Made by a program: the position numbers and the translations under genes
Shown here: piece by piece, positions 1 through 64,000 of the stretch
Position numbering within the stretch: the first letter of the stretch is position 1
How the letters are laid out: every line of letters begins with the position of its first letter
The notes under the pieces: model-generated
The model's input: only the letters and a program-made list of their open reading frames with translations
The model's database searches: none
What the model was told of the DNA's origin: nothing
Assembly (NCBI RefSeq): GCF_903970965.1
Contig: NZ_CAJCKW010000001.1
Location: 1 to 64,000, forward strand
Length of the DNA stretch: 64,000 nucleotides
Direction: 5' to 3'
Source of the DNA: Aureimonas sp. ME7
GTDB lineage: Bacteria > Pseudomonadota > Alphaproteobacteria > Rhizobiales > Rhizobiaceae

Positions 1-589
1 TCCGCACTGCCTTGGCGATGAACTCAGGACCGTTGTCGGATCGGATGTGCCCTGGCACGCCGCGTAGGATGAAGAGGTCGGACAGAACGTCGATGACGTC
101 CGCGGACTTCAGCTTCCGGTCGATCCGGATACACAGGCATTCTCTGGTGAACTCGTCGATGACATTGAGCATCCGGAACTTGCGGCCGTTGTGGGTGCGG
201 TCCTCCACGAAGTCATAGGACCAGACATGATTGGGGTGCTCGGGCCGAAGCCGAACGCACGAGCCGTCATTCAACCAGAGCCGACCCCTCTTGGGCTGCC
301 TAGCTGGCACCTTCAGCCCTTCCTGCCGCCAGATGCGCTCCACCCGCTTCACGTTCACAAGCCATCCAGCGTCTCGCAGCAAAGCTGCAATCCGACGGTA
401 TCCATAGCGTCCATACTGCGTCGCCAGCTCGATGATGTCGGCCGTCAGCGCCGCATCGTCGGCTCGACCCTTCGGCACCTTGCGCTGTGTTGATCGGTGC
501 TGCCCCAGAACCCGGCACGCCAGCCGCTCCTTCACGCCATGCTCCTTCATGACGTGCTCGATGCAGCGGCGACGGCGGGAGGGGCTCAC
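1..589 (-). CDS. IS3-family transposase OrfB (DDE integrase), partial
   Basis: This is the catalytic half of the IS3 transposase, reading off the left edge; about 196 of the usual roughly 270-280 residues are present. The N-terminal HTH_21-like segment has GRYGYRRIAALLRDAGW and NVKRVERIWRQEGLKVP. The rve integrase core follows with WSYDFVEDRTHNG (first catalytic Asp) and RSDNGPEFIAKAVR (second Asp). The third acidic residue (Glu) lies beyond the window. The first usable start, GTG at 589, overlaps the orfA stop as GTGA. IS3 elements usually make OrfAB by a -1 frameshift near this point, so independent initiation is uncertain. No internal stop or frameshift is seen in the visible part. Confidence 0.85.
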   Translation of the reverse strand, partial: MSPSRRRRCIEHVMKEHGVKERLACRVLGQHRSTQRKVPKGRADDAALTADIIELATQYGRYGYRRIAALLRDAGWLVNVKRVERIWRQEGLKVPARQPKRGRLWLNDGSCVRLRPEHPNHVWSYDFVEDRTHNGRKFRMLNVIDEFTRECLCIRIDRKLKSADVIDVLSDLFILRGVPGHIRSDNGPEFIAKAVR

Positions 590-864
590 CAGTTTCCCGA
601 GGCGGCCTCTTTGAGGATCAGCTTCTCGAGCGTCAGATCGGAGACTGCCTTGCGCAACCGCTCGTTCTCCTTCTCCAGATCCTTGAGCCGCTTCACCTGA
701 TCCAACTTGAGACCGCCGAACTCCTTGCGCCACCGGTAGTACGTGAACGGCGTCACGCCGATCGTGCGGATCGCCTCCGCCACCGGGCGGCCTTGCGACA
801 GCAACACGTCCACCTGCCGAAGTTTGGCGACGATCTCTTCCGGCTTGTGCTTCTTCTGTCCCAT
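586..864 (-). CDS. IS3-family transposase OrfA (HTH protein)
   Basis: This is the DNA-binding half of the IS3 transposase, 92 residues from the ATG at 864. It has a helix-turn-helix (EEIVAKLRQVDVLLSQGRPV ... TPFTYYRWRKEFGG) followed by a leucine-zipper-like coiled coil (LDQVKRLKDLEKENERLR) and the usual ending LEKLILKEAASGNW. The start at 864 is preferred over the ATG at 879 because GGAGG sits 8 bases before it; the upstream ATG is part of that ribosome binding region. It overlaps orfB by four bases. Confidence 0.88.
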   Translation of the reverse strand: MGQKKHKPEEIVAKLRQVDVLLSQGRPVAEAIRTIGVTPFTYYRWRKEFGGLKLDQVKRLKDLEKENERLRKAVSDLTLEKLILKEAASGNW

Positions 865-980
865 TCTCGTGTCCTCCATCAGCTCGAAAGCCTACTTCAG
901 GGAGGACCACTTTTCAGGGGGCAGACCAGTCGCCCGAACACAACTTCGAGATGTGCGCGCGAATCTTTCGTCCCGCCGGC

Positions 981-2312
981 TCAGCGGTCCTCCCATGTCG
1001 CGAAGGCCACGATCATCAGGACGATGGCGGGTCCCGTCTTGACGAGGGCGCCGAGCGGCTCGACCCACATGGCGGGCGTCACCACGGCCGCCATCGCCAT
1101 GTAGAACAGGGATAGCGCGACGCCCGCCGCAAGCCCGAGCCGGCACGAGCGTCGATGGGCGATGAGGACGCCGATCGAGATGTCCATGAGGCTGGTCAGG
1201 ACGGTGACGGCATCGGCCAGCGGCCGGCTGAAACCGTGGTCGACGAGAATGCCGGACGCCGCATCGAAGGCGACGGAGATCGCGATCGCCCCGGACACGA
1301 TCCAGAACAGGGCGAGCGTCGCGATCACCAGGGCTTTCAGGAGATAAAGGCGGGCGAACCAAAGGTCCTGCACGCCAGACCCGAGCCGGCCGACCACTGC
1401 CGGGCCCGGCAGGGGAACGAGGCCGGTGGCCCGCATCCAGGCCGAGGGATCGCCCCGCACCCCGCGCCGCATCTCGGCGATCGCGGTGGAGCGCACCGGC
1501 GGGCGCCAGCCGAGGCGCGAGGCGAGGTCGCCGGCCCGGCCCGCCCAGTCGAGGAGGCGACCGGGCGCGGGCAAGCGCGGCGCCGGCCCGCCCAACTGGT
1601 GGCGCAACGCTTGGAGAACGGTGCCGACGCTGGACGCTTCCCGCTCCATCACGTCCCAGGTCTGGCGAAAGTCGCGCCGACCGGCTCGCCACTCGGCGGC
1701 GAGGAAGGCCACGGTGCGCGCGATGTCGCGCCCGTCCGTCACCGCGAAGGGGCGCTCGGCCAACGCCTCCGGCAGTGCGACGGGAAGGGTCGCGAGCGCG
1801 CGCATCAGCGCGCTGCCGCCATAGGGGACATGGGTCAGAACGAAGCCTGGCCGCAGGATCGCATGAGCGATGGCGGAGCGCGCGATGGCCGCTTCCCCCG
1901 CGCGCTTGGTGCGGCTGAAGGACGTTCGATCCTCCGCCGCATCGCCGGGCACCGAGACGTGGACGAGAAGGGCGGGGGCAAGCTCTTCCATGGCGCCGAG
2001 AAGGCGCGAAACGAAGCCTTCGTGGACGTCGGCGGCTGCCGAGCCGGCCGTGTCCTGCAGGACGCCCACGCAATTCACCACGAGATCCGGCGCGATGCGG
2101 ATGAACTCGGCGGCAAGGCCCGGCGCGTCGGCATCGACCAGGGGAAAGAGGACGGCGCGCCCTTCGAAGGCGGCGAGTTGGCGCTGCGTGAAGCTGCGCG
2201 CCACCGGCACCACCTCGTGCCCCTCGCGTGAGAGCTCGGTGCAAAGCATCTCGCCGATCAGGCCGGACGCGCCGAGAACCGCGATGCGGGGTTTGGCTGG
2301 GATTTCGCTCAT
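981..2312 (-). CDS. SDR-family NAD(P)-binding protein with C-terminal DoxX-like membrane domain
   Basis: This 443-residue protein fuses an atypical short-chain dehydrogenase domain to a membrane domain. Residues about 8-30 hold the Rossmann motif IAVLGASGLIGEMLCTEL. An NmrA/epimerase-like core follows to about residue 300. The last about 130 residues are hydrophobic, with four predicted helices (for example VIATLALFWIVSGAIAISVA and AGVALSLFYMAMAAVVTP), as in DoxX-like proteins. The substrate is unknown. It starts at the ATG overlapping by four bases the stop of the DUF2269 gene at 2309, so the two are co-translated. A longer upstream extension would run through the DUF2269 gene out of frame and is rejected. 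The family assignment is firm; the reaction is not. Confidence 0.85.
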   Translation of the reverse strand: MSEIPAKPRIAVLGASGLIGEMLCTELSREGHEVVPVARSFTQRQLAAFEGRAVLFPLVDADAPGLAAEFIRIAPDLVVNCVGVLQDTAGSAAADVHEGFVSRLLGAMEELAPALLVHVSVPGDAAEDRTSFSRTKRAGEAAIARSAIAHAILRPGFVLTHVPYGGSALMRALATLPVALPEALAERPFAVTDGRDIARTVAFLAAEWRAGRRDFRQTWDVMEREASSVGTVLQALRHQLGGPAPRLPAPGRLLDWAGRAGDLASRLGWRPPVRSTAIAEMRRGVRGDPSAWMRATGLVPLPGPAVVGRLGSGVQDLWFARLYLLKALVIATLALFWIVSGAIAISVAFDAASGILVDHGFSRPLADAVTVLTSLMDISIGVLIAHRRSCRLGLAAGVALSLFYMAMAAVVTPAMWVEPLGALVKTGPAIVLMIVAFATWEDR

Positions 2313-2776
2313 AGGGCAGGCTTTGCGATCATCAGCCAGAGGATTGCCATCACGGAGCCGAAGCCCGGAAAGCCGAACGCGAACCAGATGCGATACAGCC
2401 GGTGATAGGCGGGGGGAAGCGGGGCGCCGACGGCGGCGGCCTCGCGCGCCAGGTCGCGCATGCGCGCCTGGATCCACACCACCGGCAGCCAGAACAGGCC
2501 GGCGACGGCGTAGAGGACGAGGGCAAGGCCGAGCCAGCCCTCCCCGAGCGGCACGCCCGTCGCACGGGCGAGGAGATAGCCGGTGATCGGCTGCGCGATC
2601 ACGGCACTCGCGGTGAACAACATGTCGGCGACCACCACCACGCCCGCCGTTCGCGCCACGAAGGCCGTGTCCTGCGTCCGGTGCGCCATCAGCATGAAGA
2701 ACGCGATCCCCGTGCCCGTCCCCAGGATCACGACCGCGCCGAGCACGTGGAGGAACTTCAGAACGACGTAGTCCAT
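2309..2776 (-). CDS. DUF2269 integral membrane protein
   Basis: This 155-residue protein has four predicted membrane helices (LKFLHVLGAVVILGTGTGIAF, VVVADMLFTASAVIAQPI, GLALVLYAVAGLFWLPVVW, IWFAFGFPGFGSVMAILWL). Its opening DYVVLKFLHVLGAVVILGTG is typical of DUF2269. Function is unknown. The stop overlaps the start of the SDR-DoxX gene (ATGA), and the pair forms a small leftward operon. The membrane C-terminus of the partner and this protein may sit together in the inner membrane; that is inference from gene order only. Confidence 0.85.
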   Translation of the reverse strand: MDYVVLKFLHVLGAVVILGTGTGIAFFMLMAHRTQDTAFVARTAGVVVVADMLFTASAVIAQPITGYLLARATGVPLGEGWLGLALVLYAVAGLFWLPVVWIQARMRDLAREAAAVGAPLPPAYHRLYRIWFAFGFPGFGSVMAILWLMIAKPAL

Positions 2777-3191
2777 GGCGGGGTCGGCCTCCCGGGTCGG
2801 CGTTTCCCATGCCTTAAACCCTCGCGGGTGGGAAAGCCGTTAAGATGCCGCAACCGCGCGGGGGCTCGCGAACGGGAGGTCCGTCCGCCGGTGGCCGGCT
2901 GGAAGGGGGATTGATCGCGGGAGGGCCGTTTCGAGGATGCCGGATCGCAAGAAAATCGAGGCCGTTTCACCCCGGAGTTTCGAGAAGAAATCCGACGCCG
3001 CCGAGATTATCGTGGCGTTCGGATTGTATTTTCCGCCTCGTCGTTTTAGGGTCATGCCATCGATCTTTGGTAGTCGATCCTGTTTTTTGGCGCCTGGGCG
3101 CCCGAGCGATCCTCTTTCTCACTGTCGATCTTCGCATTCTCGCGCACGCGGCGCGGGAAGCTATTCGCTTTGTCTTCGAAAGGGCATCGTC
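2777..3191 (+). promoter_or_regulatory. Cold shock gene promoter region and long leader
   Basis: No gene is seen in these 415 bases. The stretch from about 2990 is clearly less GC-rich than its surroundings, with T-rich runs (gttttttggc near 3079) and a GGCGCCtggGCGCC-like hairpin near 3086-3101. Long structured leaders are common upstream of cspA-type genes, where they control mRNA stability and translation by temperature. A transcription start cannot be fixed by eye. The divergent DUF2269 gene must also have its promoter near 2780-2850. Confidence 0.45.
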
Positions 3192-3401
3192 ATGACCATC
3201 GGAACCGTCAAGTTTTACAACGACACCAAGGGCTTCGGCTTCATCGCGCCGGAAGAAGGCGGCAACGACGTCTTCGTTCACGCCTCGGCTCTCGAGCGCT
3301 CCGGCATGCGTGGCCTCGTGGAAGGCCAGCGCGTCAGCTTCGAGGTCGTCGCCGACCGCCGTTCGGGCAAGAACGCGGCCGAGAACATCCAGGCCGCCTA
3401 A
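3192..3401 (+). CDS. cspA: Cold shock protein (CspA family)
   Basis: This 69-residue single cold-shock domain (OB fold) protein binds single-stranded RNA and DNA and acts as an RNA chaperone. The two RNA-binding motifs are visible: RNP1 as KGFGFI (residues about 13-18) and RNP2 as DVFVHASAL. The end [13 protein letters not shown] is typical of alphaproteobacterial Csps. The start is the ATG at 3192, followed by [10 protein letters not shown]. An in-frame upstream extension to 2937 has no family similarity and is leader sequence. A strong terminator follows at 3456. It is a single-gene unit. Confidence 0.95.
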
Positions 3402-3455
3402 GGCCCACGGCCCACGGCCGGGGATGCACTCGGCAGGGCACATATGAACGATGGG

Positions 3456-3482
3456 AAAGGCCGGGCCATGTCCGGCCTTTTT
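3456..3482 (+). terminator. Rho-independent terminator after cspA
   Basis: A perfect 9-base stem AAAGGCCGG / CCGGCCTTT with a 7-base loop is followed by further T residues. It lies 54 bases after the cspA stop. Confidence 0.85.
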
Positions 3483-3562
3483 CGTGTTCGGAGGGCCAGC
3501 CGGCCCTTGCGGACCGACGCCCGGGCGACGCCAGACGTCCGCTTCCGCCCTCCTTCGCCTCG

Positions 3563-3820
3563 ATGGGAACGCGCCTCATGGAATGCCATCCGCTGTTTGG
3601 AGTGCTCGCGATCCGCAACGCGGGCGAGGCGGGCGACGATTGGGTCGTGCGCGATGCGGGCGTGTCGCTGGCCGAGGTGGTCGAACTGATCGAGGCGGGC
3701 TGGTCGGTGCCCGATATCCTGATGCGCCACGTCATGGTGCTGCGATCCGACCTCGTGGCCATCATGATGCTGCATGCGATGGCAGCGCCCGCTCCCGGCG
3801 CATCCCCGGCTGCGGCCTAA
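3563..3820 (+). CDS. Small DUF433-like protein
   Basis: This is an 85-residue protein. The middle, DDWVVRDAGVSLAEVVELIE followed by AGWSVPDILMRHVMVLRSDL, has the pattern of DUF433 (a short strand, then helices with a xxGxSxxxIL core), a winged-helix-like fold found in VapB-type antitoxins and stand-alone proteins. The match is distant. The start is uncertain: ATG at 3563 or at 3578 (MECHPLFGV); neither has a strong ribosome binding site. There is no toxin gene beside it. A second DUF433 homologue lies at 60296 in this window. Confidence 0.6.
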   Translation: MGTRLMECHPLFGVLAIRNAGEAGDDWVVRDAGVSLAEVVELIEAGWSVPDILMRHVMVLRSDLVAIMMLHAMAAPAPGASPAAA

Positions 3821-4004
3821 GGGGAGATCGGGCGGGTACCGGGTTGTCGAAGGGGGCCTATGTTCCCGACAAGGGGCGTGAACCTCCGGTCGCGTCGTTC
3901 GTTCACCCACCGGCCGACGAGATGACGGCAAAGGGGCAGGGTCGCATGGGTTGCCGCACGGGACCGATCCGTCCGCGCGTCGCGAAGAGCCGGGAGGGCG
4001 AAAG

Positions 4005-4490
4005 ATGAAGTCGATCGCGTTCGCAAGGTGGGTTGGCGCCATCGGGCTGGGTGCCGCCGCCGTTTTCACGGGTGGAGGGGCGGCGCATGCCTATACCTAT
4101 ACCAACCCGACCTACGGCACGTCGGCGACGTTTCCCGCCCGCGCCTTTCCGCGCATCGCGCCCGCCTCGCCCGACGGGGAAGGTCAGGCCTGGCGTTCGG
4201 ACGAGGGTGCCGAGATCGTGATCTACGCCATCGACAACCGGCAATGGCCGAGCCCGCGCGCGCTCGTCGCCTGGCGCCGGGGCATCGACAAGGTCACCTA
4301 CCAGCGCACCGGCGAGGACTGGGCGGTGGTGTCGGGATATCTGCCGGACGGGCGCATCTTCTACGAGCGCTACATCTTCCGGGGCCGGCTGACCCATTCG
4401 GTTTCCGTGCGCTATCCCGAAACGCTGCGCGACCCCTACGACAAGCTCCTGAAGCCGATCACCGAAAGCCTGCGCGGCCCCGCGCGCTGA
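4005..4490 (+). CDS. Predicted periplasmic protein, unknown function
   Basis: This 161-residue protein has a Sec signal peptide: MKSIAFARWVGAIGLGAAAV then a cut after the AHA before YTYTNPTYG. The mature part is rich in aromatic residues (YGTSATFPARAFP, DGRIFYERYIFRG, SVSVRYPETLRDPYDKLL) and looks like a small beta-rich domain. I do not recognise the family. The start is the ATG at 4005 with GGGAGG upstream (gggagggcgaaag); an upstream in-frame ATG at 3951 would put the signal peptide inside the protein. It ends 137 bases before the RTX gene, in the same direction. Confidence 0.8.
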   Translation: MKSIAFARWVGAIGLGAAAVFTGGGAAHAYTYTNPTYGTSATFPARAFPRIAPASPDGEGQAWRSDEGAEIVIYAIDNRQWPSPRALVAWRRGIDKVTYQRTGEDWAVVSGYLPDGRIFYERYIFRGRLTHSVSVRYPETLRDPYDKLLKPITESLRGPAR

Positions 4491-4627
4491 CGCCCCGAAC
4501 TCGCATGGTGCGTCGAATGCGGGCCGACATCGCCACCCCCGGTTAACGCTGGCGCCAGCGGCAAATCGCGCTTTGCCCCGTCCCGCCCTATGCTCGTTCC
4601 ATCCCAGCGTGTGTGGAGGTCTTCGGC

Positions 4628-5512
4628 ATGGCCGACGTCCAGATCTATCAACCCGTCGATTTCACCAACCTCCCGGTCCTCGATGCCCTCGTGCAGACCG
4701 CGAACCCGACCACCCTGATCATCGAGGAAGGGTTCGACCGGATCATCTATTCCGGCAGCTTCGGCTATGCCGGAGCCAGCGTTTCGGGCACGCTGGACAC
4801 GCTGCAACTGACCATCGGCAACACGCCGCTCTTCTTCGTCAGTGGCATCGCCAGCCCCGTCGCCCCGGTGTCCGGCGCGATCTATGCCGGCAAGGTGCTC
4901 GATCCCCTCGCCTATGCGCTGCGCGGCGACGACATGGTCCAGGGCTCCAGCGGCAACGACGTCCTGGACGGCTTTTCGGGCAACGACACGATGACCGGGG
5001 GCTACGGCGACGATCGCCTCCTCGGCAGCGAAGGCCACGATCTCCTGTTCGGAAACCCCGGCAGCGACGCCCTCTATGGCAACCAGGGCAACGACACGCT
5101 CTATGGCGGCCAGGACAACGACGAGCTCTGGGGCGGCCGGGACGACGATCAGCTCTTCGGCAACCTCGGCAACGACGCGCTCTACGGCAATCTCGGCAAC
5201 GATCTCCTGCACGGCGGGCAGGGGCAGGACTATCTGGACGGCGGCCAGGGCGACGACACGATCTACGGCGATCGGGGCGACGACACGCTGCGCGGGGGCC
5301 TGGGCGCCGACGTCTTCGCCTTCGATCCCGACAACGGCAGCGATACGGTAGTGGACTTTTCCTATGCCGAAGGCGACCGCCTGTCGCTCGGCGGCCGGGC
5401 CTACTATCTCGGCTCCGTGGACGGCCAGGCCTTCCTCCAGCTCGACGGCGGCGGCACCATCCTCTTGTCCGGCATTCCTGCCGACCAGTTCAGCGCAGCC
5501 TATCTCGTGTAG
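4628..5512 (+). CDS. RTX calcium-binding repeat protein (hemolysin-type repeats)
   Basis: This 294-residue acidic protein has about 14 tandem nonapeptides of the form GGxGxDxux at residues about 106-231 (GSSGNDVLD, GFSGNDTMT, GNQGNDTLY, GGQGDDTIY). These bind calcium and form parallel beta-rolls outside the cell. The N-terminal 100 residues are a beta-rich domain with no enzyme motif. The C-terminal end (GLGADVFAFDP, GSDTVVDFSY) is the usual type I secretion-signal region. It has no Sec signal, which fits ABC (type I) secretion, but no TolC/HlyD/HlyB genes are nearby. The ATG at 4628 is chosen because GGAGG lies 8 bases before it; a GTG at 4613 overlaps that site. Confidence 0.92.
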   Translation: MADVQIYQPVDFTNLPVLDALVQTANPTTLIIEEGFDRIIYSGSFGYAGASVSGTLDTLQLTIGNTPLFFVSGIASPVAPVSGAIYAGKVLDPLAYALRGDDMVQGSSGNDVLDGFSGNDTMTGGYGDDRLLGSEGHDLLFGNPGSDALYGNQGNDTLYGGQDNDELWGGRDDDQLFGNLGNDALYGNLGNDLLHGGQGQDYLDGGQGDDTIYGDRGDDTLRGGLGADVFAFDPDNGSDTVVDFSYAEGDRLSLGGRAYYLGSVDGQAFLQLDGGGTILLSGIPADQFSAAYLV

Positions 5513-6239
5513 GATGTGCGTTCGGCGGGCGCGGAGGGGGCGTCGTCTGGAGCTTCGCCCTTCTCGGCCGGTGGCGCCAACTGACCTTGTCCACGAACTG
5601 AAAGAGATCGACCGTGGGCCCTCTCGGACTGGTTGCTGCGATCAGATCCGAATCTCGGAAGACGAGCCTACCTGATGACGAAGTTTCCGCTGGCTATCCG
5701 ACCGTATGGGTATGCCCTATCGGACAACGCCTATGTCTTGACAAACTGGGTAGCGTTACCGATTTGTTCTCCCAGCCCTCATTCGAGGGGGCAGATAGGA
5801 GCATCCATTTGGAAGCTTTTTTGGCGCCCCCAATCTCAAGGCACGCGGAGTCGCTTCCCTGTGTGGCGTTCCAATAGGGGGCCGGGCTAAGGCCGAAAGC
5901 AATCCGGGGAGAGCGACCTCACCCGGTCCTGAAGAAGTAGCCGCCCTCTCAAACAGGCCGCTGGTTCGATGTAGGATAAGGTCGATGGTGGCGGGCAGGA
6001 GCGCCCGTGCGAGGAACTGGGAGCCTAACGCAAGGCCCGAGGGCAGTGCCCAGGCCAACCCAGCGACAACCCCGCAGCGAGGGTCCGCCACCGTGCCCAC
6101 CACTTTCAGGCTGCAAAGGTCAGCATGGGTTCCTTTCTTGTCGCAAACACGCAAACCGGGGAGGCGGTACGGGGGGAAGTTCGTCTCCGCTCTCACGTTG
6201 ATGGGGTCTCGAATAACCGACCCCAAATCTAAGCCGTGG
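5513..6239. other. Gene-poor, lower-GC stretch left of the ATPase gene
   Basis: In these 727 bases I find no protein that resembles a known family in any frame. From about 5640 the composition becomes visibly more AT-rich than the flanks (for example ctatgtcttgacaaactggg). A weak hairpin GGGGTC/GACCCC at about 6207-6223 lies just past the end of the leftward ATPase gene and may help end its transcript. No copy of the tRNA-Ala 3' end was found here that would mark an integration boundary. Confidence 0.5.
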
Positions 6240-7511
6240 TTAGATCGACACGACGTTATCCCTGCCCAGCGAAACCCCAGCATTTTCGGCGCGGAGGCGG
6301 ACGTAGCCTCGCATAATGTTTTCGCGAAATCCGAACCACCCGGACCCGTACCCGATAAGGATCTTACCATGGCCCTCGCTACGCAATGCTAGAAGGCGCT
6401 GATTGAACTTGTCCCGCGCGAGCATGCTTCGCTCGCCTTTTGCGACGAAGATTCGCTTGTAGGAGCTTTCATAGATCTCGGTAAGCTGCCGCCTGTCCGA
6501 TGTCGTATCCGCGAGAGACCATAGCGCGTCCTCATAGTCGGCCGTGTTTTTGGTCTTCATGGTCGCTTTTTCGTATTGGGTGCGGAGCATTGCCTCCGCG
6601 CGTTCCAACGCGCCCCGTATGCCGGCCTTAAAGTGGCTAGCGCGGATAGCATCCACAGGATAAGGGTCGTCATAAGCGGCATAAAAAAGGGACTCGCCAA
6701 TCAAATGGACGTAGTGCGGAAAGCCGTCACTTATCTGCCCGATGCGAACTAGGGCTTCCCGCTCGACCGCTACGTTCAGTTTCTCAGCAACGTTGCGGAT
6801 GATATCCCAAAGATAGTTGTGGTGTAGTTTTTCGAGATTGATAGGCTCAATTACCCGGCCGGCGGAGGGGTGAGTTCCGATCAGTTCATTGACGGTAGAG
6901 GCGATGCCGCAAAAAATGAACTTGATCCGGTCGCTAAGCTCCGGAATATTTTTGATGAACTCCGCAAACTTCTCGCGTTGGGCCGCATCCCCAATGCGCT
7001 CCATTTCGTCAATGACGATGACGGTTTGGCCGGATCGCTTACTAAGGACGAACCTTACGATGTCGAGGGCTTCATTCAGCGACGTGGGAGCGGCAATCGT
7101 AGTCTGTGTTTTGTCGGCCCCTTTGAATGATCCACCAAACCCTGCGAATGTCGCTCCGATCGTGGCCGCCGCTGCGCTTTTCTCAAAGCGTTCCTCGACA
7201 CGTAAGACCGCTACGCCGATGGCCCGTATCACGTCCTCGAACTTGTCGTTCTGGCTGCAAACAACGTAAATCGGCGGAGCGGTCGATCCGTTAAGCAGAT
7301 GCGCGGCGGTAAGGGCGAGCGATGTTTTGCCTACGCCGCGATCTCCATAAATGAATACTTGACGGCCCTGCGATGCAAGAGCGCGTTCTATCTGTGTGAG
7401 GGCTCGTTCTCGACCAAAAAGCAACTCAGGTGTTTTGATTGTTGCCGATGGGGTAAGATTGCTCGCAAGGATCTGTTGGAACTCATCCCGCGAAACCGAC
7501 GTAAGCGCCAT
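6240..7511 (-). CDS. Orphan P-loop ATPase with C-terminal winged-helix-like region
   Basis: This 423-residue ATPase has the ORC/CDC6-like or STAND-like layout. Walker A is GDRGVGKTS at residues 56-64, Walker B is TVIVIDEMERI at 163-173, and a sensor-1-like strand IKFIFCGIA is at 196-204. A helical lid follows (about 215-300). Residues about 325-410 look like a winged helix (DYEDALWSLADT ... RDKFNQRLLALRSEG). It has no signal peptide or membrane segment. No nuclease, transposase or protease partner lies beside it. Codon use and GC are lower than in the neighbours, and tRNA-Ala lies 170 bases upstream, so horizontal acquisition is likely. Its role is unknown; a defence or plasmid/prophage-derived function is possible. 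Confidence 0.8.
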   Translation of the reverse strand: MALTSVSRDEFQQILASNLTPSATIKTPELLFGRERALTQIERALASQGRQVFIYGDRGVGKTSLALTAAHLLNGSTAPPIYVVCSQNDKFEDVIRAIGVAVLRVEERFEKSAAAATIGATFAGFGGSFKGADKTQTTIAAPTSLNEALDIVRFVLSKRSGQTVIVIDEMERIGDAAQREKFAEFIKNIPELSDRIKFIFCGIASTVNELIGTHPSAGRVIEPINLEKLHHNYLWDIIRNVAEKLNVAVEREALVRIGQISDGFPHYVHLIGESLFYAAYDDPYPVDAIRASHFKAGIRGALERAEAMLRTQYEKATMKTKNTADYEDALWSLADTTSDRRQLTEIYESSYKRIFVAKGERSMLARDKFNQRLLALRSEGHGKILIGYGSGWFGFRENIMRGYVRLRAENAGVSLGRDNVVSI

Positions 7512-7682
7512 GCCAACTTCCTCGAATCACAACCTGGAGGCTAGCACGGGTTGCATCGAAGAAGAAGAAAACGTGAACGCTCGGAATGGTACTTCGCGGA
7601 GGGTGCGCAGTCGGGTGCGCACTAGAACCTTCCAGGCTCTTAACCCGCTGTAACGTATACTGGGTCGGCAATTTGAAATGAA

Positions 7683-7758
<76 letters not shown>

Positions 7759-7918
7759 ATCGCCCGCATCACAGCGGACGTTCCGTCAGGACCCTTGGGC
7801 AGGCCCCTCGACCGGTGTGGCGGCTAAGTATGACAATGCGGCCGGGAGCGCAAGCGAAAAAAGAAGGGGCGGGAGGATTTCCCTCGCCGCCCCCTGCCGT
7901 TCCGATCTTGCGGATCGC

Positions 7919-8344
7919 TCAGGCGTCGTCGTCGTCGTCGCGCCCGCCGCCGATGATGTCGGTCATGTCGTCGTCCTCGTCCTCGTCGTCGGCGAGGAAC
8001 GTGTCGTCGTCGTCATTGTCGTCGTCGTCTTCCAGAACGTCGTCGTCCTCGTTGCCGTCGACATTGGGCAGGTCGTTGGAGGACGAGCCCTCCTCGTCCT
8101 CGGCCACGTCGTTGAGGGACACGGTCTCCTCGTCGGTGTCGGCGACCTCCGTCACCTCGACCTCTTCCGTCTCCTCCTCTTCCTCCTTCTGGCGGGACGG
8201 CCGCCCGGCCTTCACCGTCTCGAAGAAGGACAGGGGATAGGTCTTGCCGGTGAAGGGCGAGACGATCGGGTCCTTGCCCAGATCATAGAACTTGCGGCCC
8301 GTTTCCGGGTCGATGCGCTTGGTGCCGAGTTCGGGTTTTGCCAT
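7919..8344 (-). CDS. FYDLN-acid domain protein (TIGR02300 family)
   Basis: This 141-residue protein is conserved in alphaproteobacteria and of unknown function. The N-terminal 55 residues hold the family core: MAKPELGTKRIDPETGRKFY then DLGKDPIVSPFTGKTYP. The FYDLN motif here reads FYDLG. The remainder is extremely acidic and low in complexity (runs such as EDDDVLEDDDDNDDDD), so it is probably disordered. The protein lies between tRNA-Ala and the divergent aroA, its usual place in Rhizobiales. The start at 8344 matches the conserved family start. Confidence 0.92.
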   Translation of the reverse strand: MAKPELGTKRIDPETGRKFYDLGKDPIVSPFTGKTYPLSFFETVKAGRPSRQKEEEEETEEVEVTEVADTDEETVSLNDVAEDEEGSSSNDLPNVDGNEDDDVLEDDDDNDDDDTFLADDEDEDDDMTDIIGGGRDDDDDA

Positions 8345-8545
8345 GGGAGAACCTTGCGAAAGGGGAGGGAAGCGGCCGCGGACGGCCCCTTTGCGAAACG
8401 GTGGAAAGGCAGGCGCCGAACCTCAAGGATTCCGGCGCGAAAATCGGTGGTCCCTTACGTTCTCCCCTCCGGCTTGTCAAAACAAGGCGAACGGCTTCGC
8501 CGGGCGGGGTTCGGCGGGCGTGACCCGTGGGGCGGGCCGTGATAG

Positions 8546-9961
<1,416 letters not shown>

Positions 9962-9986
9962 AGCGGAACGGAGCGAACGGGTCGGC

Positions 9987-10685
9987 ATGAGCTTCCGCAT
10001 CGACCAGTTCTGGATGCTGCTGCGGTTCGGGCAGGTCCTCGACGCCGTTCTCATCTGGCTGGTCGTCATCCTCGTGCCGGCCTGGTTCGTCTGGCATTCG
10101 ACGCGCCATCCCCTGGCATGGCGCGTCTTGAAGCTCGTGCTTTGGGCGACGCTCCTGTGGCTGGCGTTGGTGCTCGTCCTCGCGGTCGCCTTGATGGCCC
10201 AGGCGGGCTACGGTGGCTATGCGATGGGACTGTTTCTCCTGCCGCTCGGGGTCGTGTTCGGCCTCGGCCGCGCGCGTCGGCGCTGGGCGCGGATGGGCGA
10301 GACGGGGGAGGGGCTCGGGGCCACGCTGTTCCGCCTCGTGCCGTTTCCGCTTTTCGTGTCGGTCGCGCTCTACTTCGTCCTCGCCGAGCTTTCGCTGCGC
10401 GGCACCGAGCCCCTGCCGTTTCCCTTCGAGATGCTGGGAGCCGCGAGCGGGGGTGAAAGCTTCGAGCCGCGCATCGTGGCGTCGAGCGGCACGATCGATA
10501 CCGTCTTCGGCCTCCTGCGCTTCGTCGGCTACGCCGCGCTCTACTTCTTCTTCCTGTCCATCCCCTACGTGATGGGCAACCTTGCCGCCGCCGTTCTTCT
10601 CGTTCTCGCGCGCCTCGGCTGGGAACGACCGATGCGGATGCGGGGCGAGGCCGATGATCCAGCCCTTTCGAAAGGTATCGAATGA
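9987..10685 (+). CDS. Multi-pass membrane protein, unknown function
   Basis: This 232-residue protein has about five to six predicted membrane segments (AVLIWLVVILVPAWFVWH, LVLWATLLWLALVLVLAVAL, GLFLLPLGVVFGLG, LVPFPLFVSVALYFVLAEL, FVGYAALYFFFLSIPYVM, LAAAVLLVLARL). I do not recognise a family. It is co-transcribed with aroA (25-base gap), and its stop overlaps the cmk start by four bases, so it is translated with cmk. The position inside a housekeeping operon is notable, but it gives no function. Confidence 0.8.
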   Translation: MSFRIDQFWMLLRFGQVLDAVLIWLVVILVPAWFVWHSTRHPLAWRVLKLVLWATLLWLALVLVLAVALMAQAGYGGYAMGLFLLPLGVVFGLGRARRRWARMGETGEGLGATLFRLVPFPLFVSVALYFVLAELSLRGTEPLPFPFEMLGAASGGESFEPRIVASSGTIDTVFGLLRFVGYAALYFFFLSIPYVMGNLAAAVLLVLARLGWERPMRMRGEADDPALSKGIE

Positions 10686-11329
10686 CCTCTCCCCTGGTGA
10701 TCGCGATCGACGGGCCGGCGGCGGCCGGCAAGGGCACGATCGCCAAGCGCCTCGCCGCCCATTACGGCCTCGCCTATCTCGACACGGGTCTTCTCTACCG
10801 GGCCATCGGCCGCCTCGCGCACGAGCGGGGGCTGGATCTCGGTGACGGGGCGGCGGTGGGAGCGGTGGCGCGCGAGCTCGATCCGGCCTCGCTGGACGAC
10901 GCCGCCTTGCGCGGCCGGGAAGCGGGCGAGCTCGCCTCGCGCGTCGCCGTGCACCGGCAAGTTCGCGACGCGCTGACCTCCTTCCAGCGCGCTTTTGCCG
11001 TCATGCCGGGCGGCGCGGTCCTGGACGGGCGCGACATCGGCACGGTGATCTGCCCGGATGCCCAGGTGAAGATCTTCGTGACCGCCTCGCCGGAAGTGCG
11101 CGCCCGCCGGCGCACGGACGAGCTTCTCGCCAAGGGCCGGGCGGTGGACTACGGGACGATCCTCGCCGAGGTGCGCGAGCGCGACGCGCGCGATGCCGGG
11201 CGCGCCGCCGCGCCGCTCAAGGCCGCGCCCGATGCCCGCTTGCTGGATACGAGCGAAATGGATATAGAAGCGGCGTTCCGGGCGGCTTGCGGCATCGTCG
11301 ACGAGGCGCCATATCGGGACGAGGATTGA
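10682..11329 (+). CDS. cmk: Cytidylate kinase
   Basis: This 215-residue enzyme phosphorylates CMP and dCMP with ATP. The P-loop is GPAAAGKGT near residue 11. YLDTGLLYRAIG is the usual Cmk sequence after the first helix. VLDGRDIGTVICPDAQVKIF carries the NMP-binding DGRDIGT motif, and SPEVRARRRTDELLAKG is the lid region. The length is slightly short of E. coli Cmk (227). It overlaps the membrane protein gene by four bases and precedes rpsA, as in many proteobacteria. Confidence 0.96.
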   Translation: MTSPLVIAIDGPAAAGKGTIAKRLAAHYGLAYLDTGLLYRAIGRLAHERGLDLGDGAAVGAVARELDPASLDDAALRGREAGELASRVAVHRQVRDALTSFQRAFAVMPGGAVLDGRDIGTVICPDAQVKIFVTASPEVRARRRTDELLAKGRAVDYGTILAEVRERDARDAGRAAAPLKAAPDARLLDTSEMDIEAAFRAACGIVDEAPYRDED

Positions 11330-11596
11330 GCATTCGGACCGCTCGTCGACCCGCCATCGTGTAGGTCGGCCGGCGGATCGCATGCGTTTCCAAGCCGAGA
11401 AGATCACCGCCGGCCGCCGGTTCCTCGCGCCGAAACGGGCTTTCGCTCCCGACGAGCGATCTCCCCCGTGGTTTCCAGACGATCCGCAGAGCGCGGGGCC
11501 GTCCGGGACCGGAACCGGCCGGACGGCCCCGAAGCGACCAACCCCGGCGCGATGCCCGTCAGCCTTGGAAAGAAGGCGGGGTCCCAAGGAGAACGA

Positions 11597-13300
11597 ATGT
11601 CCAACGCAGCAGTTTCGCGCGACGATTTCGCCGCGCTTCTCGAAGCGTCCTTCCATGAAAACGATGTCGCCGAAGGCGCCGTGGTCAAGGGTACGGTCGT
11701 TGCGATCGAGAAGGACATGGCCGTCATCGACGCCGGCCTGAAGGTCGAGGGCCGCGTCGCCCTCAAGGAATTCGGATCGAAGGGCGGCGAAAGCACCCTG
11801 AAGGTCGGCGATGTCGTCGACATCTATGTCGAGCGCATCGAGAACGCGCTGGGCGAGGCCGTCCTCAGCCGCGACAAGGCGCGCCGCGAGGAGAGCTGGG
11901 TCAAGCTCGAGGTCAAGTTCAACGCCGGCGAGAAGGTCGAAGGCCAGATCTTCAACCAGGTCAAGGGCGGCTTCACGGTCGACCTCGACGGCGCCGTCGC
12001 CTTCCTGCCGCGCTCCCAGGTCGACATCCGTCCGATCCGCGACGTCGGCCCGCTGATGAACACGCCGCAGCCGTTCCAGATCCTCAAGATGGACAAGCGC
12101 CGCGGCAACATCGTCGTGTCGCGCCGCACGGTTCTCGAAGAGAGCCGCGCCGAGCAGCGCTCCGAGATCGTCCAGAACCTCGAGGAAGGCCAGATCGTCG
12201 ACGGCGTGGTCAAGAACATCACCGACTACGGTGCGTTCGTCGACCTCGGCGGCATCGACGGCCTCCTGCACGTGACCGACATGGCCTGGCGCCGCGTCAA
12301 CCACCCGACCGAGATCCTGCAGATCGGCCAGTCGGTCAAGGTGCAGATCATCCGCATCAACCAGGACACGCACCGCATCTCGCTGGGCATGAAGCAGCTG
12401 GAAGCGGATCCCTGGGAAGGCATCGGCGTCAAGTACCCGATGGGCGTCAAGGTCTCGGGTCGCGTCACCAACATCACCGACTACGGCGCGTTCGTCGAGC
12501 TGGAGCCGGGGATCGAGGGTCTCATCCACGTTTCCGAGATGAGCTGGACCAAGAAGAACGTCCATCCGGGCAAGATCCTTTCGACCTCCCAGGAAGTCGA
12601 AGTGGTGGTGCTCGAGGTCGATCCGGTCAAGCGCCGCATCTCGCTCGGCCTCAAGCAGACGCTGCAGAACCCCTGGGAAGCGTTCCGCGACCAGTTCCCG
12701 GTCGGCACGATCGTCGAGGGCGAGGTCAAGAACAAGACCGAGTTCGGCCTGTTCGTCGGCCTCGAGAACGACGTCGACGGCATGGTCCACCTGTCCGACC
12801 TCGACTGGTCGCGTCCGGGCGAGCAGGTCATCGACGAGTTCAACAAGGGTGACGTCGTGCGCGCCCAGGTTCTCGACGTCGACGTCGAGAAGGAGCGCAT
12901 CTCGCTCGGCATCAAGCAGGTCGGCGGCGACTCGTTCGCGACCGCTGCCGAGTCCGGCGAGCTTCGCCGCGGCGCGATCGTCACCTGCGAGGTGACGGCG
13001 GTCAACGAAGGCGGCATCGAGGTCCAGATCGTGGACACCGATCTCTCCACCTTCATCCGCCGCAACGATCTCGGCCGCGACCGCGACGACCAGCGCCCCG
13101 AGCGCTTCTCGGTCGGCCAGAAGGTCGATGCGCGCATCACGCAGTTCGACAAGAAGGCCCGCCGCGTCGGCGCGTCGATCAAGGCGCTGCAGATCGCGGA
13201 AGAAAAGGAAGCCGTGGCGCAGTACGGCTCGTCCGACTCGGGCGCTTCGCTCGGCGACATCCTCGCTGCCGCGATGAAGAACCGTCAGGACGGCGAGTAA
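11597..13300 (+). CDS. rpsA: 30S ribosomal protein S1
   Basis: This 567-residue protein binds mRNA on the 30S subunit and helps initiation on structured messages. Six S1 (OB-fold) repeats can be followed, starting at about residues 28, 112, 200, 285, 372 and 459; several carry the typical ITDYGAFVDLGGIDGLLHVT and ITDYGAFVELEPGIEGLIHV pattern. The ATG at 11597 has AAGGAGA just upstream and matches the family start (MSNAAVSRDDFAALL). A possible upstream extension to 11468 is not conserved. Codon use is strongly biased to GAC/CTC/AAG, as expected for a highly expressed gene. A strong terminator follows at 13353. Confidence 0.97.
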   Translation: MSNAAVSRDDFAALLEASFHENDVAEGAVVKGTVVAIEKDMAVIDAGLKVEGRVALKEFGSKGGESTLKVGDVVDIYVERIENALGEAVLSRDKARREESWVKLEVKFNAGEKVEGQIFNQVKGGFTVDLDGAVAFLPRSQVDIRPIRDVGPLMNTPQPFQILKMDKRRGNIVVSRRTVLEESRAEQRSEIVQNLEEGQIVDGVVKNITDYGAFVDLGGIDGLLHVTDMAWRRVNHPTEILQIGQSVKVQIIRINQDTHRISLGMKQLEADPWEGIGVKYPMGVKVSGRVTNITDYGAFVELEPGIEGLIHVSEMSWTKKNVHPGKILSTSQEVEVVVLEVDPVKRRISLGLKQTLQNPWEAFRDQFPVGTIVEGEVKNKTEFGLFVGLENDVDGMVHLSDLDWSRPGEQVIDEFNKGDVVRAQVLDVDVEKERISLGIKQVGGDSFATAAESGELRRGAIVTCEVTAVNEGGIEVQIVDTDLSTFIRRNDLGRDRDDQRPERFSVGQKVDARITQFDKKARRVGASIKALQIAEEKEAVAQYGSSDSGASLGDILAAAMKNRQDGE

Positions 13301-13352
13301 CATCGCCCGGAGGCAGGGCGCCGGATCCGGCGCCTTGCCCCGCACGACATCG

Positions 13353-13389
13353 AAAGGCCCGTGCCGAGGGATCGGCGCGGGCCTTTTTT
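13353..13389 (+). terminator. Rho-independent terminator after rpsA
   Basis: AAAGGCCCGTGCCG pairs with CGGCGCGGGCCTTT (one G-T pair) around a 6-base loop and is followed by a T run. It lies about 50 bases after the rpsA stop. Confidence 0.85.
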
Positions 13390-13472
13390 CGTGTCTTGCC
13401 GCCTTGCGCCGCGCGCCGACCCCATGGCATCGGCCTCGGGCAAACAGAGCCTTCCAGCCGGAATTATCCGAG

Positions 13473-14069
13473 ATGACCGAAACCCCCCGCTTCACCGCCA
13501 TCGGCCCCGGCAAGATCGCGGCGATCGCGACGACGCTGGAAATGCGAGACAAGCCCGACGCCCGGCCGGAGCCGGACGGGCTCGCTGGGTGCGTGGTCCC
13601 GCTCGATGGCATCACGGCGGGCGAGTATCTCGACCTTTATCGCCGGGTCGGGGCGGACCATCTCTGGGTGACGCGCCTGTTCATGACGCAGGGCGAGCTG
13701 GAGGACGTGCTGCGCGCTCCCACGACCCGCCTTTACGGCGAAGAGGTCGAGGGGAGGCTGGAGGGCATCCTGGAGCTCGATTTCTCGGAAAGGGACGCCT
13801 GCGAGATCAAATATTTCGGGCTCACCGCTGCCCGCCAGGGCACCGGCGCCGCACGGCGCCTGATGAACCACGCGATCCAAACGGCGTTCGATGCCGGCGT
13901 CTCGCGCCTCTGGCTCCACACCAACACGATGGACCACCACCGCGCGCTCGCCTTCTACGCGCGGTCCGGCTTCACGCCGGTGCGCCAGGAGGTCGAGATC
14001 AACGACGACCCGCGCCTTGCCGGCCTTCTGCCGCGCGATGCGGCACCGCACGTGCCGATCTTCGAGTGA
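13473..14069 (+). CDS. GNAT-family acetyltransferase
   Basis: This 198-residue protein carries an N-acetyltransferase fold at residues about 80-170. Motif A with the acetyl-CoA loop reads IKYFGLTAARQGTGAARRLM, followed by LWLHTNTMDHHRALAFYARS and GFTPVR, the usual C-terminal part of the fold. The acceptor substrate is unknown. It is probably a single-gene unit downstream of the rpsA terminator. The ATG at 13473 begins MTETPRFTAIGPGK. Confidence 0.88.
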   Translation: MTETPRFTAIGPGKIAAIATTLEMRDKPDARPEPDGLAGCVVPLDGITAGEYLDLYRRVGADHLWVTRLFMTQGELEDVLRAPTTRLYGEEVEGRLEGILELDFSERDACEIKYFGLTAARQGTGAARRLMNHAIQTAFDAGVSRLWLHTNTMDHHRALAFYARSGFTPVRQEVEINDDPRLAGLLPRDAAPHVPIFE

Positions 14070-14119
14070 CGGCACTAGGCCAAGGAACTCCCCCGAGATC
14101 CTGGTCCGGTCCTGTGGCG

Positions 14120-14458
14120 TCAGAGGCCCAGCGAGTAGCCCTGACCTAGGGGCACACCGAGCGGGTGCGCGAGGTCGGCCATCGCGATCGCGTAACGGGT
14201 GCGGATGGTCTCGATATGGACGTCGGTCGGCCCGAGGTCGGCGGCGATGCGGTCGAAGCCGCCGCGCCCGCCGGGCGCCGCCACACCCGCGCGCACCACC
14301 GCGTCGGCATAGGCTTCCGCTTCCGCATCGCCGAGGCCGAGCTTGGCGGCGGCCCAGAGCGCCACGAGGCGGTCGGCCCGCGCCCGGTCGCAGAACGAGC
14401 GGCGCTCGCGCAAGGCATGGTGCTGTTCGGAAAGTTCGTGGCGCTCGTCGATCGACAT
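14120..14458 (-). CDS. DUF1476 protein, homologue of the F1-ATPase inhibitor zeta subunit
   Basis: This 112-residue protein matches DUF1476, the alphaproteobacterial zeta subunit that blocks reverse (ATP-hydrolysing) rotation of F1-ATPase in Paracoccus. The core ADRLVALWAAAKLGLGDAEA followed by EAYADAVVRAG is the family signature. It is unusual in its N-terminus (MSIDERHELSEQHHALRERR), which differs from the common FDxREKAFEAKFALDEEL form, and in the end HPLGVPLGQGYSLGL. It may be a divergent second copy. It is a leftward single gene, start ATG at 14458. Confidence 0.8.
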   Translation of the reverse strand: MSIDERHELSEQHHALRERRSFCDRARADRLVALWAAAKLGLGDAEAEAYADAVVRAGVAAPGGRGGFDRIAADLGPTDVHIETIRTRYAIAMADLAHPLGVPLGQGYSLGL

Positions 14459-14645
14459 CGGTCCCTGTCCCCTCGGGAGTTTCTGGTGCCGCCGCCGGTT
14501 CGGGGCGGGCAGGGGAGAGGTTAGCGGCAAGCTCTCAAGGGAGACGGAACCCGGTCGAATCAATTGAATCGATCGGCTGGAAAGATGTTGACCGATCGTT
14601 AACGCGGGCGGCCGATCGGCCGCCCTTATGCTCACATCGCCGCGA

Positions 14646-15272
14646 TCAGGCGCGGTGGGCGGAGTGCGAGAAGATGTCCTCCTCGTCCCAGCCGAGAAGG
14701 TCGAGCCGGGCGCGCGTCGGCAGGTAGCGGAACGAGGCTTCGGCGAGCTCCAGCCGGTCCTCGCGCTCCAGCTTCTTGAGAAGAACGCCCATCAGGTCGT
14801 GGAGATACAAGACGTCGGATGCGGCATAGTCGAGCTGCGCCTGGGTCAGCGTCTCGGCTGCCCAGTCGGAGGACTGCTGCTGCTTCGACAGGTCGACCCC
14901 GATCAGCTCCTTGGTCAGATCCTTCAGCCCATGCCGGTCGGTATAGGTGCGCACGAGGCGCGAGGCGATCTTGGTGCAGAACACGGGCTCCGTCATCACG
15001 CCGAAGGCATGGTAGAGCGCGGCGATGTCGAAGCGGGCGTAGTGGAAGATCTTGCGCTTGGTCGTGTCCTTGAGGAGCGCGGTCAGGTTGGGCGCCTCGC
15101 GCTGGCCCTTGGCGATCTGCACCACGTCGGCCGTTCCGTCGCCCGGCGACAGCTGCACCACGCAGAGCCGATCGCGCCGCGTGTCGAGACCGAGCGTTTC
15201 GGTGTCGATCGCCACCGATCCGGTGTAGCGGACGAGGTCGGGAAGGTCTCCCTTGTGGACGCGGATCGTCAT
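14646..15272 (-). CDS. rnd: Ribonuclease D-type 3'-5' exonuclease (short form)
   Basis: This 208-residue protein is a DEDDy 3'-5' exonuclease, trimming RNA (tRNA precursors in the family). Exo I is VAIDTETLGL (Asp, Glu), Exo II is FHYARFDIAALY (Asp) and Exo III is YAASDVLYL (Tyr, Asp). It ends soon after the exonuclease domain and lacks the HRDC domains of E. coli RNase D; this short form is common in alphaproteobacteria. The start at 15272 (MTIRVHKGDLP) is the conserved one; longer readings upstream have no similarity. Confidence 0.92.
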   Translation of the reverse strand: MTIRVHKGDLPDLVRYTGSVAIDTETLGLDTRRDRLCVVQLSPGDGTADVVQIAKGQREAPNLTALLKDTTKRKIFHYARFDIAALYHAFGVMTEPVFCTKIASRLVRTYTDRHGLKDLTKELIGVDLSKQQQSSDWAAETLTQAQLDYAASDVLYLHDLMGVLLKKLEREDRLELAEASFRYLPTRARLDLLGWDEEDIFSHSAHRA

Positions 15273-15469
15273 GGGCTCTGGCTCCGGCTGGCTTCGGGCG
15301 AACAAGGGTCGCGGATCTTGGAGCCCGTCGCTTAGCGGATTTCGCTGCCTCGCCAAAGCCTCTCTTCGCGGGAATGCCGAGGTCCCCATCGCGAAACATC
15401 GGCGACATCGGCGCGAAACGGCCCGTTCCTACTCCTTGTCCCATCGAAACCCCGACGGGAGAGACCGCC

Positions 15470-15709
15470 ATGACCGCGACGATCCACATCCACCCCCGCT
15501 TCCTGATCCGCACCACGAGCGAGCCCGCGCCCTATCCCGCCGCCTTCGGCTCGGCGGCGGGCTGCGCCTTTCACCTCGGCGCGGCCAAGGCGAGCCTTGC
15601 CGAGCGGAAAGCCTCCGAAGCGCAGCCCCGTGCCGGGGAGACGCTGATCCGGCTCGATGCGCACCGGACCCGCCCGAGCGGGGGCGCCAGGAGCATCAAG
15701 CGCGGCTGA
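15470..15709 (+). CDS. Hypothetical small protein
   Basis: This is a 79-residue frame with a good ribosome binding site (GGGAGA 7 bases before the ATG). It starts MTATIHIHPRFLIRTTSEPA and has no membrane segment or recognised motif. It ends four bases before the stop of the leftward LuxR-type gene, so the two converge. Coding use is plausible from the start site and third-position GC. No function can be given. Confidence 0.5.
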   Translation: MTATIHIHPRFLIRTTSEPAPYPAAFGSAAGCAFHLGAAKASLAERKASEAQPRAGETLIRLDAHRTRPSGGARSIKRG

Positions 15710-15713
15710 TGCG

Positions 15714-16298
15714 TCAGCCTCCGCCCTCGGCCAGGAACCAGGCGACGAGTTCCGCCGCGTTGCGTGCGCCGACCGAGCGCGACAAACGCAGCCGGTGCGC
15801 CTCCACCGTGCGGGGCGACAGGCCGATCTCGGTCGCGATCGCCCGGTTGGTCTTGCCCTGCGCCACCAGCGCCAGGATCTGCCGTTGCCGCCCGGTGAGT
15901 GCGAGGCTCGCACCCCCGATCGGCCGGTTCAACGGCTTGAAGCAGTAGATCGCCTCCGCGAACGGGTCGCCGAGGTTGTGGGAGCGCCCGTGCACCCGCG
16001 CCCAGAAGCGCCGCCCGCTCGCCCCGCGCATGATGCGCTCGTCGTAATAGACCCGGCCTCCCGGCAGGTGGCTTCGCCACATCTGCCCGGTGCGCACGAA
16101 GTCGTCGACCTGCGGGTAAAGCCGCGAAAAGCTCGCATCCAGGAGTTCGCCCCGCTCCGTGTCGAACAGGGCGGCGAACTCGGCGTTGCAGTCGCGAATG
16201 ATCCGGTGCGTGGCGAAGACCAGCGGAACCGGCAGTTCGGACAGGGCGAAGCGGCGGAAAGCCTGTGTACCGGCATCGGGTCGGGCAGCGGTGGACAT
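15714..16298 (-). CDS. PAS domain LuxR-type transcriptional regulator
   Basis: This regulator of about 194 residues has a PAS-like sensor domain (residues about 12-110, LPVPLVFATHRIIRDCNAEF, later VYYDERIMRGASGRRFWARV) and a LuxR/GerE helix-turn-helix (about 125-190: LTGRQRQILALVAQGKTNRA then IATEIGLSPRTVEAHRLRLS). The ligand is unknown. It is divergent from scoAB across about 100 bases and is a good candidate for their regulator. The start is uncertain: ATG at 16298 is used; a TTG at 16334 would add 12 residues. Confidence 0.88.
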   Translation of the reverse strand: MSTAARPDAGTQAFRRFALSELPVPLVFATHRIIRDCNAEFAALFDTERGELLDASFSRLYPQVDDFVRTGQMWRSHLPGGRVYYDERIMRGASGRRFWARVHGRSHNLGDPFAEAIYCFKPLNRPIGGASLALTGRQRQILALVAQGKTNRAIATEIGLSPRTVEAHRLRLSRSVGARNAAELVAWFLAEGGG

Positions 16299-16399
16299 GC
16301 CGTAGAAATACGACTGGTTCGTTCTCCCTGCCAAGCCCTAGCTTCGGGGTGACCGGAGCCGAAACACACGGGGCTCCCCAACGTGACGGGAGGCGCGTT

Positions 16400-17137
16400 T
16401 TGAGAAAGCTTCGTTCGGGCGCGGCGGAGGCGCTCTCCGACGTCCTTCGCGACGACATGGTCGTCATGGCCGGGGGCTTTGGCCTTTGCGGCATTCCCGA
16501 AGCGCTGATCGACGCGATCCAGGCGTCGGGCGTGCGGGGGCTGACGGTGATCTCCAACAATGCGGGCGTCGACGGCATCGGCCTCGGGCGCTTGCTTGAA
16601 ACCCGCCAGATCGCCAAGATGATCTCGTCCTATGTCGGCGAGAACAAGCTCTTCGCCCAGCAGTACCTTTCGGGCGAGCTGGAGCTGGAATTCAACCCGC
16701 AAGGCACGCTCGCCGAGCGCATCCGGGCGGGGGGCGCGGGCATTCCCGCCTTCTTCACCAAGACCGGCGTCGGCACCCTGATCGCTGAAGGGAAAGAGGT
16801 TCGCGAGTTCGACGGCGAGGCCTACGTGATGGAGCGCGGCCTCTTCGCCGATCTTGCCATCGTCCATGCCCATACGGGCGACGCGGAGGGCAACCTCGTC
16901 TACCGGAAGACGGCGCGCAACTTCAATCCGATGATGGCGACCGCCGCCACCGTCACGGTGGCCGAAGTCGAGAACCTCGTGCCCGTCGGCTCGCTCGATG
17001 CCGACGCGATCCACACGCCCGGCATCTTCGTGCAGCGCGTGGTGCATGTGGCGAACGCGCAGAAGCACATCGAGCAGCGCACCACGCGCCAGCGCCGGGA
17101 AAGCGCCGCGCCGGCGGCCGCGGGGGAGGAAGTCTGA
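16400..17137 (+). CDS. scoA: 3-oxoacid CoA-transferase subunit A
   Basis: This 245-residue subunit pairs with ScoB to move CoA from succinyl-CoA to acetoacetate or a related 3-oxoacid. It has the family start ([20 protein letters not shown] then [10 protein letters not shown]), the glycine-rich CoA-binding region and [20 protein letters not shown]. The start is a TTG at 16400, with GGGAGG 6 bases before it; no in-frame ATG fits the family length (about 235). It joins scoB with a one-base TGATG overlap. The divergent PAS-LuxR gene probably controls it. Confidence 0.94.
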
Positions 17138-17778
17138 TGGCCTGGACGCGCGACCAGATGGCGGCCCGCGCCGCCCGCGAGCTGCAGGACGGGTTCTATG
17201 TGAATCTCGGGATCGGCATCCCGACGCTGGTGGCCAACCACATTCCCGATGGGATCGAGGTGGTGCTCCAGTCCGAGAACGGCATGCTCGGCATGGGCCC
17301 CTTCCCCTATGAGGGCGAGGAGGATGCCGACCTCATCAATGCCGGCAAGCAGACCATCACCGAACTGCCGATGACGAGCTTCTTTTCCTCGGCCGACTCA
17401 TTCGCGATGATCCGGGGCGGCCATATCGACCTGTCGATCCTGGGCGCCATGCAGGTCGCGGCCAACGGCGATCTCGCCAACTGGATGATTCCGGGCAAGA
17501 TGGTGAAGGGCATGGGCGGGGCGATGGATCTCGTCGCTGGCGTCAAGCGCGTCGTCGTCGTCATGGAGCACGAGGCCAAGGGCGAGTCGAAGCTCTTACC
17601 CGCCTGCACCCTGCCGCTCACCGGCGCGCGCGTCGCCGATCTCGTGGTCACCGATCTCGGCGTCTTCACCGTGGAACGGAAGGGGCCGGAACGGCTGACG
17701 CTGGTGGAACTGGCTGATGGCGTCACCCTCGACGAGATCCGCGCTAAGACGGCCGCTTCGTTCGAGGTCGCGCTTTAG
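17137..17778 (+). CDS. scoB: 3-oxoacid CoA-transferase subunit B
   Basis: This 213-residue subunit carries the catalytic glutamate of the CoA-transferase in the motif [29 protein letters not shown] and [20 protein letters not shown] are typical. The length matches the family. It is translated directly after scoA (overlapping TGATG). Together they allow growth on, or turnover of, acetoacetate and hence polyhydroxybutyrate-derived carbon. No further gene follows in the operon. Confidence 0.95.
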
Positions 17779-18054
17779 GATTCAAGGAGGGCGACGATCC
17801 TTCGGGAACCGGACGTCAGCGGCGTTTCGGGCGGGCGGGGGCGGATAGGGTCGCGCGCCCGTCTTCCATGCGGCCTGCAACCGGCAAACCCGCCGCCGTC
17901 ACTCCTTGTTGGAGGTTTCCTCGAAGGTCCGACGGGTCGGCTTGGCCGTTCCTTTGACCCTCGCTGACGCCCCCGGCATCGACGGCGTTTTTCGTCCCGC
18001 GAGACGGCGAAGATTCCTCGCCCACCTTCTGCCCGGGACGTCCGAAGCACTTTT

Positions 18055-19119
18055 CTAGAGCGACAAGGGCGAAGTGTAGCCGGTGAGTTCCAGATAGCCG
18101 CGCCCGCCATCCGTTCGAACCGCGCCTTCCCAGTAAACGGGCAAGCCCCCGGCGCGCCCGTCGAGCTCCTGGTCGTCGAACAGGGGTTTGAGGGACAAGC
18201 GCCGTTCGCCCTCGGGCAGGCGGAGGATCAGCACTTGCTCCACCGGGTAGGTCGCGCCCGTCCGCTCCGAGCGCCAGCGGCGCACTGGCTCGAAGCGGAT
18301 GTCATCGGGGCCGAGGCGGACGATCGACCCGTCCGGGCGGCGAAACGAGCCGCCGGCATAGATCGCCTCCTCTTCCCGGCCGCGAATGCGGAAGGCGACG
18401 AGGGCGCCCCCGTCGTCGAGGTTGAGGCCTGTCCAATCCCAGCCGGTGGCGCCGGGAGACAGGAACTGCGAGGACCATTCGCGGTCGAGCCAGGCTCGGC
18501 CCGTGACGCGTTCGATCTTTCCCCCACGCGTCAGCGTGCCGGAGACGTCCAGTTGCGGCATCGAGTAGTAGTAGCTGGCCTCCCCTCGGCCCGCGCCCTT
18601 GCGGCTGAACCCCTCGTCGCCTTGCAGGAAGATGCCTTGCGTCGGCTGGAAGGCGAGCGTGTAGGCGAAATCCGGCGTTTGGACGCTCGTCGTGAAGCGC
18701 CCGTCCGCCTCGCGCCGGAGCCGCCAGTCGCGGATCGCAACGTCGGCGTCCCCTGTCGCCGCCCGCGCCAAGCCGAAGCCCTCGCGCGCCGAGCGCTCGC
18801 CGTGCAGAAGCCGCCCGATGGCCGGGTCCGACAGGGCGGCGTGGGCGAAGAGCACCTGGGCCGGCGCGAAGCGGCTGGGGTTCGCCTCGCCCGCGCCCGG
18901 CCGGGTGCGGAAGAAGGTTACCTGGAAGCCGAGTTCAGCGCCGCCTTCCGTTTGGAGCCAACCGGTGACGTACCACCATTCCGTGCGGAAGGCGGGATGC
19001 GCGCCGTGGTCGGCGGGAAAGGCGAGCGGCATGCCGGGGGCGACGGTCGGGAAATCCTGTGCGCGGACCGGCACGATGGCCAAGATCAGCGACAGGAGGA
19101 AAACGACGATCCCACGCAT
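18055..19119 (-). CDS. AttH / lipocalin-like secreted hydrolase (carotenoid 1,2-hydratase-like fold)
   Basis: This 354-residue exported protein has a signal peptide (MRGIVVFLLSLILAIVPVRA, cut before QDFPTV). The body has the marks of the CrtC/AttH double-lipocalin family: AFPADHGAHPAFRTEWWYVT, LGFQVTFFR, RAWLDREWSSQFL and GWDWTGLNLDDGGALVAFR. It is the third gene of an operon with an ABC ATPase and FtsX-type permease, the order known for predicted secreted hydrolases of the AttH type. The start is the ATG overlapping the permease stop (TGATG). The substrate is unknown, perhaps a lipid or lipoprotein-linked molecule. Confidence 0.9.
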   Translation of the reverse strand: MRGIVVFLLSLILAIVPVRAQDFPTVAPGMPLAFPADHGAHPAFRTEWWYVTGWLQTEGGAELGFQVTFFRTRPGAGEANPSRFAPAQVLFAHAALSDPAIGRLLHGERSAREGFGLARAATGDADVAIRDWRLRREADGRFTTSVQTPDFAYTLAFQPTQGIFLQGDEGFSRKGAGRGEASYYYSMPQLDVSGTLTRGGKIERVTGRAWLDREWSSQFLSPGATGWDWTGLNLDDGGALVAFRIRGREEEAIYAGGSFRRPDGSIVRLGPDDIRFEPVRRWRSERTGATYPVEQVLILRLPEGERRLSLKPLFDDQELDGRAGGLPVYWEGAVRTDGGRGYLELTGYTSPLSL

Positions 19120-21647
19120 CACCAATCCTCCCGCACCGCCTGGACGGCGTCCACCGCCGTCGCGCGGCGTCCGGCCAGCACCGCCGTCAGCGCCGCCGCA
19201 CCGATCAGCGCCAGGGCGACGAGGCCCAGCGTTTCCCATGGGACACGCGTTTCCATCGTCCAGTTGAAGCTTTGCGGGTTGATGACGCGGATCAGGACCT
19301 GCGCCAGCACGAGCCCGAGAAGGATGCCCGACACCGCGCCGACGGTGCCGAGCAGCGCACCCTCCAGCCCCAGCATGCGCCGGATCTGAGCCTTGGAAAC
19401 ACCCAAGTGCCGCAGCATGCCGAACTCGCGCGAGCGCGCGATGGTCTGCGCCGAGATCGTCGCGGCGACGCCCGCGAGGCCGACGAGGATCGCCACCGCT
19501 TGGAGCACGTAGGTCACGGTGAAGGAGCGGTCGAAGAGGTCGAGCGCATAGGCGCGAAGCTCCGCCGGCCGGGCGAGCGAGGTGCCGGCGCGCGCCCCCT
19601 CGGGCAGCGCTGCCAGAAGGGCGTTCGCCACCCGGTCGGCGTCGGCGCCGGCCTCCAGCGTCACCGCCGCCTCGTCGCGGGTGGGATCGCCGGTGATCGC
19701 CGTGTAGTCGGCGCCCCCGATCGCGACGGCGCCCTGTTGGCGCGCATAGTCGCGCCAGATGTCGGCGACGTAGAACTCGCCCGGCCCCAGCGGCAGCGTG
19801 ATGCGCGCGCCCGGCCGCCAGCCGTAAAGGCGCGAGGCGGGCTCGGAGACGTGGATAGGCACGGTGCCGGCGGGCGCCGGCTCCTTAGCCGTCTCGATCG
19901 GCGTGACGAGGCCGCCGGGCTTCAAGGGGTCGAGGTCGCGCGCCAGAAGGATCACGGGCGGACGGTCCAGCGCGATCGAGAGAGGCAGCTGCCGGCTGAA
20001 ACTCAAGGTCCCGACGCCCGGCACCTCGCGCAGCCGGCGCTGCGCCTCCGCGTCGAAGCCGGCGCCCGCTTGGCCGCGCAGATACAGGTCGGCCGACAGC
20101 ACCTGCCCCAGCCAGTCGTCGACGGCGGTGCGAAAGCTCGTGACCATGGTGGCCATCGCGATCATCAACGCGGTGGAGGCGACGATGCCGCACAAGGCGG
20201 TCGCCGCCTCGCTCGGCGCGCCTTGCACGTGGCGCACGGCCAGAAGCGAGGGGACGCCGGCCGTCCGGCGTTTGAGAAGGGGTTTGAGAAGCTGGCGCGC
20301 CGCCCAGGGCACGCCCGCGACGCCCCCGGCGAGCAGCAGCGCCATGCCGGCGAAGCCGAGGATCGGAAGGCCCGCCACCGGCGGCATGAGGCTGGCGACG
20401 ACGCCCGAGCCCATCAGAACCAGCGCCGGCAGGAGGGGAACGCGCGCGCGCGGGTCGATCATGTCGCCGGCGTTCTTGAGGGCGGCGGCGGGCGCGGCGC
20501 GCGAAGCGGCCCGTGCCGGCAGCGCGCTGCCGAGAACGGCGGCGAGGAGCCCCAGTGCGAAGAAGGCGAGCGCCGCCGGCCAACTCCACACGACGCGCGT
20601 TTGCGCGCCCTCGAAATAGCCGGCCCCGAGATCCCCGCCGAAGAGGCGCAGCGCCGCGTCCGCCAGGAGATAGCCGACGAGAAGCCCGGCGCCCGCTCCG
20701 AGAATGCCGATCAGCAATCCTTCCAGCGTCACGGCGGCGACGATGCCGCGCCGGGGCAGGCCCAGCGTGCGCAGAAGCGCGAAGGCGCGCAGGCGCCGCG
20801 CCACGGACAGGGACTGGGCGGAGAAGACGAGAAAGCCGCCGGTCAGAAGCGCCACCAGCGCCAGCATGTCGAGATTGACGCGGTAGGCTCTCGACAGGGC
20901 GCTGCCCTGCCGCGCTTGCGTTTCGTCGCTGGCCAGCGACGCGCCTGCGGGCAGGAGCGGGGTGAGGGCGGCTTCGGCTTGGGCCCGGTCGCTCAAGGCC
21001 AAGTCGATCCGGTCGAGCTTGCCCAGTCGGTCGAAGCGCCATTGCGCCGCCGCGATGTCGATCGTGCCGATCCGCTCCGTTTCGCCTGACCCATCGAGCG
21101 TGCCGGCGATGCGCAGCGGCACGCTCCGCCCGTTGGCCGAGACGGGGACGGTGTCGCCGACCTTCGCCCCGGTAGCCGTGAGGGCCGCGCGCGACAGGAA
21201 CAGGGCGTCTGGGGAAAAGGCGTCGGCGCGGTTCTGATCGACGCCTTGCGCCCCGAGGCCGACGAGGCTCGGGCTGACGCGCGCGGCGCGCAGCACGTCG
21301 ATCCCCAGAAGCGTGAACGCCGCCTCGCCCGCCCGCGCTTCCAGGACGACGACGGGGCTAGCGTCGCCGACGCCCTGCGCCTCGGCGACCGCTGGATACA
21401 GCGTCTCGTCGAAGCCGAGGGAACTGGCCGCGCGCACTTGGAGATCGGCCGCCCCGTTGACCCCGCGCACCGCCCCTTCGAAGGAAGCGAGCGCCGAGCC
21501 GTTGACGAGGTGGACCGCGAAGCCGAGCGCGACGCCGACCGCGATGGCCACCGCCGTCAGGAGAAAGCGCGCGGGATGGGAGCGCGCTTCGCCCGAGATC
21601 AGCCAGCGCAGTGCAAGGCGCGCGTCGACGAGCCCCGCGTCAGACAT
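19119..21647 (-). CDS. FtsX-type ABC transporter permease (MacB/LolE superfamily)
   Basis: This 842-residue inner membrane protein has an N-terminal membrane helix, a large periplasmic region, and two FtsX-like three- or four-helix cores (about 250-400 and 700-842; for example LVALLTGGFLVFSAQSLSVA and LQAVAILVGLAGVAATISAQ then TIARSREFGMLRHLGVSKAQ). This long two-core form is the usual partner of an AttH-type hydrolase. Such permeases act as mechanotransmission devices that move lipids or lipoproteins out of the inner membrane rather than pumping small solutes. It overlaps the ATPase gene by 8 bases upstream and the hydrolase gene downstream. Confidence 0.93.
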   Translation of the reverse strand: MSDAGLVDARLALRWLISGEARSHPARFLLTAVAIAVGVALGFAVHLVNGSALASFEGAVRGVNGAADLQVRAASSLGFDETLYPAVAEAQGVGDASPVVVLEARAGEAAFTLLGIDVLRAARVSPSLVGLGAQGVDQNRADAFSPDALFLSRAALTATGAKVGDTVPVSANGRSVPLRIAGTLDGSGETERIGTIDIAAAQWRFDRLGKLDRIDLALSDRAQAEAALTPLLPAGASLASDETQARQGSALSRAYRVNLDMLALVALLTGGFLVFSAQSLSVARRLRAFALLRTLGLPRRGIVAAVTLEGLLIGILGAGAGLLVGYLLADAALRLFGGDLGAGYFEGAQTRVVWSWPAALAFFALGLLAAVLGSALPARAASRAAPAAALKNAGDMIDPRARVPLLPALVLMGSGVVASLMPPVAGLPILGFAGMALLLAGGVAGVPWAARQLLKPLLKRRTAGVPSLLAVRHVQGAPSEAATALCGIVASTALMIAMATMVTSFRTAVDDWLGQVLSADLYLRGQAGAGFDAEAQRRLREVPGVGTLSFSRQLPLSIALDRPPVILLARDLDPLKPGGLVTPIETAKEPAPAGTVPIHVSEPASRLYGWRPGARITLPLGPGEFYVADIWRDYARQQGAVAIGGADYTAITGDPTRDEAAVTLEAGADADRVANALLAALPEGARAGTSLARPAELRAYALDLFDRSFTVTYVLQAVAILVGLAGVAATISAQTIARSREFGMLRHLGVSKAQIRRMLGLEGALLGTVGAVSGILLGLVLAQVLIRVINPQSFNWTMETRVPWETLGLVALALIGAAALTAVLAGRRATAVDAVQAVREDW

Positions 21648-22380
21648 CGGCGCCGGCGTCCCGCAGACCGCCGCGCGTCAGGGTGAGGACGCGGTCGGCG
21701 ACGCGCGCCGTCGCCTGCGAATGGGTGACGATCACGGCCGCCGCCCCGCCTTCGCGCACGGCGGCGGCGAAGAGGTCCAGCACGCGCTCGCCCGTTTCGG
21801 GATCGAGATTGCCGGTCGGCTCGTCGGCGAGGATCAGGGCGGGGCGATGGACGAGGGCTCTGGCGATGGCGACGCGCTGCAACTCGCCGCCCGACAGGTC
21901 GCGCGCATAGTCGCCCGCCCGCCCGCCGAGCCCGACGGCCGACAGGAGCCGCGTCGCCTGCTCCTCCGCCGCCTTCGCGTCGGGCGACAGGAGGGCCAGC
22001 GGCAGGGCGACGTTCTGGCCGAGCGTCAGGTAGGGCAGAATGTGGAAGGCCTGGAACACGAAGCCGATGCGCTCGCGCCGGAGCTTGGTGCGCGCCGTCT
22101 CGTCGAGAGGCCCAAGCGCCGTGCCCGCGACGCGGACCTCGCCGGCATCCGCCTCGTCGAGCCCGGCGAGGATGTTGAGAAGCGTCGACTTGCCGACGCC
22201 CGATTCGCCGACGATCGCCACCAGCTCGCCGCCCGCGACCTCGAGGTCGAGCCCGGAAAACAGCCGCCGGTCGCTTCCGACGGACTTTTCCAGACCGCGC
22301 ACGAGAAGGCGCGGGGATCCGGACTTCCCTCGCGGTTCGGAGGCGGCGGGCGGGGCATGGGGCGAAGCGAGCGTCGTCAT
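21640..22380 (-). CDS. ABC transporter ATP-binding protein (LolD/MacB type)
   Basis: This 246-residue ATPase drives the FtsX-type permease at 19119. Walker A is GESGVGKST, the signature is LSGGELQRVAIARAL, Walker B is ALILADEPTGNLD, and the H-loop is VIVTHSQ. The ADEPTGNLD form is typical of the LolD/MacB/FtsE group. The first about 30 residues are a low-complexity lead. The start ATG at 22380 is chosen; a longer reading upstream has no similarity. It is the first gene of the three-gene leftward operon. Confidence 0.93.
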   Translation of the reverse strand: MTTLASPHAPPAASEPRGKSGSPRLLVRGLEKSVGSDRRLFSGLDLEVAGGELVAIVGESGVGKSTLLNILAGLDEADAGEVRVAGTALGPLDETARTKLRRERIGFVFQAFHILPYLTLGQNVALPLALLSPDAKAAEEQATRLLSAVGLGGRAGDYARDLSGGELQRVAIARALVHRPALILADEPTGNLDPETGERVLDLFAAAVREGGAAAVIVTHSQATARVADRVLTLTRGGLRDAGADV

Positions 22381-22718
22381 GGCACCCCACTTGGGGCGGC
22401 GGGACGCCCGATCCAGCCGCGCCCCCTGCCGCCCGACGCCGCACCCCGACGCCACGCGCTGGGGCTGCTCTTCCGACCCGCGTGGCCCGATGTCGCCGAT
22501 GGCCAGGGCGCGAAGCGGCCCGGTTGGTGAACGCGGGCAATCGTCGGGCACCAGTCAGCGAAGGGAAAGAAGAAGGGGATCGTCCGCTTCCCCCTCGGTT
22601 CAAAACTGCGAGAGGGCGCCGCTTTGCGTTTCGAGCGGACATCGATGCATTGCGATACCGGGAATGGTCGATCGGCGTCTTCGCCTTCCGCCGGAGCCCA
22701 AAGGGTCTCCTCGCGGCG
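22381..22718. other. Intergenic region, no gene seen
   Basis: These 338 bases lie between the start of the ABC exporter operon and the end of the DUF1330 gene. They must hold the operon promoter. No recognisable gene, repeat or strong dyad was found. Confidence 0.5.
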
Positions 22719-23090
22719 TCAGGTGCCGACGTCGTTGATCTTCAACGGTTGGAGGTGGATGTCGGCGATCGCCGATGCGCCGACCTGGAACGCGGCCTGA
22801 TAGTCCGGGTCGGCGACCATCTCGCCGAAGGCGGATCGCCGGGGATACTGAACCAGAACCACGGCATCCCAGCCATTCCCCGATCCGGTCGTCAGCACCG
22901 GCAAGCCATCGCCGCCGAACAGGATGCGCGCGCCGAACCTTGCAAGGATCGGCTTCGCCATTTCGAGGTAGTCCCGGTATCTCTGTCGTCCGCCGTCGGG
23001 CTGGAACCGCAGGAGGTTCAACATGACGACGGGTGTGTCGTCGGCTTCCGCCAGGAAGGCGTCGAATGCGCCAGGCATGAAGGCGACCAT
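22719..23090 (-). CDS. DUF1330 family protein
   Basis: This 123-residue protein has the dimeric alpha-beta barrel (ferredoxin-like) pattern of DUF1330: VVMLNLLRFQPDGGRQRYRD then YLEMAKPILARFGARILFGG and VVLVQYPRRSAFGEMVADPD then YQAAF. The family is of unknown function and resembles YciI/EthD small stress enzymes. It lies 47 bases downstream of, and in the same direction as, a YafY-type regulator; such pairs are common, and the regulator probably controls it. Confidence 0.88.
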   Translation of the reverse strand: MVAFMPGAFDAFLAEADDTPVVMLNLLRFQPDGGRQRYRDYLEMAKPILARFGARILFGGDGLPVLTTGSGNGWDAVVLVQYPRRSAFGEMVADPDYQAAFQVGASAIADIHLQPLKINDVGT

Positions 23091-23137
23091 GGCTCTTTCC
23101 CTGGTAAGGCACCGGGCATGACGGTGCCGCCCGATCG

Positions 23138-23857
23138 CTAGACTGCCGCCACGTCAGAAACTGTCAGCAGCGAACGCCAGTCGCGATCCTGCTGCTGCCA
23201 ACGTGTCACGATCGACTGACGACGCCCGGGATAGCGGTCCTGCAGGGTTTCTTTCACGTGCAGTCGATCGACCCGGAAGTGGCGAAAGGCGGATCGCAGC
23301 TCGCACCAGGCCGCGAGGACGCGAACGTCGTCGAAGTATACGATGATGACGGGCCAGACGATGCGCTCCGATCGGGCGCCCGAAGCGTCCTCGTAGCCGA
23401 TTGCGACCTTGCGTTGGCGGCGGATCGCGTCGCGCAACAGGGCAACCTGCGGCGGATCCAGGCGGGCGGAGAGCGAGGCCGCCGTGACGATGGCGGGCGG
23501 GTCTTGGCCGAGCGCCGGCCCATTGGCTCTGGCGGCGAGTATCTTCGCCAAGGCGCTTTCGCCGCATCCCGCCAGAGCCGGATCGGCACGTTGCTGCACC
23601 CAGCCGAGCCCCAGCGCCAGGGCATCCAACTCGTCGGTCGAGAAGGCGAATTCCGGAAGGAAGAAGCCCCGCCGCAGGAGATAGCCGACGCCCGCCTGTC
23701 CATCGATGGGAGCGCCGATCGCACGCAACGTCTCGATGTCCCGGTAGATGCTGCGCGACGAGACACCCAGCTCCCGCGCCAGTTCGAGGGCGGTCGTGGG
23801 AACGCGTCTGGCACGAAGCACGGCCAGGAGTTCGAAGATGCGGGTGGTTCTGGCCAT
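23138..23857 (-). CDS. YafY-type transcriptional regulator (HTH_11 plus WYL domain)
   Basis: This 239-residue regulator has an N-terminal DeoR-like winged helix (RIFELLAVLRARRVPTTALE then LARELGVSSRSIYRDIETLR) and a C-terminal WYL domain (about residues 135-215; AAWCELRSAFRHFRVDRLHV). WYL domains sense ligands or nucleic acids. It is upstream of the DUF1330 gene with a short gap, which suggests one transcript. The ligand is unknown. The start ATG at 23857 agrees with the family start MARTTRIFELL. Confidence 0.92.
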   Translation of the reverse strand: MARTTRIFELLAVLRARRVPTTALELARELGVSSRSIYRDIETLRAIGAPIDGQAGVGYLLRRGFFLPEFAFSTDELDALALGLGWVQQRADPALAGCGESALAKILAARANGPALGQDPPAIVTAASLSARLDPPQVALLRDAIRRQRKVAIGYEDASGARSERIVWPVIIVYFDDVRVLAAWCELRSAFRHFRVDRLHVKETLQDRYPGRRQSIVTRWQQQDRDWRSLLTVSDVAAV

Positions 23858-24021
23858 GGCCGTTCGCCCTTTGCAGATCGCGCGACCCCTTCCTTTAACG
23901 TCGGAGCGAAAGGGATGCGACCGGGGCTAGGTCGCTCGAAGGAGGCGGCTTTCGGCGACTGGCGTCCCAAACCCCAGGGTCTCCGATGACACGTCGCCGA
24001 CCGATGGATCGCGTTCCCTGC

Positions 24022-24705
24022 CTAGTCCCCCGCTGACCGTCCGGACCACTCGGTCGATCGAGCGTCGCCCGGCCCCAGTTCCTGCGCCGCCAGCCACCGC
24101 TTGGCGATCGTGATGTCCATCTGCGACAGGGCGTGGCCGAGCGGCAGCGTCTCGTGGGTGACGAGAGCCCCGCCCGCCGTGAGGGTCTGCGCCAGACGTC
24201 GGACGTTGTCTTCCGGCACGATGGGGTCCATCGCGCCCGACAGGATCAGCACCGGGCGCCCCGCGAGGCGGAAGGGCGGGGGCTCGGCGAAGGGCATCAT
24301 CGGGCGCAGGAGCACGGCGCCGGCGAGCGTATCCGGCTCGCGCATCAGGAGGACGGCGGCGATGTTGGCACCGTTGGAAAAGCCGACCGCGACCGGCGCC
24401 CCGATTCCGTAGGCGCCTTGCGCCTCGCGCACGAAGGCACCCAGCGCATCGGCACGACGCGCGACGTCCGCCTCGTCGAACACCCCCTCGGCCAGGCGGC
24501 GGAAGAAGCGCGGCATGCCGTTTTCCAGAACCTGCCCGCGCGGCGACAGGAGCGCGGCGCCGGGCGACAGAGCGGTGCCGAGGCCGAGGAGATCGCTCTC
24601 GTCGCCCCCCGTCCCGTGCAGGAGGAGGAGCGGCGCGTGCAGGGCGGCGCCGGTCGCCGGCTGGAACCGGTGGACATGCGACAGGGCGGCAGGGGTGGTG
24701 CTCAT
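24022..24705 (-). CDS. mhqD: MhqD-like alpha/beta hydrolase (phospholipase/carboxylesterase family)
   Basis: This 227-residue hydrolase has the nucleophile elbow GFSNGAN (Ser), an acid in SGAMDPIVP (Asp) and a His in LPLGHALSQ, so the catalytic triad is complete. APLLLLHGTGGDESDLLGLG is the oxyanion-side motif typical of the MhqD/carboxylesterase group. It follows the mhqO-like dioxygenase gene after 63 bases. In Bacillus, mhqD and mhqO belong to the quinone/diamide detoxification set; the same role is inferred here from sequence and pairing. Confidence 0.88.
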   Translation of the reverse strand: MSTTPAALSHVHRFQPATGAALHAPLLLLHGTGGDESDLLGLGTALSPGAALLSPRGQVLENGMPRFFRRLAEGVFDEADVARRADALGAFVREAQGAYGIGAPVAVGFSNGANIAAVLLMREPDTLAGAVLLRPMMPFAEPPPFRLAGRPVLILSGAMDPIVPEDNVRRLAQTLTAGGALVTHETLPLGHALSQMDITIAKRWLAAQELGPGDARSTEWSGRSAGD

Positions 24706-24768
24706 CGGTCTCGGTCTCGCGATCTCGGCAGAAAGGGTCCGGGGCGGCCCGAAGGCCGCCCCCGGTCG

Positions 24769-25704
24769 TCAGCCCTCGGACAGGGGCGGCAGCGCCCCCT
24801 CGATCCGGGCGCGGTGCGCTTCGAGGCCGGCGGGCAGCTTCAACGCCGAGCCGAGGGTCGCAGTCGGCTCGTCGGCCAGAAAGCCCGGCGCGTCGGTCGC
24901 GATCTCGAACAGGACGTGGCCGGGCTCGCGGAAATACACCGAGCGGAAGTAGTTCCGGTCGCGCTGTTCGGTGACCGCGACCCGGTGGTTCTCCGCAAGG
25001 CGCCGCACCATCGCGGCTTGCCTCGCGTCGTCCGCCGCCCGGAAGGCGACGTGATGCACCGAGCCGGCACCGGGGCGCGGCTTCAGGAAGCCGCCGACCG
25101 CGCGGATGTCGATGATGCCGCCGATCCCCGCTCCCGGCACCTGGAAGCGCGTGGTGGAACCGTCCGCGCCGAGTTCCCCAAAGCCGAGGACGTCGGTCAG
25201 CACCGCGCCCGTCGGCGCCTTGTCCTCCACGAGCAGGCTCACCGAATGGAAGCCGCGAATGGCGTGCTCAGGCATTACGCCGCCGCCCGTCCATCCCGGC
25301 TCCCCTTCCGCCCCCGGTACGGCCACGAGCGCGAGGTTCATCCCGTCCGGGTCGCGGAAGGCCAGCGCCGTTTCGCCGAAGCGCTTCACCGGCGGGTCGA
25401 ACGAGACGCCGCGCTCGATGAAGCGATGCGTCCAGAAGCCGATCGAGCCCTCCGGCACCCGGAACACGGTTTCCTGCGTTTCGCCGACGCCGAGCCGGCC
25501 GGGCGCGGCATGCTCCCAGGGGAAGAAGGTCAGGATCGTGCCGGGCGTGCCGGTTTCGTCCCCGTAGTAGAGGTGCCAGGTGCCGGGATCGTCGAAGTTG
25601 ACGGTGCGCTTCACTAGACGCAGGCCCAGCGTATCGGTGTGGAACCGCACGTTGCGCGCGGCCGGGCCGGCGATGGCGGTGACGTGATGGATGCCGTGGC
25701 TCAT
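24769..25704 (-). CDS. mhqO: MhqO-like ring-cleaving dioxygenase (VOC superfamily)
   Basis: This 311-residue protein has two vicinal oxygen chelate modules. The opening GIHHVTAIAGPAARNVRFHT and the second module VHHVAFRAADDARQ supply the metal-binding histidines; GHVLFEIATDAPGF supplies the acidic ligand. YFREPGHVLFEIATD and LYYGDETGTPGTILTFFPWE are characteristic of the MhqO/LinE-like group, believed to open hydroquinone rings. It is the first gene of a two-gene operon with mhqD. The promoter lies in the 127 bases shared with a divergent LysR gene, which replaces the MarR-type MhqR known in Bacillus. Confidence 0.92.
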   Translation of the reverse strand: MSHGIHHVTAIAGPAARNVRFHTDTLGLRLVKRTVNFDDPGTWHLYYGDETGTPGTILTFFPWEHAAPGRLGVGETQETVFRVPEGSIGFWTHRFIERGVSFDPPVKRFGETALAFRDPDGMNLALVAVPGAEGEPGWTGGGVMPEHAIRGFHSVSLLVEDKAPTGAVLTDVLGFGELGADGSTTRFQVPGAGIGGIIDIRAVGGFLKPRPGAGSVHHVAFRAADDARQAAMVRRLAENHRVAVTEQRDRNYFRSVYFREPGHVLFEIATDAPGFLADEPTATLGSALKLPAGLEAHRARIEGALPPLSEG

Positions 25705-25777
25705 GGGGTGCCTCCGTTGCGCGGGTGTGTTGGAGCCAACATAATCGCAACACGGACGGCTTGTCAGATGCGTTTCA

Positions 25778-25793
25778 ATTGCGAGAATGCAAT
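25778..25793. promoter_or_regulatory. Candidate LysR-type binding site between mhqO and lysR
   Basis: A perfect 5-base dyad ATTGC-N6-GCAAT contains a T-N11-A core (T at 25780, A at 25792), the classic LysR box. It lies 39 bases before the LysR gene start and 74 bases before mhqO, in the shared promoter region. Confidence 0.65.
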
Positions 25794-25831
25794 GAGACGA
25801 TTGCGGGTTCGAAACGGGGAGTTCAAACGCA

Positions 25832-26710
25832 GTGGGGTTCGAGATCGATCGCCTGTCCTGGGACGACGTGCGCCTCGTCGGTGCAGTGGCGGAGGCGGCG
25901 AGCCTGCCGGGCGCCGCCGACCGGCTCGGCGTCGCCCATTCCACCGTGTTCCGCCGGCTGCGCCAGATCGAAGGGGAGGTCGGCTGCCCCCTGTTCGAGC
26001 GTAGCGGCGCCCGCCTGTCGGCTACCGTCGCGGGCGAAGAGATCGCGGCCGTCGCGCGGATGATGGGCGCGGCGATGGACGGGGCGGCGCTGCGCCTCGC
26101 CGGCCGTGAGCCCTCGCCCGCCGGCGAGGTTCGCGTCACCACCAACGACTCGCTCCTCGTCGGCTTCCTGACGCCCTTGTTCGCCGGCTTTCGCCGCCAT
26201 TGCCCGGACGTGCGACTCGATGTCGTCCTCGGCAATCCCGCGCTCAACCTGTCGAAGCGCGACGCCGACGTCGCGATCCGCGCCACCGACCGCCCGCCCG
26301 ACACGCTGGTCGGGCGCAAGGGCGCGCGCATCGCCTGGGCGCTCTACGAGGCGGACGACGGCGCGTCGCAGAACTGGGTGTCGCTCGGCGACGCGATGGG
26401 GGCGATGAAGGTGGTGCGGCACGTCACCGAGACCGTGCCGCCCGAGCGCATCGCCTTTCGCGTCAACACGGTCCTCGGGCTCGCCGAAGCGGTGGAGATC
26501 GGGATCGGCCGGGGCTATCTGCCCTGCTTCATCGGCGATACGCGGCCCACGCTGCGTCGGCTCGGCGAGCCCGATCCGCGCTTTGCCACCGACCTCTGGC
26601 TCCTGACCCATGCGGACCTTCGCCACGTGCCCCGCGTCCGGGCGCTGATGGACTACCTGTTCGACGCCGTCGCCGAGCGTCGGGGTCTTTTGGAAGGGCG
26701 GGGTGCCTGA
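25832..26710 (+). CDS. LysR-family transcriptional regulator
   Basis: This 292-residue regulator has an N-terminal winged helix (RLVGAVAEAASLPGAADRLG then VAHSTVFRRLRQIEGEVGCP) and a C-terminal periplasmic-binding-like effector domain with PAGEVRVTTNDSLLVGFLTP and LNLSKRDADVAIRATD. It starts at GTG 25832. It is divergent from mhqO-mhqD, with a LysR box between them, so it probably responds to quinones or related electrophiles. The gene ends 70 bases before the endonuclease III start. Confidence 0.93.
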   Translation: MGFEIDRLSWDDVRLVGAVAEAASLPGAADRLGVAHSTVFRRLRQIEGEVGCPLFERSGARLSATVAGEEIAAVARMMGAAMDGAALRLAGREPSPAGEVRVTTNDSLLVGFLTPLFAGFRRHCPDVRLDVVLGNPALNLSKRDADVAIRATDRPPDTLVGRKGARIAWALYEADDGASQNWVSLGDAMGAMKVVRHVTETVPPERIAFRVNTVLGLAEAVEIGIGRGYLPCFIGDTRPTLRRLGEPDPRFATDLWLLTHADLRHVPRVRALMDYLFDAVAERRGLLEGRGA

Positions 26711-26780
26711 CGGCCAAGGCGAATTGCCGCAGTCTTTCCACAGGTTGGAACGCAACCAAATCGCCGTCGATTGCGGCTCC

Positions 26781-27557
26781 ATGGCACCGACCCCGTCCTC
26801 CGAACCCGTTGCGCGCTTCAAAGCGCGCCGTCCGCCGCCCCAGCGAAGCGCGCCCTTGCTGGAGCCGGCACCAGCCAGCGATCTCGTCGCCAAGGCACGC
26901 CTCGTCCACGACCGGCTTTGCGCGGTCTACGGCTGCCCGATCGGCTATTTCCACGATCTCGATCCCTTGAGCGAGCTCGTGTCCTCGCTCCTGTCGCACC
27001 GGACGCGCAACGCCGACTCGGGGCGCGCCTTCAAGGCTCTGCGGACACGCTTTCCCGATTGGGCGGAGATGATCGACGCGCCGACGGCGGAGGTCGAGGC
27101 CCTGATCCACGGCGTGCGCTGGCCGGAACTGAAGGCGCCGCGTCTTCAGGAGATTCTGGCCGCGGTGCGGACCCGGCGCGGCGCGCTCGACCTCGATTTT
27201 CTCGCCGACCTGTCCGTCGAAGAGGCGCGCGCCTGGTTGGAGGAACTGCCGGGTGTCGGGCCGAAGACCAGCGCGGCGGTTCTGTCCTTTTCGGTGCTGC
27301 GCATGCCGGCCCTGCCGGTGGACAGTCACCACCACCGCGTTGCCCAGCGGCTCGGGCTGATCGGGCCGAAGCTCGACGTCGGTCCGTCCCATCCCGTTCT
27401 TCGCGGGCAACTGCCCGAGGATTGGAGCGCGCAGGACCTTTACGACAATCACGAGGTCCTGATGCTGCACGGGCAGAAGGTCTGCCACCACCGCCGCCCG
27501 GCCTGCGACCGCTGCACGCTGGCAGACATCTGCCCGAGCGCGTTCCACGTCGCCTGA
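26781..27557 (+). CDS. Endonuclease III-like DNA glycosylase (HhH-GPD, 4Fe-4S)
   Basis: This 258-residue base excision repair enzyme has LEELPGVGPKTSAAVLSFSV (helix-hairpin-helix with the catalytic Lys) and ALPVDSHHHRVAQRLGL (catalytic Asp in the VD motif). The FeS loop is C-x6-C-x2-C-x5-C (CHHRRPACDRCTLADIC). LSSLLSHRTRNADSGRAF replaces the common LSAQTTDxxVN start of Nth. It is therefore an Nth homologue outside the main Nth/MutY groups; lesion specificity is unclear. The ATG at 26781 (MAPTPSSEP) is chosen; longer in-frame readings to 26703 overlap the LysR end and lack similarity. Confidence 0.88.
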   Translation: MAPTPSSEPVARFKARRPPPQRSAPLLEPAPASDLVAKARLVHDRLCAVYGCPIGYFHDLDPLSELVSSLLSHRTRNADSGRAFKALRTRFPDWAEMIDAPTAEVEALIHGVRWPELKAPRLQEILAAVRTRRGALDLDFLADLSVEEARAWLEELPGVGPKTSAAVLSFSVLRMPALPVDSHHHRVAQRLGLIGPKLDVGPSHPVLRGQLPEDWSAQDLYDNHEVLMLHGQKVCHHRRPACDRCTLADICPSAFHVA

Positions 27558-27611
27558 ACGCTCGGCGTCGGGTTGGGGCAGGGCGTTCTCTCCGAACCCC
27601 GGCCGGGTTCC

Positions 27612-27788
27612 TTACCCCTGGCCCGGCGGGCGATCTCCGCCCGACGGTTGCGGCGAGGACGGCGCGGCGCGGTCGGCCTCCGTGCCACCCGTCTCGTCGT
27701 TCGGCTGCACCAGCCCGTCCTCGCCGATCGGCTCCGGCAGGATCGGATCGGGTGCGTTGCGCTCCGGGGTGTCGGGCGTATTGGACAT
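27612..27788 (-). CDS. Small disordered acidic protein A
   Basis: This 58-residue protein is rich in Pro, Asp, Glu and Gly (TPDTPERNAPDPILPEPIGE, then GGTEADRAAPSSPQPSGGD). It has no hydrophobic core and is probably disordered. A ribosome binding site GAGGAG lies 9 bases before the ATG at 27788. It is 44 bases downstream of a similar small protein gene. Function is unknown; similar small proteins are widespread but unnamed in Rhizobiales. Confidence 0.6.
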   Translation of the reverse strand: MSNTPDTPERNAPDPILPEPIGEDGLVQPNDETGGTEADRAAPSSPQPSGGDRPPGQG

Positions 27789-27832
27789 TGGCGATGGCTC
27801 CTCGAAATCGTCGGGGGAAAGGGGCGGGTCGC

Positions 27833-28003
27833 TCAGCCCGCGCCGGCGTCGTCGCCGGCATCCTTCTCGTCCGGCAGGCTGCCGGCGCCCGGCGTCGCGT
27901 CCTCGTTGGTAAGCTCGGGCTTGGCATGCGGTCCGGCACCGGGTGTCCGGTCCTCGCCCGTCTTCGATGCTTCGTCCCGTTCGGTCTCGTTCGAGCGGCT
28001 CAT
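27833..28003 (-). CDS. Small disordered protein B with internal repeat
   Basis: This 56-residue hydrophilic protein has a repeated unit: EDRTPGAGPHAKPE and EDATPGAGSLPDEK lie about 16 residues apart. It is rich in Glu, Asp, Gly and Pro and is probably disordered. GGAGG lies 8 bases before the ATG at 28003. It is followed by protein A in the same direction, so the two are likely one transcript. No function can be given. Confidence 0.6.
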   Translation of the reverse strand: MSRSNETERDEASKTGEDRTPGAGPHAKPELTNEDATPGAGSLPDEKDAGDDAGAG

Positions 28004-28175
28004 CGCATGGGCCTCCATTCCGACCATGTTTGCCGGAGAATGACGCTCGAAGGGGCGTGGGGGTTCCCGGCTTCCGCCGGAGCGCACCCGGCCCGCCCCA
28101 CGTTCGCGCAAGTTCCGGCTGGAACGCTGCGGATCGGCAGGCATGACGAAACACGCTCGAAGGAGACGCATTCTC

Positions 28176-28415
28176 ATGAGAATAGGCCTGAACGAGATCT
28201 CGTCCGACCAGGTGGCGATGCTGTCGCGTCTCAACGACGCGCCGGCGCGCGACAGCGTGGGTCTGCGAACGGGCGAACTGTCGCTCGACGAGTTGCGCCG
28301 ATGCCTGGAGCTTCATGCGCTGGGGCTGGTGTCCGCGACGGTCGGCTGGCGCGACACGTGCTGGTTCGCGCTGACGCCCGCCGGCCGCCGGATCCGCCGT
28401 CAGGCGCCGGTCTGA
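28176..28415 (+). CDS. Small winged-helix-like protein, unknown function
   Basis: This 79-residue protein contains ELSLDELRRCLELHALGLVS followed by ATVGWRDTCWFALTPAGRRI. The pattern helix, then LGLV strand, then hairpin ending LTPAGRRI is like the second half of a winged-helix domain of the MarR/PadR type. AGGAGA sits 9 bases before the ATG at 28176, so this start is preferred over an ATG at 28143. Its 3' end overlaps the convergent pabA stop by 16 bases. Confidence 0.62.
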   Translation: MRIGLNEISSDQVAMLSRLNDAPARDSVGLRTGELSLDELRRCLELHALGLVSATVGWRDTCWFALTPAGRRIRRQAPV

Positions 28416-28999
28416 GCCGCGCGCCAGCGCTTCGCCAAGTGGAGGAAGCGCTCGATCATCGCCGCGCCGTCCAGCGTCAGCACGGATTCGGGGTGGAACT
28501 GGATGCCGAAGGTCGGGTGCCGGCGATGCGACAGCGCCATGATCTCGCCGGCCCCGGATCTCGCATCCACCTTGAGGCTCTCGTCCATCTCCCGCGTTCC
28601 ACGCACGATCAGCGAATGGTAGCGCCCGACCGGGATCGTCTCGGGGAGCCCTTCGAAGAGCCCTGTCCCGTCGTTCCAGCAGGGCGAGGCGCGCCCGTGC
28701 ATCGGTTCATCCGCGCGCTCCACCCGGCCCCCGAACGCCGCGCCGATCACCTGATGCCCGAGGCAGACGCCGAGGATCGGCAGGCGGCCTGACAGGGCGC
28801 GCACCGCCTCCAAGCTGACGCCGGCCTCCGCCGGGCCGCAGGGGCCGGGGGATATGACGAGGGCATCGGGCGTCTTGGCCTCGATTTCGGCCATGTCGAT
28901 CCGGTCGCTGCGCACGACCAGCGTTTCCTCCCCCAGTCGCTCGGCATAGCGGGCGAGGTTGAAGGTGAAGCTGTCGTAGTTGTCGAGAACGAGGATCAC
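28400..28999 (-). CDS. pabA: Aminodeoxychorismate synthase, glutamine amidotransferase subunit
   Basis: This 199-residue class I glutamine amidotransferase feeds ammonia to PabB for p-aminobenzoate (folate) synthesis. It has the typical start ILVLDNYDSFTFNLARY, the nucleophile in GVCLGHQVIGAAFGG (Cys), and His-Glu in GIQFHPESVLT. YHSLIV is the usual TrpG/PabA motif. It starts at GTG 28999, overlapping the pabB stop as GTGA, with GGAGG just before. Pairing with a PIKGT-type PabB shows it is PabA rather than a TrpG-only subunit, although amphibolic use cannot be excluded. Confidence 0.93.
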   Translation of the reverse strand: MILVLDNYDSFTFNLARYAERLGEETLVVRSDRIDMAEIEAKTPDALVISPGPCGPAEAGVSLEAVRALSGRLPILGVCLGHQVIGAAFGGRVERADEPMHGRASPCWNDGTGLFEGLPETIPVGRYHSLIVRGTREMDESLKVDARSGAGEIMALSHRRHPTFGIQFHPESVLTLDGAAMIERFLHLAKRWRAAQTGA

Positions 29000-30396
29000 G
29001 GCGCCTCCTCGTCCGGCTCGAAGGCTCGGAGGATGCGCGCCGCCTTGGTCTGCGTCTCCGCCCATTCGGCGGGGCCTTCCGACAGGATGGTGACCCCGCC
29101 GCCCGTCCCGAAGGACACCTCGCGCGCGCCGAATTCCAGTGTGCGGATGGCGATGGAAACGTCGGCCGAGCCCGAAAACGACAGGGCGGCCACCGAGCCG
29201 CAGTAGAGGCCGCGCGGGGCGCCCTCGATCTCGGCGACGATGTCGGTGGCGCGGATCTTCGGCGCGCCGGTGATCGAGCCGCCGGGAAAGGTCGCGGCCA
29301 GAAGCGCGCCGACGCCCGTGCCGGGCCGGAGACGGCCGGTGACGGAGGAGACGAGGTGATGCAGCCCGGCATAGGATTCCAGGGCGCAGAGTTCGGGAAC
29401 GACCACCGAATCCGCCTCGCAGACCCGCGACAGGTCGTTGCGCAGGAGATCGACGATCATCACGTTCTCAGCTCGGTCCTTTTCGGAAGCCAGAAGCGTG
29501 TCGGCCGCCGCCCGGTCGGCGGCTTCGTCCGCCGCCCGGCGTGCCGTTCCCTTGATGGGCCGCGTTTCCACCTCGCGGCCGCGAAGGCGCAGGAAGAGCT
29601 CGGGCGAAGCGGAGGCGATCGTGCGAGCCGGCTCTTCGAGATAGGCGGCGAAGGGCGCGGGGTTGACCTCGCGCAGGCGCCCATAGAGCGCGAACGGGTC
29701 GAACCCTTCGGGCAGCGCGGCGTGCATCCGGCGCGACAGGTTGGCCTGGTAGACGTCGCCGGCAAGGATCAGCGCCTTCACCCGCTCGACCTCGGCGGCA
29801 TATTCGCTCGCCGTCCGGCTGCTGGTCCAGACGACGGAGCGCGGTTCGAACGCGGGCGGTTCGATCGGGCGCGCCAGCGCCTCGGCGAAGAAGTCGAGCC
29901 GGGCGGCGGCATGCGCTGCTCGAACCCTCACGTCGGCGCTCGCATCGATGCTTGGCGCGAAGCCGGCGGAGACGAGATGCGCCGATCCCTCCGCGTGGTC
30001 GAACACAAGGGCCGTGTCGTAGAGATGAAAGCCGAAAAGCGGCTTCTTCGGATCGAAGCCCACCGGGCGACGGAGGGCTTCCACCAGGTGGCCGGCTTCG
30101 AAGTCGATCGTGCCGACGAGCCCGCCGCAGAACGGGGCGGGGCCTTCGTGTTTCACGTGAAACCTCGCCAGCACCGCGTCGATCGCTGCAAAGGGCGACT
30201 CCCGCAGGGTGGCGCCATCGAGCCGCGCGCCACCGAGGTCCGCTTCCAGCCGGGCGAAGGGTGCGGCCGCGACCACCGACCAGCGGCCGTTCGACGGGTG
30301 AAGACGCGCGCTGTCGAGAAACGCCAGGCCGCCAAGCGGTCGCAGGCGCGCTGCGGCCTGCAGGGGAGGAATGGGATCGACGGGCCGTGTCCACAT
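28996..30396 (-). CDS. pabB: Aminodeoxychorismate synthase component I
   Basis: This enzyme of about 466 residues converts chorismate and ammonia to 4-amino-4-deoxychorismate. The chorismate-binding domain shows the PabB-specific PIKGTARR (Lys, where TrpE has Ala), DLLRNDLSRVCEADSV, GGSITGAPKIRATDIVAEIE and FGTGGGVTILSEG. There is no fused PabC lyase domain. It is followed directly by pabA (GTGA overlap). The ATG at 30396 is used; a TTG at 30423 would add nine residues. Confidence 0.93.
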   Translation of the reverse strand: MWTRPVDPIPPLQAAARLRPLGGLAFLDSARLHPSNGRWSVVAAAPFARLEADLGGARLDGATLRESPFAAIDAVLARFHVKHEGPAPFCGGLVGTIDFEAGHLVEALRRPVGFDPKKPLFGFHLYDTALVFDHAEGSAHLVSAGFAPSIDASADVRVRAAHAAARLDFFAEALARPIEPPAFEPRSVVWTSSRTASEYAAEVERVKALILAGDVYQANLSRRMHAALPEGFDPFALYGRLREVNPAPFAAYLEEPARTIASASPELFLRLRGREVETRPIKGTARRAADEAADRAAADTLLASEKDRAENVMIVDLLRNDLSRVCEADSVVVPELCALESYAGLHHLVSSVTGRLRPGTGVGALLAATFPGGSITGAPKIRATDIVAEIEGAPRGLYCGSVAALSFSGSADVSIAIRTLEFGAREVSFGTGGGVTILSEGPAEWAETQTKAARILRAFEPDEEAP

Positions 30397-30439
30397 GGGC
30401 CAGCCCTGTAGCAGTCTGACCAACCGGCTTGAAGACCCC

Positions 30440-32071
30440 TCAGCCGACGCCGGTCGGCCCGTCCAAGACGATGCGCACCCGCCGGGCGAGGTCGAGGCGC
30501 GAATAGGGCTTGTTCAGAATCTCGAACCGGGCGCCTTCCGCTTCCGAGCGCTCCAGCGAGGCTTCGGCATAGCCGGTAGTGAGCAGCACCTTGAGGCGAG
30601 GGGCGATCCGCAACGCTTCCTGCGCCAGTGCCGTGCCGTTCATGCCGCCGGGCATCACGAGGTCGGAAAACAGGAGATCGAAGGCTTCGCCGTCCCGCAG
30701 CCGCTTCAGCGCACCGAGCGGCGATGTTTCCACGTCGACGGCGTAGCCGTGCTCTTCCAGCATCTCGCGTGCCAGCTCGGCCACCGCCTCGCGATCGTCC
30801 ACTACGAGGATGCGCTCGGTGCCCTGCCGCTCCACCGCGCGCACGCGCTGGAGGGACCGCGTTTCCTCGCCCCGGGCGGCGGGAAACAGAAGCTCGACGG
30901 TCGTGCCCTCGCCTTCGCGCGATTCGAGATGGACCGTGCCGCCCGACTGCTTGGCGAAGCCGTAGACCATGGACAGGCCGAGGCCGGTGCCCTTGCCCTC
31001 TTCCTTTGTGGTGAAGAACGGGTCGAGAACGCGGCTCAGAACCTCGCGGGCCATGCCCGATCCCGTGTCGGATACGGCGACGGACACGTAGTCGCCGGGC
31101 GCGACGTCGTCGTAATCAGTCGCATCCTCCGCGCCGATCGTCCGGTTGGCGGTCACGATACGCACCGTGCCGCCGCCCGCCATGCCCGACATCGCGTCGC
31201 GGGCGTTGATCAGGATGTTGAGAAGCGCGACCTCGGCCTGCGTCGGATCGACGCGCGCCGTCGCGAGATCGGGCGCGAGGTCGGTTTCCACCGCGATCTG
31301 GTCGCCGAGCGTGCGCGCCGCCATGTCGGTCATGCCCGACACGAGGCCGTTGAGATTGACGAGGCGCCCTTCCAGGCGCTGCTTGCGGGCAAACGCCAGA
31401 AGCTGCTGCGTCAGCGTCACGGCTCGGGCCGAGGCCGAGCGCACGTTGTCGACGGCCCGCGCCGTGCGCGTGCGGTCGAGTTCGGGCTTTTCGAGCTGGG
31501 CGGCGATCACCTCGACATAGCCGGTGACGACCTGGAGGAGGTTGTTGAAGTCGTGCGCGATGCCGCCCGTCAGCTGCCCCAGCGCTTCCATCTTCTGCGA
31601 CTGGCGCAGCGCCTCTTCCGCGTCGCGCCGGCGCGACACGTCGAGCTGCGAGCCGAAGAGGTAGACGAGCTTTCCCTCCGCGTCGTAGACCGGCGAGATG
31701 AACAGGGCGTTCCAGAAGGTCGAGCCGTCCTTGCGGTAGTTCAGGATTTCGGTCGCGATCTCCCGGCGCCCTTCCACCGCGGCGCGCACCTGGGACACCG
31801 TTTCGGGATCGGTCTCGGGGCCTTGCAGGAACCGGCAGTTGTTGCCGACGATCTCCTCGCGTCGATAGCCCGTCATTTGGACGAAGGCGTTGTTGGCGAA
31901 GACGATGGGGTTGTCGGGACGGTGCGGATCGGTCACCGTCATCGGCATGCGCGTGGTTTCCACGGCCGCGAAGAAGATGTCGTCGTGACTGTCCAGGCGA
32001 CCCGCCGCACGAACCCGGACCGTCGGCTTCGGGCCATCGAAGGGCGGCGGGCTGTCGAAGCGGTTGGTCAT
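30440..32071 (-). CDS. LOV-domain hybrid histidine kinase (blue-light sensor)
   Basis: This 543-residue protein senses blue light through a flavin-binding LOV domain at residues about 30-148. The photoactive motif is [14 protein letters not shown] with adduct-forming Cys79, followed by [20 protein letters not shown]. The kinase core follows: the phospho-accepting His173 in [13 protein letters not shown], the N box ILINARDAM, the G1 box DTGSG and the G2 box [10 protein letters not shown] receiver domain fills 420-543, with DD at 425-426, phospho-accepting Asp470 (FSDLVMPGG) and Lys521. It has no membrane segment and is cytoplasmic. It is divergent from a single-domain response regulator across 99 bases. 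The ATG at 32071 is preferred to longer readings. Confidence 0.95.
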
Positions 32072-32109
32072 GAACGCCTTGTGAAGCAAGGAGCGGCGAC
32101 GGCGCCGGC

Positions 32110-32132
32110 GCGAAATGCTAATTCCATTTCGC
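32110..32132. promoter_or_regulatory. Perfect 8-base inverted repeat between LOV kinase and response regulator
   Basis: GCGAAATG and CATTTCGC form an exact dyad with a 7-base AT-rich spacer (ctaattc). It lies 38 bases before each start codon, almost exactly in the middle of the 99-base divergent region. The symmetry suggests a dimeric regulator controlling both genes. Confidence 0.6.
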
Positions 32133-32170
32133 AAGACATATTCGCGGGCGGCGAATAGGAAAGGAACCCG

Positions 32171-32560
32171 ATGTCCGTTTCGGACCACGACTTGACGGCG
32201 CGAGGCAAGGTGTTCCTCGTGGAGGACGATCCGATGATCCGCGCGCTGACGGCGGAATGGATCGAGGACGCGGGATACGTCGTCGCCGATTTCGCCAGTG
32301 GAAACGAGGCCTTGGAGGCTTTGGCGAGCGGCGGCGAGGCCCATGCCGCCGTTCTCGACCTGACCTTGCCCGATATGCGCGGCGACGAACTGGCCGAGCG
32401 CCTTCGCGCCCTGCAGCCGAACCTCGCGCTGGTCTACGCCACAGGCGATTCCAACGACTTAAGCGACGGCGCGCTCGATCGTCCCCATACGGGCCTTCTG
32501 CACAAGCCGTATTCGGCTGCCGATCTCCAGTCGGCTATCGAAAAAGTCGCCGGGGCCTGA
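32171..32560 (+). CDS. Single-domain response regulator
   Basis: This 129-residue protein is a bare receiver domain: VEDD at 17-20, phospho-accepting Asp63 in AVLDLTLPDMRGD, Thr91 in YATGDS and Lys112 in LHKPYS. There is no output domain. It is divergent from the LOV hybrid kinase and is probably its phosphorelay partner, or a phosphate sink. Its stop is five bases from the end of convergent lutC. Confidence 0.93.
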   Translation: MSVSDHDLTARGKVFLVEDDPMIRALTAEWIEDAGYVVADFASGNEALEALASGGEAHAAVLDLTLPDMRGDELAERLRALQPNLALVYATGDSNDLSDGALDRPHTGLLHKPYSAADLQSAIEKVAGA

Positions 32561-32565
32561 AGGGA

Positions 32566-33207
32566 TCAGTCCTCGACGAGGAGAATGTGCAGCGTCGCCG
32601 GCCCGTGGACGCCGATCACCAGGCTCCCCTCGATATCGGTGGTGCCGCTCGGTCCTGTGACGACGACGAGATTGCGCGAGCGGGCGAGATCGGCGTCGCG
32701 GACCGCGTCTTCCAGATGAAGCACCACGTCTTGAGCCCGCACCGCCACGATGTGATGCAGCGGCAGGAAGGCGTCCAGGATCGCCATGCGCGGGCCGGAG
32801 CGAAGAACGAGGCTCGCGGTTTCCGCGATCGCCCGCTCGGCCATGGACAGGGATACGAGATCGTCCACTTCGGCGCGCGGGCGAAGGCCCGCCCCCGCCC
32901 AGTCCAGCGCTTCCAGAACGGGCAGGGGCTGGATCTTCAGGGCGGGCTCCAGTTCGAGGGCGGCCAAGCGACGGGCGACCGCGGCGGGCACGTCCTCAAC
33001 TCGCGCGACGCGCTCGCTCGAGGCGCCGGGCGGCAGGCGCGTCACCGCCGCCTCGAAGAGAGACAGGGCATCGCCCTCGGGCAGCAGGGGGCGCACCCGT
33101 TCCGGCTCGGCGAGAAGCGCGTCGGCTTCGGCTCGGATGCTCGCCCCGTCCGCCGGCTGGCCGATCGCGCGCGTGATCGCGGCGAAGATCGCGTCCCGCG
33201 CGCTCAA
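32566..33207 (-). CDS. lutC: Lactate utilization protein LutC
   Basis: This 213-residue protein belongs to the LUD domain family and is part of the LutABC L-lactate oxidation complex. The end is typical: LVVVTGPSGTTDIEGSLVIG then VHGPATLHILLVED. It starts at TTG 33207, overlapping the lutB stop as TTGA; no ATG in frame fits. A longer upstream reading runs through lutB in another frame and is false. It is the last gene of lutABC. Confidence 0.92.
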   Translation of the reverse strand: MSARDAIFAAITRAIGQPADGASIRAEADALLAEPERVRPLLPEGDALSLFEAAVTRLPPGASSERVARVEDVPAAVARRLAALELEPALKIQPLPVLEALDWAGAGLRPRAEVDDLVSLSMAERAIAETASLVLRSGPRMAILDAFLPLHHIVAVRAQDVVLHLEDAVRDADLARSRNLVVVTGPSGTTDIEGSLVIGVHGPATLHILLVED

Positions 33208-34631
33208 CGCTCGAGGACCTTCTGCCGCGCGGCTTCGGCCTGGAGGAAGGTCGGTCCCGGCGGGGGCGCCGGCATGTCGCGGTAGGCCGTCCAGGCGCCG
33301 GCGAGCGAGGGCAGGCGGGCGATGCGGCCTCTGGCCCCGCCCATCCGGCGCAGCGCGAGGGCGCCGAGCGCCGCCAGCCAGCGATAGGCGCGCGGATGCG
33401 TCGCCGCCCAGCGCCAGCCGGACAGGCCGAAGCGCAGCGAGGTGGGCTCCAGCCCCTCGCGCCAGCTCTTCTCGCGCCATCCCTTGATGAGCGTCGGCAG
33501 GGGAATGTCCACCGGGCAGACCTCGCGGCAGCGCCCGTTCAGCGTGCAGGCATGGGCGAGATCGCGCGTCTTCTCGGTGATGCCGTCGAACACGGGCGTC
33601 AGCACCGCGCCCATCGGGCCGGGATAGGTGCCGCCATAGGCATGGCCGCCGATCTGGTTGAACACCGGGCAATGGTTCATGCAGGCGCCGCAGCGGATGC
33701 AGCGCAGCATCTCGCGAAGATCGGGCGCGGCGAGCATGCGCGTGCGCCCGTTGTCGACGAGGACGATGTGGAACTCCTCCGGCCCGTCGAGATCGCCCGC
33801 CCGCTTCGGCCCGGTGTGAAAGGTCGTGTACTGGGTCAGCGCCGCCCCGGTCGCCGAGCGCACGAGAAGGCGCAGCATCATCGCGGCATGGCCCATCGTG
33901 GGCACCAGCTTCTCGATGCCCGCCGTCACGATGTGGACGCGCGGCGGCGTCGTCGTCATCTCGGCATTGCCCTCGTTGGTCACGGTGCAGACCGAGCCGG
34001 TGTCGGCGACGAGGAAGTTGGCACCCGAGATGCCGACATCGGCGGCGAGGAAGCGCTGGCGCAAGTGGCGCCGGGCCGAAGCCGCCATGGCTTCTGGCGT
34101 TTCTTGCCTGTGCGGGTTGGCATGGCTCTTCCGGAAGAGTTCGGAAATCTGCTCGCGCGTCTTGTGCATGGCCGGCCAGATGATGTGGCTCGGCCGCTCG
34201 CCCGCGAGCTGCACGATGTGTTCGGCAAGATCCGTCTCCACCCGCTCGATGCCCGCTTCCTCCAGCGCGTGCGGCAGGCCGATTTCCTCGCCGAGCATGG
34301 ATTTCGATCGGGTGACGGAGCGCGCGCCCGCCCGCCGGCAGATGTCCACCACGATGCGGCAGGCCTCATCGGCGGTCGAGGCGTAGTGCACGGTGGCGCC
34401 GCTCAGCTTGGCGTTGCGCTCGAACTCTGCGAGATAATGCCCGAGATGGGCGACGACATGGTCCTTGATGGCCCGTCCGCGTGTCCGCGCCACCGCGAAA
34501 TCCGGCCATTGGCCGACGATCGCCGCGCGCTTGGTGCGAGCGGTCCCCGTGGTGCGGTCGATCGCGACCTTCAGCCATTCGTCGGCGAGCGCATGCTTCG
34601 TGCGGGCGTGGAAATCGGGGGCGACGCTCAT
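33204..34631 (-). CDS. lutB: Lactate utilization protein LutB (iron-sulfur)
   Basis: This 475-residue protein has an N-terminal LUD domain (SKSMLGEEIGLPHALEEAGI ... ANFLVADTGSVCTVTNEGNA) and a ferredoxin-like domain with CIRCGACMNHCPVF (C-x2-C-x2-C-x3-CP) and CTLNGRCREVCPVDIP. It passes electrons during L-lactate oxidation to pyruvate. It overlaps lutA upstream (ATGA) and lutC downstream (TTGA). The start at 34631 (MSVAPDFHART) is the conserved one. Confidence 0.95.
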   Translation of the reverse strand: MSVAPDFHARTKHALADEWLKVAIDRTTGTARTKRAAIVGQWPDFAVARTRGRAIKDHVVAHLGHYLAEFERNAKLSGATVHYASTADEACRIVVDICRRAGARSVTRSKSMLGEEIGLPHALEEAGIERVETDLAEHIVQLAGERPSHIIWPAMHKTREQISELFRKSHANPHRQETPEAMAASARRHLRQRFLAADVGISGANFLVADTGSVCTVTNEGNAEMTTTPPRVHIVTAGIEKLVPTMGHAAMMLRLLVRSATGAALTQYTTFHTGPKRAGDLDGPEEFHIVLVDNGRTRMLAAPDLREMLRCIRCGACMNHCPVFNQIGGHAYGGTYPGPMGAVLTPVFDGITEKTRDLAHACTLNGRCREVCPVDIPLPTLIKGWREKSWREGLEPTSLRFGLSGWRWAATHPRAYRWLAALGALALRRMGGARGRIARLPSLAGAWTAYRDMPAPPPGPTFLQAEAARQKVLER

Positions 34632-35449
34632 GCCTTGACCCCGCGCGGTGCCTCGCCGATGGCCGGCGTGCCGAGACGCCCGGTCAAGGCTTCCACCGTG
34701 TGGAAGGTGCGGATGCCCGAGCCCTCGCGCGCGAGCTTGCCGGCCATGTTCAGGAGGCAGCCGAGATCGCCGCCCAGAAGAATGTCGGCGCCCGTCTTGG
34801 TGATGCTCGCGGTCTTTTCGGCCACCACCGCGTTGGAAATCGCCGGATATTTCACGCAGAACGTGCCGCCGAAGCCGCAGCACACGTTGGCGTCGGGCAG
34901 GGGGGTGAGCGCCAGCCCCTCCACGGATCGCAGAAGGGCGCGCGGCTGGTCGTGGACGCCGAGCTCGCGAAGCCCTGAACAGGTGTCGTGATAGGTGGCG
35001 GTCCCGACGTGCCGTGTCGGCGGCGGGGTGCGGTAGCCGAGGACGTCGACGAGGAAACTGGTGATCTCGTAAGTCCGCGCCGCCAGCGCCTTCGCCCGCT
35101 CGGCCCAGGCGGGATCGCCTGATAGGCTTTCGGGATAGCCGTGCCGGATCGTGCCGGCGCAGGAGCCGGACGGGGCGACCACGTAGTCGAAGCCTTCCAG
35201 CGCCGCGATCTGGTGGCGCGCCATGGCCTGCCCGTCCCGTTCGTTGCCGGAATTGAACGCCGGCTGGCCGCAGCAGGTCTGATCGAGCGGCACGAACACC
35301 TCGCAGCCGGCCGCCAGGAGGAGCTCGCGCGAGCCTTCGGCGATCGCCGGGCGCATGACGTTGACGAGGCAGGTGACGAACAAGGCGACACGCGGGCGCT
35401 TATGGGTTCCGTCGGCCATGCGATCGTCGTCGGATGGGGCTTGTGTCAT
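34628..35449 (-). CDS. lutA: Lactate utilization protein LutA (CCG domain, Fe-S)
   Basis: This 273-residue protein has two cysteine-rich CCG domains: LDQTCCGQPAFNSGN and NVCCGFGGTFCVKYP, as in GlpC/LutA/HdrD proteins that bind non-cubane iron-sulfur clusters. VALFVTCLVNVMRPAIAEGS is the usual start. It is the first gene of lutABC. The ATG at 35449 has GAGGAG upstream; an internal ATG at 35419 is possible. No lactate permease or GntR-type lutR gene is in the neighbourhood. Confidence 0.94.
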   Translation of the reverse strand: MTQAPSDDDRMADGTHKRPRVALFVTCLVNVMRPAIAEGSRELLLAAGCEVFVPLDQTCCGQPAFNSGNERDGQAMARHQIAALEGFDYVVAPSGSCAGTIRHGYPESLSGDPAWAERAKALAARTYEITSFLVDVLGYRTPPPTRHVGTATYHDTCSGLRELGVHDQPRALLRSVEGLALTPLPDANVCCGFGGTFCVKYPAISNAVVAEKTASITKTGADILLGGDLGCLLNMAGKLAREGSGIRTFHTVEALTGRLGTPAIGEAPRGVKA

Positions 35450-35625
35450 CGGCTCGCACTCCTCCCGGTCGGGCGAGCTTCGGTTGTGGGCTGGCGAGCC
35501 GGCGAGTGCAAGGGCGCCGAGCCGGCCGCATCACGCGCCGTTCGCGCGGGTGTCATCGGAGTTTCGCTTGGCGAACGGGAAAACTCGTGATTAACTTTTC
35601 GTCTCATGCAACGGAGGCTCAAAAA

Positions 35626-35892
35626 ATGTTCGTTGTACGCCTAGACCAGGATGGCATCCGCCGTTTCCAAGCCTTCCGCCATCTGGCGGATGCCAAGGCC
35701 CACGCCCGCCGCCAGGACGGCGAGGATCTGGAGCCGGGCGCCGTCGCTCTCTACGACGTGCCCGATACGAACGATGCCGAGATCGCGGTGATCGCGGTGC
35801 GCGATGGGCTGGCCGTTCCCGTGCTGGATGCCGAGCCCGATCCGGCGGTGCTTCTCGCTTCGATGGGGCTGGGCACGGGGCTGCGCATCTGA
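35626..35892 (+). CDS. Hypothetical small protein
   Basis: This 88-residue protein (MFVVRLDQDGIRRFQAFRHL, then DGEDLEPGAVALYDVPDTND and AEIAVIAVRDGLA) looks like a compact alpha-beta domain. GGAGG lies 8 bases before the ATG, so coding is well supported. I do not recognise the family. About 80 bases separate it from the RMF-like gene downstream, in the same direction. A weak EcfG-like promoter pattern lies at 35578-35603. Confidence 0.7.
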   Translation: MFVVRLDQDGIRRFQAFRHLADAKAHARRQDGEDLEPGAVALYDVPDTNDAEIAVIAVRDGLAVPVLDAEPDPAVLLASMGLGTGLRI

Positions 35893-35974
35893 CGCGAAGC
35901 TGCCGGACGCATCCCGGGAACGCCCTGGAGCCTTGCTCGTTTTCCCCTTCGGAACAGGGAAAGGAGCCAGGATC

Positions 35975-36151
35975 ATGGCAACGGACGCATTCCAACAAGG
36001 CAAGCTGGCCTTCGCCAACAACATTCCGAAATCGGCCTGCGAGTATCCCGTCGGCTCGACGCTTCGCGCGGAATGGATGGAAGGCTGGACGCAAGGGCTG
36101 AACGCCAAGCCGGCCGACGCCGGCCACGCGGCGCAGGCTGCCCTGCATTAA
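35975..36151 (+). CDS. Ribosome modulation factor-like protein (RMF/CrpP family)
   Basis: This 58-residue protein has the RMF pattern: FQQGKLAFANNIPKSACEYP then STLRAEWMEGWTQGLN. In E. coli RMF the equivalents are GYQAG...CPY...RSQWLGGWREA. RMF pairs 70S ribosomes into inactive 100S dimers in stationary phase; related CrpP proteins have other roles. AAGGAG lies 8 bases before the ATG. A near-perfect terminator follows at 36198, so it is the last gene of its unit. Confidence 0.8.
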   Translation: MATDAFQQGKLAFANNIPKSACEYPVGSTLRAEWMEGWTQGLNAKPADAGHAAQAALH

Positions 36152-36197
36152 GCCGATCGATGCCGCCCGAATGGTTTTCGGGACGCATTTTCAACGG

Positions 36198-36226
36198 ATG
36201 CCGGCGATCGTATCGCCGGCATTTTT
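36198..36226 (+). terminator. Rho-independent terminator after the RMF-like gene
   Basis: ATGCCGGCGAT pairs perfectly with ATCGCCGGCAT around a 3-base loop, followed by TTTT. It lies 46 bases after the stop of the RMF-like gene. Confidence 0.88.
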
Positions 36227-36366
36227 GTTGGTATGGGCATCTGGATGGTCCGTTCTTCCAGAAGCCCGATGGCCCCGGCCCTTTGAGACGGGCGCAAACT
36301 CCGGCATGAAGGAGAACCCAGGCGATTCGGGACGGGAAAGGCTGCGACCTCGATGGGCACATCCTC

Positions 36367-37251
36367 ATGAGCGGCCCCCTGTTTCTCGGCCTCGATGCCG
36401 GTGGCACCTCCTGCCGGGCGCGGCTGACGGATGCGTCCGGCCTCGTGTTCGGCGAGGGCCATGCGGGGCCGGCCTCGGCGCGGCTGGGGGTGGAGGCGAG
36501 CTTCGAATCCATGCTGGCGGCCGCGCGCGAGGCGTGGCGCGCGGCCGGGCTCGGCGCCTTCGACTTCGCCCGGCTCCATGTCGGCGCCGGGATCGCGGGG
36601 ATCGAGCGGGTCGGCATGCGCGAAAGCTTTGCCGAGCGCCCGCACCCGTTTGCCGGCTTCACCCTGTCCAACGACGGCGCGATCGCGTGTCTCGGCGCCC
36701 ATGGCGGGGCGGACGGCGGCATCGTCGTGGCGGGCACCGGGTCGATCGCCTTCGGTCTTCGTGGCGAGCGCTCCCTGCGCTTCGGCGGCTACGGCTTTCC
36801 CGGCTCCGATGAGGGCTCGGGCGCCCGGCTGGGACTGGCGGCGGTGGAAGCGGCGTTTCGCGCGAGCGACGGGCGGCTCGGCCCTTCGCTTCTGACCGAC
36901 GCTCTTCTCGCCCGGTTCGACGGGGCGCCGCTCGGGCTGACGAAATGGTGCGACGGGGCGTCGGCGACCGACTATGCCGGCCTCGTGCCGCTGGTGATCG
37001 AGGCGGCGGGCGAAGGCGACCGCTTGTCGATCGCACTCCTTCAGGACGCCGCGCAGGCCATCGGCGACCTCGTCGACACCTTGCGCGACGCCGGCTGCGA
37101 GCGTGTGTCGCTGACCGGCGGGCTGGCGCGCCCACTGCGTCCCTATCTACCGGAGGGGCTCGCCGACACCTTGGACGAGGCGCTCGGCGACCCTCTCGAC
37201 GGCGCGCTGATCCTCGCCGGTCTGCCGCCCGTCGAGGCCGTCGAGGATTGA
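36367..37251 (+). CDS. BadF/BadG-type sugar kinase (probable N-acetylglucosamine kinase)
   Basis: This 294-residue protein belongs to the BadF/BcrA ATPase clan with an actin-like fold. Phosphate 1 is FLGLDAGGTSCRARL; the second phosphate loop is GIVVAGTGSIAFGL; GYGFPGSDEGSGARLGLAAV is a motif of N-acetylglucosamine/glucosamine kinases of this clan; SLTGGLARPLRPYLP is the adenosine motif. It probably phosphorylates an amino sugar from cell-wall recycling. No transporter or nag gene adjoins it. The start is ATG 36367. Confidence 0.85.
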   Translation: MSGPLFLGLDAGGTSCRARLTDASGLVFGEGHAGPASARLGVEASFESMLAAAREAWRAAGLGAFDFARLHVGAGIAGIERVGMRESFAERPHPFAGFTLSNDGAIACLGAHGGADGGIVVAGTGSIAFGLRGERSLRFGGYGFPGSDEGSGARLGLAAVEAAFRASDGRLGPSLLTDALLARFDGAPLGLTKWCDGASATDYAGLVPLVIEAAGEGDRLSIALLQDAAQAIGDLVDTLRDAGCERVSLTGGLARPLRPYLPEGLADTLDEALGDPLDGALILAGLPPVEAVED

Positions 37252-37350
37252 GCGCCGGGGTGGCGTTTCGGCCGCCCGATCGTGTAGGCAGGGTTCGATG
37301 AGCCGCCCCCGCATGAGGGGTCCTGCCGCCCGAACCCGAGGACGCTTCCC

Positions 37351-38460
37351 ATGAAGACCCGTGCCGCCGTCGCCTTCGAGGCCAAGAAGCCGCTGGAGAT
37401 CGTGGAACTCGACCTCGAAGGCCCGAAGGCGGGCGAGGTGCTGGTCGAGATCATGGCGACCGGCATCTGCCACACCGACGCCTACACGCTGGACGGGCTC
37501 GATTCCGAGGGGCTCTTCCCCTCCGTCCTCGGCCACGAGGGCGCGGGGATCGTGCGCGAGGTGGGCGCGGGCGTCACCTATGTCGAGCCTGGCGACCACG
37601 TCATCCCGCTCTACACGCCCGAATGCCGCCAGTGTAAGAGCTGCCTGTCGGGCAAGACGAACCTGTGCACCGCGATCCGAGCGACACAGGGCAAGGGCCT
37701 GATGCCGGACGGCACGACGCGCTTCTCCTACAAGGGCCAGCCGATCTTCCACTACATGGGCTGCTCGACCTTCTCGAACTTCACCGTCGTCCCCGAGATC
37801 GCGGTCGCCAAGATCCGCAAGGATGCCCCCTTCCGCACCACCTGCTACTGCGGCTGCGGCGTCACCACCGGGGTCGGCGCCGTGACCAAGACCGCCAAGG
37901 TCGAGCCCGGCGCCAACGTCGTCGTCTTCGGCCTCGGCGGGATCGGGCTCAACGTCATCCAGGGCGCGCGGATGGTGGGCGCCGACAAGATCGTCGGCGT
38001 CGATCTCAACAACGACAAGGCCGAATGGGGCAAGCGCTTCGGCATGACCCACTTCGTCAACCCGAAGGAGATCGAGGGCGACATCGTCAGCCATCTCGTT
38101 GCGCTCACCGACGGGGGCGCGGACTACACGTTCGACTGCACCGGCAACACGACTGTCATGCGCCAGGCGCTGGAAGCCTGCCATCGCGGCTGGGGCGTTT
38201 CGGTGGTGATCGGCGTGGCCGAGGCGGGCAAGGAGATTTCGACGCGCCCGTTCCAGCTCGTCACCGGCCGCGTCTGGAAGGGCTCGGCCTTCGGCGGCGC
38301 CAAGGGCCGGACCGACGTTCCCAAGATCGTCGACTGGTACATGAACGGCAAGATCGAGATCGACCCGATGATCACCCACACGCTCTCCCTCGAGGAGATC
38401 AACAAGGGCTTCGACCTCATGCACGAGGGCAAGTCGATCCGCTCCGTCGTCGTCTTTTGA
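37351..38460 (+). CDS. frmA: S-(hydroxymethyl)glutathione dehydrogenase (class III alcohol dehydrogenase)
   Basis: This 369-residue zinc enzyme oxidises the formaldehyde-glutathione adduct to S-formylglutathione with NAD. Catalytic zinc ligands are Cys40 ([12 protein letters not shown]) and His62 (GHEGAG), with the third Cys in TTCYCGCG. The structural zinc site is Cys92, 95, 98 and 106 ([16 protein letters not shown]). [20 protein letters not shown] is the NAD site. It heads a same-direction group with an ElaA-type acetyltransferase (4-base gap) and fghA, the next pathway enzyme. Confidence 0.97.
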
Positions 38461-38464
38461 TCCC

Positions 38465-38926
38465 ATGGGAGAGTGGCGCTGGTCCACGTTTGCCGAACTG
38501 TCGGGGCAGGAGGTCCACGATCTCCTGAAACTCCGGCAGGACGTCTTCGTGGTGGAGCAGGCTTGCGCCTTTCCTGAGATCGACGGGCGGGACGGGGAGG
38601 CGCTGCACCTCGCCCGCCTGGAGGACGGGGCGCTGGCGGGCGTACTGCGCGTCTTCGCGCCCGGCGCCGCGAACCCACGCGCCCGGATCGGGCGGATCGC
38701 CACCGCTCCGGATGCGCGCGGCACCGGGCTCGGGCACGCCATGATGCGCGAGGCGCTACGCTTCGTGGCCGAGCGCTTCGGGCCGGTGGAAATCGACCTG
38801 TCGGCGCAGGCGCATCTGGAAACCTTCTACGCCCGTCACGGGTTCTCCACGATCTCCGGGTCCTATCTGGAGGACGACATTCCCCATGTCGACATGCGCC
38901 GTCCCGGAGGTTTCTCCGGGACCTGA
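38465..38926 (+). CDS. elaA: ElaA-type GNAT acetyltransferase
   Basis: This 153-residue protein matches the ElaA family: LLKLRQDVFVVEQACAFPEI, HLARLEDGALAGVLRVFAPG, then RIGRIATAPDARGTGLGHAM as the acetyl-CoA motif and IDLSAQAHLETFYARHGF. The acceptor is unknown. It lies between frmA and fghA, four bases after frmA, so it is probably co-transcribed with the formaldehyde genes. Whether it has a part in that pathway is unknown. Confidence 0.9.
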   Translation: MGEWRWSTFAELSGQEVHDLLKLRQDVFVVEQACAFPEIDGRDGEALHLARLEDGALAGVLRVFAPGAANPRARIGRIATAPDARGTGLGHAMMREALRFVAERFGPVEIDLSAQAHLETFYARHGFSTISGSYLEDDIPHVDMRRPGGFSGT

Positions 38927-38959
38927 CCTCAAACCCCTCGCCCATCCCAAGGATCGCCC

Positions 38960-39802
38960 ATGCCACTCGACGTCGTTTCGGAAGCCAAGGCCCATGGCGG
39001 CACGCAAGGCGTGTATCGCCACCAGTCCAGAACCACCGACACGTCGATGACCTTCGCGGTCTTCACGCCGCCCCAGACGAGGCAAGGCCGCGTTCCCGTC
39101 CTGTGGTATCTCTCGGGCCTCACCTGCTCGCACCAGAACGCGATGGACAAGGGCGAATTTCGCCGCGCGGCCGCCGAGCACGGGCTGATGATCGTCCTGC
39201 CCGACACCTCGCCGCGGGGGCCGAACGTCCCGGACGAGAAGGACAACTGGCAGTTCGGCTCGGGCGCCGGCTTCTATGTCGATGCGACGCAAAGGCCATA
39301 CGCCGCGAACTACCGGATGTATTCCTACGTCACGGACGAGCTGCCGGGATATCTGGCGACGCACTTTCCCGCCGACATGAACCGGCAAGGCATCTTCGGC
39401 CATTCCATGGGCGGCCACGGCGCCTTGACGATCGCGCTGCGGAACCCCGGAACCTATCGCTCGGCCTCCGCCTTCGCGCCGATCGTCCAGCCCTCCACCG
39501 CCGGCTGGTCGCGCCCCGCCTTCGAGAAGTATCTCGGCCGCGACCGCGCCCATTGGCGCGCCTATGACACGACGCTCCTGATCGAGGACGGGCACCGCTT
39601 TCCCGAATTCCTGGTGGATCAGGGAACGGCCGACACGTTCCTCGACGACGGCCTGCGCCCGCATCTTCTCCGGGAGGCCTGCGACAGGGCCGGCATCAAG
39701 CTAGCGCTCAACATGCGCGAGGGCTACGACCACTCCTACAACTTCATCTCGACCTTCATGGACGACCACCTCGCCTGGCATGCGGAGCGGCTGAAGGGAT
39801 AG
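38960..39802 (+). CDS. fghA: S-formylglutathione hydrolase
   Basis: This 280-residue esterase releases formate and glutathione from S-formylglutathione. The nucleophile is in FGHSMGGHGALTIALRNPG (Ser). VLWYLSGLTCSHQNAMDKGE, PDTSPRGPNVPDEKDNWQFG and MREGYDHSYNFISTFMDDHL (catalytic His) are characteristic. The length is standard. It completes the glutathione formaldehyde pathway with frmA 500 bases upstream. No formate dehydrogenase gene is in the window. Confidence 0.97.
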   Translation: MPLDVVSEAKAHGGTQGVYRHQSRTTDTSMTFAVFTPPQTRQGRVPVLWYLSGLTCSHQNAMDKGEFRRAAAEHGLMIVLPDTSPRGPNVPDEKDNWQFGSGAGFYVDATQRPYAANYRMYSYVTDELPGYLATHFPADMNRQGIFGHSMGGHGALTIALRNPGTYRSASAFAPIVQPSTAGWSRPAFEKYLGRDRAHWRAYDTTLLIEDGHRFPEFLVDQGTADTFLDDGLRPHLLREACDRAGIKLALNMREGYDHSYNFISTFMDDHLAWHAERLKG

Positions 39803-39894
39803 GGCCGGCTTCCCATCGTTTCGATGGAACGGACCGCCGCTTTTCGCTAAACCTGCCTGCGACAAACGGGACCAACGGTCGGGGGGCGAATCGA

Positions 39895-41325
39895 ATGAGC
39901 GGCGCACAGGCGGATCTAGGCGTACTGGGCATGGGCACGATGGGGGCGAACCTTGCCCTCAACTTCGCCGACAACGGCGGCTTCACGGTGGCCCTGTCCA
40001 ACCGCACGGTGGAAAAGGCCTACGGCGTGCGGGACGACAATCCGGGGCTCGCCGAACGCCTCGTGCCGACCGATTCGATCGAGCATTTCGTCGCCACGCT
40101 GAAGGCCCCACGCGTCGTCGTCCTGATGGTCAACGCCGGCAAGCCGGTGGACGACCAGATCGCTCTCGTCCTGCCGCATCTCGAAGCGGGCGACATTCTG
40201 ATCGATGCCGGCAATGCCGACTTCAACGATACGGTGCGCCGCGAGCGCGCGGTGCAGGGCACCGGCATCCACTTCGTCGGCATGGGCGTATCGGGCGGCG
40301 AGGAGGGCGCGCGCCACGGGCCGTCCATCATGGTGGGCGGCGACCGGGCCGTGTGGGAGCGGTTGAAGCCGCTGCTCGAGCCGATCGCGGCGAAGTTCGA
40401 TCGCGTGCCGTGCGTCGACTGGCTGGGGCCGGACGGTGCCGGTCACTTCGTCAAGACCATCCACAACGGCATCGAATATGCCGACATGCAGATGATCGCG
40501 GAGATCTACGGCATCCTCCGCGACGCGCTCGGGCTGCAGGCCCGGGAGATGGCCGACATCTTCGCCGACTGGAACACGCGCGATCTCCAGTCCTACCTGA
40601 TCGAGATCACCGCCGCGGTGCTCGCCGAGCGCGACCCCGAGACGGGCGGGCCGCTGGTCGATGTCATCGTCGACGAGGCGGGGCAGAAGGGCACCGGTCG
40701 CTGGTCGGTGATCGAGGCGCAGAAGCTCGGCGTCGGCGCGACCACGCTGGAAGCCGCCGTGTCGGCGCGCGGCATCTCGTCCCGCCGCGAGGAGCGCGCC
40801 GAGGCGAGCCGCCTGTTCGACGGGGTGAAGGTCGCGCGCGCCGAGTTCCACATGAGCCGCGAGGGTCTGGCCGAACTGGAAGCCGCGTTGGTGACCGCCA
40901 AGATCATCGCCTATGCGCAAGGCTACGCGACGCTGGCCGAGGCCTCGGCCGAGTTCCAATGGGATCTGCCGCTCGGGCAGATCGCGCGGATCTGGCGCGC
41001 CGGCTGCATCATCCGCTCGCGGTTCCTCGACGACATCACCCGGGCCTACGAGGCGGGCGCGGTGGTCAACCTTCTTCAGGCGCCGAGCTTCCAGGCGCGC
41101 ATTGAGGCCGGCCAGGAAGCCCTGCGCCGCGTCGTCGCCAAGGCGGCGCTTGCCGGCATCCCGGTGCCCGCGCTCGCCGCCGCCCTGTCCTATTTCGACG
41201 ACTACCGCCGCGCGCGCGGCACCACCAACCTGACGCAAGGCCAGCGCGACCTCTTCGGCGCCCACACGTTCCACCGCCTCGACCGGGAGGGCACGTTCCA
41301 CCACCAGTGGCCGAAGATCGGGTAG
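39895..41325 (+). CDS. gnd: 6-phosphogluconate dehydrogenase, decarboxylating
   Basis: This 476-residue enzyme makes ribulose 5-phosphate, CO2 and NADPH in the pentose phosphate pathway. The nucleotide fold is LGVLGMGTMGANLALNFADN. The signature is VDWLGPDGAGHFVKTIHNGI (catalytic Lys), with EYADMQMIAEIYGILRD and GTGRWSVIEAQKLGV. The end TNLTQGQRDLFGAHTFHRLD is typical of the long (about 470 residue) form. It is a single gene downstream of fghA (92-base gap). Confidence 0.97.
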   Translation: MSGAQADLGVLGMGTMGANLALNFADNGGFTVALSNRTVEKAYGVRDDNPGLAERLVPTDSIEHFVATLKAPRVVVLMVNAGKPVDDQIALVLPHLEAGDILIDAGNADFNDTVRRERAVQGTGIHFVGMGVSGGEEGARHGPSIMVGGDRAVWERLKPLLEPIAAKFDRVPCVDWLGPDGAGHFVKTIHNGIEYADMQMIAEIYGILRDALGLQAREMADIFADWNTRDLQSYLIEITAAVLAERDPETGGPLVDVIVDEAGQKGTGRWSVIEAQKLGVGATTLEAAVSARGISSRREERAEASRLFDGVKVARAEFHMSREGLAELEAALVTAKIIAYAQGYATLAEASAEFQWDLPLGQIARIWRAGCIIRSRFLDDITRAYEAGAVVNLLQAPSFQARIEAGQEALRRVVAKAALAGIPVPALAAALSYFDDYRRARGTTNLTQGQRDLFGAHTFHRLDREGTFHHQWPKIG

Positions 41326-42164
41326 GGAAAGGAGCGCGCTCAGCGGCATCCAGGCGGGCCGCTTGGCCGCCGCGCATGGGCGAAGCTGCCGGCGGTCGCA
41401 TATGCGTCTTTTACACCCCGAACGACGGCTTTCCCGTTCGGGTCGGGAGTTTGGATCTCCGTCGTCCGACTTCCAGAACGTTGAAGGCAGCCCGTCGAGG
41501 CGAAGGGCTGGCTGAAGCCTATCCAATGAAAGCCGAGCGGGCCTTCGCGCCCGGAGAATGCGACGAGCCGGAAAACCGAAGCCGATCCCGTAAATGCATA
41601 GGCGCCCGATCGGCTTCGGAATGGGGTTTTCGTTCGCAGGGTCGGCGTCGAATTCGATGTGGCGCTTCGAAGGCTTCGGGCCGGCGAAGCGGGACCTTGA
41701 GTGAACGCGACTGACGGGGAGCGCGGCAAGCTGGCATCGGCGGACCTAGAGCGCTTTCCGACCGGCTTGGATGGTCGGCACGGCGGTGATTTCGGTTCGT
41801 GGCCGACGAGCAACGCGGCCGAGGAGCGAAAGCGCCCTGCCGCGAGCCAAGCGTCCGCAGGACGATGACGAGCGTTCAACCCGGTCGGACGTGGCCCTAG
41901 TGGTCGCTGGAACGACGCCGGCGTCTTCATGCGCCCGATCGACGGGTTTGCGCGACGCACGGCGCGCATCGAGGTTGCGGGATGCTTTTCCCGCCCGCCG
42001 ATGGAGGCGGCCGAAACGGTCTCCTCGGCGCGTCGGTCGCGCGAGATAGGTGTTGCCGCCCCGGCCGGCGATCCTTAAATTTTGAGGGATTTCCTCGCCG
42101 TTCGCAGCGCTACCTCCTCCCTTATCCGATCGCGATCCGCGACCCTTAAGAGTTGGAGGATGCC
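41326..42164. other. Long intergenic region with repeat-like elements
   Basis: These 839 bases show no recognisable protein in any frame. They contain an inverted pair of repeat-like units at 41746-41777 and 41870-41900 (separate entry) and two similar 21-base sequences at 42069-42089 and 42140-42160, both of the form CGA(T/C)CCTTAA-N5-G(A/G)(G/A)GG. The base composition is a little less GC-rich than the genes. The second 21-mer supplies the ribosome binding site of the next gene. Confidence 0.5.
41746..41900. repeat. Inverted pair of about 31-base intergenic repeat units
   Basis: The left unit starts CTAGAGCGCTTTCCGACCGG. The right unit, read on the minus strand, starts CTAGGGCCACGTCCGACCGG and continues GTTGAA where the left has CTTGGA. 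They share CTAG, an 8-base core CCGACCGG and TTG at the same spacing. The form resembles palindromic intergenic repeats seen in Rhizobiales genomes. The left unit also has its own dyad, CCGACC/GGTCGG. Confidence 0.5.
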
Positions 42165-42497
42165 ATGACCAACCGGTATCGCCCGAACGAGCCGACCTCT
42201 CCCGTTCCTCTCGAACTCCTAGCGCTGCTTCTGCGCTCGCCCGACGAGCGGGTCGCGGAAACCGTGCGCGAACTGCCGCCGCTCCAGCGTGCGACGCTCG
42301 CGGCCTACTGCATCGGCCGCACCCACATGCGCCGGATCGCGCTCGTGATCGCCGCCGAGTGCAGCGAACACGCCCTTTGGGAGGCGGCGGGAAAGGTCGG
42401 CCTGGCGCTCCACGAACAGTGCCGCGACCAGGTCGCCTTCGATCGCGAGCCGGGCCTGTCGTCGCGGCGCAAGGTGTCGCTGGCCAAGGTCGCCTGA
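42165..42497 (+). CDS. Conserved-looking small protein, unknown function
   Basis: This 110-residue helical protein (PVPLELLALLLRSPDERVAE, LPPLQRATLAAYCIGRTHMR, RIALVIAAECSEHALWEAAG) has no signal peptide. It has GGAGG five bases before the ATG at 42165. It contains two Cys residues and ends with a basic tail (SSRRKVSLAKVA). I do not recognise the family. It stands alone after an 839-base gap. Confidence 0.72.
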   Translation: MTNRYRPNEPTSPVPLELLALLLRSPDERVAETVRELPPLQRATLAAYCIGRTHMRRIALVIAAECSEHALWEAAGKVGLALHEQCRDQVAFDREPGLSSRRKVSLAKVA

Positions 42498-42592
42498 AGG
42501 GCGGCCTTCGGGCGCTCCGGGCGAGACCTAAGGGCTTGCGGAGGGCGGCGCCGGGTGACGGCAGGCTCGAACCCTTCCTGTGGGGTGAAGCG

Positions 42593-42613
42593 AGGCGCCT
42601 TGACGCCTCGCCT
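42593..42613 (-). terminator. Hairpin after the 39-residue protein gene
   Basis: Read leftward, GCGAGGCG and CGCCTCGC form an 8-base stem around a 5-6 base loop, ending in CTT. It starts six bases after the small gene's stop. There is no clear T run, so function as a terminator is uncertain. Confidence 0.5.
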
Positions 42614-42618
42614 CGCGT

Positions 42619-42738
42619 TCAGCCCTTCTTCGTCGCGCCGCTGATGCCACCCTTGAGGCTGGGGGCGGCCGCGATCGTCTTTTCCACCACCTTCTTGGGC
42701 TTGCGGGCTTCCTTGCCGCCTTTGCGCTTCTCACCCAT
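42619..42738 (-). CDS. Small basic protein, 39 residues
   Basis: This short, Lys-rich protein reads MGEKRKGGKEARKPKKVVEK and ends LKGGISGATKKG. The GGKEARKPKK part matches a motif (G-N/G-K/R-E-A-K/R-K-P-K) seen in small unnamed proteins of many Rhizobiales. AAGGAG lies 8 bases before the ATG, and a hairpin follows the stop, so the gene is well supported despite its size. Function is unknown; nucleic acid binding is possible from the charge alone. Confidence 0.72.
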   Translation of the reverse strand: MGEKRKGGKEARKPKKVVEKTIAAAPSLKGGISGATKKG

Positions 42739-42825
42739 GATGCCGGCTCCTTGGTTGCAAGACGGCGCAGCTTGGCACGGATCGGGGGGATCGGCACCAT
42801 CAATTCGGCGGCGAGGCGACGAGCC

Positions 42826-43185
42826 TCAAAGGCAGGCGGACGGCAGGAGAACCGGGACGAAGTTCAGGATCGTCACACCGAGCGCCACGGCCGTCGTCCA
42901 GACCGTCGCCCGCGCCAGAAAGGTGTCGGGCTCCGCACCCGCCGGCAGGACGCGCCTTCGGCGGCGCGCCCACAGGAGAACCGCGCCGATCGCCACGAGA
43001 TGGGCAAGCCAGACGGCGACCAGCATCGCGCGCTGGAGCGAAACGGGGCCGATAACGGCGTCTTCCCAGCCGAAGGCGCAGCCGATCGACAGCGCGGCAT
43101 AGAGCCAGACGAAGGCCGAGCCCCAGATCACGAAGCCGGCGCATAGCAGAAGAAGAGAAGAGGCCGAGCGCGGCGGGGTGGTCAT
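42826..43185 (-). CDS. Small membrane protein of the cytochrome oxidase cluster
   Basis: This 119-residue protein has three predicted membrane helices (SSLLLLCAGFVIWGSAFVWL, LVAVWLAHLVAIGAVLLWAR, ATVWTTAVALGVTILNFVPV). Its ATG overlaps the stop of the ctaD-ctaE fusion gene (ATGA), so it is translated with the oxidase. It could be a small accessory or subunit IV-like component. I do not recognise a family; the role is inferred from position. Confidence 0.75.
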   Translation of the reverse strand: MTTPPRSASSLLLLCAGFVIWGSAFVWLYAALSIGCAFGWEDAVIGPVSLQRAMLVAVWLAHLVAIGAVLLWARRRRRVLPAGAEPDTFLARATVWTTAVALGVTILNFVPVLLPSACL

Positions 43186-45767
43186 GGTTGGGCCATCTCG
43201 CGCAGAGGCAGAAGGGCGGGCAGGGCGAACAGGAAGCCGAGGCTGAGAAGCGCAGCGGCTGCCGTGTAGTCGTGCCAGAGGCTCATCGTGCGAAGATCCG
43301 CCGAGCGCCGGGGCGAAACGAAGCCTGCCATGCAGCGCCAGATGCCGAGTCCCGCCAGAAGGGCGCCGATCGCGGCATGTAGCGCCACATAGGCTGGGAA
43401 GGCCGCCGTCACCGCGAGATAGGCGTGGCTCGTGGGCGCGGGCACGTCGGACAGCATCAGCCAAACCGCGACCCCGGCCGCGATGATCTGTGCGGCAAAG
43501 GCGCCGCCGAGGATCGGCAGGGCGGCGGCGGCCGAGGTCCGGGCGGCGGTGCGCGCCGCCATGCGGCCGAGGAGTGCGGCCAGAAGCGCGGCGAGCGCCA
43601 GCGCGGCGCATTTCAGCGGGGGCAGCGACACGGCCTCGGGGCCCGGCCAGCCGGGCGCGACCAGCCACAGGAACAGGGCGCCGAACAGGAGCGAGGCGAA
43701 GGCCGTGCCGTCCGCGATCAGGAGGAACAGCATGCCCCACCAGGTCGCGGGCCGCTCCACCTCGGCGTGGACGGGCAGGCGAAGGCCGCATCCGGCGTCG
43801 ATCGCTCCATGGTCCCGTTTCTGGCCGGCCTCGCGGCTCCACAGGAGGAAAAGAGCGACCACAAGGACGAGCGCCACTGGCGTCAGCCAGTACTGTTTGA
43901 AGAGGAGCGTCAGCACCACGGCGCCGATCGCGAGCGCCGTCCAGAACGGCAGGCTGGTCGGGCGCGGCAGGATCGCGATGTGCTCGGGCTTAGCTGTGGC
44001 CATGGAAACGACCAGCGTTTCCTGCCAGCCGTTGCGCGGGATGGCGAGGTGGCCTTCGCCCCGTTCCAGGCGCTCGCGAAGGCCCGGCTCGTCGCGCAGC
44101 GGCGCGCGGGAGGCGACGGTGGGAAGGCTTGCGAAGGCATAGGGGCGCGGCGGAATGGAGGTGCACCATTCCAAGGTATCCGCTCCCCAGGGATCGGGCG
44201 AGGAGCGCTTGCCGAAGCGCATCTGGAAGATCATGTCGAGCGCGAAGAGCGCGAAGCCGGCGGTCATCACGAAGCCGCCGATCGAGGACACGAGGTTCGG
44301 CACGTCCCAGCCGAGCCCTTCCGGGTAGATGGCGTAGCGGCGGGGCATGCCGAGAAGCCCCGTCCAGTGCATGATGAGGAAGGTGGCGTTGAAGCCGATG
44401 AAGATCAGCCAGAAGGCGAGCGTGCCGACGCCATAGAGCGGCCGGCGGCCGGTGAAGTGCGGCAGGTAGTAGTAGGCGGCGGCGAGCATGGGGAAGATGA
44501 ACCCACCGACGAGCACGTAGTGCATGTGCGCCACGACGAAATGCGTGTCGTGCGCCTGCCAGTCGAAGGGCACGATGGCGAGCATCACGCCCGTCAGCCC
44601 GCCGCACACGAACACGAAGAAGAAGCCGAGAAGATAGAGCATCGGCACGGTCAGGCGCGGCCGCCCCGCCATCATCGTTCCGATCCATAAGAAAATCTGG
44701 ACGCCGGTGGGCACGGCGACGAGGACGCTGGCGGCGGAAAAGAAGGCTTGCGCCAGATGCGGGATGCCCACCGTGAACATGTGGTGGACCCAGAGGCCGA
44801 AGCTCAGGAAGGCCATGGCCGTGATCGACGTGACGATGGCGGCGTAGCCAAGGATTTCCCGACGGACGAGCACGGGCAGGATGGTCGAGACGATGCCGGC
44901 CGCCGGCAGGAAGATGATGTAGACCTCCGGATGGCCGAACAGCCAGAACAGGTGCTGCCAGAGGAGCGCGTCGCCGCCGCGGGTCGGGTCGAAGAAGGGC
45001 AGGTCGAAGGCGCGCTCGGCCTCCAGAAGCACGGAGCCGAGGATCAGCGGGGGAAAGCCGACCAGCATCATCGCGGCGGTGACGAGAATGTACCAGCCGA
45101 AGAGCGGCATGCGGGCAAGCGTCATGCCCGGCGCGCGGAATTTGAGGATCGAGACGGTGATCTCCACTGCCGCCGCGAGCGCGGAAATTTCCACGAAGGT
45201 CACGCCGAGAAGCCAGACGTCGGCGTTGATGCCGGGCGAATGGGCGGCCGACGACAGCGGCGTATACATGAACCAGCCGGAATCGGGCGCGTAGCCCGCC
45301 AGAAGCGCCAGGACGAGGATCGAGCCGCCGAACAGGTAGCACCAGAAGCCGAGCGCGGTCAGGCGCGGAAAGGCGAAGTCGCGCGCGCCCAGCATCTTGG
45401 GCAGGAGATAGATCGCCAGCCCTTCGAACATCGGGATCGCGAACAGGAACATCATCACCGTGCCATGCATGGTGAAGATCTGGTTGTAGAGATCAGGGCC
45501 GACGAAGGCGCTGCGCGGGGAGGCGAGCTGGGCGCGGATCAGCATGGCGAGCGCCCCGCCGATCGCGAAGAACACGAAGGCGGCGATGATGAAGCGGCGC
45601 CCGAGGATCGTGTGGTTCACCGCCCGGATCGTGCCGCGCCAGCCCGGCGGCGTCGCCCAGATCCGCTCGAGGTCGCGCTGGAGCGGCGTCAGCGCCGGCG
45701 GCCCGGCGGGGTCCGCCCGGCGCCCGTCCGCTTCGCCGGGAACGGTGGGAAGAACGAGATCGCTCAT
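43182..45767 (-). CDS. ctaD: Cytochrome c oxidase subunits I and III, fused (aa3 type)
   Basis: This 861-residue protein fuses CtaD (residues about 1-560) to CtaE (about 640-861). Subunit I shows the heme ligand in FTMHGTVMMFLF, the CuB His-Tyr motif WLFGHPEVYIIFLPAAGIVS, the CuB pair in WVHHMF, and the heme a/a3 histidines in DTHFVVAHMHYVLVGG. HPEVYIIFLPAAG is the A-type form. Subunit III starts around ERPATWWGMLFLLIADGTAF and has seven helices. It reduces oxygen to water and pumps protons. It overlaps ctaC upstream and the small membrane gene downstream by four bases each. Fused I-III forms are known in several lineages. Confidence 0.95.
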   Translation of the reverse strand: MSDLVLPTVPGEADGRRADPAGPPALTPLQRDLERIWATPPGWRGTIRAVNHTILGRRFIIAAFVFFAIGGALAMLIRAQLASPRSAFVGPDLYNQIFTMHGTVMMFLFAIPMFEGLAIYLLPKMLGARDFAFPRLTALGFWCYLFGGSILVLALLAGYAPDSGWFMYTPLSSAAHSPGINADVWLLGVTFVEISALAAAVEITVSILKFRAPGMTLARMPLFGWYILVTAAMMLVGFPPLILGSVLLEAERAFDLPFFDPTRGGDALLWQHLFWLFGHPEVYIIFLPAAGIVSTILPVLVRREILGYAAIVTSITAMAFLSFGLWVHHMFTVGIPHLAQAFFSAASVLVAVPTGVQIFLWIGTMMAGRPRLTVPMLYLLGFFFVFVCGGLTGVMLAIVPFDWQAHDTHFVVAHMHYVLVGGFIFPMLAAAYYYLPHFTGRRPLYGVGTLAFWLIFIGFNATFLIMHWTGLLGMPRRYAIYPEGLGWDVPNLVSSIGGFVMTAGFALFALDMIFQMRFGKRSSPDPWGADTLEWCTSIPPRPYAFASLPTVASRAPLRDEPGLRERLERGEGHLAIPRNGWQETLVVSMATAKPEHIAILPRPTSLPFWTALAIGAVVLTLLFKQYWLTPVALVLVVALFLLWSREAGQKRDHGAIDAGCGLRLPVHAEVERPATWWGMLFLLIADGTAFASLLFGALFLWLVAPGWPGPEAVSLPPLKCAALALAALLAALLGRMAARTAARTSAAAALPILGGAFAAQIIAAGVAVWLMLSDVPAPTSHAYLAVTAAFPAYVALHAAIGALLAGLGIWRCMAGFVSPRRSADLRTMSLWHDYTAAAALLSLGFLFALPALLPLREMAQP

Positions 45768-46417
45768 CGGACATCCCCTTGCGCGGCGGCGGCGAGCGCG
45801 GCCTCGAACTCTTCGGGCACATGCGCGAAGACGGTGAAGCTCATGGCCGAATGCCCCGTGCCGCAGAATTCCGCGCACACGCCCCCGAAGGTGCCCGGCC
45901 GGTCGGCCTGGAGGCGGATCGTGTTCACGTGGCCGGGGATCGCGTCCACCTTGCCGCCGAGGCGCGGCACCCAGAAGGAATGGATCACGTCCGTGCCGAC
46001 GACGCGGATGTCGACCGGGCGCCCGGCCGGCAGGTGCAGCGCGTCCGGCGTTTCGCGCCCATCGGGATAGCGGAAGCGCCAGGACCATTGCGAGGGGCGC
46101 GCTTCCACCGTGTAGGCGGGCGGATTGGACGGGTGGGGCAGAAGGCGCTCGCCGGTGCCGAGCGCGAAGACGAGCAGCGCCGGCAGGACCACGCCCGGCA
46201 GGACGAGGCCGCCCCAGACCAGCCAGCGCCGCCCGTCGCCGGCTCCGGCCTCGTTTCTGCGCAGGAACGCGAGCGCCACGAGACCCAGCACCAGCGCGAG
46301 GATCGCGGCCGAGCCGGCCAGCATCACCCACCAGAGGATCGCGGTGGAGCGGGCGGCCGGACCGGCGGGATCGAGCGCGGACAGGTTGCCGGCGCAGCCC
46401 GAAAGGCCAAATGCCAT
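45764..46417 (-). CDS. ctaC: Cytochrome c oxidase subunit II
   Basis: This subunit of about 217 residues carries the CuA centre: DVIHSFWVPRLGGK (His), then GVCAEFCGTGHSAMSF with the Cys-Glu-Cys-His-Met ligand set. Two N-terminal helices anchor it (LWWVMLAGSAAILALVLGLV and LVLPGVVLPALLVFAL). The start is unclear. The frame stays open upstream and reads RRSPVWQGGRFAAIVPMAFG then LSGCAG, which looks like a lipoprotein signal, but the only ATG is at 46417, inside that signal. The upstream part would overlap the divergent DUF2231 gene. No fused cytochrome c domain is present. Confidence 0.88.
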   Translation of the reverse strand: MAFGLSGCAGNLSALDPAGPAARSTAILWWVMLAGSAAILALVLGLVALAFLRRNEAGAGDGRRWLVWGGLVLPGVVLPALLVFALGTGERLLPHPSNPPAYTVEARPSQWSWRFRYPDGRETPDALHLPAGRPVDIRVVGTDVIHSFWVPRLGGKVDAIPGHVNTIRLQADRPGTFGGVCAEFCGTGHSAMSFTVFAHVPEEFEAALAAAAQGDVR

Positions 46418-46465
46418 GGGAACGATCGCGGCGAACCGGCCGCCCTGCCAGACCGGAGAGCGACG

Positions 46466-46966
46466 ATGAGCGAGACGGCAACCGACAGCAGTCCCGTGAT
46501 CCAGGCCGTCGCGGAAAAGGATGTGTCCTCGGCGGTGGCGATCGCCGGCCATCCGATCCACGCGATGGCCGTGCATTTTCCGATCGCGCTCGCCATCGCC
46601 ACGCTCGGCGCGGATGTCTTCTACTGGTGGGGGGGCGATCCGTTCTGGCTGCGCGCCGGCTTCTGGGCGGCGGCCTTCGCCTTCGGCACCGGAGTGGCCG
46701 CGAGCCTCGTCGGCACGGCCGAGCTTCTGCTCGTTCCCGGTATCCGCTCGCGCGCCGCCAGCTGGACCCATGCCATCGCCGCGATGATGTTCGTGTCGAT
46801 CTGCGGCATGAACTTCGTCCTGCGCGTCGTGGCGCCGGACGCGGTGCTGCCGCTCGGCCTCGCCCTGTCGGGGCTTGGCGGCGTGTTCACGGGGCTGGCG
46901 GGCTGGCACGGCGGCAAGCTGATCCTGCATCACGGTGTCGGCATCATGGTGTCGGACCAGGAATGA
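46466..46966 (+). CDS. DUF2231 membrane protein
   Basis: This 166-residue protein has four membrane helices and the DUF2231 mark GHPIHAMAVHFPIALAIATL (His-Pro-x-His-...-His-Phe-Pro), which may bind metal or heme. It stands on the plus strand between ctaC and the copD/ctaG pair and ends 23 bases inside the 3' end of the copD-like gene. GGAGAG lies before the ATG at 46466. Function is unknown, though homologues are often near oxidase or copper genes. Confidence 0.88.
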   Translation: MSETATDSSPVIQAVAEKDVSSAVAIAGHPIHAMAVHFPIALAIATLGADVFYWWGGDPFWLRAGFWAAAFAFGTGVAASLVGTAELLLVPGIRSRAASWTHAIAAMMFVSICGMNFVLRVVAPDAVLPLGLALSGLGGVFTGLAGWHGGKLILHHGVGIMVSDQE

Positions 46967-47450
46967 GGGGCGACACGATCTCGGAAAGGCCGCCCGGCCG
47001 GAACAGCGCGTCCGGCAGGAAGCCGAGCGGGATCACGGGCTTGGCGGACACGAGGAAGAAGATCACGAGCATCACGGTCGAAAGGGTGACGAGGCTGGCG
47101 ACGACGCGCCAACGGGCGAAGTGCCCGCCTTCGTCGAAGATGCTGAGAACCAGAAGGCCGATCCAGACATGGAGCGCCACCAGCACCCCAACGAACAGAA
47201 GCTTCAGCGCGAACCATTCGAAATACACCTCCCGCGCCACGATCAGCGCCGTGCCGGAGGCGATCGCCAGGAAGGCGGCGGGCGAGACGACCACGACATA
47301 GGCGAAGCGCGTGAAGAGGTGCAGACGGTGGAGCGGCGGACCTTCGCCGGCCGCCCGGCGCTGGCCGAGAAGCACCGGCATCAGGAGGATGCCCCCGGTC
47401 CAGAGCGCCAAGGCGGCGACGTGGACGAACTTCAGCCAGACGACGATCAA
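46944..47450 (-). CDS. CopD-like membrane protein
   Basis: This 168-residue protein has four helices and the CopD-type start IVVWLKFVHVAALALWTGGI then LLMPVLLGQRRAAGEGPPLH. CopD-family proteins take part in copper import, which fits its place beside a copper oxidase and CtaG. It starts at TTG 47450, overlapping the ctaG stop (TTGA). Its 3' end overlaps the convergent DUF2231 gene by 23 bases. Confidence 0.85.
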   Translation of the reverse strand: MIVVWLKFVHVAALALWTGGILLMPVLLGQRRAAGEGPPLHRLHLFTRFAYVVVVSPAAFLAIASGTALIVAREVYFEWFALKLLFVGVLVALHVWIGLLVLSIFDEGGHFARWRVVASLVTLSTVMLVIFFLVSAKPVIPLGFLPDALFRPGGLSEIVSPLIPGPTP

Positions 47451-48211
47451 CCCGCCCGCCCCGCCTGCGGCGGCGCCGTGTCGGCGAGAAGCCCGCGCAC
47501 GCAGCCGAGCGCGGCCACGAGGTTCGGCAGCATGGCCGGCACCCACATGAGGAGCCCGGCGAGCTGCTGGTCCTCCAGCGCACTGACGCCGAAGGGCTCG
47601 GTGGTGAGGAAATGGGCGGCGTAGAGCGGCACGGGGGCGAAGGTGATCAGCGCGCCCAGAAGCCCCATCAGGGCGATCACCACGAGATGGGCAAGGCCCA
47701 CCCCGAGCGGCGAGGCGCCGGGCGCCAGGAGTTCGCGCCAGAGAAGCGTCGCCGCGCCGAGAAGGCTGGCTTCCATGACCCAGTAGAGGCGCATGTCGGC
47801 GAGCGCGGCGGCGTAAGGAGCCGGCGCGTGCCAGAAGAAGACGGTCGCGACCTGGAGAAGTGCGAGGAGCGGCAGCGCCGATCCGACCCTCGCCCCCTTT
47901 GCCGGGAAGGCGAGCGCCAGAAGCGGCGCGGCAAGAGCGATCAAAAGCAGGTGATGAGTCACGCGCGCCGAAAACAGGGCGGAGGATAGAGCGCAGAGGG
48001 GCGACACGAAAGCGACGACGAGAACGCAGAGCGCGGCGGCGAGGGCACGCCGACGCGCGCGCGGCCAGTCGCGACCGCGCCAGATGCCGAACGCCGCGGC
48101 GCCCAAAAGCGCGGCGAGAAGCCATGGGTCCCAGTTGAAGGCCCCGATGACGTCCGCCGGCAACGGTGCCGGGCCGCAATAGGAAACCGCGTTCGAAGGC
48201 TCGCCGCCCAT
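47447..48211 (-). CDS. ctaG: CtaG-type cytochrome c oxidase assembly protein (caa3_CtaG)
   Basis: This 254-residue protein has about seven helices and matches the caa3-type CtaG family (not the Cox11-type CtaG): ARVTHHLLLIALAAPLLALA, FFWHAPAPYAAALADMRLYW and LEDQQLAGLLMWVPAMLPNL. These His and Met residues may help deliver copper to the oxidase. It heads the leftward pair ctaG-copD and is separated from ctaCDE by the opposing DUF2231 gene. The start ATG is at 48211. Confidence 0.92.
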   Translation of the reverse strand: MGGEPSNAVSYCGPAPLPADVIGAFNWDPWLLAALLGAAAFGIWRGRDWPRARRRALAAALCVLVVAFVSPLCALSSALFSARVTHHLLLIALAAPLLALAFPAKGARVGSALPLLALLQVATVFFWHAPAPYAAALADMRLYWVMEASLLGAATLLWRELLAPGASPLGVGLAHLVVIALMGLLGALITFAPVPLYAAHFLTTEPFGVSALEDQQLAGLLMWVPAMLPNLVAALGCVRGLLADTAPPQAGRAG

Positions 48212-48923
48212 TCCCGATGTCGCTCCTTCGCCCGTTCGCCGTTCCGATACGTAACGCGCGCGCGCCGTCCGACAAAGGGGCCGCGCGAGGCAGGCGATGG
48301 ACCGGAGGGCGGTTTCTCCGCCCTTCTCGGATCACGCTTTGGAAATCGCGACGTGGGCGTCTCCCGCGTCCTGCCCTCGGACTGACTTTCCTTCGATGTC
48401 GTCGGGCGGTGGGAATGGGGATTTCCGATGGGGATCGCTGCCGTGTCGCGTCGCCTTTCGCTCCCGGTCGTCGTTCCGGCGGGGATGGCTATCGATCATC
48501 GGGGGTTCCCGGACGGCGTCGTGGTTGTCACCGTATCGATGCGGGCGGCATCGGCTAGCTTGCCCATAGGGCAATCGCCTTGCAAAGGACGCGTAGGAGC
48601 TAGGGTTCGCTTGGCGACAGACGCGAAAAGGCTACCCGACACATCGTGACGGTCAGCCACCCTCCCGTGGGGTGGATCTGCGGAATGGGATCCGTCCTTG
48701 GGCGCTCTGGTCCCACCCGCAAACGGAGCACGCCTTGAGGGCAAGCCACGATCGCCCCGAACGGTGGAGGAGGGTGCACTCGCGGCCGGGGCATCGTATG
48801 GACGCGCACGCCTTGGCCGCCGCGAGGTTTTCGGCCCGCTCCCAAGTGGAGTATGGGAAAACGGGCATGGGCGGGTAGAGCTGCGTTCCGAGTTTCCGGG
48901 CGAACACGAGAAAGGAGGTCGCG
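48212..48923. other. Intergenic region, no gene seen
   Basis: These 712 bases hold the promoter of ctaG and the leader of the 345-residue protein gene. No family-like protein, RNA gene or strong repeat could be seen. The last 20 bases contain AAAGGAGG, the ribosome binding site of the next gene. Confidence 0.5.
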
Positions 48924-49961
48924 ATGCGCTTCTGGAACCGCGTCTTCCGCCGCCCGCAGGATGCGCTGCCGCCGCCGACATCCCAACTCGATGCTCCCAC
49001 GCCCGCCGAAGTTCCCGGTCTTCCCAACGGAGCGAACCCGATCCTCCGGCTTGCCGCTCGCTGGCGCCTGCCCCTGGAAGAAACGCGCATGGAGGTCGTC
49101 GCCCGCCTCGGCGTCCTGCCCGATCCGATCTATGGATGGCCGGCGCTCGTCCTGGCGGATGCCGAGCCTTTGCCGGGGGCCCTGGCGCCCTGGACGGCAA
49201 GCGCCTTCGAGCGCATCGCGCCCCAATTCCCCATCACTCGCTTCACCGGGCTCGCATGGTTCGAGGACGACGCCCATGCCAACCTCGGGCGCACCGCCGA
49301 TCACCTTGCGGCATCCCTCGGGCCTGCATCGATCGGCCGGCGATGGAACACGTTGGTTGCCGCTTGGCGCGCGGGGCTGGTCGAGGTGTCGCTGACGGCG
49401 TGGCCTCCGGAGTGGCAGTCCGACCTGCCTCGGGGAGAGGCCGAAGCGCGCGAGCCGCGGCTTCGCACCGCCTGCCACGTGACGCTGACGACGGGCTTTC
49501 GCCTGCGCCTCGGCGAGCGGGAGCGGGAATGGGTGACGGGCTTTCGTCCCCTTTCGATCGACGGAGATGTCGGGACGGCGCGCATGGCGCGGGCCGGCCG
49601 CCATGCGCCGGGCGAGACGGAGCTCGAATACGTGCGCGACCCGGAGGATCTGGTCGAGGACCGGCAAAGGACGCTCGGCCTTTCGCGGGACGGCGAAGCG
49701 CTGATCGTGGTGTCGGACCAGCTCTTCGTCATGCCTCGCACGGACATCCTGCGCCTATCCGTGATCCGGATGACGCCCGCCAAGGGCGGCGGCGGTTCGT
49801 CGCTCCACGCCCATTGCCGCACGAGCGCGCCGGGCGCGGACGACCAGTCCGTATTTCTCGCACAAAACAGCGATCCCGACGGCATGAGCGCGTTCGGCCG
49901 GTATCTGGGCGACCGGCTCGGCTGCCCGGTCGAGATCAGTCCCTACTACCCGGACTGCTGA
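48924..49961 (+). CDS. Unknown 345-residue cytoplasmic protein
   Basis: This 345-residue protein has no signal peptide, membrane helix or motif that I recognise. It starts MRFWNRVFRRPQDALPPPTS. The middle is an alpha-beta region (ITRFTGLAWFEDDAHANLGR, TLTTGFRLRLGERERE, DGEALIVVSDQLFVMPRTDI) and the end is LGDRLGCPVEISPYYPDC. AAAGGAGG six to eight bases before the ATG strongly supports the start. It stands alone, with long non-coding stretches on both sides. Confidence 0.78.
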   Translation: MRFWNRVFRRPQDALPPPTSQLDAPTPAEVPGLPNGANPILRLAARWRLPLEETRMEVVARLGVLPDPIYGWPALVLADAEPLPGALAPWTASAFERIAPQFPITRFTGLAWFEDDAHANLGRTADHLAASLGPASIGRRWNTLVAAWRAGLVEVSLTAWPPEWQSDLPRGEAEAREPRLRTACHVTLTTGFRLRLGEREREWVTGFRPLSIDGDVGTARMARAGRHAPGETELEYVRDPEDLVEDRQRTLGLSRDGEALIVVSDQLFVMPRTDILRLSVIRMTPAKGGGGSSLHAHCRTSAPGADDQSVFLAQNSDPDGMSAFGRYLGDRLGCPVEISPYYPDC

Positions 49962-50177
49962 CGCCACACCGGCGATGCCCGAAGTCCGCGACGAGCGGCC
50001 GGGGCATCGCGTCCCTCGGCCTTGGCAGGGGGGGGGCGGGTCGGCGTATCGACGGGGGGGGGATGGATGGCGCGCTCGGCAGCGGAGACGGATCGCAGGA
50101 TCGCATGCGCGCCGGGCGACGATCCCGCCGACGACGGGGGCCGGAGCCCCTTCCGTGCGATGTCGCTACCCAGGATG
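49962..50177. other. Degenerate GC-rich stretch with long G runs
   Basis: No gene is seen. Two runs of nine Gs (50028-50036 and 50054-50062) with a GGG between them could form a G-quadruplex on the plus strand. The region leads into a possible gene fragment at 50178. Confidence 0.45.
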
Positions 50178-50280
50178 ACACGGCTTCGACATCCCGTTCC
50201 CCTATCTGCCGGAGGGCCTCGATCGCTTCGTGGACAAGGCCGTGCTGAAGGCGCCGCGGCCGGACCGGCTGGGTCGCTCA
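50178..50280 (+). pseudogene. Possible fragment of a flavin-dependent (LLM-class) monooxygenase C-terminus
   Basis: The plus strand reads GFDIPFPYLPEGLDRFVDKA then VLKAPRPDRLG, without start or upstream domain. The pattern GF-x-hydrophobic-P-x(3)-P-x-x-L-x-x-F-V-D resembles the C-terminal end of LLM-class monooxygenases of the NtaA/SnaA/DszA group, some of which cleave organosulfur compounds. It overlaps the 3' tail of the MFS gene on the other strand. The match is short and from memory. Confidence 0.3.
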
Positions 50281-51722
50281 GACGGCGCGTTTGGGTGCGA
50301 AGCCCTTACCCGCCCGGACACCTCGATGCCGGCATCGCGGGACAAGATCAGAAATCGCAGCGAGGTGATGACGCCGATCCCGCCCATGATGGCGAGCGCC
50401 GTCTGGAAGTCCGGCAGTTGCGCCGCCGCGTCGGGCGCGCCGGTCTCGAGAAGGACGCTCAGCCGGATCATCAGGGCGGCCATCGCCACGGCGAGCAGCA
50501 CGGAAAGCTGCTGTGTCATGGAGGAGAAGGTCGTCGCGGCGCCACGCATCGTCGGCTCGATGTCGGCGAAGGTGATCGTGTTGAGCGCGGTGAACTGCAT
50601 GGAGCGCGTGAGCCCGGCGACGAACAGGAGGGCGAGAAGGAGCGGGCGCGGCGTCGATGGATCGACCAGCGCGAAGCTTGCCACCGCCAGCGAGGCGACG
50701 ACGCCGTTGGCGACGAGGAGCGTGCGGAAGCCGAGCCGGCGAAGCGTGCGCGTGGTGGCGGCCTTCATCGCGAGGTTGCCGAGGAAGTAGACCAGCATGA
50801 GCGATCCCGTCTCGACCGCGCCGAGGCCCATGCCGACCTGGAACAGCAGCGGAAGCAGGAAGGGGGTCGAGTTGATGACCATGCGCGCCATCGTCCCGGT
50901 CGAGAGCGAGGCGAGCGCGAAGGTCTGGGCCGAAAGGACGCGCAGGTCCACGAGCGGGTGAGGCGCGCGGCGCAGGTGGCGCACCCCGAACCCGCCAAGG
51001 CCAAGACCGGCGGCGACGAGGCAGGCGGCCGGCCAGCCCCCGTCCTGCGACAGCATTTCGAGCCCGACAAGCACTAGGGCCAATGCGCCGGCCGTGAGGA
51101 GGAAGCCCGGCCCGTCGAAGGGGCGCGGCGCCTCGCGCTCGCCGGCGGGAAGGAACAGGAGCGTGAGCGCCACGCCGATCGCGCCGATCGGCAGGTTCAG
51201 GAGGAAGTTCCAGCGCCAGCCGGCATGCGTCGTGATCCAGCCGCCGAGAATGGGGCCGGCCACCGGGGCGATCAGCGCGGGCCAGGTGATCAGCGCGATC
51301 GCATGGACGAGCTCGGACTTCGGGGTGTTGCGCAGCACGATCTGGCGGCCGACCGGGGTCATCAAGGCGCCGCCGATCCCTTGCGCGACGCGGGCGAGAA
51401 CGAAGCTCCAAAGGCCGTCGACCCAGGCGCAGGCCAGCGAGGAAAGGGTGAAAAGGACGATGGCGCCGAGAAAGACGTTGCGTGCGCCAAGCCGGTCGGC
51501 GAGCCAGCCGGCAGGCGGAATGCACACTGCCATGGCGAGAAGATAGGCGGTGAAGCCGACGTTGAGGCTGACGACGTCGGTTTGGAAGTCGGCCGCCATG
51601 GCGGGCAGCGAGGTCGCGATGATCGTGCCGTCGAGCGCCTGCATGAAGAAGGACACCGCCACGATGCCGGCCATGAGCCTGGGGCGGGGAAGGGCGGGGG
51701 CGCCCGGTGCTGTGACGGTCAT
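50202..51722 (-). CDS. MFS transporter of the DHA2 (EmrB/QacA) drug exporter family
   Basis: This transporter of about 506 residues has the DHA2 layout of 14 helices. FFMQALDGTIIATSLPAMAA (helix 1), AGWLADRLGARNVFLGAIVL (motif A) and APVAGPILGGWITTHAGWRW (motif C) are typical. It exports drugs or metabolites using the proton gradient. The C-terminal about 35 residues (RASHPNAPSERPSRSGRGAF and beyond) are hydrophilic and lie opposite a possible gene fragment, so the original stop may have been lost. The ATG at 51722 is preferred to 51743. It is 90 bases downstream of the SsuA-like gene, on the same strand. Confidence 0.9.
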   Translation of the reverse strand: MTVTAPGAPALPRPRLMAGIVAVSFFMQALDGTIIATSLPAMAADFQTDVVSLNVGFTAYLLAMAVCIPPAGWLADRLGARNVFLGAIVLFTLSSLACAWVDGLWSFVLARVAQGIGGALMTPVGRQIVLRNTPKSELVHAIALITWPALIAPVAGPILGGWITTHAGWRWNFLLNLPIGAIGVALTLLFLPAGEREAPRPFDGPGFLLTAGALALVLVGLEMLSQDGGWPAACLVAAGLGLGGFGVRHLRRAPHPLVDLRVLSAQTFALASLSTGTMARMVINSTPFLLPLLFQVGMGLGAVETGSLMLVYFLGNLAMKAATTRTLRRLGFRTLLVANGVVASLAVASFALVDPSTPRPLLLALLFVAGLTRSMQFTALNTITFADIEPTMRGAATTFSSMTQQLSVLLAVAMAALMIRLSVLLETGAPDAAAQLPDFQTALAIMGGIGVITSLRFLILSRDAGIEVSGRVRASHPNAPSERPSRSGRGAFSTALSTKRSRPSGR

Positions 51723-51812
51723 GAAATGCCGAACCCATATCATGCGAAGACGGGGGATCGGGGCGCTGACGCCCCGATCCCCCTTAGGGATAGCGCAGTT
51801 GTTGATGAACCG

Positions 51813-52841
51813 TCAGTTGCTCGCGGCCACTTGCGCGGCGGCGGCCTCGTAGAAGCTGCGATCGACCCAGGTATCGTAATCGACCGTGCCCTTCAGGAGA
51901 CCGGCCTCCGCCATGAAGCGCTCCTCGCCCTTCAGCGCCTCGATGGCCTGCGGCGTGATGTTCGGGTCCTGGTAGAACTTGCTTCCGGCGTAGGTGGCGC
52001 GGACCGCGTTCTCGCTGTTGCCGGTCTCCTTGACGAAGATCGCGATCGTCTCGTCCGGATGCGCGTCGGCCCAGCGGGCGGTCTCGATATCCACCTTCAG
52101 AAGGCGTTCGACGATCTCGGGATAGGTGCGGGCGAAGTCGCCGTTGACGCTGATGAGGTGCGGCACCGCCCATTCGGGTTTGCCGGATACACCGGCGTCG
52201 AAGAGAACGCGCGCCTGACCTGCGTCCACCAGCTTCTGGGCCGGCCCGGTGCTCTCGACGATCGCGTCCACATCACCGCGCGCGAGCGCGGGACCCGAAT
52301 TCTCGATGCCGATATTCAGGCTCTCGACGTCGTTGATCGACGCGCCTTCGGCTTCGAGCGCCTTGGCGAAGGTCGAGTGGCGCACGGTGCCGGACAGGTA
52401 GGCCACGCGCTTGCCCTTGAGATCGGCGAGCGTCTTGATCGGCGAGTCCGGCTTCACCACGACCAAAGTCTCGTTGGAGGGAACCCAGCTGGACAGGCCG
52501 ACGAGCTTCACGTCGGCACCGCTCGCGCCGAGGCGCAGCGACGGATTGTTGCCGATATAGGTGACGTCGATCGCGCCCGAGCCGAGCGCCACGGACGCCG
52601 CCGAGCCGCCGTCGAAGGTGGTGAGCTCGATCTTGATGCCGTCGGGTCCGAACTCCTTTTCCAGAAGCTTCTGGTTGCGGAACAGGACGAACTTGAGGTG
52701 GCCGGGCGCCGTCGAGCCGATGCGGATGACGTCGGGCTTGGCCGGCTGCGCCAGCGCGGGGGTGCCGGCGACGACGCCCAGCGCAAGGGAAAGAGCTGCG
52801 AGCCGGAGGATCGCACGGCGGGGCAGGGAGGCGAGGGGCAT
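51813..52841 (-). CDS. SsuA/TauA-type ABC transporter substrate-binding protein
   Basis: This 342-residue periplasmic protein has a twin-Arg-like/Sec signal (MPLASLPRRAILRLAALSLA, cut after ALA before QPAKPD). The body follows the sulfonate-binding SsuA/NMT1 fold: IRIGSTAPGHLKFVLFRNQK, IDVTYIGNNPSLRLGASGAD, LADLKGKRVAYLSGTVRHS and GDVDAIVESTGPAQKLVDAG. The solute is probably an organosulfonate or another small organic anion. It is the last gene of a six-gene operon. AAGGA lies 8 bases before the ATG. Confidence 0.9.
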   Translation of the reverse strand: MPLASLPRRAILRLAALSLALGVVAGTPALAQPAKPDVIRIGSTAPGHLKFVLFRNQKLLEKEFGPDGIKIELTTFDGGSAASVALGSGAIDVTYIGNNPSLRLGASGADVKLVGLSSWVPSNETLVVVKPDSPIKTLADLKGKRVAYLSGTVRHSTFAKALEAEGASINDVESLNIGIENSGPALARGDVDAIVESTGPAQKLVDAGQARVLFDAGVSGKPEWAVPHLISVNGDFARTYPEIVERLLKVDIETARWADAHPDETIAIFVKETGNSENAVRATYAGSKFYQDPNITPQAIEALKGEERFMAEAGLLKGTVDYDTWVDRSFYEAAAAQVAASN

Positions 52842-52936
52842 GGAGGATGTCCTTGTTGGGAAGCGCGGCGGGTCGTTTCGTCCAGGACTTGCGGCTGGAA
52901 CGGTCATGCTGGGGATGGTTGGGGGCGGGGGCGCTG

Positions 52937-53791
52937 TCAGGCCGGGCCGGCGCCTTCGCTGGCCTTCCAGCGGGTGGCGCGCGCTTCGAGGGCAACGAGG
53001 AGATAGTTCAGGACGAGACCGGTCGCCGTGAGCGTCAGGATGCCGGCATACATCCGGTCGGTCTCCAGCATCAGCGAGGAGTGCTGGATCAGGAAGCCGA
53101 TGCCGGACTGGGCGGCCAGCATCTCGGCCGCGATCACCGAGAAGAGCGAGGTTTTCACGCCGAGACGCGCGCCGGCGACGATCGAGGGGACGGCCGAAGG
53201 CAGGATCACCTTCTTGAACAGGTCCCAATCCGACGTGCCCATGGAGCGCGCGGCCTTGAGGAGCAGCGGATCCACCGACTTCACGCCGACGATCGTGTTG
53301 ACGAGGAGGAAGAAGACGGCCGCATAGAAGGTAATCGCGATCTTCGACGCCTCGCCGATGCCCAGCACCAGGATGAAGACGGGCATCAGGGCGAACTGCG
53401 AGGTGTTGCGCAGCGTCTGGACGAGGAAGTCGCTCATCCGCTCGAACAGGGTGTAGCGGCCCATCGCGAGGCCGAGCGGCACGGCCACCACGACGGCCAG
53501 AAGAAAGCCGAGCGCCGCGCGCTGGAGGCTGATGCCGATATGCTCGGCGATCGTGCCGCTTGCGATCATCTCCCAGAGCGCGGCCAGGACTTGGCTGAGC
53601 GGCGGAAAGAACAGGGCGTTGATCCAGCCGAGGCGCGGTGCGGCTTCCCAGAGAACGGCGAAGGCGAGGAGCGCGGGAAGGCCGAGGCCGAGGCTGGTCG
53701 CTGCGCGCCGCAGTCGCGAGGTGACGGGCGCGAAGCGCAGCCGCGTGCCGACGAAGGGGGCGAAGACGGGCTTGGGCGAAACGAGGGACAT
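52937..53791 (-). CDS. SsuC/TauC-type ABC transporter permease
   Basis: This 284-residue inner membrane protein has six helices and the EAA loop AARSMGTSDWDLFKKVILPS. LPALLAFAVLWEAAPRLGWI and QVLAALWEMIASGTIAEHIG match the sulfonate/nitrate/taurine permease family. It pairs with the ATPase at 53805 (13-base gap) and the binding protein at 51813. Confidence 0.93.
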   Translation of the reverse strand: MSLVSPKPVFAPFVGTRLRFAPVTSRLRRAATSLGLGLPALLAFAVLWEAAPRLGWINALFFPPLSQVLAALWEMIASGTIAEHIGISLQRAALGFLLAVVVAVPLGLAMGRYTLFERMSDFLVQTLRNTSQFALMPVFILVLGIGEASKIAITFYAAVFFLLVNTIVGVKSVDPLLLKAARSMGTSDWDLFKKVILPSAVPSIVAGARLGVKTSLFSVIAAEMLAAQSGIGFLIQHSSLMLETDRMYAGILTLTATGLVLNYLLVALEARATRWKASEGAGPA

Positions 53792-53804
53792 GGGCTCGGT
53801 CCTT

Positions 53805-54641
53805 TCAATGCGCGAGCCGCGCGGCGAGGGACCAATCCCCTTGCGCCTTGCGCACCTCGTCGCGCAGCGCCTCCCAGACGCGGGCGCGGTAGCGGTTGAA
53901 GTCGTCGCCGTTGCGCAGGTCGATGTCGCGCGGGCGCGGCAGGTCGATGTCGATGATCTCCTTCACGCGCGCGGGCCGGGCGGTCATCACGACGATCCGG
54001 TCGGCCAGAAAGATCGCCTCGTCGATGGAATGGGTGACGAAGACGACCGTCGTCTTGATCGTCTCCCAGATGCGCAGGAGCTCGGACTGGAGGATGTCGC
54101 GCGTCTGGGCGTCGAGGGCGGCGAAGGGCTCGTCCATCAGGAGCACTTCCGGATCGTTGGCGAGCGCGCGCGCGATCGCCACGCGCTGCTGCATGCCGCC
54201 CGAAAGCTGCGCGGGATAGCGGTCCTCGAAGCCCCCCAAGCCGAAGAGATCGAGCAGTTCTCGCGCCCGTTCGCGCCTTTCCCGCTTGCCGACCCCGCGC
54301 ACCTCCATCGCGTATTCGATGTTTTCCAGGGCCGTGCGCCAGGGAAAGAGCGCATATTGCTGGAAGACGTAAGCCGTCCCCGCGTGGGGGCGCGTCACGG
54401 GCTTGCCGTCGATCCGGGCGACGCCCGACGAGGCTTCCGTCAGCCCGGCGATGACGTCGAGCAGCACCGACTTGCCGCTGCCCGAAGGGCCGACCAGCGT
54501 GATGAACTCGCCCTTGCGAATGGCGAGGTCGACACCGCCGAGGACATCGACGCGGTCGCTTCGCCGCCCGTCCACGGTGACGCTCTGGCCGGGCTTGAGC
54601 TGGAATGTCTTGCGCAGGTCGCTGACGTCGATGCGGTCCAT
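53805..54641 (-). CDS. SsuB/TauB-type ABC transporter ATP-binding protein
   Basis: This 278-residue ATPase has Walker A GPSGSGKS, signature LSGGMQQRVAIARALANDPE, Walker B VLLMDEPFAALD and H-loop VFVTHSIDEAIFLADRIVVM. TAYVFQQYALFPWRTALENI (Q-loop) is typical of the nitrate/sulfonate/taurine importers. It stands 21 bases after the ferredoxin gene, in the same operon. Confidence 0.94.
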   Translation of the reverse strand: MDRIDVSDLRKTFQLKPGQSVTVDGRRSDRVDVLGGVDLAIRKGEFITLVGPSGSGKSVLLDVIAGLTEASSGVARIDGKPVTRPHAGTAYVFQQYALFPWRTALENIEYAMEVRGVGKRERRERARELLDLFGLGGFEDRYPAQLSGGMQQRVAIARALANDPEVLLMDEPFAALDAQTRDILQSELLRIWETIKTTVVFVTHSIDEAIFLADRIVVMTARPARVKEIIDIDLPRPRDIDLRNGDDFNRYRARVWEALRDEVRKAQGDWSLAARLAH

Positions 54642-54662
54642 GGATGGGTTCCCGGGATGAGT

Positions 54663-54992
54663 TCAGTTCTGCGCCGCGCGCAGGAGATGGGTGGGATCGC
54701 GGTCAGTGCCGCCGGCGCGTCCCCGGCTCCAGCCCAGCGCCCGGGCATAGGCGCCGAACAGGCCGCGCCGTTCGACCTCGGCTTCGGTCATGCCCGTGGG
54801 CCCGTTCGCCTGCTCGGCGACGTAGAGCGCGTCGGTCGGGCAGTAGATCTCGCAGAGGTAGCAAGTCTGGCAGTCGTCCTGCCGGGCGATGATCGGCAGC
54901 CCGGTCGCGTCTCGGTCGAAGACGAAGGCGGGGCATATCCGTTCGCAGATGTCGCAGCGGATGCAGCGGTCCCCGGACACGACCTCGATCAC
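54663..54992 (-). CDS. Two-cluster 4Fe-4S ferredoxin, AprB-like
   Basis: This 109-residue protein has two C-x2-C-x2-C-x3-CP sites: Cys10, 13, 16, 20 (CIRCDICERICP) and Cys41, 44, 47, 51 (CQTCYLCEIYCP). Such proteins shuttle single electrons. The C-terminal about 55 residues (TEAEVERRGLFGAYARALGW ... DPTHLLRAAQN) form a tail that may dock to the flavoprotein, as AprB does to AprA. It starts at GTG 54992, overlapping the flavoprotein stop (GTGA), so the two are made together. It is much like the small partner of APS-reductase-type complexes, but sulfate activation genes are absent. Confidence 0.88.
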   Translation of the reverse strand: MIEVVSGDRCIRCDICERICPAFVFDRDATGLPIIARQDDCQTCYLCEIYCPTDALYVAEQANGPTGMTEAEVERRGLFGAYARALGWSRGRAGGTDRDPTHLLRAAQN

Positions 54993-56623
54993 GACGCGGC
55001 TCCTTCCACACGGGCCTCGGCTTCCCCATCCCAGTCCGCCCGGACTTGGCCCAAGCCGCCCACTGTGATGCGCTGGGCCATGCCGGCGTCGGTTTCCGGG
55101 AAATCGCTGCGGCGATGGGCGCCGCGGCTTTCCGTGCGCAGCTGCGCGGCGGCAAGGGTCCAGCGCGTCACCGCCGTGACGGCGGCGACCTCGCGGGCAC
55201 GCAGACGCCCGATGCCTTGTGCCTGCAAGTGCCGGCTGACCTCCGTCCAGACGGCTTCCACCGCGCGTCGTCCCTCGGCGAGGGTGCCGGCGTGACGGCG
55301 ATAGTTCCGGCCGAGCGGCGCGATCCGGGCGCGCACTTCGGCCACGGCGCGGTCGAGATCGACGGCGCGCGCCTCGGCCGAGGGCCGCAGACCGGCGCAC
55401 CCGAGCGGTGCCACGCGGCGCTCGGCCTGCGCGGCCGCACGCCGGGCGGAAAGGCTGGCGCCCCGCCCCGCCCACCAGCCGCTGGCCATCGCCCAGGAGG
55501 CGTTGACCGCCCCGCCGCCGGAGACGCCGCCGGTCACGTTCTCTCGGCTGGCCGCGTCGCCGGCCGCGAAAAGGCCGGGAATGCCGGTCGAGCAATCGGC
55601 CGATGCGATGCGGATGCCGCCGGTTCCGCGCACCGTGCCCTCGAACTTCAGCTCCACCGGGAACAGGTCGCGGAAGGGATCGAGCCCCATGCGCTCGTAC
55701 GGCGTGAAGCAGTTGGGCTGGCCCCGGCGCAGCGCGTCCTCGATCGCGGGATCGGCGAGGTCGAGCCGCGCGAGGACGTCGCCTTCCCCCAAGGCCTCGG
55801 CGATCAGCCGTTCGGCGGCGCCGATGCCGTTGGTGACGGGTTCGCCGCCCGGCCCCCGGAGCGGCGTGCCGTCCGGCCGGTAGAAACTCGCCCAGCGGAA
55901 GGGCAGGCCCTTGTTCAGCGAAGAGCCGCGCGGGGCCAGCGTGTACTTGCCGGTGAACTCAAGCCCCGAAAGGCTCGCGCCCGCTTCCGCCGCGAACAGG
56001 TGTCCGTCGCCGGTGAGGCCCGTGCCGCCGAGGATGCGCTCGAAATAGGCGCAGCCGCCGCTCGCCAGGACCACCGCACCGGCACGAATCTCGAAGCTCG
56101 CGCCCGATCGCCGCGACATGCCGTTCGCACCCGCCACCGCATGGCCGTCGCCTAGCAATTCCAGGATCGGGTGGTGATCGAGGATGCGCACGCCGCGCTT
56201 GGCGACCTGTGCGCGCATGAAGCGCATGTAGTCGGGGCCGCGCAAATTGGCGACGTAGAGGTTTCCCCCCTCGTCGCTCGGAAACGGATAGCCCCATTCG
56301 CGAAGGCGCGTCAGGTTCTCGTAGCTCTGGTCGACGCAGCGCAACATCCAGCGGCGGTCGCCGAGCCCGGCCGTTCGCTTCCAGCGCGCTTCCACGGCGG
56401 CCTGTCGCCCGTCCCCGGGCGGCACGCACCATGTGCCGGTGTTGGAGGGCGCGGTCGCGCCGCTGGTGCCGAAATAGCCCTTGTCCGCCAAGACGACGCT
56501 CGCGCCGGCCTCGGCCGCCGAAAGGGCGGCCCAGGCCGCGGCCGGACCGCCGCCCACGACGAGCACGTCGCAGGCGAGGCGCTCGCCTTCGGGAAGCGAT
56601 CGGTCCTTGGCGGTGGAGGCCAT
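54989..56623 (-). CDS. AprA/fumarate-reductase-like FAD flavoprotein
   Basis: This 544-residue flavoprotein belongs to the succinate dehydrogenase/fumarate reductase/AprA family. The FAD fold is CDVLVVGGGPAAAWAALSAA (residues about 18-37) with DKGYFGTSGATAPSNTG. VVLASGGCAYFERILGGTGL and GIPGLFAAGDAASRENVTGG are typical. The fumarate-type catalytic HPT motif is not evident: the sector reads GLEFTGKYTLAP. It lies between a thiol-peroxidase-like gene and the ferredoxin, with which it shares a GTGA overlap. It probably oxidises or reduces a sulfur substrate brought in by the SsuABC-type importer; the substrate is unknown. Confidence 0.88.
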   Translation of the reverse strand: MASTAKDRSLPEGERLACDVLVVGGGPAAAWAALSAAEAGASVVLADKGYFGTSGATAPSNTGTWCVPPGDGRQAAVEARWKRTAGLGDRRWMLRCVDQSYENLTRLREWGYPFPSDEGGNLYVANLRGPDYMRFMRAQVAKRGVRILDHHPILELLGDGHAVAGANGMSRRSGASFEIRAGAVVLASGGCAYFERILGGTGLTGDGHLFAAEAGASLSGLEFTGKYTLAPRGSSLNKGLPFRWASFYRPDGTPLRGPGGEPVTNGIGAAERLIAEALGEGDVLARLDLADPAIEDALRRGQPNCFTPYERMGLDPFRDLFPVELKFEGTVRGTGGIRIASADCSTGIPGLFAAGDAASRENVTGGVSGGGAVNASWAMASGWWAGRGASLSARRAAAQAERRVAPLGCAGLRPSAEARAVDLDRAVAEVRARIAPLGRNYRRHAGTLAEGRRAVEAVWTEVSRHLQAQGIGRLRAREVAAVTAVTRWTLAAAQLRTESRGAHRRSDFPETDAGMAQRITVGGLGQVRADWDGEAEARVEGAAS

Positions 56624-56649
56624 CCGGCGCGCCCTCGATCCGGCTTCGC

Positions 56650-57237
56650 TCAGGCGGCGGCCGGGACGACGCCCGGTTCGTTGCCTGCCGTCCACTTGAT
56701 GTTGCAGCCGATCGAGGGCGTCTGCGCCGCACCGGGTGCCTGTCCGGCGAGGACCGCGTCCACGGCCGCACGCAGGTCCGCGCCGGTCACCGGCTTGCCG
56801 TTTCCGGGGCGCGCGTCGTCGAACTGGCCGTGATAGCGGAGCCGGCGCTCGGCGTCGAAAAGGAAGAAGTCCGGCGTGCAGGCGGCGTCGTAGGCCTTGG
56901 CCACCTCCTGCGAGGCGTCCTTCAGATAGGGGAAGTCGTAGCCCTGCTCGCGCACCTCCGCCTCGATCCGCTCCAGCGTTTCCTCGGGATGGGCCGCAGC
57001 GTCGTTGGAGTTGATGGCGATCACGGCCAAGCCCTTGGCGGCATAGTCGCGCGCGAAGGCCGCGAGTTCTTCGCGCAGGAGCACCACGAACGGACAGCGG
57101 TTCGAGATGAAGGCGACGAGGAGCGCCGGTCGATCGGCGAAGTCGGAGAGCGCGACCTCGTGCCCGCCGGGGCCCGGCAGCGAGAAACCCGGAGCCTTGG
57201 TGCCGAGGGCGACGGTGTTGGATTGGGTCTTGGGCAT
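56650..57237 (-). CDS. Thioredoxin-fold protein, peroxiredoxin/TlpA-like
   Basis: This 195-residue protein has the AhpC/TSA fold: GTKAPGFSLPGPGGHEVALS then LVAFISNRCPFVVLLREELA with one active cysteine, Cys48, where a CxxC would be expected (SNRCPFV). IAINSNDAAAHPEETLERIE and TPDFFLFDAERRLRYHGQFD match the cytosolic thioredoxin-like family with a single Cys. It lacks a signal peptide. It is the first gene of the six-gene operon, 26 bases before the flavoprotein gene. It may handle thiol or peroxide by-products. Confidence 0.85.
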   Translation of the reverse strand: MPKTQSNTVALGTKAPGFSLPGPGGHEVALSDFADRPALLVAFISNRCPFVVLLREELAAFARDYAAKGLAVIAINSNDAAAHPEETLERIEAEVREQGYDFPYLKDASQEVAKAYDAACTPDFFLFDAERRLRYHGQFDDARPGNGKPVTGADLRAAVDAVLAGQAPGAAQTPSIGCNIKWTAGNEPGVVPAAA

Positions 57238-57269
57238 GCGAGCCTCCACGCATCGGGGATGCGAAGAGT

Positions 57270-57315
57270 GGAGCATTCAGTATACTATATTGGTAGACAA
57301 AAAATTCCTCGGACG
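57270..57315 (-). promoter_or_regulatory. AT-rich promoter/operator of the sulfur operon
   Basis: A sharp AT-rich island (cagtatactatattggtaga) in very GC-rich DNA lies 33-78 bases before the operon's first ATG. It contains the palindrome AGTATACT at 57279-57286, with a TATACT that could be a -10 box, and TTGTCT nearby at 57292-57299. No good -35 box is spaced 17 bases away, so activation by a regulator is likely. Confidence 0.5.
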
Positions 57316-57461
57316 TGCGTCTTGTTAGATTGTTCGTCCGGAGTGCTTTGCCGGGCTGCGATTGGTTGTCGGGACGCGATCGGACCGGAGCGGCATGGCC
57401 CGGCCCGGCGGGCGACCCTCGCCGCCGGCCCCGAGGCCCTCCGGCTTCCCGAGCGACAGCA

Positions 57462-57690
57462 TCAGACGGTTGCCCGGTCGAAGAAGGCGTAGCCGAAGCG
57501 CACGCGCTGCGCGATGGGCATCTGGCGCTCTGCGGTGCCGCGCGCGGTATGGATGACGGTCGTGTTGCCGGACGCGGTGGCGCCGCTCGTGCCGACGTAA
57601 CCCTTCTGCATCAGCATCACGGAGGCTCCCGCCTCCAGCGCCGTCATGGCGACCCAGGACCCGGCCGGACCACGCCGAGGCAGCGGCATG
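57462..57690 (-). pseudogene. Remnant of a second AprA-like flavoprotein
   Basis: About 75 residues show the FAD-fold region GPAGSWVAMTALEAGASVML then MQKGYVGTSGATASGNTTVI, which aligns with GPAAAWAALSAAEAGASVVL and ADKGYFGTSGATAPSNTGTW of the intact flavoprotein at 54989. The leading VVGGG strand is replaced by LPRR and the frame stops after RFGYAFFDRATV, so only a small N-terminal piece remains. It is nearer to another family member than to the intact copy, so it is not a simple recent duplicate. Confidence 0.75.
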
Positions 57691-57740
57691 ATCGGCGGGC
57701 GGAAGCCGGGATCGCGATGTCGCCGACCCCAGGTTGGGCG

Positions 57741-59291
57741 TCAGGTTCGGGTCGCCGTGGCGAGATCGGCGAGATCGATTTCCTCTTCGAGGACATGGAA
57801 GGCGTCGTCGCCGATCGTGCCGTCCCGGCGCAGTTCCAGAAGCCGCTGCCGGCGGACCGTCAGCACGCCGGCCCGCAAGGCCTTCTCGGGTGGAGTGGGG
57901 CGCCCGTCCCCATCGTCCGCGTCCGCCGCCACGCGCCGCTCGTAGTCCAGCTCGTCGCGCAAGGCGGCCATTCCCGGTGCTCCGTCGTCCCGCACGGCCG
58001 CGAGCCCCGCTTCGGCCAGGGCCACACGGGCGATCCTCACCTCCCGGGCGACCGGCCCGTCGTCCTTCAGTCGAAGGACCCGTACCAGCGGACGCAGCGT
58101 CGGCCCCTGGATCACCAGAGTTCCGAGGGTGACGGCGAAGGCGCAGAACAGGAGCATGCCGCGCTCGGGAAAGTCGCCGGGCAAGGCCAGTGCCGTGGCG
58201 ACGGTGACGATGCCGCGCGTGCCCGCCCATCCGATGACGAGGCCGGTTCGCCAATCCGGCGCCCCGCCGCCGTCGAGATCGGCGGCACCGTTCAGCTTGA
58301 GCTGCCGCCGGCTCCAAAGGGCCGCGGCAAGGGTCCAGCCCAGCCGGACGGCGATCACGGTCGCGAGGACCGCCGCACCGACGACCGCCCAGCGACCGAG
58401 CTCCCCGTCCGGCGCCGACGCGATCACGGCGCCGAGCTCGAGGCCGATGATGAGGAAGGCGAGGACGTTGAGGACGACGACGGCGGTGTCCCAGACGGCG
58501 AAGGACGGGATGCGCAGCCGTGCCGACTGGTAGGCGGCGGGCAACCTCGCGAGCGTCATGCCGTAGGCGACGATCGTCAGGATCGGGGACATGCCGAGTC
58601 GTTCTGACACCACCCAGACACCAAACGTGGAGACGAACTGGAAGATGATGGAGGACGGTGCGTCTTCGATCCGGCGCGTGATGCCGCCGACGATCCAGGC
58701 GAGGGCAAGGCCCGCGACGACGCTGCCGACGAGCGAAAGCAGGAAGGCCGGCGCGATGACCTCGGTGCCGATACCGCCGCCCGAGGCGACGGCTGCGAGC
58801 GCGAGGCGGTAGATCAGCAGCGTGGATGCGTCGTTGAGAAGCGCCTCGTTGCGCAGGATCACCGACACCCGATGCGGCAGGCGTACGTCCTGGAGCACCG
58901 TCGTCGTCGCGACCGCATCCGGAGGCGCGACGATGGCGCCGATCGCGATGGCGGCCGCCCAGGGGATGCCGGGAACGATCCAATGGACGACGAACGCGGC
59001 GGCCGCGGTCGTGAGGCCGACGGCGACGAGTGCCAGGCTGAGGACGGCGCCCCAGTTGCGCTTCAGGTCCCGCAGCGAGGTGTCGTAGGCCGCGTCCAGG
59101 AGCACGGGCGCGACGAACAGCGCGAGGACCAGGTCGGGTTCGAGATGGAACTCGACATGGAAGGGCGCGAAGGCGATGCCCACACCCGCGAGCGCGAGGA
59201 GGACGGGGTAGGGAAGATGTCCGCGCCGGGCCAGGCCAAGGATCAGAACGCCGACCGCGAGCATCCCGAGGATGGTCTCGAACACGATCAT
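57741..59291 (-). CDS. CPA1-family Na+/H+ (or K+/H+) antiporter
   Basis: This 516-residue antiporter has about 12 helices followed by a cytosolic tail of about 110 residues. The ion-binding ND pair is in RNEALLNDASTLLIYRLALA, and AIAIGAIVAPPDAVATTTVL and VIGWAGTRGIVTVATALALP are typical of NhaP-type proteins. It exchanges monovalent cations for protons in pH or salt homeostasis. The tail (REVRIARVALAEAGLAAVRD ... DDAFHVLEEEIDLADLATAT) is helical. The ATG at 59291 (MIVFETILG) has GGGAG upstream; a longer reading to 59342 is unlikely. Confidence 0.93.
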   Translation of the reverse strand: MIVFETILGMLAVGVLILGLARRGHLPYPVLLALAGVGIAFAPFHVEFHLEPDLVLALFVAPVLLDAAYDTSLRDLKRNWGAVLSLALVAVGLTTAAAAFVVHWIVPGIPWAAAIAIGAIVAPPDAVATTTVLQDVRLPHRVSVILRNEALLNDASTLLIYRLALAAVASGGGIGTEVIAPAFLLSLVGSVVAGLALAWIVGGITRRIEDAPSSIIFQFVSTFGVWVVSERLGMSPILTIVAYGMTLARLPAAYQSARLRIPSFAVWDTAVVVLNVLAFLIIGLELGAVIASAPDGELGRWAVVGAAVLATVIAVRLGWTLAAALWSRRQLKLNGAADLDGGGAPDWRTGLVIGWAGTRGIVTVATALALPGDFPERGMLLFCAFAVTLGTLVIQGPTLRPLVRVLRLKDDGPVAREVRIARVALAEAGLAAVRDDGAPGMAALRDELDYERRVAADADDGDGRPTPPEKALRAGVLTVRRQRLLELRRDGTIGDDAFHVLEEEIDLADLATATRT

Positions 59292-59411
59292 GCCAGGTCG
59301 CTCCCATTCAGCTAGGCTCGAGCGCATGAGGTAGCGTGGCATGTCGGAGGCGCCATAGGCTCCGGACCCGCCAACCCGTCGTCCGCTATGCCGGGGCCCC
59401 GCGGCGTCCCC

Positions 59412-60089
59412 TCAATCGGCTGCCGCGCGGCGCGTCTCGAGCTTGCTCAACTCGCGAACGACGGTCGGGAGGATGCCGTCCACGATGCGCTTGACGCCGG
59501 CCGCGTTCGGATGGATGCCGTCGCCGAGGTTCAGGCTCCGCTCGCCCGCCACGCCCTTCAGGAAGAACGGATAGAGCGCCGCCGAGTGCCGCTCCGCCAA
59601 GCGGGCGAAGATCGGAGCGAACGAACGCGAGGCCTCGTTGCCGAGGCCGGGCGGGACGACCATCCCGGCAAGCACCACGGCCTTCGACCTGCCTCCGACA
59701 TGCGACAGGACGGTGTCGAGGTTGCGTTCCGTGGTGCCGGGTGCCACGCCCCGGAAGATGTCGTTCGCACCGAACTCGACGATGGTGAGGTCGGTGCCCT
59801 TCGGCACGGCGCGCTCCATTCGCGCTACGGCTCTGGCCGACGTGTCGCCGGAGACGCCTGCGTTGGCGACCGTCACGTCGTAGCCCCTGGCCCGAAGCGC
59901 GGCCTGCAACTGCGCCGGGAACGCCTCGCCCGGTCGCAGGCCGTAACCGGCCACAAGACTGTCGCCGAACGCGACGATCCGGATCGGCTTCGAGGGTGGC
60001 TGAGCGAGCGCGTCGCTACCCGTCGTCACCAGGACGCCGAGCATGGATAGGGCCACCGCGGCGGCTCGGAAAAGAACTCCGTCGGGCAT
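59412..60089 (-). CDS. tesA: TesA-type periplasmic esterase/lysophospholipase (SGNH hydrolase)
   Basis: This 225-residue exported esterase has a signal peptide (MPDGVLFRAAAVALSMLGVL, cut near ALA before QPPSKP). Block I is IVAFGDSLVAGYGL (Ser), block II has NAGVSGDTSA (Gly), block III has EFGANDIFRG (Asn) and block V has LGDGIHPNAAGVKRIV (Asp-x-x-His), so all SGNH residues are present. It hydrolyses short acyl esters or thioesters. The ATG at 60089 is chosen because the signal peptide begins there. Confidence 0.93.
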   Translation of the reverse strand: MPDGVLFRAAAVALSMLGVLVTTGSDALAQPPSKPIRIVAFGDSLVAGYGLRPGEAFPAQLQAALRARGYDVTVANAGVSGDTSARAVARMERAVPKGTDLTIVEFGANDIFRGVAPGTTERNLDTVLSHVGGRSKAVVLAGMVVPPGLGNEASRSFAPIFARLAERHSAALYPFFLKGVAGERSLNLGDGIHPNAAGVKRIVDGILPTVVRELSKLETRRAAAD

Positions 60090-60295
60090 GGGACGTCCTG
60101 AGGCGGGGTAAAGGGCAACCATACATGGGCCGGGACAAGCGCATTTGCGACGCGGGGTCAGGCAGGGTTGATCGCGGCGCGTCCATTTGCCCCGAGGGAG
60201 TTGGTCACTTTCCTTCGTTCGAACTGTGATCCGACGAAACGCGCACGACATGAGGACGACAAGGAGTGCGGCTATCCCGCGTCGTGTTCGAAACC

Positions 60296-60571
60296 ATGAC
60301 GGGCACCACGATGCAGATTTTCCATCCGATCTTCGGTGAGCTTGTCACTGCGAACAGGCTGGTTCGCGGCGGCCGTTGGGTCTTTCGCGGCACGATCGTG
60401 CCGCTCGACGACGTTTTCGCCGACCTCGACGGGGGCATGAGCCTGCACGAGGTCTGGGAGAAGCACGGAGCGTTGGTGAAGGCCGACCTCGAAGCGGTCG
60501 CCGTTCGCGCGTCACGGGGAGGAGCGATGACGATGGGCGAACCGGTGGGGGAGCGACGGCGCGCGGCCTGA
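60296..60571 (+). CDS. DUF433 family protein
   Basis: This small protein of about 91 residues has the DUF433 pattern RGGRWVFRGTIVPLDDVFAD then LDGGMSLHEVWEKHGALVKA followed by a helix (DLEAVAVRAS). DUF433 proteins have a winged-helix fold, and some are antitoxins with a PIN-domain partner; no such toxin gene is adjacent. The start is unclear (ATG 60296 or 60311, or GTG 60266); AAGGAG at 60261 is too far from the ATGs. The C-terminal MTMGEPVGERRRAA is a basic tail. Confidence 0.7.
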   Translation: MTGTTMQIFHPIFGELVTANRLVRGGRWVFRGTIVPLDDVFADLDGGMSLHEVWEKHGALVKADLEAVAVRASRGGAMTMGEPVGERRRAA

Positions 60572-60765
60572 GGACGGAGCCGTTCGGTCCGCGTCCTGAA
60601 CCGGAGGCGGAAGGGCAGGAGGATTCATTTCGCGCAGCGCGGGGAGCCCCGATATCCCGCCCTGAGGGTCGGCGCCGATCGAAGGAGTGCTGACGGCATC
60701 CACGGCGACGGATGGCGCCGCAGCGGCAGGACGCGAGGTGCCGGCTGATTGCGGCGCCCATCGTG

Positions 60766-61194
60766 TCATGTCTGCGAGGGCGTTCGGGTCGAGCTCAAGG
60801 GAACGGCATCGCCGAGCGTGGCTCGGCTCCGTTCGCCACGGCCGGCCGCCTCCTTCCGCCACGGCCACCTCCCGTCGATCTCGACCTCCAGCGAGACGCT
60901 GAGGAAGGTCCGGATGGCGACGATCCCCGCCAGAACGGCGAGGCTCTGGAGGCTCGGCTCGATGGCGACGGTGTTGATAATGTCGGCCGCAACGAGCAGT
61001 TCCAGTCCGAGGAGGATCGAGCGGCCGACGCTCGAGCGATAGGTTCGGTAGGTATCCTCCCCGGGGGCGGAACTCAGCCATTCCCGCAAGTATCGGATCG
61101 TCGCGCCGACGATGCCGACGACGATGGCAAGGATGCCGAACACCTCGATGGCGCGGGTCGTCCAGTGCAGGAGGGTGACGAAATCGAGATCCAT
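60766..61194 (-). CDS. DUF1622 membrane protein
   Basis: This 142-residue protein has three membrane helices and the DUF1622 core: VFGILAIVVGIVGATIRYLR, SVGRSILLGLELLVAADIIN and LAVLAGIVAIRTFLSVSLEV then EIDGRWPW. Function is unknown. The last about 30 residues are basic and hydrophilic. It is a leftward single gene between the DUF433 gene and a small hypothetical gene. Confidence 0.9.
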   Translation of the reverse strand: MDLDFVTLLHWTTRAIEVFGILAIVVGIVGATIRYLREWLSSAPGEDTYRTYRSSVGRSILLGLELLVAADIINTVAIEPSLQSLAVLAGIVAIRTFLSVSLEVEIDGRWPWRKEAAGRGERSRATLGDAVPLSSTRTPSQT

Positions 61195-61425
61195 GGGCGA
61201 AGGGCTACGATCTTTCGCGCGGACCGTCGATCCCCCTCTGGGCGCCGGATATCCGCAACCTCCGGCGCTTCGATATCCTCGCTCCGAGGAGCGAAAGGCC
61301 CGCTGGCCGCGGCTACTCCCGACCGATCCGCGGCGTCCGTTCGGCGAAGCCGGGACGGGACGCCGCGGGCTCGAGCCTGTTCGCCAAGCGCATTCAGCGG
61401 GCGGGGAACGCGATGACCTCGGGTT

Positions 61426-61632
61426 CTACTTCCCGGCTTGGGTCTTCCTGCCCGGCCGGACGCTGTCGATAGCGGTCCGGATCACGTTCTTCCGGCGGCG
61501 GGGATCCATGTCGGGCACTAGGGTGCCCTTCAGCATCTCCTCGCCGATCGCCGCGGTCTCCTCCTTCGTCAAATCGCGGCGACGCATCCGGCCCGCCTCG
61601 ATCTCCCACGCGTTCATCACACCCTTGGTCAC
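61426..61632 (-). CDS. Small hypothetical protein
   Basis: This 68-residue basic protein (MTKGVMNAWEIEAGRMRRRD, then KEETAAIGEEMLKGTLVPDM) starts at GTG 61632, with AGGAGG six bases before it. An internal ATG at codon 6 is an alternative. It is helical and rich in Arg/Lys at the end (RPGRKTQAGK). I do not recognise the family. The strong ribosome binding site supports coding. Confidence 0.65.
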   Translation of the reverse strand: MTKGVMNAWEIEAGRMRRRDLTKEETAAIGEEMLKGTLVPDMDPRRRKNVIRTAIDSVRPGRKTQAGK

Positions 61633-61905
61633 CGGCTTCCTCCTGGTTTCGACGACACAACCGAGCTCGCGGGGCCGATGTTCCGGTGTGGCGACTCCAT
61701 GCGACCGTCCGGTTGCCGATCTTCCTCGAACCGAGGCCTTGCCAGGCCGGACCGTATCCTCGAAAACCTCGCCAGCCCATGGGTGACGGGTCGCCGGAGC
61801 TCCGCCATTCCCGGTTCCTGCCCGTAAGCCCGACGAGCCAACGGCGACACGGGGACCTCCATCGTCTATGACCTTGGGCCCGTCTTTCGTTTCCTTGGTT
61901 CCGTC

Positions 61906-62394
61906 ATGAAGCTCCGGCTCGCCTTGTTCGCTCTTCTGCTTCCGTTCCAGGCTTCGGCTCGCGATATCGGGGAAGTGTCGACGGCCTTCAAACTCATCGG
62001 CCCGAACCACAAGATCGTCGTGACGGCGTTCGAGGATCCGAAGGTCAAGGGCATCAGTTGCTACGTCGCCCGGCCGCGCACGGGCGGTCTGAAGGGCGCC
62101 GTGGGGCTGGCCGAGGATCCGTCGATCGCCAGCGTCTCCTGCGTCCAGACCGGACCCGTCACCTACGCCGAGGCGATCAGCGGGGACGAGGAGGGCGAGC
62201 AGGTCTTCGACGAGAGCCGCTCCCTGATCTTCAAGTCGCTGGAGATCGACCGCATCCTCGACAAGGAGAACGGCAGCCTCGTCTATGTCGCGCGGACCAC
62301 GCGGCTGATCGACGGGTCCCCCAGCACCTCGCTGTCGGTGGTCGCCCCGATGACATGGGAAGCCGTGCCGGCGGAGGCGCCCAAGGTTCGCTGA
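61906..62394 (+). CDS. creA: CreA family periplasmic protein
   Basis: This 162-residue exported protein has a signal peptide (MKLRLALFALLLPFQASARD) and the CreA core: FKLIGPNHKIVVTAFEDPKV then KGISCYVARPRTGGLKGAVG and SIASVSCVQTGPV, with two cysteines that may pair (ISCYVAR and VSCVQT). CreA is widespread in proteobacteria and its role is unknown. The start ATG at 61906 fits the signal peptide. Confidence 0.92.
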   Translation: MKLRLALFALLLPFQASARDIGEVSTAFKLIGPNHKIVVTAFEDPKVKGISCYVARPRTGGLKGAVGLAEDPSIASVSCVQTGPVTYAEAISGDEEGEQVFDESRSLIFKSLEIDRILDKENGSLVYVARTTRLIDGSPSTSLSVVAPMTWEAVPAEAPKVR

Positions 62395-62690
62395 GAGCTC
62401 AACCCAAAGCGCGGCTGTCGCTGGAGCCGCATCGTCCGGCAGCCGGGGACGGGAGGCTTTGTCGGTGTTGCACAGGAGGGAGTGTCGGCACCGGCAGCCA
62501 GTCCCGCTGTCTGCCGGCGGCATGATGGGATGGCGTCCCCGGCAACGCTGGCCGCGATGACGCTTCGTACCCCCTTGCAGGCTCGATCCGTCCGGTGCGG
62601 GACGCTCGCCGGCAAGTCCCGAGGGACCGGACGGGAGACCGTCGGGCTCGGGCGCAGCGCGCCGAGGCTCCGACATGGGATGCGGCAGTC

Positions 62691-64000
62691 TCAGTCCGCG
62701 CGTCCACCGGGTTCCAATCCGCTCCCGAGGGCCGATGGCACCGGGGAAGCGCCCCTTGGCTGGACGGCTCCCACATGCGCCGCGACCATCGACCGGACGT
62801 CGACCCGAGCCTTCAGGCGTGCCGCAAGAAGCGCCATGCCGCTGATCTTGCGCTGGATGAAGAGCGTGTCCGTCGGCGGGACATGCCAGGTCTCGCGGTC
62901 GCTCGCCACGGCGGCAGCCTGGTCGCGGATCACGGAGACCATGCGCCGGTCGGCGAAGTCGAACGGACCTGCCCGGGAGGCTTCCGTCACGATGAGTTCG
63001 ATCATCTGCCCGATCACAGCCTCGTGCCGCCGGACGGCCGCCTCGCCGAGAAAGCCTGCGTCCAGCGCGGCCCTCTTCACCGCCTCGCCATCTCCGGCAA
63101 GGCCTGCGGCAAGCAGTGTCCGGTAGCCTCGCGCGGTCGCCGTTGAAACCGTTCGCGTCGCCCCGAAGTCGAGAAGGACGACCCTTCCGGTCGAGGGCTG
63201 GTATCGGAAGTTCGCGAAGTTCGGATCGGTCTGCATCACCCGCAAGCGGAACAGTTCGTCGAGGGTGAGATCGATGAGGAGCGCCGCGATCCGGTCGCGC
63301 TCGTGTTGCGGGGCGCCGACCATGTCCTCGATCGGCACCCCCTCGACGAAGGACATGGCCAAGACGTTGTCGGTCGTGAAATCCGGCGCCATCGTCGGCA
63401 CCACGAAGGCGTCGTTGTCCGCCAGACGGTTCCGGTACGCTTCCATCTCGGCGCCCTCGCGCCGATAGTCGGTTTCCTCGTGGAGTTGCGCCTTCGCCTC
63501 GGCCAAGAGCGCGGCGATGTCGAGCCCGGGCGGCATAAGGCCGGATACGCGTAAGAGGGCCGCGACGTTGTCGACATCGGCGTCGATGCTTTCACGGACG
63601 CCGGGATACTGGATCTTGACCGCCAGCTCGCGTCCGTCGAGCGTCACCGCGCGGTGCACCTGCCCGATCGAGGCCGCGGCGATCGGCTTGCTGTCGAAGC
63701 GTTGGAAGCGAATGCGCCATTCCCGCCCCCATTCGCTCGTCAGCACCCGCTCGAGCTGGGCCGGGGGCATGGGATCGGCATCGGCGCGAAGCCGGGCCAT
63801 GATCTCCGACAGTTCGGCGGGCAGGGCGTCGCCCGCATCCAGCGAGATCATCTGCCCGAGTTTCATCGCCGCCCCGCGCAGGTGCGACAGGCGATCGGCA
63901 ACCCGCAGGAGGTTGCCGGGCGTCAGCAGCATGTCCCGCATCCGGGGCCGCTGGCCGTCCGCCATGCGCCTTGCGCCCTCGGCGAGCATGCCGCCCGCCA
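62691..64000 (-). CDS. AarF/UbiB (ABC1) family atypical kinase, partial
   Basis: About 436 residues are seen; the N-terminus lies beyond the right edge and the frame is open to base 64000. The family signs are the KxGQ motif in GAAMKLGQMISLDAGDALPA, AAASIGQVHRA (Ala-rich nucleotide loop), VKIQYPG (Lys), HEETDYRREG (ExD), TDPNFANFRY, and LLDFGATR (DFG-like). ABC1 kinases support ubiquinone synthesis or lipid handling. The protein is closer to the AarF/ABC1 proteins of alphaproteobacteria than to UbiB itself, which carries C-terminal membrane helices not seen here. Confidence 0.9.
   Translation of the reverse strand, partial: AGGMLAEGARRMADGQRPRMRDMLLTPGNLLRVADRLSHLRGAAMKLGQMISLDAGDALPAELSEIMARLRADADPMPPAQLERVLTSEWGREWRIRFQRFDSKPIAAASIGQVHRAVTLDGRELAVKIQYPGVRESIDADVDNVAALLRVSGLMPPGLDIAALLAEAKAQLHEETDYRREGAEMEAYRNRLADNDAFVVPTMAPDFTTDNVLAMSFVEGVPIEDMVGAPQHERDRIAALLIDLTLDELFRLRVMQTDPNFANFRYQPSTGRVVLLDFGATRTVSTATARGYRTLLAAGLAGDGEAVKRAALDAGFLGEAAVRRHEAVIGQMIELIVTEASRAGPFDFADRRMVSVIRDQAAAVASDRETWHVPPTDTLFIQRKISGMALLAARLKARVDVRSMVAAHVGAVQPRGASPVPSALGSGLEPGGRAD

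Follow-up and report, generated by a model that had tools for sequence, protein, structure and literature searches.

Oxygen-dependent enzymes are the usual explanation for how aerobic bacteria scavenge sulfur. At the IsrBHDK isethionate locus of Rhodobacter capsulatus, genes for SsuABC, the LLM-type ntaA and an FAD oxidoreductase, the last followed by a hypothetical gene, are reported to be sulfonate-induced, and the "FAD-dependent oxidoreductase" to be dispensable for growth on isethionate (PMC11423573). A search for this locus in 394 Rubellimicrobium-family genomes, with few candidates scored per genome, matched three, and the one new locus inspected had no recognised nitrogenase-like neighbours. 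Here, we describe an operon of Aureimonas sp. ME7, in which an importer is combined with a flavoprotein and a ferredoxin. We interpret it, with a probability of roughly 0.55, as a module for sulfur scavenging, in which flavoprotein and ferredoxin would form an enzyme that attacks an imported organosulfur compound directly and probably by reduction. In the excerpts available from the literature on P. phymatum, Rhodococcus, Gordonia, P. aeruginosa, X. citri and A. baylyi, no such enzyme is described.

The operon lies in a window of 64,000 nucleotides, i.e., the whole stretch of DNA analysed (contig NZ_CAJCKW010000001.1), and comprises six genes on the minus strand: a thioredoxin-fold/peroxiredoxin-like protein of 195 aa (56650-57237, AhpC-TSA/Redoxin match), an FAD-binding flavoprotein of 544 aa (54989-56623, FAD_binding_2 and Succ_DH_flav_C), a ferredoxin of 109 aa with a GTG start and two 4Fe-4S motifs (54663-54992), an ABC transporter ATPase (53805-54641, ABC_tran), a permease (52937-53791, BPD_transp_1) and an SsuA-family substrate-binding protein (51813-52841, NMT1 and TIGR01728). 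The gaps of 26, -4, 21, 13 and 95 bases given in the earlier note were borne out, the negative one being a 4-base overlap of the ferredoxin start with the flavoprotein stop, as was the absence of a monooxygenase or flavin reductase (checked in the six genes and the transporter gene that follows) and of an ATP sulfurylase gene from the operon. Downstream, a GC-rich hairpin with a terminator-like 14-bp stem and no T run (51752-51783) separates the binding-protein gene from an MFS (DHA2-like) transporter gene on the same strand (50202-51743). On the other side, at 57462-57689, the minus strand carries the N-terminal remnant of a second flavoprotein from another clade of the family. The thioredoxin-fold protein had been described as having a single Cys; it has three (48, 120 and 178 of 195), one of which does occupy the usual active-site place, with no CxxC pair there. 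Its S. meliloti orthologue is PDB entry 3u5r, labelled uncharacterized protein. Rfam gave no matches in seven related loci and just a tRNA in the window itself, and thus no riboswitch.

In a scan of genome contigs, the six-gene order was kept in 35 of 79 related loci, which settles the earlier question of its conservation and implies that the gene set is more than a chance arrangement. In two of these 35 loci, one of the genes is broken into two reading frames, and a third has the first gene in part only. A similar MFS gene comes next in 15 of them, and the conserved cluster can therefore exceed six genes, with the MFS gene as the seventh. The ferredoxin gene directly follows the flavoprotein gene in 73 of 92 copies, and the pair also occurs in Proteobacteria, cyanobacteria, Actinomycetota and Bacillota, where its neighbours are mostly SsuA/NMT1-type importers and often further sulfur genes. 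Several flavoprotein paralogues are present per genome, many with their own importer. Available annotations of the family are generic, such as "FAD-binding protein" or "ferredoxin family protein". The earlier remark that no named pathway accounts for the whole set agrees with our literature search, which covered open-licence papers.

Judged by its sequence, the flavoprotein belongs neither to AprA nor to the fumarate reductases, because it fails on both model cut-offs and residues. The 54 aligned family members form a single clade with its own invariant residues, and none of the NCBIfam matches listed exceeds its cut-off. NF005331, the best AprA model among the matches listed, reaches 47.7 bits (cut-off 557), and TIGR02061 is absent among the best 25 of 41 NCBIfam matches. 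At the positions that we take, from A. fulgidus AprA, to be the active-site Arg, His and Asn, the family has a gap for Arg (ARFKDG) in 54/54 members, S, A, G or N for His (TPHAF) in 54/54, and a replaced Asn in 54/54 (W in 50); seven AprA references retain all three residues and pass TIGR02061. The earlier label "AprAB-like" thus shrinks to a distant superfamily resemblance. Membership of SdhA, FrdA or NadB fails similarly: in comparison with one SdhA reference, from the same Aureimonas genome, the presumed substrate residues His (QFHPT), His (VHYNMGG) and Arg (GANRLG) are replaced in all 54 members, by Y, by E, and by G (52), C (1) or P (1), respectively. A further SdhA Arg (SRDVV) is still Arg in 26/54. 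The PRK08275 family (NF006131, 68.4 bits, cut-off 587) and the selenium-associated Sao system (SaoA 257, SaoP 158 and SaoX 30.5 bits, cut-offs 360, 295 and 300) were rejected as well.

In profile searches, flavoprotein positions 16-509 match the PAPS reductase alpha subunit 8a8o_A (E 3e-29), and the ferredoxin is matched over 8-61 to the beta subunit 8a8o_C. By build, 8a8o alpha plus beta is the closest solved pair (TM 0.75 for the flavoprotein model, which reaches TM 0.77 against FrdA); the architecture of APS/PAPS reductases, an FAD alpha subunit with a 2[4Fe-4S] beta subunit of about 105 aa, is shared at the level of gene content and similarity. Like such an alpha-beta pair, flavoprotein and ferredoxin might form one enzyme. 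Under sulfur limitation, a regulator, perhaps of the LysR type, would turn the operon on, and the SsuA-type importer would take up a small organosulfur compound, e.g., a sulfonate, sulfone or sulfoxide. FAD would receive electrons from a cell reductant by way of the clusters and, once reduced, could attack the substrate, yielding sulfite or a lower sulfur form for CysI and cysteine synthesis. A by-product (thiol, peroxide or sulfite) may be handled by the thioredoxin-fold protein, and the remaining organic part may be exported by the MFS protein in those loci that have it. Paralogues with their own importers could each serve a different substrate. The same module might also work oxidatively, with the flavoprotein desaturating or dehydrogenating the substrate, the ferredoxin accepting electrons, and sulfite being eliminated. 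The fold and C-terminal signature of succinate dehydrogenase/L-aspartate oxidase, the SRDVV Arg where retained and the mostly aerobic lifestyle of the hosts are in line with this possibility. However, the two His and the GANRLG Arg of SdhA are lost throughout the family, and 2[4Fe-4S] ferredoxins are low-potential as a rule, which favours reduction; we consider an oxidative reaction possible, but rather unlikely.

The binding protein exceeds the cut-off of the SsuA family clearly (TIGR01728, 310.4 versus 163.5 bits), whereas ATPase and permease reach no SsuB or SsuC cut-off among the matches listed, so that the earlier term "SsuABC-type importer" is supported for the first component and not for the other two. 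The best evidence for a sulfur role is a rare inverted repeat, TCTAY-N7-RTAGA, which is found shortly 5' of flavoprotein operons, including those of other paralogue clades, and is predicted from sequence to mark a sulfur-starvation regulon. The copy in the window, TCTAC-N7-GTATA (57281-57297), lies 43 bp 5' of the first gene, deviates by one mismatch and is a predicted regulator site. Upstream of the first gene at 40 loci, the motif is exact in 14, has one mismatch in 13 and two in 13, levels reached by 0.1%, 1.8% and 16.5% of shuffles, in a test that is partly circular, since the pattern was derived from 24 of those regions. At some loci, the longest reading frame starts 5' of the site, and a later start was adopted.

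Many sites must be chance occurrences, as the reversed controls indicate: 21 Aureimonas genomes contain 37 exact sites versus 27 in the control, and the ME7 genome contains 31 sites versus 69 when one mismatch is allowed. Among the 26 of 37 exact Aureimonas sites inspected (including loci L022, L024, L026 and L082), ten lie 26-52 bp 5' of flavoprotein operons (measured to the first gene), and six of these operons belong to other clades; together they cover 10 of the 14 flavoprotein genes detected in these genomes. Further exact sites are found ahead of cysI-cysH, of msuE-sfnG and the divergent metQ, and of SsuA-type genes; six inspected sites adjoin such sulfur-type genes (L188, L189, L190, L191, L194 and L195), with SsuA/MetQ matches below curated cut-offs at L189 and L194 and BLAST matches to ABC genes alone at L190. 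Four more (L183, L185 and two in L186) stand next to a by-eye FAD/NAD(P)-binding protein or a TIGR04028 binding protein, i.e., unnamed or peptide-transport genes only, and six (two in L182, L184, the second of L187, L193 and L196) have no gene of interest. In M. ciceri, four of nine sites are located at tauA, ssuA-ssuD, an LLM gene (below cut-off) and cysG, and five lack sulfur-type genes. Nine of the 31 ME7 sites were inspected, the window's included, picked as AT-rich-looking or near LLM genes; four are at ssu, LLM, metQNI and by-eye flavin-reductase genes, and four (two in L234, L238 and L239) have no such genes. A S. meliloti record has three exact sites, none adjoining a recognised sulfur gene, and the site of its own operon has two mismatches. 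The conserved gene set and the predicted regulator site common to known sulfur genes are the computed part of the reading as a scavenging module; together with the SsuA cut-off, they support the earlier proposal that an organosulfur compound is taken up and processed by redox chemistry.

It appears improbable that the operon is for taking up and degrading a nitrogen compound or an osmolyte and that sulfur is incidental. SMc02344-SMc02346 of S. meliloti, called a glycine-betaine/choline transporter, reportedly rank with the most strongly induced genes in nitrogen stress (PMC8829014, PMC3596328), and by gene number and count we take them as the importer of the orthologous operon, so that this finding counts against our main reading. 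Moreover, glutamine-synthetase-type and other ABC genes adjoin the Shinella copy, and NMT1-fold binding proteins are not exclusively for sulfonates. However, the motif is common to cysI-cysH, cysG, ssu, tau, sfnG and met genes, the best sigma-54/nitrogen promoter scores before the operon are no better than shuffles, and sulfur genes adjoin the paralogues. Another sulfur gene occurs within 8-9 kb in 15 of 19 annotated plasmid loci, versus none of eight control stretches from eight of those plasmids (Fisher p 0.0002; reclassifying one case and one ThiS control raises it to 0.008), with markers picked after inspecting the loci, several of which are near-duplicates, and loci chosen by hand (21 of 59 records opened, one without annotation). 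A 20th plasmid locus, added later, has no sulfur marker, and other sulfur markers are absent near 32 of the 35 six-gene loci (present in L045, L047 and L052 only).

Slightly less credible still is the idea that the pair supplies reductant to LLM monooxygenases coded elsewhere, in place of SsuE/MsuE. LLM/monooxygenase genes occur near the pair in several relatives, in two Sphingobium records such a gene and the flavoprotein gene share 4 bases, and the ME7 genome has 15 LLM genes; against this, the six-gene operon has none, LLM/SsuD-type markers are near only 3/35 six-gene loci, the nearest relatives of solved structure each have a substrate of their own, and a MsuE gene above cut-off sits in the predicted regulon of a relative. 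That the pair serves as a flavoprotein-type reductase for APS or PAPS in assimilation, like that of Methanothermococcus, is highly improbable despite a similar two-subunit build and fold (PMC10322725) and cysD-cysN near one relative, given the loss of all three AprA residues, the missing ATP sulfurylase gene, importers and multiple paralogues that would be hard to explain, and two PAPS-reductase-domain genes in the genome, because of which a replacement of CysH is unlikely, too.

If the pair acts on organosulfur substrates, a large, generically labelled family gains a role, and a further route to organic sulfur would exist beside FMNH2 monooxygenases, TauD-type dioxygenases and nitrogenase-like reductases; the "glycine-betaine and choline transporter" label of the presumed orthologous S. 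meliloti importer would then be in question. More tentatively, and with odds somewhat below even, the family might represent a widespread class of iron-sulfur flavoenzymes with multiple paralogues, by which imported organosulfur compounds are stripped of their sulfur without any oxygen chemistry. As many paralogues adjoin their own importer, the predicted regulator site renders substrates and relatives of the family testable.

Compared with SsuABC-SsuDE and TauABCD, the operon is alike in its SsuA-family importer, predicted common regulator site and presumed sulfur-starvation logic, but has an iron-sulfur flavoprotein in place of an FMNH2 monooxygenase, dioxygenase or flavin reductase. With the IsrBHDK locus it shares, by gene context, an SsuABC-type importer and an FAD oxidoreductase gene, whereas in R. 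capsulatus a nitrogenase-like enzyme does the work (PMC11423573). A parallel case, in which SsuA/TauC-like importer genes accompany an AprA-like flavoprotein, was noticed in seven AprA-like regions inspected for common gene context and is provided by PRK08275 flavoproteins (L153-L159), a different clade in which the His and Asn positions of AprA are retained. The operon flavoprotein has its fold and C-terminal signature in common with succinate dehydrogenase, fumarate reductase and L-aspartate oxidase, but the operon has a small dicluster ferredoxin instead of a complex-II iron-sulfur subunit. The PAPS reductase of Methanothermococcus thermolithotrophicus (8a8o) and AprAB, both acting in sulfur metabolism, likewise combine a complex-II-superfamily FAD alpha subunit with a 2[4Fe-4S] beta subunit; in contrast, the operon flavoprotein lacks the tested AprA residues, has other invariant residues, belongs to a separate clade, and is coupled to an ABC importer rather than to sulfate activation genes.

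The six minus-strand genes at 51813-57237 lie at the positions, and with the gaps, that the earlier note had read. Pfam and NCBIfam place the product of the first gene (prx) among the peroxiredoxin/thioredoxin-fold proteins, match the flavoprotein to FAD_binding_2 with a C-terminal succinate-dehydrogenase match, find the two 4Fe-4S motifs expected of a two-cluster ferredoxin, and assign the ATPase and permease genes to the ABC type; the binding protein, described as SsuA-type, scores above the SsuA-family cut-off (NCBIfam). The thioredoxin-fold protein had been called single-Cys, which is correct for the usual active-site place, but it has three cysteines in all. The host genome (4.38 Mb, 60 contigs) is that of an Aureimonas, and the closest named relatives by flavoprotein are Aureimonas species (83-89% identity). 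A GC-rich hairpin lies between the binding-protein gene and the MFS gene. Just upstream of the operon, 57462-57689 (minus strand) is an N-terminal remnant of a second flavoprotein, with 72-78% identity to the other Aureimonas paralogue clade.

A scan with the flavoprotein, one genome per species, gave 79 loci, and the order prx-flavoprotein-ferredoxin-ATPase-permease-binding protein recurs in 35 of them (including L088 and L090, each with one gene split into two frames), which establishes the conservation the earlier note had proposed to check. The hosts are Aureimonas, Shinella, Brucella pituitosa, Mycoplana, Phyllobacterium, Mesorhizobium, Rhizobium, Prosthecomicrobium, Rubellimicrobium and further relatives; S. 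meliloti Ak57 carries the order as well. The first gene of the B. pituitosa locus (L028, 9589-9942) is matched in part only, possibly as a decayed or divergent copy. In 15/35 six-gene loci the binding-protein gene is succeeded by an MFS gene resembling the one at 50202-51743 (50-83% identity), as it is in the Shinella and S. meliloti records of the plasmid collection. Deeper relatives keep flavoprotein and ferredoxin together, while importer order and type vary: the ferredoxin immediately follows in 73/92 flavoprotein copies, and a ferredoxin motif lies within 1.5 kb in 6 of the other 19; many of the remaining copies are from Nostocales, several of them behind a flavoprotein-ferredoxin-binding protein set. 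The distribution is patchy, with the flavoprotein in 11/151 near genomes (the window's own counted), in 3/394 genomes of one Rhodobacterales family (few candidates scored per genome); a single Aureimonas genome can carry as many as four copies. Matches (E up to 1e-30) occur in 59 of 72,556 plasmid records, from Rhizobium, Azospirillum, Paracoccus, Nostoc, Pseudonocardia, Nocardia, Paenibacillus and others.

At plasmid loci outside the six-gene clade, the flavoprotein-ferredoxin pair often adjoins LLM monooxygenases, SsuD, SfnB, TauD, MetNIQ or TauE/SafE, or rhodanese, cysD-cysN, serine acetyltransferase, arylsulfatase or transsulfuration genes. Of the 21/59 plasmid records opened, 19 were annotated loci with at least one sulfur marker besides the own importer in 15 (one of these, L115, by a lone sulfonate-binding protein gene), the 20th was unannotated, and the 21st, from S. 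meliloti and opened later, has no sulfur marker near the pair. No marker turned up in 8 control stretches taken from eight of these plasmids (one ThiS left uncounted), giving a Fisher p of 0.0002, or 0.008 with one case and one control counted the other way; these figures are indicative, because the marker list was made post hoc and several loci are near copies. Within the six-gene clade, sulfur-type neighbours occur near 3/35 loci. Near the pair of Azospirillum brasilense (L112), 17651-19425 is annotated as an encapsulin cargo cysteine desulfurase.

An inverted repeat, TCTAY-N7-RTAGA, is common to 24 non-redundant regions upstream of the first gene, with a spacing compatible with a LysR-type box. 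Among 40 upstream regions, 14 contain it exactly, 13 contain it with a single mismatch and another 13 with two mismatches (shuffled regions: 0.1%, 1.8% and 16.5%), a count that is partly circular because the pattern derives from 24 of those 40. Searching whole genomes tests the motif better. In 21 Aureimonas genomes the motif is rare, with 37 exact sites as against 27 matches to the reversed pattern. Ten of these exact sites are located 26-52 bp ahead of the first gene in flavoprotein operons, 6 of which belong outside the six-gene clade. Sixteen other exact sites were examined. Six adjoin sulfur-type genes: a CysI and CysH operon (CysH 250.9 bits, cut-off 154), msuE-sfnG with divergent metQ (220 vs 212.5 and 600 vs 383 bits), an SsuA gene (208 vs 163.5), and, at three sites, SsuA-, MetQ- or ABC-like genes found below cut-off or by BLAST only; four lie by unnamed FAD-binding or peptide-transport genes, and six have no gene of interest. 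In L186 (9278-12907), L185 and L183 the genes that come after the motif encode an FAD/NAD(P)-binding protein (recognised by eye) and a peptide-type binding protein of the TIGR04028 family; lying close to the second Aureimonas paralogue, they are further candidate sulfur genes. M. ciceri has 9 exact sites (control 3), among them sites at tauA (535 vs 304), ssuA-ssuD (195 vs 163.5; 592 vs 518), an LLM gene (match below cut-off) and CysG (542 vs 400), with no sulfur gene at 5/9. The window's own genome has no exact site and 31 one-mismatch sites (control 69), 9 of which, hand-picked, were examined: they include 57281-57297 before the operon itself, a site some 290 bp upstream of an ssu operon that includes SsuD and two LLM genes, a site at a metQNI operon, and sites before an ABC-LLM operon and a gene resembling flavin reductase (by eye), while 4/9 have no gene of such kinds downstream. 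Many individual sites must be coincidental, and the case for a predicted sulfur regulon lies in the set of genes behind them.

Contrary evidence comes from S. meliloti. PDB 3u5r is the orthologue of the first gene there (194/195 residues), its tag presumably being SMc02350. Of the three exact motif sites in the S. meliloti record, none adjoins a recognised sulfur gene. PMC5940162 mentions, in connection with an smc02350 fusion, a six-gene operon printed 'smc0235-smc02344', taken by gene number and count to be the S. meliloti copy of the operon described here. SMc02344-SMc02346, judged by their numbering to be its importer, are reported (PMC8829014, PMC3596328) to be strongly induced by nitrogen stress and are labelled a glycine-betaine/choline transporter there. 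In that lineage the operon may therefore serve nitrogen metabolism, or its substrate may contain both nitrogen and sulfur.

Organosulfur uptake followed by attack by ferredoxin-fed reduced FAD appears the most likely function; import, co-regulation and gene set are computed, and substrate, direction and partner are inferred. The importer would take up an organosulfur compound, the ferredoxin would feed electrons to the FAD for attack on it, sulfite or a lower sulfur form would pass into cysteine synthesis, and the MFS protein, where encoded, would export the remaining part. The operon probably supplements rather than replaces the usual sulfur routes, because two PAPS-reductase-domain genes and 15 LLM genes lie elsewhere in the genome. 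In the literature searched, no pair of this kind is described as acting on organosulfur compounds. The nearest case there is the R. capsulatus isethionate locus (PMC11423573), in which an FAD oxidoreductase gene is up ~4000-fold on isethionate and dispensable for growth on it; this gene and its neighbour in the sulfonate-induced locus, rcc02232-rcc02233, may be family members.

The earlier note had called the flavoprotein AprA/fumarate-reductase-like, which stands for its build and fails at the residues tested. The modelled fold (mean pLDDT 88.7, pTM 0.91) is that of complex II, with TM-scores of 0.77 to E. coli FrdA, 0.75 to Methanothermococcus PAPS reductase and 0.74 to AprA, and the top family-profile matches are SdhA (E 6e-38) and FrdA (E 2e-35). 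A tree that also included 7 AprA (all above the TIGR02061 cut-off), 6 PRK08275-type and one SdhA sequence groups all 54 family members in a single clade with 99/99 support, set apart by a long branch (2.15). All 54 have Tyr in place of the SdhA His of QFHPT and Glu in place of that of VHYNMGG, and lack the GANRLG Arg and the tested AprA Arg, His and Asn, whereas a further SdhA Arg (SRDVV) persists in 26/54; the roles of these residues in AprA and SdhA are taken as general background. Nine residues are invariant in the 54 (W31, R137, D149, P152, F321, E328, R332, R360, W377), and the aligned references have none of them at matching positions. A second pairing, in L153-L159 from several Pseudomonadota, involves AprA-like flavoproteins in loci with genes for an SsuA-like binding protein, a TauC/SsuC-like permease or a HEAT-like repeat protein; the one flavoprotein scanned (L158) is above the cut-off of PRK08275/NF006131, named fumarate reductase/succinate dehydrogenase. 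The family flavoprotein is built like AprA and SdhA and, by the tested residues, would work like neither. The PAPS reductase alpha subunit gives one continuous profile match (positions 16-509, E 3e-29), and the window's ferredoxin matches the 104-residue beta subunit weakly (E 5.5e-5, ranked behind other ferredoxin-like proteins); on these two matches, the two-gene build resembles that of PAPS reductase.
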